Of a DNA stretch of 44,396 bases, positions 1 through 44,396 are shown in pieces. The stretch's first letter is position 1. Each line of letters starts with the position of its first letter. The position numbers and the translations under genes are program-made. The notes beneath the pieces are model-generated. The model saw only the letters and a list, made by a program, of their open reading frames with translations. It was not told the DNA's origin and ran no database searches. The stretch is from Acidithiobacillus caldus ATCC 51756. Lineage in GTDB: Bacteria; Pseudomonadota; Gammaproteobacteria; Acidithiobacillales; Acidithiobacillaceae. The stretch lies in NCBI RefSeq assembly GCF_000175575.2, contig NZ_CP005987.1, positions 84,684-129,079 of the forward strand, written 5' to 3'.

Positions 1-252
1 GAAATGCCGGTTCATCCTTATGGGTGCAGGTTCTTGCCCAGGGCTGGCCTTGGACACCGTGCGAACCCACTGACAAATCTGAAACAAGCGATTCATCAGA
101 TCTTCAGGGTAGAGTCCCTAGAGCTTACACAATCTTGCCCATCTCGCTCCGGGGATTAACCGAAAGGTGCCAATCTACGGGGACTGGCGCCAAGGCATGA
201 GACACTCTACAAGCGCATACAGCGAATGGGCAGAGTAGAGACGTCCTAGCTA
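1..252. other. No recognised gene
   Basis: I recognise no coding region, RNA or repeat in this stretch. It ends with the TA dinucleotide (251-252) that forms the left half of the target duplication of the adjacent IS630 element. Before that insertion it was joined directly to the sequence beginning at 1362. Confidence 0.5.
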
Positions 253-1359
253 TTAACCAGGCCCTTAAATATCTAACATCGCGTAGCGTGCTGCGGGGTG
301 GTGGAAATAGCGCGCGACTTTCTCGGGCAGTTGGCGTAGCCCGTTCATGAAAGTGGTTGCCTTCTCCAGCAAGCTTTGGGTATCTGTGCTCATGGGGCCC
401 GTACGCAGAGCGGTTTTGAAATCGCGATTGAGATACCCGTCGGGGTTGGACTCTGGCGCATAGGGCGGCAGAAATACGAGCTCAATGCGGTCCTGTTTGT
501 CGGCCAGCCACGCGCTTACCACCTTGGCGTGATGTACCCGCAGGTTGTCCACTACCAGGAAGACCTTCTGCGGCGCGCCGGTGATCAGCTTTTCCAGAAA
601 GGCGATAAAACGCTCCGCATGGATGCTGCCCTCCACGATCTCGAAGGCGATCTCTCCGCGCGGGGAAATTGCCGAAATCATCGACAGGGTGGTCCAGCGT
701 GCCGGATGCTCAAGGATGGGGGTCTGCCCCTTGGGGGCATATCCCCGGACCCAGTGGGCATCCTCTTTGACGGCGGTTTCGTCGCCCCAGTGAATGACCG
801 CACCTTCCTGCAGGGCACGCGCCCGAAGCCTGGGGTACTCCACCTCCAGCCACTGCCGTACAGCTTCCGGGTTCTGTTCCAGCGCCCGTTTGACCGGACG
901 TTGGGGAGTAAACCCCCAGCGTTTGAGATATTTGCCCACCAATCGCACCTGCAAATCGATCCCGAAACGCTCCCGAATCAGTTGCCGGATGGCAGGCCGC
1001 GTCCAGAGCGCAAAAGGCATCTGCAACTGCCGTGGATCCTTTTGCACGATCTGGTCCCGAATCCAAGCCTCTGCCGCCAGAGTCAATTTACGGCAAGCCC
1101 CAACCGGCCGCCCCCGCGGGCGTTCCTCAAGGCTCTTGGTTCCTTCTCGTTTGGCTCGCGCCAACCAACCGCGAATCGTCGAGGGATGGGCACCAGACAC
1201 CTTGGCCAAGTCCTCTACTCGCATGCCCGACTGTTGGCGCAACCGCACCACCATCTGCCGCAGTATGTTGCGCCCATCCACCGTCAATTTACGCACATCT
1301 ACCCGTTCCATGACCCTCAGTATAGCAAACTACTATCGGATATTTAAGGGCCTGATTAA
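253..1359 (-). mobile_element. IS630-family insertion sequence, copy 1
   Basis: The 1107-bp element is bounded by near-perfect inverted repeats (TTAACCAGGCCCTTAAATAT on the left, TTAATCAGGCCCTTAAATAT on the right, read inward) and flanked by a TA duplication (251-252 and 1360-1361), as expected for the IS630/Tc1-mariner group. A second copy of identical length lies at 38867-39973 in the opposite orientation. This copy is inserted beside the 3' side of a degraded IS3-type orfA. Confidence 0.93.
265..1311 (-). CDS. IS630-family DDE transposase, catalytic Glu replaced by Gly
   Basis: This 348-residue transposase has an N-terminal helix-turn-helix region (about residues 20-60) that would bind the terminal repeats, and a C-terminal DDE RNase H-fold domain. 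Acidic residues D177 (in WGDET) and D255 (in VVDN) are present. The third position, in the PESNPDxYLNR motif, is Gly292 here (codon GGG at 436-438); the otherwise nearly identical second copy has Glu292 (GAG at 39788). Because this Glu coordinates metal in the family, the protein is probably inactive for cleavage, although it could still bind ends. Two other differences from copy 2 are H174 instead of Y and Q248 instead of R. The frame is otherwise intact, so the loss is recent. Confidence 0.92.
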   Translation of the reverse strand: MERVDVRKLTVDGRNILRQMVVRLRQQSGMRVEDLAKVSGAHPSTIRGWLARAKREGTKSLEERPRGRPVGACRKLTLAAEAWIRDQIVQKDPRQLQMPFALWTRPAIRQLIRERFGIDLQVRLVGKYLKRWGFTPQRPVKRALEQNPEAVRQWLEVEYPRLRARALQEGAVIHWGDETAVKEDAHWVRGYAPKGQTPILEHPARWTTLSMISAISPRGEIAFEIVEGSIHAERFIAFLEKLITGAPQKVFLVVDNLRVHHAKVVSAWLADKQDRIELVFLPPYAPESNPDGYLNRDFKTALRTGPMSTDTQSLLEKATTFMNGLRQLPEKVARYFHHPAARYAMLDI

Positions 1360-1382
1360 TAAGTTGAATTGCTGATTTGGTG

Positions 1383-1766
1383 TGCATCCTGTTCATTTTT
1401 CCGCGCTGACCGACAGGGTGATCGCCGAGCGGCACTCCCGACCATCTGCCTTCGGATATCCGGGCAGCGTTCGCGGATCCAGGAAGACAGGCTCCCAGGC
1501 CTTGGGTATCCCAGTGCTCTTCGCGTACTCGCCAGGCAACGGCCATGACCGAGATAGTAGTCAACGGCGGCCTGCTTCTGCGCCTCCGTATAAGGCGATC
1601 GCGATCGAACGTAACCCTTGGGGCAGTCCCGAGTTCACGCATACTCACGGTACCAAGCGTTGAGGGCGTTTTTGCTCGGATAGCCCAGGCAGAGGATGGT
1701 GGCCGCGCGCTTCCCGCACTCCACATACCACTCCACGGCACGAATATGTTCCTCGTAGGAATACAT
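1383..1766 (-). pseudogene. IS3-family (IS150-like) orfA remnant
   Basis: Reading the minus strand from an ATG at 1766 gives MYSYEEHIRAVEWYVECGK, then LGYPSKNALNAWYREYA and a stop near 1633. This is the helix-turn-helix start of an IS3/IS150-type OrfA. The similarity resumes in another frame with CPKGYVRSRSPYTEAQKQ and later LGYPRPGSLSSWIRE, the second HTH repeat of these proteins. The gene is therefore frameshifted, and its downstream partner (the DDE orfB) is absent. The IS630 copy lies just beyond its distal end. It is non-functional debris next to the kdp promoter. Recognition rests on recalled family sequence, not on a search. Confidence 0.7.
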
Positions 1767-1811
1767 GAACTACCTCGATGGTATCCAAGTTTTATCCGAA
1801 CCCCCATCTGA

Positions 1812-1966
1812 CCTAAATTTATGCATTTTTTACGCACTTTATATATTTTTTTTATAGACACTGGGTTCGCCGTTTGCAAAGCTCTTTCCCACGATCGGTC
1901 GTGGACCGCCCAGTTTGGGCGTCCATGGAGTCTGCTTTGATAGTGACAAGCACCCGGGGGGTTGTT
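1812..1966 (+). promoter_or_regulatory. AT-rich leader upstream of the kdp operon
   Basis: The stretch around 1810-1860 is strongly AT-rich (for example TATATATTTTTTTTATAG at 1840-1857) in otherwise GC-rich surroundings, directly before the first small kdp-operon ORF. It is the most likely place for the kdp promoter and a KdpE-type operator. I could not assign an exact -35/-10 pair or a KdpE box. Confidence 0.35.
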
Positions 1967-2059
1967 ATGGAGTACGTGTATTTACTGATTATATTAGGCT
2001 TTTTTCTAGTCTCCATAGGTTTGGTCGAAGGATTGGAACGGTTGAGGAAGATAAAATGA
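1967..2059 (+). CDS. Small one-helix membrane protein at the head of the kdp operon
   Basis: A 30-residue ORF starts with ATG at 1967 and begins MEYVYLLIILGFFLVSIG. It is one hydrophobic helix (about residues 4-20) followed by a basic tail (ERLRKIK). Its TGA stop overlaps the ATG of kdpF in an ATGA junction, so the two are translationally coupled. Comparable tiny ORFs precede kdpF in other bacterial kdp operons. I infer an accessory membrane peptide of the pump or its assembly; no function can be read from the sequence. It is too short for most gene finders, and the support comes from the coupling and hydrophobic pattern. Confidence 0.6.
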   Translation: MEYVYLLIILGFFLVSIGLVEGLERLRKIK

Positions 2060-2148
2060 GCCCGTTTATTTGGATCGGCCTCGGCCTGGGTGTTTTTCTC
2101 TTTGGTTACCTGTTGGTGTTTCTAATCTTCCCGGAGCGTTTTCTATGA
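2056..2148 (+). CDS. kdpF: KdpF, small stabilising subunit of the Kdp K+-ATPase
   Basis: The 30-residue peptide starts MSPFIWIGLGLGVFLFGYLL and ends FPERFL. It has one transmembrane helix and the GYLLVFLIFPERF-like C-terminal pattern of KdpF, which is about 29 residues long in E. coli. KdpF sits at the lipid-facing side of the KdpABC complex and stabilises it. The start overlaps the stop of the preceding ORF, and its own stop overlaps the first ATG of kdpA (ATGATG, 2145-2150). The order small ORF-kdpF-kdpA is typical. Identification is by position, length and hydrophobic pattern. Confidence 0.8.
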   Translation: MSPFIWIGLGLGVFLFGYLLVFLIFPERFL

Positions 2149-3905
2149 TGCCTAGCATCCTACTGACCTTAACCCTCTTGGTAGTAACGATAATACTCGC
2201 CATTCCCTTGGGACGATACATGTATCGCGTGTACCAAGGAGAAAACTTCTGGGCATCAAAGTTGCTCGCCCCAGTCGAAAGAGCCCTCTACCGCGTCTCT
2301 GGAATCTCTCCGGATCAGGAGATGGATTGGAAGCGCTACGCCATAACCTTGCTGGTATTTAGTTTGTTTGGCGGTTTATTCCTGTATGCCCTCCTCCTGG
2401 CACAACGATCACTGCCGCTCGATCCATTGCATTTCCGTGGAGTCCCTGCAGGATCAGCCTTTAACACAGCCGTGAGTTTTTTGACCAACACGAACTGGCA
2501 AGACTACTCAGGCGGTTCGACAATGAGTTACTTGTCCCAGATGCTCGGGCTTACCGTGCAGAATTTCCTCTCTGCGGCAGTTGGTATTACGTTTCTGCTA
2601 CCGCTAATTCGTGCATTTTCTCGACACAGCACCAGAGACGTAGGAAACTTTTGGGTCGATCTAACCCGCACGGTACTTTACGTTCTGCTGCCCTTGGCAA
2701 GCATCCTAGCCATTGCGCTGATGGAGCAGGGAGTCGTCCAAACTTTGGTGGCCGATGTATCCGTTCATCTTGTTGCTCCATTTTTATCTCACGGCAAAGA
2801 GATCGTCTCACAGACCCTGCATGTCGGACCGGTAGCTTCACAGGAGGCCATCATGATGTTGGGCAACAATGGTGGTGGTTTCTTCAATATGAACGATGCC
2901 CATCCGTTTGAGAACCCGACGGGGTTGACCAATCTCCTCGAAACAGGCGCAATGATTTTGATTCCGATCGCGCTGGTTTTTCTTTTTGGGCATATGGTTC
3001 AATCGAAACGTAACGCGTGGATCATACTGGTCGCCATGCTCGTAATCTTTGTGCCGCTGACCTTTATCAGTCAGCATTTCGAACTGGCTGGCAACCCTCT
3101 GTTAACCCAGATGGGAGTAAATCAGAGTAATACCGTAAACTTAGCTGGTGGTGGGAATCTGGAAGGAGTGGAAGATCGGATTGGTGCTGCTGCCTCGGCG
3201 CTCTTTGCAACGCTCGCGACTGCCACGTCCACAGGTGCAGCCAACTGCGCGTATGATTCTCTGATGCCCCTTAGCGGTGGGATCAATCTCTTCCTGATGC
3301 AAATGGGAGAGGTCGTATTTGGTGGGGTGGGATCTGGTCTTGCAAGCTTTCTGACCTTTATGATTTTCGCGGTATTCATCGGAGGTCTTATGGTCGGTCG
3401 CACCCCGGAGTTTCTTGGCAAAAAGATTGAATCCTATGAAATAAAAATGGCATCCCTGTCGATTCTGATCATGCCGCTTTTGGTGCTTATTGGTACCGCC
3501 ATCGCAGTTTCTACGCACGCGGGCCGGGCGGGAGTTTTTAATCCCGGACCTCATGGTTTCAGTGAGATTCTGTATGCGGTTACCAGCCCAGCAAACAATA
3601 ATGGTAGCGCCTTTGGAGGCTTGAGTAATGATACGCGCTTCTACAATATATTGACCGGAATGTGCATGCTCTTTGGTCGGTATTGGGTATACCTACCACT
3701 TCTGGCCATGGTTGGCTCATTGGTGGAGAAAAAGCGTGTCCCAGCGAGCGTTGGAACCTTGGCGACAGATACGCCTATTTTCATGGGATTGACAGTCGGG
3801 GTGATTCTCCTGGTGGGCGCATTGAATTTCTTTCCGGCACTGGCGCTGGGCCCAATTGCCGAACAATTAACTCCTGTTACCTCCGTATTGACACATCGAG
3901 GATAA
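2145..3905 (+). CDS. kdpA: KdpA, K+-translocating subunit of the Kdp P-type ATPase
   Basis: This 586-residue polytopic inner-membrane protein is full length for the family (about 560-590). I place the start at ATG 2145, overlapping the kdpF stop; reading further upstream in frame would invade kdpF. All four pore loops are recognisable: [11 protein letters not shown] (P1), GNNGGGFFN (P2), [13 protein letters not shown] (P3) and [11 protein letters not shown] (P4). The conserved glycines that form the selectivity filter are present. KdpA provides the K+-selective entry, and KdpB drives transport. The gene is followed after 4 bp by kdpB. Compare the divergent, frameshifted paralogue at 11638-13395. 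Confidence 0.97.
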
Positions 3906-3909
3906 CGTT

Positions 3910-5970
3910 ATGTCGGATATGAATGTATCTTCTCCAATGATTTGGGGTACAATTGTCAAAGATTCTGCTCGCGACAGTTTTACTCTGCTCTCTCTCCGGC
4001 ATCAGCTCCGCAACCCGGTTATGGCCGTGGTATATTTGTCGTCCTGGCTGTTGCTGGTCATGCTCGTGTACGACCTGTTTAGGGGATCAAGCGAAACCGT
4101 TTTTGTCGGATTTATCGACTTGTGGCTTTGGCTGACGCTTCTCTTTGCGAATTTCGCGGAAGCCCTGGCAGAGCGCCAAGGGCAGGCTCAAGCGGCTAGT
4201 TTGCGGCAGAGTCGGCAGGAGATGGCCGCAAAGAAGTTGTCTCGGGCCGAACGTTCATCGGCCTACACGATTGTGCCGGGTGCAAGCCTTCGTGTGGGAG
4301 ACTTTGTACTGGTCGAGGCAGGAGATCTGGTGCCAACTGACGGCGACGCGGTTTTGGGGGTGGCTGCGGTCGATGAAAGCGCTATCACCGGAGAGAGCGC
4401 CCCTGTCATTCGGGAGAGTGGAGGTGATCGTAGCGCGGTTACCGGAGGTACGCGCGTGATTTCCGACTGGTTGGTGATTCGTGTTACCCAGGAAGCGGGT
4501 AACACCTTCCTCGACCGGATGATCGGCATGGTAGAGAGCGCCACGCGCCGGAAGACCCCAAACGAAATTGCCCTCAGTGTGTTGCTCGTTGTGCTTACCC
4601 TGGTCTTTCTGGTGGTCACCCTGACGCTCTACGCATTTTCCTGGTACAGCGTTCACTACGCCAGCCACGCGGGCCATGTGATCAGCCTCCCAATTCTCAT
4701 AGCTCTCCTGGTCTGCCTGATTCCAACAACCATCGGTGCGCTGTTGCCGGCCATTGGTATCGCTGGCATCGTCCGGCTCCTGAAGGCCAAGGTGGTCGCC
4801 ACGTCGGGACGCGCCATCGAGGCGGCCGGTGACGCGGACATTCTCCTTTTGGACAAAACGGGAACGATCACCCTGGGCAACCGGCAGGCAGATATATTTT
4901 ATCCGGTCGGTCGCGTAACCAGTGACGAGCTTGCCCTGGCGGCACGTCGGGCCTCATTGGCCGACAATACCCCGGAAGGCAAGAGCATTGTTGCGCTCGC
5001 GGAGAAAAACTTCCCCGATCGTAAGGAAGCCCTCCCCGAAGGCGCCACCTTCATTGCGTTTACGGCAGAGAGCCGCATGAGTGGTGTCAACTGGGACGGC
5101 GTGGCCCTGCGTAAGGGGGCACCGGACGCGATCAAAGCCTATGTCCTTGAGTCGGGTGGCGAGTGGCCCAAGGAACTGGACACGCTGGTCGATCAGGTTG
5201 CCGGTAGCGGTTCGACACCGCTCGTCGTTTGCGCCGACGCCCAAGTATTGGGAGTCGTCGAACTACGCGACATCATCAAATCCGGTATCCGGGAACGCTT
5301 TGCCGAACTGCGAGAAATGGGTATTCGCACAGTTATGGTTACCGGAGACAATCCGTTGACTGCCGCCGCCATAGCCGCGGAAGCCGGTGTGGACGACTAT
5401 CTTGCTGAAGCCAAACCGGAAACGAAGCTTGCGCGGATTCGCCAATATCAGCAAGAGGGTTATATGGTCGCGATGACCGGCGACGGGACCAACGATGCTC
5501 CTGCTCTTGCACAAGCGGACGTTGGCCTGTGCATGGCCAGTGGTACCCAGGCTGCTCGGGAGGCATCCAATATGGTGGATCTGGACTCCGATCCTACGAA
5601 GTTGCTGGACATCGTGCGCATCGGAAAGCAATTGCTGATGACCCGAGGAGCACTCACGACCTTTAGCATCGCCAACGACGTTGCAAAGTACTTCGCAATC
5701 ATCCCCGCTGCTTTTGTCGCCACGTACCCGCAACTCTCGGCGCTCAACATTATGGACCTGAATTCGCCAAGCGACGCCATTATGGCGGCGGTGATTTTCA
5801 ATGCGATCATTATTCCGTTCCTCATCCCCTTAGCACTGCGCGGAATTAAGTTCCGAGCCGAATCCGCAGAGCAAATCCTTCGCCGAAATGTCTGGATCTA
5901 TGGGCTAGGCGGCATCGTTGCCCCATTTGTCGGGATCAAGCTCATCGATATGCTGTTGGCCGTACTCTAG
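3910..5970 (+). CDS. kdpB: KdpB, catalytic P-type ATPase subunit of the K+ pump
   Basis: The 686-residue protein has the P-type ATPase hallmarks: the actuator-domain TGES motif in [11 protein letters not shown], the phosphorylation motif DKTGT with the aspartate at residue 315, and the hinge motif [10 protein letters not shown]. Hydrophobic segments flank these domains as in other KdpB proteins. It hydrolyses ATP and energises K+ uptake through KdpA under K+ limitation. The Ser of TGES is the site at which KdpB can be inhibited by phosphorylation in E. coli, and it is conserved here. The ATG lies 4 bp after kdpA; kdpC follows after 10 bp. Confidence 0.98.
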
Positions 5971-5980
5971 GAGAAGACAG

Positions 5981-6583
5981 ATGCTTAAAGAGATCAGAAC
6001 GGCGCTCGTGTTATTTTTGTTACTGGCGGTATTGACTGGGCTGGTCTACCCCTTGGTCATGACCGGCATTGGTCAACTGGCGTTTCCGTATCAAGCCAAC
6101 GGCTCTTTGATACGCGAGAATGGCAAAATCGTGGGGTCGGCGCTGATCGGCCAGTACTTTCGCGAACCCCAGTACTTCTGGAGTCGACCCTCAGCAACAT
6201 CACCCATGCCGTATAATGGGGCGGGTTCGAGCGCCTCCAACCTTGGCCCGAACAACCCTGTGCTGTTGCAGCACGTCAAGGCTCGGGTCGAGGCACTCAA
6301 GCGGGCCGACCCCGCAGAAAAAGGCCCGGTTCCGGTCGATCTGGTGACGTCTTCGGCGAGCGGACTCGACCCCGACATCAGTATTGCCGCGGCAAACTAC
6401 CAGATTTTGCGCATCGCCCACAGCGGAGGGATCAGCCCAGCCAGGTTGAAGGCACTCGTGCAGCGCTATACCACCTATCCGCTTTTGGGTTTTATCGGTG
6501 AACCGGTGGTTAATGCCGTACGCTTGAATCTTGCTTTGCACGCCATATATCAGCATATGAGCCGAGGCAGAGAGGGTAAGTAA
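5981..6583 (+). CDS. kdpC: KdpC, periplasm-facing subunit of the Kdp K+-ATPase
   Basis: The 200-residue protein has an N-terminal membrane anchor (TALVLFLLLAVLTGLVYPLV, about residues 6-25) and a soluble periplasmic domain. It contains the KdpC signatures GSALIGQYF, YFWSRPSAT, YNGAGSSASNLGP and DPDISIAAANYQ. I chose ATG 5981, preceded by AGGAGAAG at good spacing, over an upstream in-frame start that would overlap kdpB. KdpC stabilises KdpAB and raises its affinity. It is the last gene of the operon and is followed by a strong terminator. Confidence 0.97.
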   Translation: MLKEIRTALVLFLLLAVLTGLVYPLVMTGIGQLAFPYQANGSLIRENGKIVGSALIGQYFREPQYFWSRPSATSPMPYNGAGSSASNLGPNNPVLLQHVKARVEALKRADPAEKGPVPVDLVTSSASGLDPDISIAAANYQILRIAHSGGISPARLKALVQRYTTYPLLGFIGEPVVNAVRLNLALHAIYQHMSRGREGK

Positions 6584-6657
6584 TAGCTTGCCCAGGAAAC
6601 GGGTGCGATGTCCTCGGCGGGCAAACAAGCACGTAAAACGGGAATATGTCGTTAATA

Positions 6658-6679
6658 AAAAGGCGCCGAGAGGCGCCTT
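6658..6679 (+). terminator. Rho-independent terminator of the kdp operon
   Basis: The perfect hairpin AAAGGCGCC-gaga-GGCGCCTTT lies 75 bp after the kdpC stop and is followed by CTTTGTG. The A-rich left side would also allow weak termination on the other strand. Confidence 0.85.
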
Positions 6680-6685
6680 TCTTTG

Positions 6686-6828
6686 TGTTCAAATTTTACG
6701 CAAATTTTATGTATTATTTATTTTATTTTTACGATAAACCGTCTATCTTTTAGGGAGTACCTAAATGGTGGCGAACCTCACGCTACCAACGTGGGTATCC
6801 GTAGAGTTCTTCCAGAAGGAGTGGCAAC
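6686..6828 (+). promoter_or_regulatory. AT-rich promoter/leader of the outer-membrane barrel gene
   Basis: An AT-rich block (about 6686-6755) is followed by a more GC-rich leader up to the GTG start at 6829, whose ribosome site is AAGGAG at 6816-6821. The leader contains GGTGGCG...CGCTACC and CCAACGTGGG, which may fold. I tested it mentally against Mn and c-di-AMP riboswitch consensus and found no convincing match. Confidence 0.35.
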
Positions 6829-7998
6829 GTGACGATCCGTAACTCCCTGCGCAGGCAAATCCAGTACGCATGTGTCGCACTCTGCGTGCCCGTATCTGCC
6901 AGCGCTCTGACCCTTCCGAGCCCCTATATGGTCTCTGCAGGCCCCTTGGGCCAGATCGGCGTACAGGGGGTAGTCAGTGGTCTTGGGTTTTATCAGGATA
7001 ATCCCCAAGGGACTGTTGCCGGAACCCTGGCCAGCAAGCATGTCGGTGCCGATATCAGTAACGGTCTTGTCATCGTGCAGAAAAGCAGTGGCCTCGTCCA
7101 ATTCACCCTCGAGGCCGGGGCCTACAGCTTCCCGACCCTGGCATCCTGGTTCACCTCGGCGAGCCAAACCGTCAACGACTTTGGGGCCCTGCCAGTTGCC
7201 TACGTGACGCTTGCCCCGAGCAAGGCGTTCTCTGTGGAGATCGGTAAACTGCCCACCCTCATCGGTGCCGAGGACGGGTTTACCTTTCAGAACCTCAACA
7301 TCGAACGGGGACTGTTGTGGGATGTGGAACCCATCGTCAGTCGCGGTGTGCAGGCCAATTACAGCATGGGTCCGCTCAGCGCATCTTTGTCCTGGAACGA
7401 TGGCTATTACTCCAACCGCTACAACACGGTCAGCGGCGACCTGACCTGGACCATCGATGGCAGCAACAGTCTGGAGTTCTACGCGAGCGGGAACCTCGGC
7501 AAAGCCGGTGGCAGCACGACCAATACCTACGGTGCGGGGAATATCGCCGACGGGGCCGACGACAGCACGATCTACGGACTGATTTACACCTACAACCACG
7601 GTCCGCTGACGATAGAGCCCTACCTGCAGTACATGCGTACGCCGGCCCAGTTGGGGATTGGCCTTGACCACGGCTTTTCCAATTACGGAGGCGCCGTGCT
7701 CGCGAGCTACAGCTTTACTCCGACGTTCAGTCTGACTGGCCGGGTGGAGTACCTCGGGGTGTCGGGCCATCCAGGCTTGGGACAGGAGTCCTATGCCAGC
7801 GGCATTACCGACCTGCCCGAGGATTCCCACGCTTGGTCGGTGACCCTGACGCCCACCTATCAGGCCGGGGATTTCTTCCTGCGCGGGGAATTGTCCTATG
7901 TCACCGCGTCGTGTCCGACGGGCCTTGGTTTCTCAGGGGCTACGGGCCAGGGAACTACCCAGTTGCGGGGACTTATCGAGACGGGTTTTTTGTTTTGA
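6829..7998 (+). CDS. Outer-membrane beta-barrel protein (BBP2/OmpL-like porin)
   Basis: The 389-residue protein starts at GTG 6829 after a clear AAGGAG. It has an N-terminal signal peptide (basic RRQIQYACVALCVPVSASA, cleavage around residue 25). A series of amphipathic beta strands follows, with alternating aromatic residues and many Gly/Ser turns (NYSMGPLSASLSW, GLIYTYNHGPLTIEPYLQY). It ends in an aromatic residue (ETGFLF), the usual signal for outer-membrane insertion by the Bam machinery. LNIERGLLWDVEP and the repeated GPL hairpins fit the BBP2/OmpL-like barrel family. It probably passes small solutes or ions. Its place after kdpFABC suggests a role in ion or osmotic response, but that is inference. 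Confidence 0.8.
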   Translation: MTIRNSLRRQIQYACVALCVPVSASALTLPSPYMVSAGPLGQIGVQGVVSGLGFYQDNPQGTVAGTLASKHVGADISNGLVIVQKSSGLVQFTLEAGAYSFPTLASWFTSASQTVNDFGALPVAYVTLAPSKAFSVEIGKLPTLIGAEDGFTFQNLNIERGLLWDVEPIVSRGVQANYSMGPLSASLSWNDGYYSNRYNTVSGDLTWTIDGSNSLEFYASGNLGKAGGSTTNTYGAGNIADGADDSTIYGLIYTYNHGPLTIEPYLQYMRTPAQLGIGLDHGFSNYGGAVLASYSFTPTFSLTGRVEYLGVSGHPGLGQESYASGITDLPEDSHAWSVTLTPTYQAGDFFLRGELSYVTASCPTGLGFSGATGQGTTQLRGLIETGFLF

Positions 7999-8084
7999 AC
8001 GACAGTTGATGGTGGAGGCTTCGTTGGGAGTTTGCGAAGCCGTATGGCGCTCGCCCACAGTGGGTATGCCGAATGAGGGTAGCT

Positions 8085-8294
8085 ATGGAACCGCTTAAGA
8101 TGCAGATAAAGAAGGCCGAATGGCAAGGATATCGCTGGGCGCTGGATCACCCACAGGCCAATCCCGATGCCATAGAAGCCGCCTGTTACACCCTATATTC
8201 CGAAAACCGTGCTGGTGTTCTGCTCTATGCCTTCGAGCGCGGCTGTGCTTTGGCGCAAGCCGGTGTCCAGCCGGAAGCCCCCGAGCCTGTGTAG
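8085..8294 (+). CDS. Small conserved protein, paralogue of the protein at 9280
   Basis: The 69-residue ORF starts at ATG 8085 after GAGGG; an upstream in-frame ATG at 8073 lacks a ribosome site. It is soluble and mildly amphipathic and begins MEPLKMQIKKAEWQGYRWA. Its core resembles the C-terminal part of the 100-residue protein at 9280-9582: QGYRWALDHPQANP against DGQRWARQHPQADL, and LLYAFERGCALA against FYAFLKGYHAA. I do not recognise the family. It lies 45 bp before the glutamate 5-kinase gene and is probably cotranscribed with it. Confidence 0.6.
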   Translation: MEPLKMQIKKAEWQGYRWALDHPQANPDAIEAACYTLYSENRAGVLLYAFERGCALAQAGVQPEAPEPV

Positions 8295-8339
8295 AGATTA
8301 TCCGACGAGTATACGTGAACCGTCTCAGAGGAGTCCGTC

Positions 8340-9242
8340 ATGTTGAGAAGTGCAAAGGTTGAACTACGGCAAAATCCGTCCACGAGGCACGTCACGTGTC
8401 TGGGTCATCGCTGGGTCATCAAAGTGGGAAGCAGCGTGCTCACTCGGGATGACGGCCAACCGGATCGTGTGGCTATTCGCGGCCTGGTCTTTCAGATAGC
8501 GGCGCTGCGCGAGCAGGGTGTGGAGATAGTGCTGGTGAGCTCGGGCTCCGTCAGCGTCGGCCAAGGCCACTTGCGCGAGCGTGCCGGCGATCCTGGCACC
8601 GATGCGGTGGTACGGCGAGTCGCGGCAAGTTTGGGGCAGGCAGCGCTGATGCGGGTCTTCCAGGAAAGCTTCGAGGCCTGCGAAACGTTTTGTGGACAAC
8701 TGCTGCTGACGAGCGCGGATCTTTCCGGTCGGCACGCCCAGCGCCGTCTGCGCCGTTCCCTCGGCACGCTCCTGACCATGGGTGCTGTGCCGATCGTCAA
8801 CGAGAACGATGCTACGACACATGCCGGTAACGGCATTGGCAACAACGATCTGCTCGCTGCCCACGTCGCCCGAGCCTGGCGCGCGGACTTATTGGTTTTA
8901 CTCACCGACCAGGGGGGCCTGTACACCGCTGATCCACGCCGAGACGCCCTGGCGCGTTTGGTAGAGGTCTGCCATGGCAATGATCCCAGGATACTGGCGA
9001 TGGCTGGCGGCGACACGGGAGTGCACGGAACGGGCGGTATGGCCACCAAGATTCAGGCGGCTATCCTCGCCGGTGGCCGTGGTATTCCCACGCGCATCGC
9101 CGCTGGACGACAGAGTCACGTATTGTTACGCATTCGCCGGGGAGAAAGAGTGGGCACCTGGGTTCTGCCGCCCGCGACCTGGAGCCTGGGTCAGCGCTTG
9201 GGGCTGCCGGCCCTCCCGCAACCGGCTTACCAATGGGCGTGA
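8340..9242 (+). CDS. proB: Glutamate 5-kinase-like protein (ProB kinase domain, no PUA domain)
   Basis: This 300-residue amino-acid kinase has VIKVGSSVLT (phosphate-binding loop), LVSSGSVSVG, the substrate loop NENDATTHAGNGIGNND, LLTDQGGLYTADPR and GTGGMATKIQAA. This set identifies glutamate 5-kinase, which makes gamma-glutamyl phosphate, the first step of proline synthesis. Bacterial ProB is usually about 370 residues with a C-terminal PUA domain; here the C-terminus after about residue 265 is short and unrelated, so the PUA domain is missing. No proA or proC is adjacent. The start ATG 8340 follows AGAGGAGT. Close to a K+ pump, it may supply proline as an osmolyte; it could also be a second, stress-specific copy. 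Confidence 0.82.
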   Translation: MLRSAKVELRQNPSTRHVTCLGHRWVIKVGSSVLTRDDGQPDRVAIRGLVFQIAALREQGVEIVLVSSGSVSVGQGHLRERAGDPGTDAVVRRVAASLGQAALMRVFQESFEACETFCGQLLLTSADLSGRHAQRRLRRSLGTLLTMGAVPIVNENDATTHAGNGIGNNDLLAAHVARAWRADLLVLLTDQGGLYTADPRRDALARLVEVCHGNDPRILAMAGGDTGVHGTGGMATKIQAAILAGGRGIPTRIAAGRQSHVLLRIRRGERVGTWVLPPATWSLGQRLGLPALPQPAYQWA

Positions 9243-9279
9243 ACCGGAAACGCCGCCGCTTGCCCCAAGGAAAGTTATC

Positions 9280-9582
9280 GTGCTCTCGCCGAACCCATGG
9301 CCATCCCTGACGAGGGGTTTGGTTTGGCTGCTGCCGGCGGTGTGGTTTTGCCTCGTGTGGCTTGCACAGAGCAGACTTCGTTTACGCAGGGCATTCCGAG
9401 ATGGCCAGCGCTGGGCGCGCCAGCACCCGCAGGCGGACTTGCATCCGGCAATTCTTACTGCCCAGGCGCGCTGGCCACTGCGCGATGCAGGCCAAGATCC
9501 GTGTTTTTACGCCTTTCTCAAGGGCTATCACGCAGCGCGTCGGCAGGATAGGGACGCGCTGCAAACGGGGTTGAAGCCGTGA
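9280..9582 (+). CDS. Small membrane-anchored protein of the proB-kdpA2 cluster
   Basis: I choose the GTG at 9280, preceded by AAGGAAAG, giving 100 residues; no better ATG exists in frame. It has one N-terminal transmembrane helix (GLVWLLPAVWFCLVWLA, about residues 13-29), a basic stretch (RLRLRRAFR) and a C-terminal domain resembling the 69-residue protein at 8085. No known family is recognised. Its 3' two-thirds are inside the 565-bp direct repeat and reappear without the start at 10460-10691. It sits in a probable operon with proB and the membrane protein at 9641/10750. Confidence 0.6.
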   Translation: MLSPNPWPSLTRGLVWLLPAVWFCLVWLAQSRLRLRRAFRDGQRWARQHPQADLHPAILTAQARWPLRDAGQDPCFYAFLKGYHAARRQDRDALQTGLKP

Positions 9583-9915
9583 TCCATGTCGTCCGTAAAT
9601 CCGTTTTTCTCACCTTGGGTCGCTTTGGGAGGAGTTGCTTATGCTATACGGTGTGATTCTGAGCTTTGCTTTACTCCTTTTGGGCCTTTATTGGCTCTAC
9701 GCTCGGCACCTCGCCGCTGCCGATTCTGCGCGTAGGGAGCGGCAATCCTTGCGGGCCAGACCGGGTATTTTCCCCGGCATCGAAAAGCTCCTGCCGCGTG
9801 TCGCGCCCCACGATCTTTTTCCGTGGGGCAAAGCTTTTTTTGAGCCCAGCCGCAGGGCTAGGGAATCGCGCCAGTGGGAGCTTCTGGTCGACCTCGAGCA
9901 CCGCGCTTTTTGGTA
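9351..9915. repeat. 565-bp direct repeat, left copy
   Basis: This segment reappears, identical by reading, at 10460-11024 (offset 1109 bp). It begins CCTCGTGTGGCTTGC and ends GCTTTTTGGTA. The two copies bracket a 544-bp fragment of an IS1595-family element. The right copy is continuous with the intact downstream gene, so the right junction is the ancestral one for the 3' side, and the left copy is ancestral for the 5' side. Confidence 0.93.
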
Positions 9916-9976
9916 CATGCCTGTTAACCTTTCTCAGCAACAAGCCGGACCGGGATATGTTCCATACAGGCATTGA
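9641..9976 (+). pseudogene. Truncated copy of the membrane protein intact at 10750
   Basis: It starts at ATG 9641 with GGGAGGAG upstream and is identical to the protein at 10750-11199 for its first 92 residues or so (MLYGVILSFALLLLGLYW through EHRAFWY). At 9916 the reading frame runs into the IS1595 fragment and ends with about 20 unrelated residues. The N-terminal helix and basic linker remain, but the C-terminal tryptophan-rich part (GFWRIDPDG) is lost. It may still be translated as a short membrane peptide. Confidence 0.75.
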
Positions 9977-10459
9977 GCAACCTCAGGGGCAGTTCTGGCT
10001 CCCAGAAACGGCGATTGAAGCGATAGACAAACTCGTTCAGATATTCCTGCAGATATTTGCCGGATACCCCATGGAATGTGCCCAAAAGAAAGGCCTTGAG
10101 GTTACCAATGGCGATGTGTACCCACGGCAACCACTCGTCCACCTGATGCGGTTTGGTCACGCGCCCCTCATGCTCTTGGCTCTCTCCGAGAACTCGCAGC
10201 GCTATTAAGCCGTCGGTGCGGGTAGGTTGCTTGGGGCGCAAGCGTCGCCGCGCGAATTCGCGAATCCGGTCGGCAGAGACCGAAGGCGTCGTCTCGATGG
10301 CAATAAAGCCCGCCTTCTTGCCCCGGTTTTCCACGGCAACCAAGATCGGTGTTTTGCCTTCGGCCCCTCGACCGCTCTTCCCCCCAGACCGGCGTCCACC
10401 GACAAAGGCATCGTCCAACTCTACCAGCCCTTCCAAGCGATACAGACTGTCGCGATCGC
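9916..10459 (-). mobile_element. 3' fragment of an IS1595-family element
   Basis: The 544 bp match, by reading, the distal part of the complete IS1595 element (about 17279-17825), including the end of the transposase gene on the minus strand (from QYRLEGLVELDDAF-like sequence to RLVAEKG and the terminal CATGCCTGTTAACC). The proximal half of the element is absent. The transposase end abuts the left 565-bp repeat, and the broken internal end abuts the right repeat. It is a remnant that cannot transpose by itself. Confidence 0.9.
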
Positions 10460-10691
10460 CCTCGTGTGGCTTGCACAGAGCAGACTTCGTTTACGCAGGG
10501 CATTCCGAGATGGCCAGCGCTGGGCGCGCCAGCACCCGCAGGCGGACTTGCATCCGGCAATTCTTACTGCCCAGGCGCGCTGGCCACTGCGCGATGCAGG
10601 CCAAGATCCGTGTTTTTACGCCTTTCTCAAGGGCTATCACGCAGCGCGTCGGCAGGATAGGGACGCGCTGCAAACGGGGTTGAAGCCGTGA
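10460..10691 (+). pseudogene. 5'-truncated duplicate of the gene at 9280
   Basis: This copy carries the same 3' coding sequence as 9351-9582 (LVWLAQSRLRLRRAFR to LQTGLKP and stop) but lacks the GTG start, ribosome site and the first 24 residues. An open frame runs into it from the IS1595 fragment, but I see no start signal there. It is a by-product of the 565-bp duplication. Confidence 0.8.
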
Positions 10692-11024
10692 TCCATGTCG
10701 TCCGTAAATCCGTTTTTCTCACCTTGGGTCGCTTTGGGAGGAGTTGCTTATGCTATACGGTGTGATTCTGAGCTTTGCTTTACTCCTTTTGGGCCTTTAT
10801 TGGCTCTACGCTCGGCACCTCGCCGCTGCCGATTCTGCGCGTAGGGAGCGGCAATCCTTGCGGGCCAGACCGGGTATTTTCCCCGGCATCGAAAAGCTCC
10901 TGCCGCGTGTCGCGCCCCACGATCTTTTTCCGTGGGGCAAAGCTTTTTTTGAGCCCAGCCGCAGGGCTAGGGAATCGCGCCAGTGGGAGCTTCTGGTCGA
11001 CCTCGAGCACCGCGCTTTTTGGTA
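10460..11024. repeat. 565-bp direct repeat, right copy
   Basis: This is the second copy of 9351-9915, identical as far as I can read. It contains the truncated duplicate of the 9280 gene and the promoter-proximal two-thirds of the intact gene at 10750. Its sharp left edge coincides with the broken end of the IS1595 fragment. Confidence 0.93.
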
Positions 11025-11199
11025 TTGCCGCGAAACCTCCACCCTGGGATTTTGGCGCATCGATCCCGATGGCGCGGCTTTCTGGCAGGAATGGCGTCTT
11101 GCGCCCCAGGAAGTAGACCACCTTCGTCGGCAGTACGTGCAAGAGGGAGCGCAAGCATCGATGTCCTCCGATGTGCAACCGCGTGCCGTTGGTTTTTAG
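10750..11199 (+). CDS. Small membrane protein of unknown function
   Basis: The 149-residue protein starts at ATG 10750 after GGGAGGAG; a TTG two codons earlier is less likely. It has an N-terminal transmembrane helix (MLYGVILSFALLLLGLYW), a basic linker (ARRERQSLRARPG) and a soluble part with many aromatic residues (FPWGKAFFEPS, LEHRAFWYCRE, GFWRIDPDGAAFWQEWRL). I do not recognise the family. A truncated twin lies at 9641-9976. Placed between proB and the second kdpA, it could be an accessory factor of an osmotic or ion-transport cluster, but nothing in the sequence proves this. Confidence 0.65.
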   Translation: MLYGVILSFALLLLGLYWLYARHLAAADSARRERQSLRARPGIFPGIEKLLPRVAPHDLFPWGKAFFEPSRRARESRQWELLVDLEHRAFWYCRETSTLGFWRIDPDGAAFWQEWRLAPQEVDHLRRQYVQEGAQASMSSDVQPRAVGF

Positions 11200-11331
11200 G
11201 GAAGATCCCTGCTGTTGTCTGGACGGAAGGCCTTTTACGGATCGAAACGGTATTCCCTGGGGGAAGCCCATCGATCCACGAGAGGCCTTCCGCCTCCTGT
11301 ATCCCGCTCAGCCGCAAAGGAGTGTGAGGTT

Positions 11332-11626
11332 ATGAAGCAGTTACCGATCATGGCGCAAGTCGCCCAAGGGCGCCTTTCGGGGTTTGCACTGGGACCTTTG
11401 GTTCATTCCGCTGAGCAATGCCGAACCTCCGGAACGCAAGGTGCGGCGGATCGGTGCGGTGTATGTGATACGCTTACCCGACCTGGTCTTGCCGGCGCTC
11501 CAGCATCTCCTTGAGACGCGTATGCGTGAAAGTTATCTGCTCTGCCTTTGCGTTAGCCAGATCTTTCGCGGCTGCCACCCGCGCGACCACGCCTTCATCC
11601 AATCGGACTGGGCAATCTGGTCTTGA
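11332..11626 (+). pseudogene. Possible frameshifted small gene upstream of kdpA2
   Basis: An ATG at 11332 with AAGGAGTGTGAGG upstream opens MKQLPIMAQVAQGRLSGF, but that frame soon turns into low-complexity sequence and stops at 11514. The more protein-like continuation is one frame over, from about 11384: LHWDLWFIPLSNAEPPERK, then IGAVYVIRLPDLVLPALQ. It ends with a TGA (11624-11626) set directly against the GGAGAG ribosome site of kdpA2, a typical operon junction. A frameshift near 11380 would join the good start to the good body. Otherwise the gene starts at the TTG at 11384. The function is unknown. Confidence 0.4.
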
Positions 11627-11637
11627 GGAGAGCCCCA

Positions 11638-13395
11638 TGCATCCCTTACTTGCCAGCGTCCTCCAAACCCTTTTCGTCCTGGGGCTGACCATCCTGTTGG
11701 CCTATCCCCTCGGAATATATCTCGACTCGGTCTACAACGGCCGCGTGTTTTGGGCGCGGCGGGTATTGGGTCCGATAGAGGAGATGATCTACCACCTGGC
11801 AGGCAGCGCACCAGGACATGGATTGGAAACGTTACGCTCTCAGCTTTTTGGGCTTCAACGGGCTCGGCGCACCGAGTCTCTACGTCCTGTTGCGTTGGCA
11901 AGGGGCTTTGCCTTTCAATCCGGAACACTTTGCCGGCATGTCGCCCATTATGGCCTTTAACACCGCCGCAAGTTTCGTGACCACCACCAATCTGCAGGAT
12001 TATGGTGGCGAGAGCACGTTGAGTTATCTATCCAAAGCCGCAGGCCTTGCGCAGCAGAATTTCCTCGCCGCCGCCAGTGGCGTCGTTACGCTGCTGGCAG
12101 TGGCCCGCGCCTTCATGCGCAGCGAAGGACGGGGGCTCGGCAATTTCTGGGTAGACACCACCCGAACGGTGCTGTACCTCTTCTTGCCGTTGGCCGCCAT
12201 TTTTACGGTGTTTTATATCCAGCAAGGAGCCATTGAGAATTGGGTGGCCTATGTCCACGCGGATTTGATACAGCCCTTTTGGCATGACGGTCACTGGATA
12301 AGACATCAGGTTCTGGCCATGGGGCCGGCTGCCTCACAGGAAGCGATCACCATACTGGCGGGGGATGGAGGAGCTGTTTTCAACGCAGGTGTGGCACATC
12401 CCTTCGTGAATCCGACGCCTTTGTCCAACCTCGGGCAGATGGTGTCCTTTTTGCTCATCCCCACCGCCCTGATTTTCTGGTTCGGGCGTGCCTTGCGGCG
12501 CCCCCGGGTAGCTTGGGCGATTCTCGCCTGTACCACGCTCTTATGGCTCCCTCTGGCTGTGACGAGCGAAGCGGCGGACCTCGTTTCCAATCCCCAATTC
12601 CCACCCAGCGTTTCTCGCGCAAGCGGCCCAGACGCGGGCGGAGGTGGTAATCTGGAGGGGGTTGATCTGCGCTTCGGATCCGGCGCATGTGCGCTTTTCG
12701 GCAGTCTCGCTGCCACCACGGGAGCCGGTATGTCTGGCTGTGCCTACGACTCCATGATGCCGCTATCCAGTGGTATCAACATGGTATTTATGCAGCTGGG
12801 GGAGCTCTTGTTTGGGGGAGCTCGTGTGGGCCTGGAGAGCTTCCTGGCAACTATGATCTTTGCGGTTTTTTTAGCAGGATTGATGACCGGGCGCAGTCCA
12901 GTCTTCTTGGCCAAAAAAATTGAGGCATTCGAGATCAAAATGGTGGCCTTGTCCCTATTGGTGATGCCGGTGCTTGTGTTGCTCACCACGGCTTTCGCCG
13001 TGAGTGTGCCTGACGGACGCGCTGCCGTGTTCAATCCTGGTCCCCAGGGGTTCAGCGAGGTCCTCTACGAATTCACGAGCGCGGTAAACAATAATGGAAG
13101 CGATATGGGCGGTCTGAATGTCAACACCACCTTCTACAACGCACTCTCGGCCATGGCAATGCTGTTCGGAAGATACTTTGGAATACTGCCGCTTCTGGCC
13201 ATGGCTGGGAGTCTTATCCAAAAGAAGCGGTTGCCGCAAGGCGCGGGAATATTGCGAGAGAGCTCGGTACTCATGATTCTCTTCGTCACTTTCGTTATCG
13301 TCGTACTGGGAGCGATTACCTTCCTGCCGGCCTTTGCCCTCGGTCCGCTGGCAGCACAATGGGCCATCCTGCCGCCCCCACAACTCCAGTGGTGA
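11638..13395 (+). pseudogene. Second kdpA paralogue, frameshifted and with an altered pore loop
   Basis: The frame from ATG 11638 (after GAGGAGAG) reads MHPLLASVLQTLFVLGLTIL and on to GPIEEMIYHLAGSAPG, which matches KdpA residues 1-60. It shifts near 11812-11820, and KdpA similarity continues in another frame from MDWKRYALSF at 11818 to the stop at 13395. Loss of 2 nt or gain of 1 nt explains it. Total length would be about 585 residues. P1 is TTTNLQDYGGE and P4 NNNGSDMGGLN, but P2 reads ILAGDGGAVFNAG where KdpA1 has [13 protein letters not shown], so the canonical filter is changed. No kdpB or kdpC follows. It may be a dying gene, a sequencing error in a divergent channel, or a gene rescued by frameshifting; I favour decay. 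Confidence 0.8.
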
Positions 13396-13439
13396 GCGTG
13401 GTGACTGCTTAGACGAGGCGCGCGGGAGGCTAAAACGGT

Positions 13440-14186
13440 ATGGAGAACAAATTGGCAATACTCGTGGTTGAGGACGACTTGCGTATCGGTAGACTCCTCG
13501 AGAATAATCTGCGCCTCGGGGATACGTACCTTGTGGATTGGGAGACATCGGCGGCCGCAGCACAGCGGGCCGTGCGCCAGCGCCGCGCGCACGAACGCAC
13601 GCCCTATTCGGTCGTCTTCTTGGACTTGGGGCTTCCGGATCGGGACGGCTTGGATCTGATTCCGTGGTTTAGAACGCAGTCGGCCGATCAGGTGATTATT
13701 GTGGTCTCGGCTCGTGGAAACGAAGCGGATAAGATTCAGGCCTTTCAGCTAGGTGCTGACGACTATCTAACCAAACCCTTTCATTATGGGGAACTGATGG
13801 CTCGTCTCCAAGCGCACCTCAGAAGGGTTCATGTCACGACGAACGAGGGCGCTATAGTGCGGGGAGAATGGCGATTGGACGACAACAGACGCGTGCTGGT
13901 GATCGGGGAACGGGAAATTCTGCTCACCAATAAGGAGTACCAACTCATGCGCATTCTCTTACGCAACTGCGGAACCATCGTTCCGAGTAAGCGTATCCTG
14001 AACGCCATTTGGGGCCACACGCATGAGGAACACACGCATTACGTACGTATATACGTGCAAAGGCTGCGTGAGAAAATCGAAAGCGATGCAAGCCTTCCCC
14101 AATTCCTGCTCACTGAGCTTGGAATTGGGTATCGCCTCGTTGTTCCCGACTTTACCGAGAAACAATCAAAAACTAACAGAGATTGA
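13440..14186 (+). CDS. kdpE: KdpE-like response regulator (OmpR/PhoB family)
   Basis: The 248-residue protein has an N-terminal receiver domain with acidic pocket E11-D12-D13, phospho-acceptor D62 (VVFLDLGLPD) and the conserved Lys in YLTKPF. A C-terminal winged-helix DNA-binding domain begins around residue 135. The recognition region HTHYVRIYVQRLREKIE, followed by LLTELGIGYRL, is very close to KdpE, which activates kdpFABC when K+ is scarce. The start ATG 13440 is preceded by GGGAGG, and the gene lies 44 bp after kdpA2. No KdpD sensor kinase is in the window. It could control the kdpFABC operon 11 kb upstream or only its own cluster. Confidence 0.85.
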   Translation: MENKLAILVVEDDLRIGRLLENNLRLGDTYLVDWETSAAAAQRAVRQRRAHERTPYSVVFLDLGLPDRDGLDLIPWFRTQSADQVIIVVSARGNEADKIQAFQLGADDYLTKPFHYGELMARLQAHLRRVHVTTNEGAIVRGEWRLDDNRRVLVIGEREILLTNKEYQLMRILLRNCGTIVPSKRILNAIWGHTHEEHTHYVRIYVQRLREKIESDASLPQFLLTELGIGYRLVVPDFTEKQSKTNRD

Positions 14187-14409
14187 GTAACGACAATAAA
14201 GAGTTATTTTTTTAAATCAGCCCACAGGTATTTGTGGTATTCGTTTATCAATCGGCGTGCAAAAGGGGATAATTCTGGTCACGCTTTATCGTGACGATCT
14301 CCTATGTGCGAGAAAACACGGAACTATTACAAGCCCATATAGAGCAGATGTACACCTCCGGTAATGCCTTGACAGACTCCTGCGCGCGGGTATCCACTCT
14401 GCGTTTAAA
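14187..14409. other. Intergenic region between kdpE and the metal-sensor gene
   Basis: I see no gene here. The first 60 bases are AT-rich (GTTATTTTTTTAAATC around 14202) without a clear hairpin. The distal part should hold the promoter of the CsoR/InrS-like gene, just before the G-tract operator candidate. Confidence 0.4.
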
Positions 14410-14424
14410 TACTGTTAGGGGGTA
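14410..14424 (+). promoter_or_regulatory. Candidate CsoR/RcnR-family operator overlapping the start region
   Basis: TACTGTTAGGGGGTA ends 5 bp before the ATG of the repressor gene. Operators of the RcnR/CsoR family are built of a G-tract flanked by TA-rich half sites (TACT-G-tract-AGTA type), and this G5 tract with TACT on one side fits loosely. It would allow autorepression of the sensor-exporter pair and also doubles as the ribosome-binding region. Confidence 0.45.
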
Positions 14425-14429
14425 TAGGT

Positions 14430-14699
14430 ATGTCAGCACACGATCGACGGGCCATCCTGCAGCGCATGGCCCGTCTGGAAGGTCAGGTCCGCGGTATCCG
14501 GCAAATGCTGGAGGAAGACCGCGATTGCCCAGAAGTCCTGAATCAGATGGCCGCAGCGCGCGCCGCTTTGGATAAGGTCGCCCGGATGGTTTTTGAAGAT
14601 CACCTGGATCACTGCTTGGTAGATGTTATCCGGGACGGGGATGCAGACGAACCGATAGCGAGTATCAAAGCGGCCTTCGCCCGTTATTTCTTGCCCTGA
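14430..14699 (+). CDS. CsoR/RcnR-family metal-sensing repressor (Cys-His-Cys type)
   Basis: This 89-residue all-helical repressor has the family core RMARLEGQVRGIRQML. Counting from Met1, candidate ligands are C33, H58 and C62, the 25- and 29-residue spacing of the C-H-C set in copper CsoR and nickel InrS; RcnR has His at the last position. H4 may be an added N-terminal ligand, as H3 is in RcnR. Because the next gene, 15 bp downstream, encodes a NiCoT-like transporter and not a copper pump, I favour an InrS-like nickel/cobalt sensor that releases DNA on metal binding. A G-tract operator candidate overlaps the start. Confidence 0.85.
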   Translation: MSAHDRRAILQRMARLEGQVRGIRQMLEEDRDCPEVLNQMAAARAALDKVARMVFEDHLDHCLVDVIRDGDADEPIASIKAAFARYFLP

Positions 14700-14714
14700 T
14701 CACGGGAGCTCTTC

Positions 14715-15449
<735 letters not shown>

Positions 15450-15470
15450 TACGCAGAACGGGAGAAAAAT

Positions 15471-15698
15471 GTGACTCTCCTGACGATATACGGCGCATCG
15501 GTGGTCACTCTGATGATGATTTTTTATGCTCTGGAGCAAAAATCATCGTGGTTTACTCTAGCATTTGGTATAAGCTGCATCGGTTCTGCGATCTACGGGT
15601 TTCTTGCCGGAACGTGGCCCTTTGGCATCGTAGAATCTATCTGGAGTTTGGTGGCCTTTCAGAAGTGGTATTCCATGTTGGACAATCCTGAGAAATAG
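15471..15698 (+). CDS. Small two- or three-helix membrane protein, unknown function
   Basis: The 75-residue protein starts at GTG 15471 after GGGAGAAAAAT. It has hydrophobic segments LLTIYGASVVTLMMIFYAL and ISCIGSAIYGFLAG, then WPFGIVESIWSLVAFQKW. This pattern (LYG..VVT..M..YALE, GS..YGFL.G.WPFG.VE..W..VA..+W) matches a widespread family of uncharacterised small inner-membrane proteins that I recall but cannot name. It lies 21 bp after the transporter and is probably cotranscribed. The high aromatic content at the membrane edges supports insertion. Confidence 0.65.
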   Translation: MTLLTIYGASVVTLMMIFYALEQKSSWFTLAFGISCIGSAIYGFLAGTWPFGIVESIWSLVAFQKWYSMLDNPEK

Positions 15699-15848
15699 CA
15701 TACTCCCGAGTCGATAATGTGGATCTCATGAACGGCAGCTTCCGCTGCGTACTCGACGTTGCCACCGCCGCGCCATCCATCCCCAGCGTAAAAGCCAGAA
15801 TCTCCAGCGCAACCGAATGAATCCGCAACCATGGGCGTCGCCAGGGAA
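15699..15848. other. Short intergenic region, nothing recognised
   Basis: This lies between the small membrane gene and the 3' end of the interrupted GNAT toxin. A minus-strand frame (IPWRRPWLRIHSVALE) looks open but has no start signal and no family resemblance I can defend. Confidence 0.3.
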
Positions 15849-16276
15849 TCACAACCCAGATTCCGTGATCGTCACTGGGAGGAACAAAAGCAGAGGGTTG
15901 TCCGGCGCGGTCTGGAAACCGTATTGCCGATAATATTCGGCCGCACGCTCATCGATGGCGTCGACAAACAGACCAATGCCTCCTGCCTCGTCGTAAATAC
16001 GCCGCGCCCTCGTCAGCGCATCCATCAGCAGCAGCGCTCCCAGGCCTTTACTTTGATACTCGCGGTCAACCGCCAGTCGGCTAAGCCGCACACCTGGGAT
16101 ACGGCGCGGCAGCTTCTTGCGCCACGCGTCGGGCAAAAGATGGTTTTCGAGTTCGGCCAAGGTCAGCGCATAATAGGCACAAATGCGTTCGGGCTCTCGC
16201 TCACGGGCGGCGATGAAGGTCTTCGATAGACCCTTGTCTTGGTGCTGACGCGCAACCCGCCGCAACCAGTCGTTAA
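15849..16276 (-). pseudogene. 3' part of a TacT/AtaT-type GNAT toxin gene, split by IS5
   Basis: The frame reads NDWLRRVARQHQDKG and on through the GNAT fold: LSRLAVDREYQSKGLGALLL contains the acetyl-CoA loop QSKGLG, and AAEYYRQYGF holds the usual catalytic-region tyrosine near the C-terminus. About 22 N-terminal residues are missing because an IS5-family element starts at 16277. The missing residues are at 18425-18492 on the other side of the insertion. Joined at the TTAA duplication, they give a toxin of about 163 residues, the normal size. Such toxins acetylate aminoacyl-tRNA and stop translation. Split as it is, the toxin is almost certainly inactive. Confidence 0.85.
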
Positions 16277-16328
16277 GGAGTCTCTGATTTAGCCATCTGA
16301 TACAATGGGCTGACCGAGTAGCGAGGAG

Positions 16329-16845
16329 ATGCTATCCATGTCCGGACAGATAACCTTTGCCGAGGAGCCCAGCCTGTCGCGACGCCGCAAGCAGACCAAG
16401 CGAGAACGCTTTCTGGCCGAGATGGATGCCGTGGTTCCCTGGGCCAGGCTTGTGGCCTTGATCGAGCCGCACTACCCCAAGGGGGGCAGCGGCCGCAAAC
16501 CTATGCCTTTGGAGCGGATGCTGCGGATCCACTTTCTCCAGCAATGGTTCGGCTACTCCGATCCGGGGATGGAAGAGGCCCTGTACGAGGTTCCTCTGCT
16601 CCGTCAATTCGTCGGTATCGACTTGGGTCGGGACTTCGTTCCCGATGAGACCACGATCCTGAAGTTCCGCCGCTTACTGGAGCGCCATGCGCTTGCCCAG
16701 GCCATCTTTGCCGAGGTGCAGTCCGTGTTGCAGGAGAAAGGGCTCTTGCTGCAGGAAGGCAAGACCGTGGATGCCACCTTGATTCACGCCCCGAGCTCCA
16801 CCAAGAACCGAGACCGCAAGCGGGATCCAGAGATGAGTCCACCAA
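16329..16845 (+). pseudogene. IS5-family transposase, 5' part
   Basis: The N-terminal part of an IS5-type transposase starts at ATG 16329 or 16338. It has an N-terminal segment MSGQITFAEEPSLSRRRKQ, then RKPMPLERMLRIHFLQQWFG and the first catalytic aspartate in KTVDATLIHAPSS. The gene breaks near codon 170, within RDRKRDPEMSS, where the IS1595 element has inserted. The remainder is at 17827-18293. Together the pieces rebuild a standard transposase of about 320 residues, so the gene was intact before the second insertion. Confidence 0.88.
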
Positions 16846-17826
16846 GACATGCCTCTGAATCATTCTCAGCAATCAAGCTCTAACTCTCTGTGAGGCATAG
16901 AGAAAGGAGGTCTGAGATGAAAGCTGAAGCGACGAACCTCTTGCAGTGGCAAGCGCGGTTTGGCACGGAAGAGGCCTGCTTGGAGGCGCTGAAACAAAAG
17001 CGCTGGCCCGAGGGGTTTCGATGTCCGAAATGCGGCCATGACCGCGGATACTGGATCGCCGGACGAAAACTCTTTCAGTGCGGGCACTGTCGCCATCAGA
17101 CCTCGGTGACGGCCGGCACAATTTTTCATTCGTCCAATGTGCCCCTGGTGCAATGGTTCCTGGCCATCTATTTGATGGCGAGCGACAAGGGCGGATTGTC
17201 CGCCCTGCGGCTGTCGAAGCAGATTGGGGTCTCCTGGATCACGGCTCACCGGATGTTGCGCCGCATGCGCCGCGCCATGGGCGATCGCGACAGTCTGTAT
17301 CGCTTGGAAGGGCTGGTAGAGTTGGACGATGCCTTTGTCGGTGGACGCCGGTCTGGGGGGAAGAGCGGTCGAGGGGCCGAAGGCAAAACACCGATCTTGG
17401 TTGCCGTGGAAAACCGGGGCAAGAAGGCGGGCTTTATTGCCATCGAGACGACGCCTTCGGTCTCTGCCGACCGGATTCGCGAATTCGCGCGGCGACGCTT
17501 GCGCCCCAAGCAACCTACCCGCACCGACGGCTTAATAGCGCTGCGAGTTCTCGGAGAGAGCCAAGAGCATGAGGGGCGCGTGACCAAACCGCATCAGGTG
17601 GACGAGTGGTTGCCGTGGGTACACATCGCCATTGGTAACCTCAAGGCCTTTCTTTTGGGCACATTCCATGGGGTATCCGGCAAATATCTGCAGGAATATC
17701 TGAACGAGTTTGTCTATCGCTTCAATCGCCGTTTCTGGGAGCCAGAACTGCCCCTGAGGTTGCTCAATGCCTGTATGGAACATATCCCGGTCCGGCTTGT
17801 TGCTGAGAAAGGTTAACAGGCATGTC
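16846..17826 (+). mobile_element. IS1595-family insertion sequence (complete)
   Basis: The 981-bp element has inverted ends beginning GACATGCCTCTGAATCATTC at the left and GACATGCCTGTTAACCTTTC at the right, read inward, with shared TTCTCAGCAA further in. It is flanked by CAGAGATGAGTCCACCAA (16828-16845) and CAGAGATGAGTTCCACCAA (17827-17845). These 18/19-bp near-repeats are longer than the 8-bp duplication usual for this family. Its distal half is also present as a fragment at 9916-10459. Confidence 0.85.
16917..17816 (+). CDS. IS1595-family transposase
   Basis: The 299-residue transposase starts at ATG 16917, which follows a very strong AAAGGAGG; an in-frame upstream ATG is less likely. It has an N-terminal zinc ribbon (CPKCGHDRGYWIAGR...FQCGHCR, about residues 36-63), a helix-turn-helix segment (LSALRLSKQIGVSWITAHRM) and the ISXO2-like catalytic domain starting at GLVELDDAFVGGRRSG. 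Ends include ..YLNEFVYRFNRRF, typical of IS1595 and ISXO2 proteins. All parts are intact, so this copy may be active. It probably supplied the fragment at 9916-10459. Confidence 0.93.
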   Translation: MKAEATNLLQWQARFGTEEACLEALKQKRWPEGFRCPKCGHDRGYWIAGRKLFQCGHCRHQTSVTAGTIFHSSNVPLVQWFLAIYLMASDKGGLSALRLSKQIGVSWITAHRMLRRMRRAMGDRDSLYRLEGLVELDDAFVGGRRSGGKSGRGAEGKTPILVAVENRGKKAGFIAIETTPSVSADRIREFARRRLRPKQPTRTDGLIALRVLGESQEHEGRVTKPHQVDEWLPWVHIAIGNLKAFLLGTFHGVSGKYLQEYLNEFVYRFNRRFWEPELPLRLLNACMEHIPVRLVAEKG

Positions 17827-18293
17827 CAGAGATGAGTTCCACCAAGAAAGGGAATCAGTGGTATTTCGGGATGAAGGCGCATGTGGCAACGGATCTCCAA
17901 GGTATCGTACAGGCGGTGGACTTCACGGCGGCCAAGGTACCGGATCATCAGCGGCTGGAGGGGCTCCTTACCGGAGAGGAGTCGGTGGTCCTCGCTGACC
18001 GGGGCTATGACTATCCCCAGGTGCATGACACGCTGGTGGCCCGAGGCATACGGAACGCGGTAGCGCGGCGACGCTATCCTGGGCAGAAAACCGGCTTGGC
18101 GGCCCTCAAGCGCTACAACCGCGCCATTGCCCGGATCCGTGCCCGGGGAGAACACGCCTTCCGGGTGCTGAAGTGCCAATTCGGTTATCAGCGAACCAGA
18201 TATCGGGGTCTGGCCAAGAACGGTGCTCAACTGACCACGCTCTTTGCCTTGGCCAATCTGTACATGCTGAGGAGATATCTCCTGGCCGCGTAG
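17827..18293 (+). pseudogene. IS5-family transposase, 3' part
   Basis: This piece continues the split transposase with SSTKKGNQWYFGMKAHVATD, the second catalytic aspartate in VVLADRGYDYP and the catalytic glutamate in ARGEHAFRVLKCQFG, and ends MLRRYLLAA. An ATG at 17832 could start a short product, but that would lack the DNA-binding part and the first aspartate. The sequence is undamaged; only the inserted IS1595 element breaks the gene. Confidence 0.88.
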
Positions 18294-18424
18294 GGAGTGG
18301 TGTGCCCAATATCCAATAATTCTCCAGAAAATGGGGGAATTTGACGGATAAGTGACCTGATAGCAACGTGCTTAGGTCAATACTGGGGACAAGGCGCACC
18401 TTTTTAGGCTAGGTCAGAGCTTCC

Positions 18425-18492
18425 TTAAGCTCCTGCCGACCACAGTCAAATCGCTGCCGATCATGGTTCCCAGTTAAAGGCAGTATCTGCAT
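18425..18492 (-). pseudogene. 5' part of the interrupted GNAT toxin gene
   Basis: On the minus strand ATG at 18492 opens MQILPLTGNHDRQRFDCG and continues RQEL up to the TTAA duplication. The pattern PL...HDR..FDCG..EL is the classic start of DUF1778-linked GNAT toxins. It overlaps the antitoxin 3' end by 32 bp in another frame, giving the usual coupled antitoxin-toxin arrangement. The rest of the toxin lies at 15849-16276. Without the insertion the junction reads RQEL-NDWLRRVARQ with no gap. Confidence 0.85.
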
Positions 18493-18772
18493 CTTCCCGC
18501 TTGCTCTGGTGATGGCGCATCATGGCAGCCTTCAATTTGGCATTCGGCTCCGGCGGGCTTTCCAGCAAGTCCAGCAGCCAGTTCCAGTCGCGCGGGGTGA
18601 GGCGAATGACCGCTTCACGCTCGAGGACCTCCTGGGCCTCTTTCAATGCCGCCTGCACGAGAAACTGATTGACCGTGGCACCAGTCAGCTCGGCAGCACG
18701 ACACAGAGTTTCATAGACCTCGTGGGGAACCCGAGCGCCGATGCGGTTCTGCTTGGCTACGGTGGAACCCAT
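18461..18772 (-). CDS. DUF1778 (TacA/AtaR-type) ribbon-helix-helix antitoxin
   Basis: The 103-residue protein starts at ATG 18772 after GGGGGTGAT; an upstream GTG at 18802 is possible. It has an N-terminal ribbon-helix-helix domain (RIGARVPHEVYETLCRAAEL...TVNQFLVQAALKEA). The C-terminal toxin-binding tail includes LTPRDWNWLLDLLESPPEPN, which matches the D-x-x-x-F/L-L-...-PPEPN pattern of DUF1778 antitoxins. It would neutralise the adjacent GNAT toxin and repress the operon. Since the toxin is broken by IS5, the antitoxin is now an orphan. It could still protect against related toxins encoded elsewhere. Confidence 0.88.
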   Translation of the reverse strand: MGSTVAKQNRIGARVPHEVYETLCRAAELTGATVNQFLVQAALKEAQEVLEREAVIRLTPRDWNWLLDLLESPPEPNAKLKAAMMRHHQSKREDADTAFNWEP

Positions 18773-18832
18773 ATCACCCCCAAATGTACTCTGGGTCCTC
18801 ACTCTATCACTGTCGCCATTTTGGCGCCATAC

Positions 18833-21094
18833 TCAGCTATCCCGTCCAATCTCTTCCAGCAAGCGACCGTGCTTGCGCAGATCGAAGAACACGGTCTCGC
18901 TTCCGGACTGGGCCTTGCCGCGCACCTGGCCCCAGCCCCGCTCCCGAAAATCCATCTCCGCCAGACGCAGATCGTCGGTTTCTTCGGCGAAGGCCTGCAG
19001 GCGCTGGTAATCGGATCCCGTGTCGGAAGGACAGACCAGTAGACATAAGCCCGCCTCACCGCTGCGCCCGACGCGGCCGCGCAACTGCACGAGGGAGGCG
19101 GTACCAAAGCGGTCGGCGTTAGCCAACACCAGGCAATCAACACCCTTAACGTCGATACCGACCTCGACGATCGAGGTGGCCACGATCAGCGGCTTGGCAC
19201 CGCTGGCAAAGGCCTCGATGGCTGCGGCTTTCTGCGCCGCATTCATCCGGCCATGCACGACCTCCACCTGTCCGGGGAAGTGCCGTTCCCACACGCCCAC
19301 GGCCTTCTCGAGGTCGCTCCCGGCGCGGTAGAGGCTTTCGCGCACCAGCGGCCGGCTTTCATAAAACCCCGCCCGGATCTCGTCCACCAGCACGTCCCAG
19401 GCCTTGGCCTTGCGCCGCCCCTTGGCATCGACCGTGAGCAAGGCCGAGCGCGGTAACACGAACAGGCTGTCGGGGCTGTCGCTGTCGTAGGCGAGGATGG
19501 GGAAGGGGGGCGGCGGGGAGCCGTCGCCCGGCCGCAGAATCCTGGCGGCGGAAAACTGCCGGTTGATGCGATAGAAACGCTGCAGTTCGTCGGGGTCGTG
19601 CATGCGCGCCCACTCCCAGGCCGAGCGCAGATCGGTGACGCCATCGAGGGGCAGCACTCGATCGCCCGGGAAAAACGACGCCAGGAAGTACGCCCGCTCC
19701 CAGTCCACGGCTGTGGGCTCTTCTTCCCGGCGGATCGCGCCGTAGACGACGATGGCCTTGCGACCCGCAGCCAGGGTATCGCGCACGGCGGCCAGGGCCT
19801 CGCGCCCCTCATCGCGGGTCAGCACGCGGGTGACTACCCGGCGGTCGTGGGGACGGCCCGCGATACGCACAAGATCCATATCGCCAAAGAGGTAGAGGGA
19901 CAAGCTGCGCGGGATGGGGGTGGCCGACATGAAGATGCGGTTGGCCTCCATCGGCACCGTGCCGAACTTCACCTGGGCACCGAAGCGGTGCTCTTCATCG
20001 AAGATCACGGTACCGACCCGCGACCAGTCGAGGCCGCGATTGAAAAGCCCATGGGTACCAAAGTACACGTCGGCTTCGGGCAGGGCCTTTTTCTTGCCCT
20101 TAGCACCGACCACGAGGTGTGCGCGCACCGCCGGAAAATAGGCCGAAAAGGTCGAAAAGAGCTGCTGGCAGAGGATCTGGGTGGGAGCAACGATGAGGAC
20201 CTTGTTGCGCCCCTCACGGGCGCCGTAGACCGTGGCCCGGGCGGCGATATGGCAGATGGCCGTCTTGCCCGAGGCCACGCCGCCCATGAGCAGAATTTTG
20301 GCCGGATAGGGGGAAGCGAGTTTTTCGCGCACCGACTCGAGGGCGGCTTGCTGGCCCGGCGAGAGCGCGAAGGGCAATTCCGCCGCAAATCGCGCCATTT
20401 CGTCGGCACTGACGTGAACCTGTACCCCCGGGGTCTGCTGGCGGGCTTCGCGCAGCCGCAAGGTGGCCTCGACGCGCTCGAGGACTTCCATGCGGGCGAG
20501 CGTCTCCTGGGCGCGCGCCAGCACGCGCGGGTCTTCCGGGTCGTGGATCGTCCGCACCGCCTGCGGTATTGGGAGCGTTCCGTGTTGGGCCAGCGCTTCC
20601 CGCACCCAGGGCGAGGTGATGGACGCCAGATCCGCATCGCTCGCGCCCGCGAGCACTCCCAGAATCTCCGCCCGAATATCCGCCGTCCCGAGTTTCCCGC
20701 GGCGCCGATAGATGGGCAGGATCATCCCGATCTCGGTGCGATCGAGAATGGCGGGTTGCTGCAGGTCCACCGTTCCCTGAAAGCTGCCGACCTTACCCAA
20801 AAAGGCAAAGGCAGCGCCTGGAGTCAGCAAATCCGTGTGCCAGCGCCGGTAGTGGAAAAAGGTGGCCTGGAACTGAGCGGAACCGAGGTCGCACAAATCG
20901 CGCAGGACGACCTTGAGAAAACGGGATTGGGAACGGACCTGCACGATTTCGCCGAGCAGCAAGGCGGTCGTACCGGGGTCGACGTGCCGGGCCGGTTGCG
21001 GGAAACGCCGATCTTCGTAACGCAGCGGGCGCACCAGAAGGCGCTCCCGCAAGGCAGAGGAACTCAGTGGCGCTGCTTCTGGCAGGGAAGGCAC
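18833..21094 (-). CDS. RecG-like superfamily 2 DNA helicase, divergent
   Basis: The 753-residue protein has an N-terminal wedge/OB-like region (about 1-180) and RecG-type motor motifs. These are Walker A in MGGVASGKT (RecG usually has GDVGSGKT), APTQILCQQ, the DEEHRFG box (DEQHRFG in RecG), MSATPIPRSLSL, and in the second domain ATSIVEVGIDVKG and LVQLRGRVGRSG. RecG remodels stalled forks and R-loops. An insertion of about 110 residues lies between the two motor lobes, roughly from FFPGDRVLPL to SRPLVRESLY, and is absent from standard RecG. The gene overlaps the preceding gene by 31 bp. I suspect a plasmid or island-specific replication/repair helicase. Confidence 0.85.
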   Translation of the reverse strand: MPSLPEAAPLSSSALRERLLVRPLRYEDRRFPQPARHVDPGTTALLLGEIVQVRSQSRFLKVVLRDLCDLGSAQFQATFFHYRRWHTDLLTPGAAFAFLGKVGSFQGTVDLQQPAILDRTEIGMILPIYRRRGKLGTADIRAEILGVLAGASDADLASITSPWVREALAQHGTLPIPQAVRTIHDPEDPRVLARAQETLARMEVLERVEATLRLREARQQTPGVQVHVSADEMARFAAELPFALSPGQQAALESVREKLASPYPAKILLMGGVASGKTAICHIAARATVYGAREGRNKVLIVAPTQILCQQLFSTFSAYFPAVRAHLVVGAKGKKKALPEADVYFGTHGLFNRGLDWSRVGTVIFDEEHRFGAQVKFGTVPMEANRIFMSATPIPRSLSLYLFGDMDLVRIAGRPHDRRVVTRVLTRDEGREALAAVRDTLAAGRKAIVVYGAIRREEEPTAVDWERAYFLASFFPGDRVLPLDGVTDLRSAWEWARMHDPDELQRFYRINRQFSAARILRPGDGSPPPPFPILAYDSDSPDSLFVLPRSALLTVDAKGRRKAKAWDVLVDEIRAGFYESRPLVRESLYRAGSDLEKAVGVWERHFPGQVEVVHGRMNAAQKAAAIEAFASGAKPLIVATSIVEVGIDVKGVDCLVLANADRFGTASLVQLRGRVGRSGEAGLCLLVCPSDTGSDYQRLQAFAEETDDLRLAEMDFRERGWGQVRGKAQSGSETVFFDLRKHGRLLEEIGRDS

Positions 21095-22224
21095 AAGGTC
21101 TGCCCGTATTTCTGCTGGCTGTAGTCGCGGACGCGCTGGTCAACGTCGGCCCCACAGCTCGCGCACTGATCGGCCAGCGGGCCGCGCGGCGCGTTGCCCT
21201 GGCGGGCGGCATTACCTTGGCGCGCGGCATTACCCTGGCGGGCGGCATTACCTTGGCGCGCGCCATTACCCTCTCGGGCGGCGCTCCCCGGCTGCGTCGC
21301 CGACCGGGGACCATCGTTCGCCAGGGGCGGGGTCGCGGCGAAGGCACCGCGCAACAAGCCCGTGAGGGCTTCGTTGTCGAGCCAGGGATACTCCGCACGG
21401 ATCTGGCGCGTGAGCAGGCCGCCCATGTAGACCATATCGGGGGCGGCGATCTTCACCGTAAGGCTGCGGCCAGTCGCGTTCATGCGCGCGATGATACCGC
21501 CATCCTTGCGCTCGAGGAAAAAGCCCTTGTCGTGCGCCGGGCCGTGCGACGAAAAGGAACACTCACGCAGGTAGCCGTAAAAGACGGCGGCCACCGCAAC
21601 CAGCTCCGCCTTGGTAAACATGATGGAAATGCGGTTCTGCCAATCGTAGATCCGGGGACGGGCCTGGGGGTCCACCACGTCGGCACCTTCCATGAGGATG
21701 GTATAGAAGCCCGGCCGGTTATCCGATTCCTTGGACTTCGCGAGCGCCATGGACAAGGCCGCCTTGGCGCCATAGGCACAATGGCTGATATAGCGCAGGT
21801 CCGCATCCGTCACCGTGTCCGTCGCCAACACCACCCGATCCGGCGTCCGGGGCTCGCGTAGGGTTGCGGGTTCCACCCGGGACCGGGATGTCACCGACGT
21901 CGTGCGCGGCGCGGCTGCGGCCGGCTCCGTTGCCGGAGTGGTTGCCGGGGTCGCGCGTTCCGCAGCCGGGGCGCTCTGTGCCTCGACCGGAGCCTTGGCG
22001 ATCCGTTCGCGCACCTGCCGTATTTGCTGTACCGCCAGCACCTTGTCGCGCGCGGTATGGCTGTTCGCCAATAAGACCACGGCGCGTCGCAAGGTCGCGG
22101 ACAGTTCGCTGTGCGTGCGGAAACGCCGGTGTTCCTCTCCGTCGATTTCCTTCAGGTTGTTTTCCACAAGGACCTCGTTAATGTCCCGCAAGGTACGAAT
22201 GGACACGACATTCTGGGCTTCCAT
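21064..22224 (-). CDS. Uncharacterised plasmid-type protein with QGNAAR repeats and zinc ribbon
   Basis: I start at ATG 22224 (386 residues), preceded by TTGGAG; a longer frame from 22308 includes promoter-like sequence. The protein begins MEAQNVVSIRTLRDINEVL, with a helical N-terminal part and an Ala/Pro/Thr-rich linker. A conserved-looking middle domain follows (SKESDNRPGFYTILMEGADV, then YDWQNRISIMFTKAEL and HGPAHDKGFFLERKDGG). Next come five 6-residue repeats based on QGNAAR, and a C-terminal CxxC...CxxC zinc ribbon (CASCGAD...LCLPCQ). The middle domain recalls uncharacterised proteins seen on proteobacterial plasmids that may bind single-stranded nucleic acid; that is a weak inference. 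Translational overlap with the RecG-like gene suggests they act together. Confidence 0.6.
   Translation of the reverse strand: MEAQNVVSIRTLRDINEVLVENNLKEIDGEEHRRFRTHSELSATLRRAVVLLANSHTARDKVLAVQQIRQVRERIAKAPVEAQSAPAAERATPATTPATEPAAAAPRTTSVTSRSRVEPATLREPRTPDRVVLATDTVTDADLRYISHCAYGAKAALSMALAKSKESDNRPGFYTILMEGADVVDPQARPRIYDWQNRISIMFTKAELVAVAAVFYGYLRECSFSSHGPAHDKGFFLERKDGGIIARMNATGRSLTVKIAAPDMVYMGGLLTRQIRAEYPWLDNEALTGLLRGAFAATPPLANDGPRSATQPGSAAREGNGARQGNAARQGNAARQGNAARQGNAPRGPLADQCASCGADVDQRVRDYSQQKYGQTLCLPCQKQRH
21191..21280 (-). repeat. Five 18-bp tandem repeats (QGNAAR motif)
   Basis: Units of the form GCATTACCCTGGCGGGCG alternate with GCATTACCTTGGCGCGCG at 21191, 21209, 21227, 21245 and 21263. 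In the minus-strand gene each unit encodes six residues close to QGNAAR. The alternation of two unit variants suggests that the 36-bp pair was duplicated. Confidence 0.9.
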
Positions 22225-22245
22225 AAGGGCGACTCCAACCTTTGC

Positions 22246-22255
22246 TTGTACGAAC
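22246..22255. promoter_or_regulatory. TTGTACGAAC motif upstream of the zinc-ribbon gene
   Basis: The exact decamer TTGTACGAAC lies 21 bp upstream of the ATG at 22224 and recurs 18 bp upstream of nrdB (30321-30330). Both positions are promoter-proximal. It may be half of an operator for a shared regulator; the partner half is not clear. Confidence 0.35.
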
Positions 22256-22315
22256 AAAAGTATATCACAATTTTTCGGGCGTACAGCTTTTTTGCGTATT
22301 CCGGGCATAAAAAAA

Positions 22316-22337
22316 ACCGGCTGAAAGATCAGCCGGT
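22316..22337 (-). terminator. Rho-independent terminator on the minus strand
   Basis: The perfect stem ACCGGCTGA/TCAGCCGGT with an AAGA loop is followed, on the minus strand, by a run of eight T (22308-22315). It ends transcription of the membrane-protein gene whose stop is at 22355 and insulates the zinc-ribbon gene downstream. Confidence 0.92.
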
Positions 22338-22354
22338 ATTCGCAGGGATGGGAG

Positions 22355-22927
22355 TTAGATTTTGGTATTCACCCGCAGTTTGCGAGGCGTCGCGGGCGCT
22401 ACCGGGGTGCTGGTCGGTTGCGGTGCCGCAGGGGCCTGGGAAGCACCACCAGCGGAACCCGAAGCCGGAGCGGACACGGCCGACACGGGCACCGCAGGCG
22501 CCGGTGTGACCGTGCTACCGGGCTGCTGGATGCTCGCAGTCCAGGTCGCGTTGAAGCTCGGCTGGGCCGGGGCCGGCTTACCGCGCAGGGACAAGGCCGC
22601 ATCGCGCAGGTAGGGCTTGCTGAGCCCAAAGAGGAACAAGAGCCAGGCACCCGACGCGAACAGGAAACTGCCCGTGACGAGCGCGGGATACACCAGACCC
22701 GGTAAAAAATAGATCGCCAAAACCAGCGCGATCAGAGCCAGGATCAGATGCCGCCCAAAATAGACGACGAGATGACCTGCGCCCATTTTTGCGGCGGCCA
22801 ATCGGTTGGGATTGCCGCGCAGATAGCGATAGAGCATAACGCCACCCAAAGCCAGACCCGAACCATAAAAGGCGAGGATCATGATGAGGATGGCGATCGA
22901 AAGCAGATTGTGGTCCGCGTACGGCAT
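22355..22927 (-). CDS. Membrane protein with Pro/Ala-rich cytoplasmic tail, unknown
   Basis: The 190-residue protein starts at ATG 22927 after AGGAG. It has an N-terminal hydrophobic helix (SIAILIMILAFYGSGLALGG) and two further segments (LVVYFGRHLILALIALVLAI and ALVTGSFLFASGAWLLFLFG), giving three or four transmembrane passes. The C-terminal 80 residues are rich in Ala, Pro, Ser and Val and look disordered. I do not recognise a family. The arrangement resembles small membrane proteins of conjugation or plasmid gene clusters, but no transfer genes are visible. A strong terminator follows directly. Confidence 0.6.
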   Translation of the reverse strand: MPYADHNLLSIAILIMILAFYGSGLALGGVMLYRYLRGNPNRLAAAKMGAGHLVVYFGRHLILALIALVLAIYFLPGLVYPALVTGSFLFASGAWLLFLFGLSKPYLRDAALSLRGKPAPAQPSFNATWTASIQQPGSTVTPAPAVPVSAVSAPASGSAGGASQAPAAPQPTSTPVAPATPRKLRVNTKI

Positions 22928-23093
22928 GATAACGGTCTCCTGAAGAAATCCCCAAAAAGGCGGACCTCGTGCCCGACGGGCAAAGGATCGCCCGTGCGGG
23001 GGAGTGGGTATGGATATACCGCCAAAGGCGGCTATTGCGTCGCTCGTGCCAAGGAGCGTTTCTCATCGAAGATGAAGGCGGTGTAAGCCCAGA
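22928..23093. other. Intergenic region before the UvrD-like helicase end
   Basis: The 166-bp gap carries the likely promoter of the 190-residue membrane-protein gene and the region after the helicase stop. I see no recognisable RNA or terminator hairpin with a T run in it. Confidence 0.3.
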
Positions 23094-25133
23094 TTATGGC
23101 GAAAACGCTTGAACAGCGTCAAGAAAGGCGCCGTCCGCCCACACGCGAACCCCGTCCCAATCGCCAATATCGCTGAGAAAGGGACTGGCGCGTTCGCCGC
23201 TTTGCGCCGTAGGCGGCGTGGGCAGTCCGGAAACGCTGGCATACAGCGCGGGATCTTCAGGCGCCAGCAGATAGAGCGCCGATTTGGCGCGGGTCATGGC
23301 CACGAAAAAGAGCCGCCGCTCCTCCGCGATGTCGGGCTCGATCTCCCCATACACCAACGGCGACTTGCCCGCCCGTAGGTCGGGGAGAATCACCGCGTCG
23401 AACTCGGCGCCCTTGGTCTTGTGCCAGCTCGTGATCACAACGGTCGGCCGGCGCCGGCTGCGCTGTGCCTGGGCATAGCGGGCGGACAGGCGCGTGAGAT
23501 AGTCCTGCAGTTCCGCCACCGAAAACCCGCGCCGGTCGGCAAAATCGGCCAGCACCTCGTACACCGCCGCGCGCTCCGTCCCGCGCACCGCGCCACCCAG
23601 CCCAATTTCCCGCCGCAGGCCGAGGTAGCCGTAAAAAGCGCGAATGAAGTCGCCGGCGGCATCGCGGTTGAGCTGGGAAAGGTGCCGGATGTCGCGCAAC
23701 AATTGGGCGAGCTGGCTGCCGAGCCGCTGAGAGTAACCGTCCTCGCTCGCCATGGCCTCCTGGCATCGCTCCCACACCCAATCGCGAAACGGCCGTCCGG
23801 AGGCAACCCACGCCGCGGCACGGTCGAGGTCGGTTTGGCGCACATAACGATTCGGCATAAGGAGCAGGGCCCGGGCGAGGGTAGCGGCGCGCTCGGCGGG
23901 GATCCATCCGCGCTGGTCGTCCAAAGCACCCGTGGCGAGCGCCAGGTATCCGGCCACCGCCTGCGCGTCCTGCCGGTCGAAGAAGGGCTCGGCACCCTCG
24001 ATCCGGTAGGGGATTCCGGCGTACAGCAGGCCGATTTCGCTCAGGACAGTCTGGTGGTAGGCCCGCACCAGGATCCCGATGGTGGCACCCGCCCGCCGGC
24101 CCTGCTCGTACGCGACGATCTCACCGACGGTTTGCGCCTCGTCCGGCGTGAACATCAGGTGGACTTCGGTGTCCTGGTCGCCCGCCGCCCGGGCACACTT
24201 GTCCAGACGCTCGTCGTTCTGGGCGATCAACTCGCTCGAAAGGCGACAGAGCAACGGCCCATAGCGAAAGGTGCCGCTCAGCGTGTACGAGGTGAACCGT
24301 GGGAAAAAGATACCGAACTCGCGCACCATGAGGCCCGGATCGGCCCCGCGAAAGCCGTAAATGCTCTGATCGTCGTCGCCGATGGCCACGACCGATGCGC
24401 GATCCCCGGCCAGCACCCGGATGAGGTCGAGGTTCGCGCGGGTCATGTCCTGAAACTCGTCGACGACGACGAGATCGTAGTGATCGGAAATTTGGTCGTA
24501 CACCGCACCATCGCGCAGGGCGAGGTCCAGCAGATCGCCGATCAGGTCGTCAAAACCCATAGCCCCGGCCTGCAGACGCTCTTCCTCAAAGGCCGAAAAC
24601 ACCCGATAGAAGTGCGCCGGGTCCTCGATCCCCTGGGCCTGGCACCACGCGAGATCGGCGCGATCGGGGCTCGCGCGCCGCGCTTTCGTTTGTACAATCC
24701 ACAAATGGTAATGGTCGATTTCCGAGGGAGGGATCTCGCCGGGCGCGATACCATCGGCGCGGGAGAGGGACAACGCCACCAGACCGCGCCAGAAATCTTC
24801 CTGGCTATCGTCCACCAGTTTGCGCGGGGGAGCAAGCCCCTGCCGGACCAGACCGCGCAGGAGCCGGTACGCGAGGGCGTGCAGGTTCACCACCAGCGGC
24901 GGGGTGTCGCACCCCGATTCCCGCAACAGGGCGGTCAGCTGCGCGCCGAAATCCCGGGCGGCGTCGACGTTGAAACAGACCGTGAGGATGTGTTCGGGCG
25001 CGGTCCATCCCGCCCGTACGTGCTGGGCGATGAGGTGGCGCGCGGCGGTGCTTTTGCCCGATCCCGGCACCGCGCGAACCAGCGCGTGGCCGCGGCGATG
25101 TTGCGCGATAGCGATCTGTTCGTCGGTGAGCAT
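23094..25133 (-). CDS. UvrD/PcrA-like superfamily 1 DNA helicase
   Basis: This 679-residue helicase has Walker A VPGSGKST (residues 22-29), the motif II box VVVDEFQDMTR, motif III GDDDQSIYGFRGAD, motif IV-like YTLSGTFRYGPLL, and the C-terminal motifs TSWHKTKGAEFDAVIL and RRLFFVAMTRAKSALYLL. These define a 3'-5' SF1A helicase of the UvrD/Rep group. Standard UvrD is about 720 residues, so it is nearly full length. It may serve plasmid replication, repair or conjugative DNA processing. The start codon ATG 25133 is close to a terminator ending the upstream gene, so it has its own promoter. Confidence 0.9.
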   Translation of the reverse strand: MLTDEQIAIAQHRRGHALVRAVPGSGKSTAARHLIAQHVRAGWTAPEHILTVCFNVDAARDFGAQLTALLRESGCDTPPLVVNLHALAYRLLRGLVRQGLAPPRKLVDDSQEDFWRGLVALSLSRADGIAPGEIPPSEIDHYHLWIVQTKARRASPDRADLAWCQAQGIEDPAHFYRVFSAFEEERLQAGAMGFDDLIGDLLDLALRDGAVYDQISDHYDLVVVDEFQDMTRANLDLIRVLAGDRASVVAIGDDDQSIYGFRGADPGLMVREFGIFFPRFTSYTLSGTFRYGPLLCRLSSELIAQNDERLDKCARAAGDQDTEVHLMFTPDEAQTVGEIVAYEQGRRAGATIGILVRAYHQTVLSEIGLLYAGIPYRIEGAEPFFDRQDAQAVAGYLALATGALDDQRGWIPAERAATLARALLLMPNRYVRQTDLDRAAAWVASGRPFRDWVWERCQEAMASEDGYSQRLGSQLAQLLRDIRHLSQLNRDAAGDFIRAFYGYLGLRREIGLGGAVRGTERAAVYEVLADFADRRGFSVAELQDYLTRLSARYAQAQRSRRRPTVVITSWHKTKGAEFDAVILPDLRAGKSPLVYGEIEPDIAEERRLFFVAMTRAKSALYLLAPEDPALYASVSGLPTPPTAQSGERASPFLSDIGDWDGVRVWADGAFLDAVQAFSP

Positions 25134-25160
25134 GGGAACATGCTAGCACAAAACAAAAAA

Positions 25161-25181
25161 GGCCTCCCGCGAGGGGAGGCC
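25161..25181 (-). terminator. Rho-independent terminator on the minus strand
   Basis: The stem GGCCTCCC/GGGAGGCC with a CGCGA loop is followed on the minus strand by TTTTTTG (25155-25160). It lies between the 228-residue gene (and its possible read-through tail ending at 25198) and the helicase gene, and ends the upstream transcript. Confidence 0.92.
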
Positions 25182-25197
25182 ATATCGAGAAAAAGGG

Positions 25198-25326
25198 CTA
25201 TGCGGCCTTGTCCGGCAAACCCTGCGGAAATTTCAGGGGCTTGTCTAGGACCAGACCGGGATTCATTCTCGACCACAGCGCCGGGTCCACCATATGCTTT
25301 TCGGTGTTACGTTCCTGCCAAGCAGC
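25198..25326 (-). other. In-frame 42-codon extension after the TAA of the 228-residue gene
   Basis: Directly after the TAA at 25327-25329 the same frame stays open for 42 sense codons (AAWQERNTEKHMVDPALWSR, then MNPGLVLDKPLKFPQGLPDK) to a TAG at 25198-25200. The terminator lies only after this second stop. Possibilities are a premature stop in a longer gene, stop-codon read-through, or a separate small ORF starting at the internal ATG at about 25293. The tail reads like real protein. Confidence 0.45.
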
Positions 25327-26013
25327 TTAGGGCGTACCCTCACCCGTGGCAGTTGCACGACATTTCTCGATGGTTTTCTTTTGCTGCTCCTCGGTGGGCA
25401 GATAGTGGTTCCCCTCAAGATCGGCTGCGATTAGCTGGAATTCCTTCAACGCTGGTTCCGGCAACCAGCGTGTAGCTTGACATTCGCTTGCCAACACCGC
25501 CCGCTTGGCGATGTTTCCGCCGATACCAAACCAACCTGCGACACGGCGCAGTACGGGGTTATTGGCAGCCTCTACGGCGGATTGGTAGGCGTGGGGGTGT
25601 GCTGTCCCAGCAATCCCGATCAGCCAGAGCCATTCGCGATCTAGGCGGGTTTCCGACGTGCCGAGAAAGGTTGGAGAGACCGCAACACAACCGTGCTTTC
25701 CGGGGATGCCCGTCAGATAGGGCAGGTCGGGTATGTGTCCGACTTGGGCAATCACCGGAGACGGATCTACGTACAAGGGACGGCGATAGCGCGATAGTTT
25801 CAGCGCCATGGTTTTGCTGGCCAGCCAGCCCGGCTGAGCGTGCTCCCGCAACAAGGCACACGCTTTCCCCGGACTGCCTATGATGCCCGCATTGGCAATG
25901 CCTGTGATGAACACCAGTACTAACCCCCAAGCCAGCGCGCCTGCCAAAGGAGCCGGGGGCTCCTTGATTGACGCTCCCCGCTGCGGTTTGTATGCACTAG
26001 GTCGTTTTCTCAT
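25327..26013 (-). CDS. Exported or membrane-anchored protein of unknown function
   Basis: The 228-residue protein starts at ATG 26013 after AAGGAGAG. It has a basic N-terminus (MRKRPSAYKPQRG) and a single hydrophobic segment (PLAGALAWGLVLVFITGIANA, about residues 22-42) that could be a signal anchor. A soluble domain follows with three cysteines (ACALLREHAQPGW, GKHGCVAV, ASECQATRW). The rest contains LDREWLWLIGIAGTAHPHAY, which I cannot place. The frame is closed by TAA at 25327 but remains open beyond it, so the gene may be truncated by a nonsense change. It precedes the helicase gene on the same strand, separated by a terminator. Confidence 0.6.
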   Translation of the reverse strand: MRKRPSAYKPQRGASIKEPPAPLAGALAWGLVLVFITGIANAGIIGSPGKACALLREHAQPGWLASKTMALKLSRYRRPLYVDPSPVIAQVGHIPDLPYLTGIPGKHGCVAVSPTFLGTSETRLDREWLWLIGIAGTAHPHAYQSAVEAANNPVLRRVAGWFGIGGNIAKRAVLASECQATRWLPEPALKEFQLIAADLEGNHYLPTEEQQKKTIEKCRATATGEGTP

Positions 26014-26344
26014 GGTTCAGCTCTCCTTGCGCACTTGCACCGCCCCCGACGCTTGCCTTGACGGTCGTTTTCCTTGGCCCTCTGCCGGTAGGCATTCCAG
26101 CGCACGCAAAGACTCTACTCACACGGCTCGATGGTGCGCTCCTAAGGACTTTTCCGATGGCATAGCAGTTCCCGTGTACCTTGTGAAGGGCGACAAAGCA
26201 CCCGTTGGGTTTGCGTCAGTGCATTCGTCGCAGCATTTTCGCTGTTTTCACGGCTGCTATACGAGCCTAGCGTCATGGATTGGTCCTCCGGTCCAGTGTG
26301 TGCTCCGGTGTACCCTTTGTGCGGTCGGTCTTGGAGACTACGAG
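26014..26344. other. 331-bp gap between hipA and the 228-residue gene
   Basis: Nothing with coding character is seen on either strand; short frames here lack ribosome sites and family likeness. The promoter of the 228-residue gene should lie near 26020-26100. No T-run hairpin follows hipA. Confidence 0.35.
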
Positions 26345-27679
26345 TCATTCCTTGCGCTGGCGTTTCTGAGGCGCTGGAGCACGGGGATCAGGTTCTGAGA
26401 TGCCGGCCGCGCTCGCCTGCGTCCTGCCCAACGATCGGGCAAAGGCGGACTCTTCGTGCGTGAAGGCGGGCTCGTATTCACGGATCTCGCTGGTGGTCAT
26501 CCCACACCGGCGGGCGACATCGCGCCACAGGCCGGCAATACGTTCGGCCTGGTCCACCACCAGGGAACGAGCAGTATCCTGTTCGAGCTCAAAAAACTCC
26601 GCGGCCTCGAGCAATAGCCCCAGGGAAGCCCGGGTATCCCTCGGATCCAGGATGGCCGTCTTGAGCCGTCGATCCCGCTCGGGGGCAGGGTTGACGTCGA
26701 ACATCGGGGATAGACGCCAGCCACCGGCACCGCGGTACAACAGACCGTGGTTCTTCAGGTGATCGTCGGCATTGGAGACCAGGATGGTAAAGCTGACCCG
26801 AGCGAACAACTCCCGGAGGTCGCGAGGAACATCGCCCGAGAACCGACGCAGCTGCTCGGCGAAGTCGACGTAGGTTCCCCCGACGGCAGAGGACAGCCCG
26901 AGAAAGGATTGGGCAGACAGATAGGGAATGCGGCGTGGACCATCTCGATCGAAGCGGTCCAGGACCGCCACCGCGGTATTCTGGGTGAAAACCAGTTCCG
27001 CGCGAGGAACGGCAATGCCGCAGGCCTGCGCCAGTCGCAGGGCGAGGACCTCCGCTTTCTCCACCGGATGGGTATCGAAACGGGAGGTGAACTTGGCAAG
27101 CGCCAGGTCACCATTAGGCTTGCGCACCGTACACTTGGGGCGCGCACCACCGAGGGAGGCACTGCTCCCGAGCAGTCGTTGGAGGACCTCACGGTCCGGA
27201 TGCGCCGCCTCGATGCGGTGGATATCGGTGACTAGGCTGTTCAGGTCCACCAGGGGCGGCACCCGCCCTGCACCGTCCTGGGCCACGGCCAAAAACGGTC
27301 CCGACTCGCTCTCCCGGAGCCGCAGTGCCCCCAGACGACTCCCATCGTCGACGTCGGTGAGGAGGGTGAATTCGTCTGGATCCCGAGAGAGGCCGCGGGC
27401 CTTGCGCAACAGGCCCCGTCCCCAGGCATCGGGAATGGTATCGGCTAGGGGCGGCGGCAGGCTGCTACCGTGGGCCACCTGCGGATCGCCGTGGAAGAAC
27501 CACTTTTCCGAGGACAGGGGCAAATCCGGCGACAAGGCAAAAGCCCGAGGATGGCGCAACCAGGCCGCACTGTACTGGAATGCCGAAAAGTTTCGCCCGC
27601 CAGCGGAGGATAGCCATAGCGTGCCGACCTCGATGGCCGGGTCACCGATGCAAACCTGTAGGACGCGAGCGTCGCTCAT
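26345..27679 (-). CDS. hipA: HipA-type serine/threonine kinase toxin
   Basis: The 444-residue protein has HipA domain order: an N-terminal subdomain (GTLWLSSAGGRNFSAFQYS...FALSPDLPL), then the kinase core. Key features are the P-loop/activation segment SLGGARPKC (residues 175-183), the catalytic loop NADDHLKN (303-310, catalytic D306) and the metal-binding FDVNPAP (from 327). HipA kinases phosphorylate glutamyl-tRNA synthetase or similar targets, arrest translation and promote persistence. The gene overlaps hipB by one base (TAATG), the standard HipBA layout. As a plasmid-borne pair it probably acts in addiction. The C-terminal 30 residues, rich in Pro and basic residues, exceed the usual end. 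Confidence 0.9.
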   Translation of the reverse strand: MSDARVLQVCIGDPAIEVGTLWLSSAGGRNFSAFQYSAAWLRHPRAFALSPDLPLSSEKWFFHGDPQVAHGSSLPPPLADTIPDAWGRGLLRKARGLSRDPDEFTLLTDVDDGSRLGALRLRESESGPFLAVAQDGAGRVPPLVDLNSLVTDIHRIEAAHPDREVLQRLLGSSASLGGARPKCTVRKPNGDLALAKFTSRFDTHPVEKAEVLALRLAQACGIAVPRAELVFTQNTAVAVLDRFDRDGPRRIPYLSAQSFLGLSSAVGGTYVDFAEQLRRFSGDVPRDLRELFARVSFTILVSNADDHLKNHGLLYRGAGGWRLSPMFDVNPAPERDRRLKTAILDPRDTRASLGLLLEAAEFFELEQDTARSLVVDQAERIAGLWRDVARRCGMTTSEIREYEPAFTHEESAFARSLGRTQASAAGISEPDPRAPAPQKRQRKE

Positions 27680-28050
27680 TAGAACGCCCCATCGTCCGCC
27701 GCGGGGGGCACAGCATTCATGCCAGCCGCCGTCGCGCTGCGCGGCCTGCGGACGCGCTTTGGCAGGGTTTCGACACTCAAGGCCAGCCCCAAGTCATCGG
27801 CACCCACATCCAGGAGCTGCGCGAGCCGTTCCGTCTCTCCCAAGACGACCAAGACCATGGCCAGGGATCCCAGAGACACGCTGGGGTGCCCCTGTTCCAG
27901 ACGACGAACCGTTCCAACATCGATCCCCGCGCCCTCGGCTACCCGTTGCTGGGTCATGCGTCGCCGGCGGCGCGCGATCGACAGGTCCTCTCCGAGCTTC
28001 TTGAGCGCGTACCGGGCAGATGGGGCGGGGGCTTTGGATCGCATAACCAT
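27679..28050 (-). CDS. hipB: HipB-type XRE antitoxin and repressor
   Basis: The 123-residue protein has an XRE helix-turn-helix (IARRRRRMTQQRVAEGAGID, with recognition helix VGTVRRLEQGHPSVSLGSLA). A 40-residue C-terminal tail is rich in Ala/Arg and might be disordered, like the HipB tail that is degraded by Lon. Two start codons are possible, 28050 and 28044. It should bind HipA and the operator upstream. The sequence TTGTACAGCA at 28086-28095, just upstream, partly resembles the TTGTACGAAC motif seen before two other genes of this region. Confidence 0.85.
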   Translation of the reverse strand: MVMRSKAPAPSARYALKKLGEDLSIARRRRRMTQQRVAEGAGIDVGTVRRLEQGHPSVSLGSLAMVLVVLGETERLAQLLDVGADDLGLALSVETLPKRVRRPRSATAAGMNAVPPAADDGAF

Positions 28051-28179
28051 GGATATAGAAGCTCGTAAAATGCCTTAACAGCGTATTTGTACAGCATAAA
28101 GAAACATCGGACAATGGCGCTAAGGACGTGGCGTTGGCGATGTGTTGGGCGTTCGACGCGCTGGGCCCCAGCCGGAGTC

Positions 28180-28746
28180 CTAGTAAACCATGACAAAATG
28201 CCGCCCGATCATACGGGTAAGGTTGGGATCGGCGCGGAACAACTGGGTCGGAAGAATGGCTACCGTTATCCCGGTGCCACGCTTCGTCCGGGCGATGTGC
28301 TTGGTCCAGAAGATGCGCTCGAGGCGCACCGTGATGATCTGCCCATCGCGCTCGTGCCGCTGTTCCCCGTAGGGCGGATTGAATATCGATACAGACGCCC
28401 AGTTTTCCGATATCGATACGTCGGGAGAGATGCCATCGGCATGAAGCACCGATCCCGGTATCCCCCGCGCGTTGAGATAGCTGTGCGCCGTCTGAAAACG
28501 CTCGTCGTGCAGCTCGATGCCCCACAGGGACGTTTCGGCCCCCATGGCTTGCAAGGCGCTGGCGACCGGCGCCAGGGCATCGACCTTCCCACAGGAGCAG
28601 TCGAACAGCTGCACCGGCGTTCCCGGCTGTACGACCAATTTTTTGGTGATCGCCTCAATGGTCTCGCGATCCGTTGGCCAATATCCAAGTCTCGCGATAT
28701 TGGCGTCTTTCTGTGAACCTCTGGAGAGGTTGTTCACGGGTTGCAT
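28180..28746 (-). CDS. Truncated DUF6094-like adenine-specific DNA methyltransferase
   Basis: The 188-residue protein has a SAM-binding motif I variant (QLFDCSCGKVDALAPVASAL, about residues 46-65), an acidic turn in WGIELHDERF, and the catalytic NPPY motif at SIFNPPYGEQ. It begins ARLGYWPTDRETIEAI, like the DUF6094 family. Relatives known to me are about twice as long, with a C-terminal domain after the point where this protein stops (RMIGRHFVMVY). The truncation precedes hipB by 130 bp. It starts at ATG 28746 with GGAGG upstream. It may be an inactive remnant or a small orphan methyltransferase. Confidence 0.65.
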   Translation of the reverse strand: MQPVNNLSRGSQKDANIARLGYWPTDRETIEAITKKLVVQPGTPVQLFDCSCGKVDALAPVASALQAMGAETSLWGIELHDERFQTAHSYLNARGIPGSVLHADGISPDVSISENWASVSIFNPPYGEQRHERDGQIITVRLERIFWTKHIARTKRGTGITVAILPTQLFRADPNLTRMIGRHFVMVY

Positions 28747-28760
28747 AGATCCTCCAACAA

Positions 28761-28789
28761 AAAACCCGCGCGACGATCGTGCGGGTTTT
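28761..28789 (-). terminator. Rho-independent terminator 2 of a tandem pair
   Basis: The stem AAAACCCGC/GCGGGTTTT is followed on the minus strand by TTTTTTGTTGG. It sits just upstream of the methyltransferase start and adds to the terminator at 28801-28820 in stopping transcription from the coiled-coil gene. Confidence 0.85.
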
Positions 28790-28800
28790 GGGTAATAAAA

Positions 28801-28820
28801 AACCGGCGGAAAAGCCGGTT
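28801..28820 (-). terminator. Rho-independent terminator 1 of a tandem pair
   Basis: The stem AACCGGC/GCCGGTT with a GGAAAA loop is followed on the minus strand by a T run (28794-28800 region). It lies 28 bp after the stop of the coiled-coil gene. Confidence 0.88.
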
Positions 28821-28847
28821 ATTAGGGTTTGGTGTCCGAACCTTCGA

Positions 28848-29210
28848 TCATGGCTTCAACTCCAGGACGGCCGTCAAGACGCCGATACCGGTAATCCACA
28901 TCGCGAACATCCAACGAATGAGCGAAGCCTGCATCTTAGCCATGTCTTGGCCCATCTTAGCCATATCCTGTCGGATTCCAGCCTCCATCTTGGCCATATC
29001 CTGCCGGATTCCGACTTCCATTTTCACCATGTCCTGCCGAATGCCGCTCTCCAGGCGTGTGCAGGCGACTTCGAGATCGGCCTTCGTGGCGAGAACGCCA
29101 CGGATGGCTTTTTCGAAGGCGTTAGCGACCCCTTCTGCCTGCTCTCGATCCATTCCACTCCGGACAAGGTCTTTGGACATTTCGAGTTTGTCGATCATTG
29201 GTGACCCCAT
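28848..29210 (-). CDS. Coiled-coil protein with C-terminal membrane anchor (DUF1640-like)
   Basis: The 120-residue protein starts at ATG 29210. It opens with a short helical domain (LVRSGMDREQAEGVANAFEK). An 11-residue repeat follows, with the pattern GIRQDMAKMEA seen about three and a half times (residues 55-90), predicting a parallel coiled coil. It ends in a hydrophobic anchor (LIRWMFAMWITGIGVLTAVL). This matches the DUF1640/CCDC90 layout: N-terminal domain, coiled coil and terminal transmembrane helix, often found near phage or plasmid genes. Oligomeric membrane tethering is likely; the function is unknown. It lies 54 bp downstream of nrdB and is closed by two terminators. Confidence 0.7.
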   Translation of the reverse strand: MGSPMIDKLEMSKDLVRSGMDREQAEGVANAFEKAIRGVLATKADLEVACTRLESGIRQDMVKMEVGIRQDMAKMEAGIRQDMAKMGQDMAKMQASLIRWMFAMWITGIGVLTAVLELKP

Positions 29211-29264
29211 GGGTCCATTCTCCTTTTCAGCATAGTACGCGAAGCACCTCGAGGAAAGGACCGT

Positions 29265-30302
29265 TCAGTCGTCCCAGGAGAGCGCTCCGCCGGTTTGGTA
29301 GTCCGTGACACGCGATTCGAAGAAGTTTTTCTCCTTCTTCAGATCCATCATCTCGCTCATCCATGGGAAGGGATTCTGCACGTTCTCCCACTGCGGCTTG
29401 AGGCCGATCTGGCTGAGACGACGGTTGCCGATGTAGCGGACGTACTCCTTGAACATCGGAGCGTTTAGCCCGAGTATGCCCCGGGGCATGGTGTCGTCGG
29501 CGTAGGCGCACTCCAGCTCCACGCCTTGGCGAATGAGCCCGACGATTTCCTGCTGAAACCCCTCCGTCCAGAGCTGCGGGTTTTCCAGCTTGATCTGGTT
29601 GATGAGGTCGATGCCGAAATTGCAGTGCATGGACTCATCGCGCAGGATGTACTGGTACTGCTCCGCTGCCCCCACCATCTTGTTCTGCCGGCCCATGGCC
29701 AGAATCTGGCTGAATCCGACGTAGAAGAACAGGCCTTCCATGATGGTGGCAAAGACGATCAGGGAGCGCAGGAGTTTCTGATCGTTCTCCCGGGTCCCCG
29801 TCTGAAAGTCTGGGTCCGCGAGGGTTTCGATGAACGGGATGAGAAACTCGTCCTTGGCCCGTACCGACGGGACCTCGTGGTACATATTGAAGATCTCGCC
29901 CTCGTCCAGCCCCAGAGACTCGACGATGTACTGATAGGCGTGGGTGTGGATGGCCTCTTCGAAGGCCTGCCGCAAGAGATACTGCCGGCACTCGGGCGCC
30001 GTGATGTGGCGATAGGTGCCGAGCACAATGTTGTTGGCCGCGAGGCTGTCTGCGGTCACGAAAAAGCCCAGGTTGCGCTTGACGATGCGCCGCTCGTCCT
30101 CGGTCAGGCCCTTGGGGTCTTTCCAGAGCGCGATATCGCGTGCCATCTGCACTTCCTGGGGCATCCAGTGGTTGGCACAGGCGGCCAGGTATTTGTCCCA
30201 GGCCCACTGATACTTGAAGGGCACGAGCTGATTCACGTCGGCCCGGCCATTGATGATGCGCTTGTCCTCAACGCGGACGCGCGCGGTCGCGAGGTTTTCC
30301 AT
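29265..30302 (-). CDS. nrdB: Class I ribonucleotide reductase small subunit (NrdB)
   Basis: This 345-residue diiron protein has all metal ligands in order: D85 (TADSLAANN), E116 and H119 ([10 protein letters not shown]), E189 (TIMEGLFFY), and E223 and H226 (RDESMH). The radical tyrosine is Y123, four residues after H119, as Y122 follows H118 in E. coli. It makes the tyrosyl radical that the large subunit NrdA needs to reduce ribonucleotides. NrdA is not in the window; it must be encoded elsewhere or lie beyond the edge of this replicon. The start ATG 30302 follows AAGGAG. A TTGTACGAAC motif lies just upstream. NrdB on a plasmid would support its DNA supply. Confidence 0.96.
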
Positions 30303-30320
30303 GGAAAACTCCTTGGTCGA

Positions 30321-30330
30321 TTGTACGAAC
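30321..30330. promoter_or_regulatory. TTGTACGAAC motif upstream of nrdB
   Basis: This decamer is identical to the one at 22246-22255 and lies 18 bp before the nrdB start codon. Together they suggest a common regulator of two plasmid-type genes. It does not match the NrdR box or the gamma-proteobacterial LexA box that I know. Confidence 0.35.
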
Positions 30331-30431
30331 GATATAACGGGATTGGATCTTCTCTCGAAGGCGAGAAAAGACCGTATTGCGCAGCCGGTACCAAACGGCG
30401 GTTTTCCAGAATACTGGATGGTGGTAAGAGC

Positions 30432-31559
30432 CTATACCATACATCCCGTTAAGGCCTTTCGCAAGAGCGACACATCGTGGTCTTGACGGGGAACCGCATA
30501 GGTCGTCACGCGACCGGCGGCGAGCCACTTCTGCAGACGGCTGGTTGGGACCGGGGCGCGCTCTGGCCGCATCCGTTCTCCATCGACAGGCGGTCCATCG
30601 TACACCTCGCAAAGGCTTCCAACCGGACGATAGAACCGCTGTCCATCCGTGAACCAATGCCCTTCCAGGTTCGCCGCGGCCTGGGCCTCGGCTTTTTCGC
30701 GCAGCGCCGCTTCCTGCGGCGATAGCGTCGTGGCAGGGCGTTTGGTCTCCCAGACCGGCTCGTCACCGGTGGTCATACGCCGTAAGGTGCCCAAGAGGTA
30801 GGCTTGCGGGTGTGTAGCCTGCCGTAACCGCTCACCGATGGCGAGCAGCACCGCGCTTAGGGTCGTGCCTGCCTCCCGAGCCCGCTTCATGCCTGTTGCG
30901 AGTACCGCAGGCGCAATGCCTCGATCGACCCAAGGCTGGAGATCCGCAGGCAACGTATCCTTTCGGGCAAAGTGCGTGCGCGCGTTCGCGACTGTGCTTT
31001 TACTGATTTTGTTCTTAATGGTTGTGTTCTCTATAGCGTGTATCTCTGAGATACACGGCCGTGTATCCAAGCCATCCCCGTGGATAGCCTGTTCGGTGGT
31101 GTCTGAGCGCAGGTTTTGCCCGGCGCTCTCGGTGGCGCTCAAAGCCTGTGTAACGGCCTGTGGCGCGTTTTTTGGGAGTGTGGTGTGTGGCGGGATTGGC
31201 TCGGCCAGGGCGGAAACCGGCTCGCCGGGCTGCAGGAGGCCTGCGATCTGCAAGACCGAATCGGAGATTCGGGTGCGCACGGTACGAAAGTTCCCCGTCC
31301 GCTCGGAGTGTTCCTGATGGAACCGTTCGATCAGGCCAGAGCGATGGAGCCGGACCAGGGCGCGCCGCACGGTTACGCAGGCCAGATGGAGTTTTTCCGC
31401 CAGAACCGCGGCGCGAGGGTGCACGGGCTCCCTGGGATTGCGCAGGGAGACGTAAGAAAGCAGCTCGATGAGGACGGACTGCTCGGTCCGGCCAAGGTCG
31501 GGCAAGGCGGTGTGGCGCAAGGTGTTCATTGCGCGCAGAACGACTGCAGGAGGTGCCAT
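30432..31559 (-). CDS. Winged-helix replication-initiator-like protein
   Basis: I start at ATG 31559 (375 residues), preceded by GGAG; a GTG 42 bp upstream is a weaker choice. The N-terminal part is a winged helix-turn-helix: LGRTEQSVLIELLSYVSLRN, then AAVLAEKLHLACVTVRRALV and LHRSGLIERFHQ. A long Ala/Pro/Thr linker follows (about 125-200), then a helical C-terminal half with SPQEAALREKAEAQAAANLE. HTH proteins of this shape next to parAB are often plasmid initiators or copy control proteins, but no recognised Rep domain is seen. It transcribes away from the AT-rich region and parS array, which fits an origin between them. The call is an inference from context. Confidence 0.55.
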   Translation of the reverse strand: MAPPAVVLRAMNTLRHTALPDLGRTEQSVLIELLSYVSLRNPREPVHPRAAVLAEKLHLACVTVRRALVRLHRSGLIERFHQEHSERTGNFRTVRTRISDSVLQIAGLLQPGEPVSALAEPIPPHTTLPKNAPQAVTQALSATESAGQNLRSDTTEQAIHGDGLDTRPCISEIHAIENTTIKNKISKSTVANARTHFARKDTLPADLQPWVDRGIAPAVLATGMKRAREAGTTLSAVLLAIGERLRQATHPQAYLLGTLRRMTTGDEPVWETKRPATTLSPQEAALREKAEAQAAANLEGHWFTDGQRFYRPVGSLCEVYDGPPVDGERMRPERAPVPTSRLQKWLAAGRVTTYAVPRQDHDVSLLRKALTGCMV

Positions 31560-32125
31560 AGCGAATCTCCATGATTTTGGGCAAAACCTCTCCCTTGACA
31601 CGGATTCGCTCTTTTGAAAAAATTGCAGCTGTTCTGGGTTGCAATTCTTTTGAGCGGTTTGCTCCAGTGTCCAGCTAGAGCGGTCCGTATCTCAGGTACC
31701 AAAGTCAGAGGCTGGGGTTTCCAAGACCCTAGCCTTTGATGTTTTCTGTATCTCTTCTTACGTCCTCATCTATGCCTCCTGGTGCCCGTATTCAGTGTTC
31801 GACTGAGCAGGCGCTAAGTGTGAATATAATGCATAGCACTTTATCTATACAACAGTATATGAGCTCCTGTGTCAACAAAGCTGGCCACGGCGTTCGCATT
31901 TTCACGGTTATAATCTAACTATCTGATTTATATGAGTTAATTAAAAATAGTCTGAATCACCAAGCGAAATTTGGCCAATCATTAGCCAGGCGGTTTTAAT
32001 AGTATCTATGGCTATATGTCTTGATCCTGTATATCTGATTTTTTCTTTTAACGATAAACCATAACGGAATATATGATCGACCTATATTCATGGGTCTGTT
32101 TAGCATATTGCTCTCCATGCGGTCC
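31560..32125. other. AT-rich intergenic region, candidate replication origin
   Basis: This stretch has no convincing gene and is AT-rich, especially 31780-32100. It contains an inverted repeat AATTGCA/TGCAATT (31621-31627, 31640-31646), which could be an operator of the Rep-like gene. It also has a near-perfect hairpin AGGCTGGGGT/ACCCTAGCCT (31709-31735) followed by TTTGATG. Placed between a Rep-like gene and a parS array, it is the best candidate for a plasmid origin; I found no clear DnaA box consensus. Confidence 0.4.
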
Positions 32126-32760
32126 TTGCGACGTGGTAAGACGGTTCTTCGGTGCGGTGTGACGTTGGTTTTTGCGACGTCGAAAAAAACGCGACTACTG
32201 AGGTAGGGTGTTTGTCTGTGGCAGCGGCCCGATACGGCGGAGGTCTGCTGGTGTTGGCTGTGCCTTGACGGGCGATTGGTTTTGCGACGTGGAAAGACGG
32301 TTCTTCGGTAGGGGGCTGCGTTGGTTTTTGCGACGTCGCAATAAGCGCGGCTACTGAGGTAGGGTATTTGTCTGTGACAGCGGCCCGATACGGCGGAGGT
32401 CTGCTGGTGTTGGCTGTGCCTTGACGGGCGATTGGTTTTGCGACGTGGAAAGACGGTTCTTCGGTAGGGGGCTGCGTTGGTTTTTGCGACGTCGCAATAA
32501 GCGCGACTACTGAGGTAGGGTATTTGTCTGTGACAGCGGCCCGATACGGCGGAGGTCTGCTGGTGTTGGCTGTGCCTGACTGGCGATGGGTTTTGCGACG
32601 TGGAAAGACGGTTCTTCGGTAGGGGGCTGCGTTGGTTTTTGCGACGTCGCAATAAGCGCGACTACTGAGGTAGGGTATTTGTCTGTGACAGCGGCCCGAT
32701 GCGGCGGAGGTCTGCTGGTGTTGTCTGTGCTTGTGGGCCATGGGTTTTGCGACGTCGCAA
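32126..32760. repeat. parS: parS-like centromere array, 156-bp period
   Basis: Nine sites share the core TTGCGACGT. Perfect 14-bp palindromes TTGCGACGTCGCAA lie at 32328, 32484, 32639 and 32747, with a near-perfect TTGCGACGTCGAAA at 32172. One-sided TTGCGACGTGG sites lie at 32126, 32282, 32438 and 32593. Spacing alternates about 46 and 108-110 bp, giving a 154-156-bp repeat unit. The array lies next to the parB stop, the usual position of a centromere. Frames reading through it are artefacts of the repeats. Confidence 0.8.
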
Positions 32761-32775
32761 AAATGGTTGGTTTGG

Positions 32776-33792
32776 TTAAGTCTCCTCAGACACTTCTTTA
32801 TCGTGGCCGGCGTCTTTTTCATCGGCAGAGAAGTCTTTCAACAACCGAATTGCTGCTTCCCTCAATGAGTCCAGGATCTTTCCCTCGTTATCTTTATCTG
32901 TGTATGCCGATAACAAAAACTCAACACGTCCATATCCATCAAAAACTGCGCTTGCTCGAATATTTTTTGATTCTACAATGTTTACCCTTTTTGTTTTTCT
33001 ACCGTTAATGTCCTTTTCTGCAAGCCCACGTGCCAAAACTTCTTGTAACTGTTTGATAGTTACCGACTTAGAACTGACTTTCTCTGCCAATTTTAGTCCA
33101 ACATCTGCGCCATGTCGTTCCTGTATTTTGAAAATCAGTTCTGCGAAGTTATAAGTAAATCTTTCAGGATTCTGTAATACGATCTCCAATATTTCTTTGG
33201 ATAATTTAGTATAGCAAAGCATTCTGGAAACCATGCTATCCGTCGTGCCCATTGCTCCTGCAAGATCGGATTGAGACTGGAAAACTCCATCGTTTATCAA
33301 TTTTCCCCAATACAAACCGATGTCAACATCATAATGATCGTTTCTTTTTTCATTTTCCATGAAAGCGAGAACGGCTATTTCTTTCACATCCTTGCTTTTG
33401 TGAATTATTGCAGGTATCGCTTGCAAAGATGGAATATCTTTTAGGTATTTCGTAATCGCTTTTAGTCTAGTACGTCCAGCTATGACTTGGTAGAAGCCAC
33501 TTTTTTTGTCATCCGGTACGACGTGTATTGGGTTTATAAGTCCATGAGCCCTGATCGAATCGGACATCATTTTTATTTTATCTTCTTCGTACACGCATCG
33601 TGGATTGTATTTATAGTCGATCAGTTTGTGGATGGGGAGAAGGTGTACGATATCTTCTTTCTGATCTGCCTGGCTTTCTGAGTTTATGTCGGTTTGGTAA
33701 TCCGCGAGACCGCGAAGACCGGAATCAGCTGCTTTAGCTCCGGAAACTGGAAGTGGTCTTGTCAATCCCATCGGCTTATCCATGATTCTCAT
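32776..33792 (-). CDS. parB: ParB-family centromere-binding CTPase-like protein
   Basis: The 338-residue protein has the ParB/Spo0J core: LPIHKLIDYKYNPR, then GLINPIHVVPDD, the CTP-pocket region VIAGRTRLKA (GERRxRA in chromosomal ParB, here G-R-T-R) and MENEKRND (ENxxRxD). A helix-turn-helix follows (SQSDLAGAMGTTDSMVSRML). Its start overlaps the parA stop by 17 bp, so the pair is coupled. It should bind the TTGCGACGTCGCAA array just downstream and spread or bridge to form the segregation complex. The gene is clearly more AT-rich than its neighbours, pointing to a different origin from the surrounding region. Confidence 0.9.
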   Translation of the reverse strand: MRIMDKPMGLTRPLPVSGAKAADSGLRGLADYQTDINSESQADQKEDIVHLLPIHKLIDYKYNPRCVYEEDKIKMMSDSIRAHGLINPIHVVPDDKKSGFYQVIAGRTRLKAITKYLKDIPSLQAIPAIIHKSKDVKEIAVLAFMENEKRNDHYDVDIGLYWGKLINDGVFQSQSDLAGAMGTTDSMVSRMLCYTKLSKEILEIVLQNPERFTYNFAELIFKIQERHGADVGLKLAEKVSSKSVTIKQLQEVLARGLAEKDINGRKTKRVNIVESKNIRASAVFDGYGRVEFLLSAYTDKDNEGKILDSLREAAIRLLKDFSADEKDAGHDKEVSEET

Positions 33793-34825
33793 CCCCTCTG
33801 TCCAACATTGCTAGGGTTTCTATTTCTCGAGAAAGCTCAATAAACTTTTGCGTTGTGAGGGATAGTGGTTCCGCCTCCAGCAGCGTCTTTTGACCATCCT
33901 CGTGGCCTTTTGGTCTCGCCAACCCGACGTATTCGGGTATGACCGTTGCGGTTATCCCAACCTTCGATGACGACTCTGAGTCGATAGATGCCCGGATAAT
34001 GTCTAGCGTACTGCGGGTGTGGGGCTTTCCGCCATGCAGCATGTTCGGTATAAAGGTTATTGGGACAACTCTGCCTGTTCCTTTTTTCAGCTCTCTGGCT
34101 AACTTGAATAAGTTCCCTGACGCTTTTATTGCCATCTTTGATAATTGAACGACAGATATGATTCGGTTCGATGCTGCGACAGCGGAAAAAGAAAGACTAT
34201 TCACAGATGGTGGGGTATCTATGAGTACAAAATCGTATTCTTCGAGCAGCGCTTGATTGCAAATGAAAACTTGCTCTACCAGCTTCTCCCTATATTGTGC
34301 CTGCACCATTAGCATGTCGGTCCAGACAAGACGATTGTCCGCTGGTAACAAATCTAACTGAAGGTCTTTTATTGGACGAATAAGACCCTTTCGGAAGTCT
34401 GCCGGTTTGTCGTGTATAACCGCTTCTACGGCATCCCCCAATGTGTAAATCTCCTGATCGACGTCGACGTCGAAAAGTAGCGAGAGTGATGCTTGAGGAT
34501 CTGTGTCGATTAGCAGAACGCGGTTCCCTGCGGCCGCCAAGGTGACACCTATGTTCGCGCAAATAGTAGTCTTGCCGACGCCGCCTTTCGAGTAGAAAAA
34601 AGCCAAGACTTCCGGTCTGTCAAACCTTGGTAAAGGCCATGGCGCGTCAACCGCTCGGATCTGTCTAGAATCGTCCGCCGTGTAGAGTTTCTTCCCGCCC
34701 TGTACCGGATAGGAGCCAGCCTGGAGTTTTTCGATGTGCTTGGCTAGCCGGCTCTCTCCTTCGAGACCATATCCAGTCAGGTTGGCAAGCACCCGGCGCT
34801 TGAAGTGTAAGACCCTCTCTTCCAC
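33776..34825 (-). CDS. parA: ParA-family partition ATPase (type Ia-like)
   Basis: The 349-residue protein starts with GTG 34825 after GGAGA. It has an N-terminal extension of about 70 residues (LANLTGYGLEGESRLAKHIE, HTH-like) that marks the larger type Ia class able to repress its own operon. The ATPase domain has the deviant Walker A FFYSKGGVGKTT (K80-T87), VLLIDTDPQASLSLLF, the Walker B-like DFVLIDTPPSVN and later VVQLSKMAIKASGN. ParA forms the nucleoid-bound gradient that moves ParB-bound plasmids. A perfect 16-bp palindrome lies 18 bp upstream of the start. The gene is coupled to parB. Confidence 0.95.
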   Translation of the reverse strand: MEERVLHFKRRVLANLTGYGLEGESRLAKHIEKLQAGSYPVQGGKKLYTADDSRQIRAVDAPWPLPRFDRPEVLAFFYSKGGVGKTTICANIGVTLAAAGNRVLLIDTDPQASLSLLFDVDVDQEIYTLGDAVEAVIHDKPADFRKGLIRPIKDLQLDLLPADNRLVWTDMLMVQAQYREKLVEQVFICNQALLEEYDFVLIDTPPSVNSLSFSAVAASNRIISVVQLSKMAIKASGNLFKLARELKKGTGRVVPITFIPNMLHGGKPHTRSTLDIIRASIDSESSSKVGITATVIPEYVGLARPKGHEDGQKTLLEAEPLSLTTQKFIELSREIETLAMLDRGDENHG

Positions 34826-34842
34826 GATGTTGTCTCCGTTCT

Positions 34843-34858
34843 CCTAGACATGTCTAGG
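34843..34858. promoter_or_regulatory. CCTAGACATGTCTAGG palindrome, parAB operator
   Basis: This perfect 16-bp palindrome lies 18-33 bp upstream of the parA GTG and partly overlaps the ribosome site (AGGAGA). Placement suits autorepression by the ParA N-terminal domain or by ParB. It is unlike the parS palindrome TTGCGACGTCGCAA, so separate proteins or domains may bind the two. Confidence 0.7.
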
Positions 34859-35002
34859 CTACACGTTTTTGGTATCGCTGGTCAATAAACGGAGACGCGA
34901 TGATTATTGAGTTCTTTGGCGATCTCATGGTTATAAGCTAATATCAAACAAAACAGGCAGTTATGTTTTTTTTGAAATATAGATGCGGGATCGGTTTTCG
35001 TT
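34859..35002. other. Gap between parA promoter and sulfotransferase end
   Basis: This AT-rich intergenic stretch is the likely source of the parA promoter (around 34860-34940). A TTTTTTTTG run at 34968-34976 has no hairpin in front of it. No gene is seen. Confidence 0.35.
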
Positions 35003-36151
35003 CTACTGACGCGGTATGGTGGTCTGGACCCCGATGTGTTCGAGAGTTTTTTCGACCTTTCTCACGGTTTCCTCCGCCTCCCGAACCCAGTCCGGATGCC
35101 GCTCCCAGGCCTTGTCGCTGGTGTGAAAGTGTTCGGGCTCGAGGTCCGCGGCCACGCCGAACCGGCGTAGCTGGCCGCGAACATAGTCTTCGATCTGCTC
35201 GGGGTCGTAGGGGAGGAGGGTGAGCCGCTGGCCGTTCGGGCGGAGTAGCCCGCCCGTTGCCAGCGCCTGGTGATAGCGCATCCAGTAGTGCAGATACGCC
35301 GTGAAATACGGCTTTTTGGCGACCTGTGTACGCGGAACCCCATCGCGCTCCCAGGCCTCGAAGACCCAGCGCTCGATGACGCTGCGGGGCCGAGCTGGAA
35401 AGAGTCCGTCCTCTGGCACTCCTCCGGCTTTCTCGTACAGGGAAACACACGCCGGCACCGGATGGCGCACGATCACTACCCATTCTGCCAACGGCCCAAA
35501 GGTTTCGCGGAAGAAGTTGCCCATGTACACCATCTTGGTGGCCTTTTTGACCAGCGTGGGCAGGCCGTCCACGGGCCGCTGCAACTGCTCGCGGAAGAAG
35601 TAATCGGCCATCACCAGCCATTCGGCGGTCTGCTGGATGGTCGTTCTCGTGGCCGGCACGTCCTGCCCGTCGCGGCTGGTGTACCAGTTCGGGCTGCAAT
35701 CGGGAAAGCCGTCGTGGGCAATGTAGTTCGGTACCTGGCTGGGATCGATGCCGGTTGCCCGATACAGCTCCTTGGTGAGGTACGATCCACCGTGGCGAGG
35801 CGCGCTCACCACGAAGATATGCCGACGCTTTTGCAGGTTGGCCAAAGTGCCGGGATTGCCCACCAGAAGATCCCCAAAAAGGTTGTACGCTCGCATGGTG
35901 AGATCCCGCCCAACGGGCGTATTGAAAGCTCGGTTGGCCGCGTCGCGGACGATCTGGCGGAACTCGGGCAAACTGGCCCCGGGTCCGTGCATTTTTTCGG
36001 TGATCTGATCCCCCCAATCGAGGTTTGGCGGGATGCTGCTCTTGCCGAACGCCGCGAGCTCCAGAAATAGCGCAAAGGTGCTGGAAACGGGGAAGTGCTC
36101 GCTGGTGAAGTGTAGGCCGGGGACGACGCGGGTCGGATTTCTGTTTTGCAA
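35003..36151 (-). CDS. Sulfotransferase-family protein
   Basis: The 382-residue protein starts at TTG 36151 after AGGA, since no ATG is suitably placed. It has the PAPS 5'-phosphosulfate loop variant SAPRHGGSYL (residues 116-125; PxRxGTT-like) and the 3'-phosphate motif VVIVRHPVPACVSLYE, with R229 and S237 at the expected 8-residue spacing. These are hallmarks of the sulfotransferase P-loop fold that moves sulfate from PAPS to carbohydrates, lipids or amines. The C-terminal half is mostly helical. It is the last gene of a minus-strand cluster with an outer-membrane barrel and lipoproteins, so an envelope glycan or lipid is a plausible substrate; this is an inference. Confidence 0.8.
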   Translation of the reverse strand: MQNRNPTRVVPGLHFTSEHFPVSSTFALFLELAAFGKSSIPPNLDWGDQITEKMHGPGASLPEFRQIVRDAANRAFNTPVGRDLTMRAYNLFGDLLVGNPGTLANLQKRRHIFVVSAPRHGGSYLTKELYRATGIDPSQVPNYIAHDGFPDCSPNWYTSRDGQDVPATRTTIQQTAEWLVMADYFFREQLQRPVDGLPTLVKKATKMVYMGNFFRETFGPLAEWVVIVRHPVPACVSLYEKAGGVPEDGLFPARPRSVIERWVFEAWERDGVPRTQVAKKPYFTAYLHYWMRYHQALATGGLLRPNGQRLTLLPYDPEQIEDYVRGQLRRFGVAADLEPEHFHTSDKAWERHPDWVREAEETVRKVEKTLEHIGVQTTIPRQ

Positions 36152-36212
36152 GGATCAGTCCTGTGGTGTGGGCGGCGCTAATGGGCTCGAGCGCCGCCTC
36201 TAGCGCGCTGGC

Positions 36213-36899
36213 TCAGAAGTTGATGCCGAGCCCGCCGCCGTAACTGACAAAAGACCCGCCGCTCGCAAACTGGTGTGCGACGACATCGATGCCGAGATGC
36301 AGCCAGCGCCATGGGTAGTACAGCGCCGCCAGTTGTTCCCGGTATTCAGTCGTCGAACGGTACACGGTCGTGTGGGTGTCCGTGGTGTTGTCGAAAGCGT
36401 AGTATCCCTGCCGGTAGAAGCTCGCATCGAACTTCGGATTGATGACGAGATAGTTCGTTGGAGCCCACTGCACGCCGAAGCCGCCGCCCAGATTGTAACC
36501 AAAACGCACATGTGCATCGTTGGTTCTGTGTAGACTGCTCCCGGCATAGGTGTCCTGCGCAACGCCCGCTACGCGGACGTAGGGAACGATCGCCAGGTTG
36601 CGGGTGATCGGGAAGATCCAACCGGGCTCGAGCCCCAGACTGTAGCGGTTAGCCTTAAAACCGTGGATGCGGCCGAAAGCAAAAGAGACCGAATCGCCGA
36701 GATAGAAATTGCCGAAATGGGAACTGCCGAACGCCCGGATTTGCGGAGTGCTTCCGCCGCCGCTATAGGTGGTAGCGCCAAACGTGATGGTCTCGGAATC
36801 GTTGTATCGATTGAGTATCCTGCTCAGACCATCGTGGGCGAAAGCCGCTGGCGCGATGGCAAACAGGGCGGCTGCGGTGATGATTGCTTTCTTCTTCAC
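36213..36899 (-). CDS. Outer-membrane beta-barrel protein (small porin-like)
   Basis: The 228-residue protein starts at GTG 36899 with AGAGG upstream. The signal peptide MKKKAIITAAALFAIAPAAFA is clear, with AFA-H as the cleavage site. The mature part is made of alternating aromatic and small-residue strands (NFYLGDSVSFAFGRIHG, HVRFGYNLGGGFGVQW, SFVSYGGGLGINF) and ends in Phe, as expected for an eight-stranded barrel assembled by Bam. It lacks features of a specific family. It lies between the lipoprotein and sulfotransferase genes, 73 bp and 61 bp away, suggesting one operon for an outer-membrane complex. Confidence 0.8.
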   Translation of the reverse strand: MKKKAIITAAALFAIAPAAFAHDGLSRILNRYNDSETITFGATTYSGGGSTPQIRAFGSSHFGNFYLGDSVSFAFGRIHGFKANRYSLGLEPGWIFPITRNLAIVPYVRVAGVAQDTYAGSSLHRTNDAHVRFGYNLGGGFGVQWAPTNYLVINPKFDASFYRQGYYAFDNTTDTHTTVYRSTTEYREQLAALYYPWRWLHLGIDVVAHQFASGGSFVSYGGGLGINF

Positions 36900-36913
36900 T
36901 ACATTTCCTCTTG

Positions 36914-37056
36914 TTGCTGAGTGGTTGGAATGCCAGCGCGCTGGACTTGCTGTGCGCTGGCGGTAGACCGCCTCAGTGGGCGGAAACGCTGGCCGGGACG
37001 GTGACGCCCAGATCGGCGGGCGGGGTCTTGCCGGCGGCGCGGAACAGGGCGTCGAT
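36914..37056. repeat. 143-bp repeat at the lipoprotein 3' end, copy 1
   Basis: This segment matches 40527-40669 with one visible mismatch (GGAACAGGGC against GGAACAAGGC). It covers the last 20-odd codons of the lipoprotein (DALFRAAGKTPPADLGVTVP through VSAH) and the downstream hairpin CCAGCGC...GCGCTGG. It is the 3' border of the duplicated unit. Confidence 0.9.
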
Positions 37057-37635
37057 GACCTGGGGGTCGGTGACGATTTGGTTGACGGCCTTGTTTAGTA
37101 GATCCTTTGCAATCTGTGACCGATAAGCTACCGTTGAAAAGTTGAGTATATTATCGTCAAAAAGTTTTTTGTGGACGAGGACCTTTTTTGATAAAAAAGT
37201 TTTTTTGTTTGACTTTACCGTTATCGTTATATCCGCTTCTCCTTTTTGCGTTAGACCGGAAAATCCATTTGTCTCATGTGAAAAGAAATGGTTTATCACT
37301 ACTACCATTTTGTCGCCGTGATCCTTCGACATGGCAAATCCGCGATCGGTAAGCGCGGCCTCCAAAGCTGTCTTGAAATCTTTGGCGACGTGCATGTAGA
37401 CTCCGGCCATTGGAATATCGTAACCGTCCTTCTCGACGCTAATTTCGTTTTTATGTTTTTTATCATTTTGCACCAAGACGTACACGCGAACATTTGACGC
37501 GGGTGCGATCCTTGTGTCGGCCGTGTTCGGCGTGTACGTCGGGTGTACCGTATCCGGCACGAACGCGCAGCCAGCAAGCATGGCAGTTGAAATGAGGATT
37601 GCCGCCTTCGCGGTAATGGTTGTCTTGCGGGACAT
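36973..37635 (-). CDS. YajG-like lipoprotein, variable-core copy 1
   Basis: The 220-residue protein has a lipoprotein signal with lipobox LAGC (MSRKTTITAKAAILISTAML-AGC), and the mature part begins CAFVPDTVHPTY. The middle resembles YajG-type lipoproteins (VYVLVQNDKK, VYMHVAKDFKTALEAALTDRG). Its N-terminal 38 residues and last 26 residues are almost identical to the second copy at 40586-41376. The middle 150 residues, with MVVVINHFFSHETNGFSG, differ strongly. It is anchored in the outer membrane and probably acts with the barrel encoded next. The core is AT-rich, unlike its ends. It could be an immunity or surface lipoprotein subject to diversification. Confidence 0.75.
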   Translation of the reverse strand: MSRKTTITAKAAILISTAMLAGCAFVPDTVHPTYTPNTADTRIAPASNVRVYVLVQNDKKHKNEISVEKDGYDIPMAGVYMHVAKDFKTALEAALTDRGFAMSKDHGDKMVVVINHFFSHETNGFSGLTQKGEADITITVKSNKKTFLSKKVLVHKKLFDDNILNFSTVAYRSQIAKDLLNKAVNQIVTDPQVIDALFRAAGKTPPADLGVTVPASVSAH

Positions 37636-37679
37636 GGTTTTCTCCTTATTTTCGGGTTGCCTTTAGCTATTATACCATG

Positions 37680-37938
37680 TTACGAAGGTCCTCCCGATCC
37701 GCCGACCGTCCCGGCTGAACCACCGCCGAAGAACGGATTGCCCTGGGCGTCCTTCTCCGCGAGTTGGCTCATCTGTTGCAGGCTTTCGCCTTTGGCCGCT
37801 TCCGATTTGTTGTTTCTAAACTCCTGGTATCCCGCACCGAATCCCGCCGGATCCTGGTTCGGATTGCCCTCGGTCTCGGCGGCTGCCTGCGGCTGGTAGT
37901 CCCACTGGCCGGTGGATTGGGTTGGGTTCGTATCCACA
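37680..37938 (-). pseudogene. C-terminal remnant of a second copy of the 310-residue protein
   Basis: It encodes the last 85 or so residues of the protein that is complete at 41419-42351 (VDTNPTQSTGQWDYQPQAAA to GTVGGSGGPS). The tnpB element is inserted after this at 37939. On the far side only DGFQEGYI (40495-40526) survives before the join with the lipoprotein repeat. The N-terminal 220 residues are missing. Differences from the intact gene at the insertion site are synonymous (GTGGATACG against GTCGACACG), so the copy was under coding selection when the two diverged. Confidence 0.85.
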
Positions 37939-37953
37939 GTCAACGACTCCGCC

Positions 37954-38866
37954 CTAAAGGACGGAGCTTGCATCCAGGCTCCACCGCAATTCCGCGTATC
38001 TCGAAAGACGCGCGGCTTTGGTTTCATCGCCTGATGCTTCAGGGGCGGCTGACAATCGCCCCGTCCTCACCCAGTCCTGCCGGATGAGGAGCGTTCGCAT
38101 GCTGATGTTTCTGGCAGCCACTAAATCGGCATGGAGAGTATGACCGCATTGGGCACACACAAACAGCAACCCATGATCGGGCCGATTCTCCTGCCCGATA
38201 TGTCCGCAAATTGGGCACGTTTGGCTGGTATAATCCGCATCTACCCAAATCGGTACGCCACCCGACAACCGGGTTTTGTATGCGGTTTTGGCTTGTACAT
38301 CCGCAAAACTCCAACTGCTCACTTTGCGATTGGCCTTGCGCCGTCTCACCGAAGCTTTCTTCGAGTGCCGACGCTCGGTGCGATTGCGGATGTCTTTCAG
38401 CCACTCCAAACCCACCATCGCGTGTGGCTCCGCGATGGCCTTGCTCACACAGTGCGCGGTATCCGCGTTCAGCCGTCTTTCTCGCAGTACCAACTTTCGC
38501 AAAACGGCTTTGGCCCCGCGAGTGCCCTTCGCTTGCAGCGCACTCCGTGTACTGGCGACACGTTCAGCAAGATGCCTCCAGTATCCGCCAGGATAAAAAC
38601 GACATTCCCCTCGTGTATTGGACTCCACTGCGATGTTCCGGCGGTTCAGGTCCACACCCTTGACGGTGGTTATGCTGTCCATCGCCATGGGGTCCAGCGA
38701 CTTTTCGATGGAGACCAGCAGATACCACACCTTGGATACCGGGTCTTGCCAGAGCTTGGCGGCACCCAGGGTAATACCGTGGTCTATCGGGTGTGCAAGC
38801 CATTCCAGATGCCGGTTCCAACCTTCGTACCGGCACCGGATTCTGCCGGTCAGCGTGCCAATACTA
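37954..38866 (-). pseudogene. tnpB, 3' part (RuvC nuclease and zinc finger)
   Basis: This piece encodes the C-terminal part of TnpB. RuvC residues are recognisable: D in VKGVDLNRRNIAV, E in MVGLEWLKDI and D in LHADLVAARNI. The zinc finger is CPICGHIGQE...CAQCG. The frame is open from the IS630 junction to a stop in the right-end hairpin. Joined at the IS630 TA site to the upstream piece it restores KEQTV-SIGTLTGRIR without a gap. TnpB proteins are RNA-guided nucleases that help element retention. As the gene is cut by IS630, no full protein is made. Confidence 0.9.
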
Positions 38867-39973
38867 TTAACCAGGCCCTTAAATATCCGATAGTAGTTTG
38901 CTATACTGAGGGTCATGGAGCGGGTAGATGTGCGTAAATTGACGGTGGATGGGCGCAACATACTGCGGCAGATGGTGGTGCGGTTGCGCCAACAGTCGGG
39001 CATGCGAGTAGAGGACTTGGCCAAGGTGTCTGGTGCCCATCCCTCGACGATTCGCGGTTGGTTGGCGCGAGCCAAACGAGAAGGAACCAAGAGCCTTGAG
39101 GAACGCCCGCGGGGGCGGCCGGTTGGGGCTTGCCGTAAATTGACTCTGGCGGCAGAGGCTTGGATTCGGGACCAGATCGTGCAAAAGGATCCACGGCAGT
39201 TGCAGATGCCTTTTGCGCTCTGGACGCGGCCTGCCATCCGGCAACTGATTCGGGAGCGTTTCGGGATCGATTTGCAGGTGCGATTGGTGGGCAAATATCT
39301 CAAGCGCTGGGGGTTTACTCCCCAACGTCCGGTCAAACGAGCGCTGGAACAGAACCCGGAAGCTGTACGGCAGTGGCTGGAGGTGGAGTACCCCAGGCTT
39401 CGGGCGCGTGCCCTGCAGGAAGGTGCGGTCATTTACTGGGGCGACGAAACCGCCGTCAAAGAGGATGCCCACTGGGTCCGGGGATATGCCCCCAAGGGGC
39501 AGACCCCCATCCTTGAGCATCCGGCACGCTGGACCACCCTGTCGATGATTTCGGCAATTTCCCCGCGCGGAGAGATCGCCTTCGAGATCGTGGAGGGCAG
39601 TATCCATGCGGAGCGTTTTATCGCCTTTCTGGAAAAGCTGATCACCGGCGCGCCGCGGAAGGTCTTCCTGGTAGTGGACAACCTGCGGGTACATCACGCC
39701 AAGGTGGTAAGCGCGTGGCTGGCCGACAAACAGGACCGCATTGAGCTCGTATTTCTGCCGCCCTATGCGCCAGAGTCCAACCCCGACGAGTATCTCAATC
39801 GCGATTTCAAAACCGCTCTGCGTACGGGCCCCATGAGCACAGATACCCAAAGCTTGCTGGAGAAGGCAACCACTTTCATGAACGGGCTACGCCAACTGCC
39901 CGAGAAAGTCGCGCGCTATTTCCACCACCCCGCAGCACGCTACGCGATGTTAGATATTTAAGGGCCTGGTTAA
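38867..39973 (+). mobile_element. IS630-family insertion sequence, copy 2 (intact)
   Basis: The element is 1107 bp, with inverted ends TTAACCAGGCCCTTAAATAT and a TA duplication at 38865-38866 and 39974-39975. It is the twin of copy 1 at 253-1359, in the opposite orientation. It is inserted inside tnpB. Confidence 0.95.
38915..39961 (+). CDS. IS630-family DDE transposase with complete catalytic triad
   Basis: The 348-residue protein has the same architecture as copy 1: N-terminal helix-turn-helix (about 20-60), then D177 in WGDET, D255 in VVDN and E292 in PESNPDEYLNR. Unlike copy 1, E292 is present. The start is ATG 38915, with no strong ribosome site, as is common in this family. With intact ends it is the likely active copy and might mobilise copy 1 in trans, since the ends of both are intact. 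Confidence 0.95.
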   Translation: MERVDVRKLTVDGRNILRQMVVRLRQQSGMRVEDLAKVSGAHPSTIRGWLARAKREGTKSLEERPRGRPVGACRKLTLAAEAWIRDQIVQKDPRQLQMPFALWTRPAIRQLIRERFGIDLQVRLVGKYLKRWGFTPQRPVKRALEQNPEAVRQWLEVEYPRLRARALQEGAVIYWGDETAVKEDAHWVRGYAPKGQTPILEHPARWTTLSMISAISPRGEIAFEIVEGSIHAERFIAFLEKLITGAPRKVFLVVDNLRVHHAKVVSAWLADKQDRIELVFLPPYAPESNPDEYLNRDFKTALRTGPMSTDTQSLLEKATTFMNGLRQLPEKVARYFHHPAARYAMLDI

Positions 39974-39975
39974 TA

Positions 39976-40397
39976 ACGGTTTGTTCTTTTCCCAAGGACC
40001 AATCCCGGCGATAGTTCAAGGTAACGGTCAGAGCGGTGAATCTGGGGGCCTTGTCGAGGCCCTTGTAACGGCGTTTGGTCCAACCCTTCGCTTTATGTGC
40101 GACATTGGCTCTCGCCCGTTCCCAGAGGGTTTTGTATGCCGCTGCCACTTGCCGTGGGGCGTTGCAGGCCATCTGGGATGGCAGCCCGAAGCGTTTCCGC
40201 AACTCCTGGTACACCAGCGTTTGCAGTTTCATGCCTTGCGACATCTTCCCATTGGCAAAGGCGACGGTGGAGGCATGGTTCAGCGCGTTACGGTACGCCA
40301 ACGCCGTGCGCCGGACCGCTTCTGCCTGCTCTTGGGTCAGCAGCAGTTTCAGCTTGCACGTCAACGACTGGGTGGTTGGCAATTCATCCATGTTCAC
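39976..40397 (-). pseudogene. tnpB, 5' part
   Basis: This N-terminal piece begins MNMDELPTTQSLTCKLKLLL and reads TQEQAEAVRRTALAYRNALN, the recognised TnpB start, then ELRKRFGLPSQMACNAPRQV and on to SLGKEQTV at the IS630 junction. Start ATG 40397 is most likely. The domain binds the omega RNA and target DNA in working TnpB proteins. The remainder is at 37954-38866. Confidence 0.88.
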
Positions 40398-40526
40398 AAT
40401 AATGCCAATTTATGCTGTACTTGTGAAGTAACGCCGCTGTGCGGATGCGCTATCCCTCCCCGCCCTGAACGGCGGGGACTCCCGCGCAAAGTGGTTGATA
40501 TAGCCTTCCTGGAATCCATCATATTA

Positions 40527-40669
40527 TTGCTGAGTGGTTGGAATGCCAGCGCGCTGGACTTGCTGTGCGCTGGCGGTAGACCGCCTCAGTGGGCGGAAAC
40601 GCTGGCCGGGACGGTGACGCCCAGATCGGCGGGCGGGGTCTTGCCGGCGGCGCGGAACAAGGCGTCGAT
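40527..40669. repeat. 143-bp repeat at the lipoprotein 3' end, copy 2
   Basis: This copy matches 36914-37056. Here the sequence upstream (40495-40526) is the 27-bp remnant of the 310-residue gene, so the repeat marks the recombination join between the two duplicated units. Confidence 0.9.
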
Positions 40670-41376
40670 AAACCCCTGATTAGCGAACACCTTGCTAACG
40701 ATGTGACTTAGCATGTTTTTGGCTGTTGCTTCGCGGTACTGTGTAAATAGCCCGCTAAGATCCCGCTTTTCGTAATTGTAGTTAAACGATCTATTGTAAA
40801 TTTGTTTTCCGTCTTCCTCTACCTTTACAGAGATATTGGCATTCCCCGTTTGTGAGCCCGACCAGAGGCCTGGGTGAGGAGTAAAATAGAACTTATGTAC
40901 TACCACGACAACAGTTGCACCACTATTTTTCTGCGTTTGAAAGCCTCTGCTCTTCATGGCTGTTACAAATGCACGCTTAAAGTCCTTTCTGACGTGCATG
41001 TAGACCCCGGGTGCGCCATAAAATAGAATTTATTAACAGCAATTATAACCCGCACATCGGCATTGCTTGAAACATGGAACCCCCTCTCTGAAAGAGCCTT
41101 TATAAAGGCGTTTCTAAAGTCTCTTTTTATGTGCATATAAACATTGGCCATTTTAATCCCGTACGCGTCTTTCGTTACGCTAACAACCGAATGGTTTTTC
41201 TTGCAGTTTTTTGCGGTTATGGAAACCAAAACTTGATCTGCCTGTGGTATTTGGTTGGCTTGAGGCAAGTGTGTGTACGTCGGGTGTACCGTATCCGGCA
41301 CGAACGCGCAGCCAGCAAGCATGGCGGCTGAAATGAGGATTGCCGCCTTAGCGGTAATAGTTGTATTGCGGGACAT
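40586..41376 (-). pseudogene. Mosaic YajG-like lipoprotein gene, fusion of two paralogues
   Basis: One frame from ATG 41376 gives signal, lipobox (AMLAGC) and a core ending VIIAVNKFYFMAHPG, then goes out of frame. Another frame, from about 41014, resumes at VYMHVRKDFKRAFVTAMKSR, which repeats a region already present in the first piece (VYMHIKRDFRNAFIKALSER). It then runs to the common C-terminus ending VSAH. The simplest reading is unequal recombination or deletion between two tandem lipoprotein paralogues near 41010, which left a frame break. So at least three lipoprotein cores existed. The product would be truncated after about 137 residues, or start again internally without a signal. Confidence 0.8.
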
Positions 41377-41677
41377 GGTTTTCTCCTTATGTTCGTTGCC
41401 TTTTGCGATTATACCATGTTACGAAGGTCCTCCAGATCCGCCGACCGTCCCGGCCGAACCACCGCCGAAGAACGGATTGCCCTGGGCGTCCTTCTCCGCG
41501 AGTTGGCTCATCTGTTGCAGGCTTTCGCCTTTGGCCGCTTCCGATTTGTTGTTTCTAAACTCCTGGTATCCCGCACCGAATCCCGCCGGATCCTGGCTCG
41601 GATTGCCCTCGGTCTCGGCGGCTGCCTGCGGCTGGTAGTCCCACTGGCCGGTGGATTGGGTTGGGTTCGTGTCGACA
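41273..41677. repeat. About 405-bp repeat spanning lipoprotein 5' end and 310-aa gene 3' end
   Basis: This segment corresponds to 37532-37938 with only a few changes (for example around 41385-41405). It covers the first 38 codons of the lipoprotein, the intergenic region and the last 85 codons of the 310-residue gene. With the 143-bp repeats it shows that a two-gene unit was duplicated. Confidence 0.85.
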
Positions 41678-42351
41678 TTGATATAGCCTTCCTGGAATCC
41701 ATCATAGTTTTGGGACGCGGAGTACGCCGCCGGAAGCGCTACCGGCGTGGCTCCAAAGCCGGACGCATTATGCTTGCCGCAGTTGCCGCCCAACAGATGG
41801 GTTTGCAATGTGGTAAAACCTGGGGTGCCTTTTGCGGCAATATCGTAGGTCATGCCCATGATAAAGCCGCCGATAAATCCTGCGGCGGCAGCTTGGGTGG
41901 CCAGAACACCGCCCATCAACGGCGCCGCCGCCCCTGCTGTGACCGCTGTGATCACGCTAAGAATGATGTCGAAGAAGAATCCGGTGAATCCCGACTGCGT
42001 GGTGGAGTGGAAGAACGATTCAAAGTCGGCTGTTGGCAGTTGCGCGCCCACGCCGGAGGGGACGTAGGCATAGCCGCCGGTGACCTCAAGCTGCCCTAGA
42101 TACTGGTTGCCGAACTGGGCCACGGCGCTGGTGACAGTGCCGATGGTGTGCGCATTCGTGTCCGCGCTAACCAGAGCGACGGCCCCTTGTTCACTGGGGC
42201 TTGCGGATCCCGGGACCGGCAGAAGATAGCCATAGCTGCCACCGATTGCCGCGCCCTCTGGTACTACGGCGGTCCAGGTCGGCGAGGTCTGCAGGCTCTC
42301 CTTGTGCGTAACCGAAACCGTAAAGAGACTGGACGAGCTCGAGGTGCTCAT
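41419..42351 (-). CDS. Uncharacterised 310-residue Gly/Ala-rich protein with hydrophobic core
   Basis: The start is ATG 42351 with a poor ribosome site. The N-terminal part is Ser/Thr-rich (MSTSSSSSLFTVSVTHKESL) without a signal peptide. Residues 125-175 are hydrophobic and Gly/Ala-rich (FFFDIILSVITAVTAGAAAP, ATQAAAAGFIGGFIMGMTYD), which could be a membrane hairpin or glycine-zipper pore. The C-terminal 90 residues are Gln/Asn/Gly-rich and end GGGSAGTVGGSGGPS. I know no family for it. It heads an apparent operon with lipoprotein, outer-membrane barrel and sulfotransferase, and was duplicated with the lipoprotein. A secreted toxin or surface protein without classical signal is possible but not shown. 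Confidence 0.65.
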   Translation of the reverse strand: MSTSSSSSLFTVSVTHKESLQTSPTWTAVVPEGAAIGGSYGYLLPVPGSASPSEQGAVALVSADTNAHTIGTVTSAVAQFGNQYLGQLEVTGGYAYVPSGVGAQLPTADFESFFHSTTQSGFTGFFFDIILSVITAVTAGAAAPLMGGVLATQAAAAGFIGGFIMGMTYDIAAKGTPGFTTLQTHLLGGNCGKHNASGFGATPVALPAAYSASQNYDGFQEGYINVDTNPTQSTGQWDYQPQAAAETEGNPSQDPAGFGAGYQEFRNNKSEAAKGESLQQMSQLAEKDAQGNPFFGGGSAGTVGGSGGPS

Positions 42352-42468
42352 GTGCGCGTGGTTGTTATCGGCGGCGATCCAGCCGACATCTGGGGATCAG
42401 ATATATCGGTACCCGGAGAGTGCATGGGCTGAGATCTGATGTGGGCGGCCCTGCGGTCAACGATCAAA

Positions 42469-42512
42469 TATCCTTGCAAATAAGTGACTAAGACTCCATA
42501 ATTGCAAGGATA
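42469..42512. promoter_or_regulatory. 11-bp inverted repeat in the ATPase promoter
   Basis: TATCCTTGCAA (42469-42479) and TTGCAAGGATA (42502-42512) are perfect inverted copies 22 bp apart, directly before the possible starts of the ATPase gene (42522/42528). One arm contains AAGGA, so it may also affect ribosome access. It could be an operator for a dimeric regulator; no T run follows, so it is not a terminator. Confidence 0.55.
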
Positions 42513-42521
42513 ATTACCCGA

Positions 42522-43460
42522 TTGCTTATGGAACCATTACGGCGGGCCGTTGCCGAGTCACCGGCCGTTTGTCTGCTGGGCCCGCGACAGGTGGGCAAAA
42601 CCACGCTTGCCCTCGATCTTGCCGAACCGCTCGGGGCTGTGTACCTGGATCTGGAATCCGAGCAATATCTGGCCAAGCTGCAGGAGCCGGAGGCGTATCT
42701 CGCGATGCACCGAGACCGTTTGGTTATTCTGGATGAGGTGCATCGCCAGCCTGGCCTTTTCCCGATCCTGCGCGGGCAAATCGATCGATCGCGGCGATCC
42801 GGGCGGAGAACTGGGCTATACCTGCTCTTGAGCTCTGCGTCCTTGGACCTTTTGCGGCAATCCGGCGAATCGCTTGCCGGCCGTTTGCGACTTTTGGAAA
42901 TGGCCCCTTTGTCGGTTATCGAACCTACCGGGGCCTCCGTGGAGCGCTTATGGTTGCGGGGCGGATTCCCGGAAAGCCTGCTGGCCGCTAGTGACCTGCT
43001 TAGCCTTCGCTGGCGACTGGATTTTATCCGCACCTATCTGGAGCGGGATGTTCCGCAATTCGGGCCGCGCATCGCTGCTGAAACTTTGCGTCGATTCTGG
43101 ACGATGTTGGCGCATCGTCAGGGTGCCCCCCTCAATGTGGCCGAACTTGCCCGGAATATTGGAGTGGACACCAAAACCGCGGGTAGATATATTGATCTTT
43201 TGGTCGATTTGCTGCTTGCCCGCAGACTGCCCTCCTGGCACGCCAACGTGGGGAAACGTCTGGTGAGGGCTCCGCGCTTATACTGGCGCGACAGCGGGAT
43301 GTTACACGCGCTGTTGGGTATCCAGGACCTGGAATCCCTGCTTGCCCATCCGGTAATCGGGGCCAGTTGGGAGGGGTTTGTTATCGAAAATCTCATTGCC
43401 AGCGCCCCGGAGGGTACGCAGGCGAGCTATGGTCAAGATTGGTGTATGAGCATTTGCTAA
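42522..43460 (+). pseudogene. AAA+ ATPase of the DUF4143 type, truncated by IS256
   Basis: The start is TTG 42522 or ATG 42528. The protein has Walker A GPRQVGKTTLA (about residues 20-30), Walker B LVILDEVHRQPG and sensor-like LLLSSASLDLLRQ. The DUF4143 region follows, RLWLRGGFPESLLAA, FIRTYLERDVPQFG, LNVAELARNIGVDTKTAGRY and the SWEGFVIENL motif. After EGTQASY the frame runs into the IS256 element and ends in a few unrelated residues. In the family a PD-(D/E)xK-like C-terminal part follows, which is lost here. Such ATPases are common on mobile DNA and may be defence- or toxin-related; the function is not established. Confidence 0.8.
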
Positions 43461-44396
43461 CACGATTCAGGCGGCGTCCTGTTGAGGATCCAGCCGGGTT
43501 TCGTTGGCAGGCATCCCATCGACAAATGTCACCCCGGCAAAGAGCTCGCGCAGTCTTTCCGGATGCTGAATCCCGCGCCAGTGTCTCTCTGCCTGCTGGA
43601 TGAGCTTGTAGCTCAGGCCAAGGAAAGTGGCTCGAGAGACACAGTTTTTAGTGCGGCTGCTGCGTTGCCGTACGGTGGCGAAGGTCGATTCGATGGCGTT
43701 GCTGCTGCGGATATGCCGCCAGTGCTCTGCCGGGAAGTCGAAGAAGGTCAGCAGCACGTCCCGGTCCTTCTCGAGCTTTGCGACCGCTCTGGGATATTTG
43801 GCCTGGTAGTCCCGCACGAAGGCTTGCCAGGCTTTCTCCGCAGCTTCACGGGTGTCGGCCATCCAGATCGCCTGCAGGGCGGCCTTGGCTTTCCCCTGAA
43901 GGCGCTTCGGTAGCTCGTTGAGGATGTTGGCCGTCTTGTGCACCCAACAGCGCTGATGACGGGTTTGTGGGTAAATCTCGTCCAGGGCGGCCCAGAAACC
44001 CATCGCCCCATCTCCTATGGCCAGTAGTGGCGCCTCCTGCAGCCCGCGGTCGCGCAAGTCCCGCAGGATCTCTAGCCAGGAGGCTTTGGACTCCCGTAAA
44101 CCGTCGGTGACCGCCACGACCTCCTTCTTGCCCTCGGCCGTCACGCCAATAATGACCAAGAGACACATCCGGGGATCGTCCTCCGCCCGCAGCTGGGTAT
44201 AGACCCCGTCGGCCCACCAATAGGCGTAGCGTTTTCCCTGTAGAGACCGGCGCTGCCATTGGGCATGCTCTTGCGCCCATTCGACTTTCAAGCGTCCCAG
44301 CACGGCCGGAGAAAGCCCCTTGGCCTCCTCGCCCAGGAGAACAGACAGCGCCTCGTGCATCCGTCCCGACGATACCCCGTGCAGGTACAACCAGGG
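43433..44396 (-). mobile_element. IS256-family insertion sequence, partial (runs off the window)
   Basis: The left boundary is inferred from loss of DUF4143 similarity at about 43433 and possible terminal sequence GTCAAGATTGGTGTATGAGC. Most of the remaining sequence is the transposase gene on the minus strand. The far end is outside the window, so the exact ends and target duplication cannot be seen. Confidence 0.75.
43467..44396 (-). CDS. IS256-family (mutator-type) transposase, N-terminus outside the window
   Basis: At least 307 residues are visible, continuing beyond the right edge. The DDE residues are recognisable: D in YAYWWADGVYTQLR, D in LAIGDGAMGFW and E in SSNAIESTFATVRQR. The CWVHKTANILNELP segment is also typical of the family. 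The stop is at 43467, close to the element end. The missing N-terminal part should contain the DNA-binding region. No frameshift is seen in the visible part, so it may be active. Confidence 0.93.
   Translation of the reverse strand, partial: PWLYLHGVSSGRMHEALSVLLGEEAKGLSPAVLGRLKVEWAQEHAQWQRRSLQGKRYAYWWADGVYTQLRAEDDPRMCLLVIIGVTAEGKKEVVAVTDGLRESKASWLEILRDLRDRGLQEAPLLAIGDGAMGFWAALDEIYPQTRHQRCWVHKTANILNELPKRLQGKAKAALQAIWMADTREAAEKAWQAFVRDYQAKYPRAVAKLEKDRDVLLTFFDFPAEHWRHIRSSNAIESTFATVRQRSSRTKNCVSRATFLGLSYKLIQQAERHWRGIQHPERLRELFAGVTFVDGMPANETRLDPQQDAA

Follow-up and report, generated by a model that had tools for sequence, protein, structure and literature searches.

A predicted parS array of long two-site tandem repeats beside the parAB operon of the Acidithiobacillus caldus megaplasmid

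An array of palindromic sites next to the parAB operon of an Acidithiobacillus caldus megaplasmid is very probably the centromere (parS) of the replicon's own ParABS system, with ParB binding and partition predicted from sequence. The array lies in a 44,396-nucleotide stretch of strain ATCC 51756 (G000:C2:84684-129079; the whole of this stretch is the window below), within a 171,972-base contig of a 2.99 Mb genome (2,987,045 bases), and it sits between parB and a gene for a 389-residue protein of the helix-turn-helix (HTH) type, both on the minus strand (Table 1). Only two plasmid records matched the array region, the A. caldus SM-1 megaplasmid (92.4% identity) and A. caldus MTH-04 plasmid p1 (93.8%), with ParB 99.1% identical in both; on the strength of these matches we call the replicon an A. 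caldus megaplasmid. An initial annotation of the window had described the array as centromere-like, and we arrive at the same reading because the array adjoins the parAB operon, because A. marinus has the same palindrome next to its ParB, a protein 34% identical, and because the palindrome is absent near the A. marinus homologue of the rival HTH binder. That annotation was largely right in its observation of the sequence; the graded and phased design that it attached to the array is not supported.

Table 1. Features of the par region of the window (positions are those of the window; a point in the strand column marks features given no strand)
Feature	Position	Strand	Remarks
Predicted parS array	32126..32760	.	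Four tandem units (156, 156, 155, 154 bp) plus terminal site; nine ParB-site candidates
Degenerate site TTGCGACGTGGTAA	32126..32139	+	2 mismatches
Site TTGCGACGTCGAAA	32172..32185	+	1 mismatch; corresponding SM-1 and MTH-04 site perfect
Degenerate site TTGCGACGTGGAAA	32282..32295	+	2 mismatches
Perfect palindrome TTGCGACGTCGCAA	32328..32341	.	
Degenerate site TTGCGACGTGGAAA	32438..32451	+	2 mismatches
Perfect palindrome TTGCGACGTCGCAA	32484..32497	.	
Degenerate site TTGCGACGTGGAAA	32593..32606	+	2 mismatches
Perfect palindrome TTGCGACGTCGCAA	32639..32652	.	
parB-proximal perfect palindrome	32747..32760	.	15 nt past parB stop; A. marinus counterpart at L027:9214-9227
parB	32776..33792	-	338 aa, ParB of the HTH type; passes the TIGR00180 and Pfam ParB_N cut-offs; Noc proteins are its best solved relatives
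parA	33776..34825	-	349-aa Walker-type ATPase; Pfam AAA_31, 1.4e-30; 17-nt overlap with parB start
389-aa protein gene	30432..31601	-	Sub-threshold winged-HTH matches; alternative candidate binder of the palindromes

Nine exact TTGCGACGT sites lie on the plus strand of the array, at start-to-start distances of 46, 110, 46, 110, 46, 109, 46 and 108 bp, and tandem-repeat detection returned a period of 156 bp (4.1 copies, 94% matches, score 1104), bearing out the nine-site array with repeats of about 156 bp that had first been described. Each unit holds two site positions 46 bp apart, a degenerate TTGCGACGTGG(A/T)AA followed by TTGCGACGTCGCAA, the second site of unit 1 carrying one mismatch. Measured against the TTGCGACGTCGCAA palindrome, four of the nine sites are perfect and one departs at a single position; each of the remaining four carries two right-arm mismatches. 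Read as 16-mers, the terminal site is symmetric throughout (8 of 8 pairs), the three further perfect 14-mers reach 7 of 8, and the degenerate sites 5 or 6 of 8. Because the degenerate sites keep 12 of 14 palindrome positions, with both mismatches falling in the right arm, they count as degenerate palindromes and not the half or one-sided sites for which they had been taken. The proposed alternation of full and half sites survives in that two grades mostly alternate; it fails at the parB end, where the sites at 32639 and 32747 are both perfect, and it is not strict elsewhere, the site at 32172 being a one-mismatch TTGCGACGTCGAAA. Phased spacing is likewise not supported, since at 10.5 bp per turn 46 bp make about 4.4 turns and 108-110 bp about 10.3-10.5 (no consistent whole-turn phase), and other systems are spaced differently (37/173 in Delftia). 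The region from 32101 to 32800 is strand-biased in composition, with a GC skew of about +0.3, an AT skew of about -0.3 and a plus strand rich in G and T.

When up to one mismatch is allowed, the TTGCGACGT 9-mer matches the window 27 times where 11.5 matches are expected, and no shuffle out of 100 attained 27. Every exact copy of the TTGCGACGTCGCAA 14-mer in the 2,987,045 bases (four) falls inside the array, as does every copy with at most one mismatch (five); against these five, a reversed control pattern gave one match. Across 57 genomes the one-mismatch motif is present in 19, against 33 for the reversed control, and the A. marinus genome holds three one-mismatch sites against three control matches. 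As the one-mismatch motif is not enriched genome-wide, it is location, not number, that carries the argument for parS.

The two proteins encoded beside the array fit an HTH-type ParABS partition system. ParA is a Walker-type ATPase (Pfam AAA_31 at 107 bits, cut-off 27, E 1.4e-30; the more specific ParA_partition model NF041546 gave 88.1 bits, under its cut-off of 180). ParB is above the cut-offs of TIGR00180 (80.1 bits against 58.45) and ParB_N (47.1 against 26.3), with HTH_ParB sub-threshold (14.6 against 22.6); its residues 41-257 align with the sequences of Noc structures (E 2.2e-19), and its solved relatives are Noc and other ParB/Spo0J proteins. The A. caldus ParB and its A. marinus counterpart both keep the motifs GxxR and ENxxR, which align with Noc and which we take to be the CTP-binding motifs of ParB, and G106, R109 and N147 are invariant across the seven ParBs compared, so that the A. 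caldus protein is predicted to bind CTP and to be of the CTP-switch type. The layout of the locus is type Ia-like, parA and parB overlapping by 17 nt and the nearest site following the parB stop after 15 nt; in the F plasmid, too, the available part of the source places a cluster of sites downstream of parB in the par operon (PMC9178275). A perfect 16-bp palindrome, CCTAGACATGTCTAGG, stands 17 nt upstream of the parA start (window 34843-34858); the SM-1 and MTH-04 loci that we fetched contain no exact copy of it, and it is possibly an operator of the par operon.

Evidence from outside the species comes from A. marinus SH, the one relative returned by a search for close ParBs over genome contigs (the same search over viral contigs found none, and a search of 369 class-level genomes at E 1e-18, an even sample that may miss genomes, found the A. 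caldus genome only). Its par operon encodes a ParB 34% identical over 279 residues, with 14 of 31 residues identical in the HTH stretch, and a ParA 49-51% identical. Within 1.8 kb downstream of this parB lie TTGCTACGTCGCAA and TTGCGACGTCGAAA, each with one mismatch, which are two of the three one-mismatch sites in that genome; TTGCTACGTCGCAA is 15 nt past the parB stop, exactly the distance of the terminal site in A. caldus. These two sites form no array, and an array is therefore not needed there. No such site accompanies two further ParBs from the same bacterial family, which are 27-29% identical (loci L028 and L029); each of these loci holds a different palindrome twice. This 16-bp palindrome, TGTGCCGATCGGCACA (L028:1408 and 2641, L029:7977 and 9365), lies near another ParB gene and is possibly the parS of a different par system. 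A further contig of A. marinus, C48 (L071), carries genes like those of the window as read from their translations (a helicase, a ribonucleotide reductase beta subunit and the HTH protein), which suggests that A. marinus carries a related large replicon.

We examined 16 distant plasmid parAB loci (L031-L035 and L055-L065), picked by hand from the 38 non-A. caldus matches listed of 451, partly by match strength and partly for variety, and compared the copy number of 14-bp palindromes in each with 100 shuffles. At seven of the 16 loci, a proportion that this choice prevents from being read as an unbiased rate, one palindrome occurs in 4-12 copies, a count reached by no shuffle. In six control stretches, of which one came from A. 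marinus and five, including an overlapping pair, from the window, no palindrome exceeded one copy. Two of the seven, L035 and L065, share a motif at nearly the same positions and are not independent, and at L058 one of the four copies is inside parB. The other nine loci fell below the shuffle criterion: six had no copy or one, and three were weak and not counted (L031, reached by 9 of 100 shuffles; L060, by 7; L055, by 2, with a G+C-rich motif). Among the nineteen shorter loci of other ParB matches (L006-L024, 2.5-3.9 kb, A. marinus included) we found no repeated perfect palindrome. Six of the seven clustered palindromes start with TT and have a central CG, the exception being that of Comamonas. 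Three clusters (L032, L034, L059) are situated downstream of parB; the other four lie mostly on the upstream side of the parA-like gene. The cluster of a Delftia acidovorans plasmid (NZ_CP065697; L032:4941-6134) is a predicted parS array of twelve perfect TTCATACGTATGAA sites, partly arranged as 37/173-bp pairs in 210-bp tandem units; predicted parS clusters also stand beside plasmid parAB at L034:2261-3261, L035:2452-3050, L058:2858-3085, L059:4987-5216 and L061:2559-2991, with TTTCACCGGTGAAA, TTGTGCCGGCACAA, TTGGCTCGAGCCAA and TTGCACCGGTGCAA as example palindromes.

The number of units differs among strains. The array was recovered, as the initial annotation had proposed looking for it in related plasmids, from SM-1 with three units and MTH-04 with five, against four in the window, giving 12 units in all. 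The first units of SM-1 and MTH-04 are the same (0 differing columns), and unit 1 of the window differs from each at 8 columns, being as close to MTH-04 units 3 and 4 (7 and 8) as to the other first units (8 and 8). Neighbouring interior units differ at 4 (window 2-3), 9 (MTH-04 2-3) and 1 (MTH-04 3-4) columns, and the last units of the three strains at 8, 10 and 17. The pattern is consistent, though not tidily, with recent duplication and unequal exchange, and we consider a history of unequal exchange probable; it would account for the conserved filler with no need of a function. The terminal site has a left flank like that of a degenerate site, yet it is a perfect palindrome in all three strains, and we therefore infer that the degenerate arm is the derived state. 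The ancestral site was probably the perfect palindrome just past the parB stop; a segment of about 156 bp with two site positions, one of them decayed in its right arm, would then have been amplified in tandem in the A. caldus lineage, and gain and loss of units by unequal exchange may have produced both the alternating grades and the conserved filler.

The initial annotation suggested a graded ParB loading array with phased spacing, on the basis of filler conservation and two site grades. As a refinement of the parS reading, perfect sites would nucleate and degenerate sites at a set spacing would tune the loading or retention of ParB. In favour of such a role, all 12 units retain the degenerate right arm GTGG(A/T)AA. 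Two observations speak against neutral decay: TTGCGACGTGG is retained by 11 of the 12, and variation is lower in site columns (3 of 28) than in filler (43 of 128; Fisher p 0.02), although this test is a weak one in units that share descent. Binding of ParB to half-parS has moreover been published (PMC10419367, PMC5450999 and PMC3688505, in the parts available). The same pattern can arise from common recent descent of the units, however, and variation in unit number together with recent duplication explains the filler that had suggested a design. One degenerate site of SM-1 has decayed further, to a third mismatch, the site at the parB end is perfect in every strain despite its degenerate-type flank, and the closest layout that we found, that of Delftia, is perfect at all 12 sites. 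We therefore regard this refinement of the parS reading as unlikely. Equally doubtful, and if anything more so, is a version in which the two grades are maintained, perfect sites loading ParB clamps, sites always decayed on the same side adjusting the density of ParB in a weak secondary or directional role, and dosage being set by gain and loss of units; were it true, the long unit with two sites, of 156 bp in A. caldus and 210 bp in Delftia, would represent a recurrent design of centromere.

A different reading makes the repeats iterons, bound by a replication initiator (perhaps the 389-residue HTH protein), and the array part of an origin. Iterons are often placed upstream of rep, and the array is indeed upstream of the 389-aa gene, from which AT-rich DNA separates it (GC 0.32-0.39 at 31801-32100); no other iteron-like repeats were found at 31400-32130. 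Yet iterons are closely spaced direct repeats that accompany a rep gene, and the sites here are 14-bp palindromes 46-110 bp apart, not tightly packed direct repeats, so that in spacing as well as in their association with parB in A. marinus they depart from that class. In A. marinus the HTH protein has a 35%-identical homologue, encoded on another contig than parB, and the 12-kb stretch around it contains no palindrome with up to three mismatches. An exact DnaA box, TTATCCACA, is absent from the whole window, and within 31400-32130 there is also no copy with one mismatch; the 389-aa protein is itself only a putative initiator. With the A. marinus palindromes going with parB and not with the HTH protein, we rejected the iteron reading, which we hold to be highly improbable.

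The HTH protein has relatives in Paraburkholderia plasmid pBN3 (28% identical; L059:5570-6745), where its gene directly follows parA, parB and the palindromes, and in A. marinus (L071:5157-6341), and it is perhaps a replication protein of an undescribed family. Elsewhere in A. marinus, about four 20-bp direct repeats (GGATGATACTTTTTTGT and variants; L027:6850-6928) looked iteron-like; they adjoin genes that resemble tnsA and tnsB by eye, for which reason we discarded an iteron reading of them, and they are perhaps the end of a Tn7-like element. That the minus-strand frames open through the array (31996-32652 and 32100-32822, of 218 and 240 aa) form a gene for a repeat protein can be virtually dismissed: unit lengths of 154, 155 and 156 bp shift the frame, on which ground we rejected a coding reading, the 240-aa frame has no Pfam match and the 218-aa frame sub-threshold matches only, and the features listed for SM-1 and MTH-04 (from an incomplete gene table) include no gene at that place.

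Taken as parS, the array resembles several described systems in part. The parS of Bsr systems, on secondary replicons of Burkholderiales, is defined, in the part of the source available, as a 16-bp palindrome with a T-rich 5' end, a core of 2C/2G/1A/1T and a central CG (PMC5450999); the A. caldus (T)TTGC-GACGTC-GCAA, with its core GACGTC, fits this definition. The systems differ in that Burkholderiales plasmid ParB relatives are only about 22-30% identical to A. caldus ParB among the matches listed, the likeness being one of the site, and in that the A. caldus sites are set in a long tandem unit. The same partial source describes parS12J, present in five copies that are altered at two positions of one arm and are bound by the cognate ParB; it also gives a range of half-parS binding, close to wild type for some ParBs and absent for others (PMC5450999); the A. 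caldus degenerate sites are like parS12J in their one-arm changes.

The F plasmid parS (sopC) comprises, as far as the available text goes, twelve 43-bp repeats with ten 16-bp binding motifs (PMC6238139, PMC7205306, PMC9178275), and arrays with members that have no working motif are therefore already known. It is like the A. caldus array in being made of tandem direct repeats downstream of the par operon, and differs in having a 43-bp one-site unit and another motif where A. caldus has a two-site unit of 154-156 bp. The Delftia cluster shares two sites per long unit in part of its array (37 + 173 = 210 bp), a central ACGT and a position downstream of parB, and differs in that all its sites are perfect 14-mers and its ParB is 30% identical over the matched part. 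In Pseudomonas aeruginosa, ParB binds half-parS and can occupy one-arm sites (PMC10419367, in part); those are heptamers scattered over the chromosome, in contrast to degenerate palindromes within an array.

The statement that no described parS has this layout accordingly stands for the literature searched, in which we found none, and needs qualifying in that its ingredients are published (one-arm changes in parS12J, tandem parS in F, as far as these sources were available). The available portions of two further sources name ParAB of the A. caldus megaplasmid with no centromere named (PMC3826726) and propose a CTAT-repeat centromere only for another plasmid family (PMC12375680). Our literature search returned no paper joining Acidithiobacillus, parS and centromere among the matches listed, which does not prove that none exists. 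We regard the array as a putative ParABS centromere of a known kind with an unusual long two-site unit.

In the mechanism that we propose, the usual one for such systems, ParB dimers would recognise TTGCGACGTCGCAA through their HTH domain, load at the palindromes, probably with CTP, and then spread onto adjoining DNA, the degenerate sites presumably binding ParB more weakly; ParA would move the ParB-DNA complex such that both daughter cells inherit the plasmid. The analysis thereby predicts, for the A. caldus megaplasmid, a specific parS motif together with a minimal site, and this prediction could help to build stable vectors for bioleaching bacteria. The natural arrays of three, four and five units would form a dosage series bearing on the number of ParB sites required by a low-copy plasmid and on whether the degenerate sites have any role.
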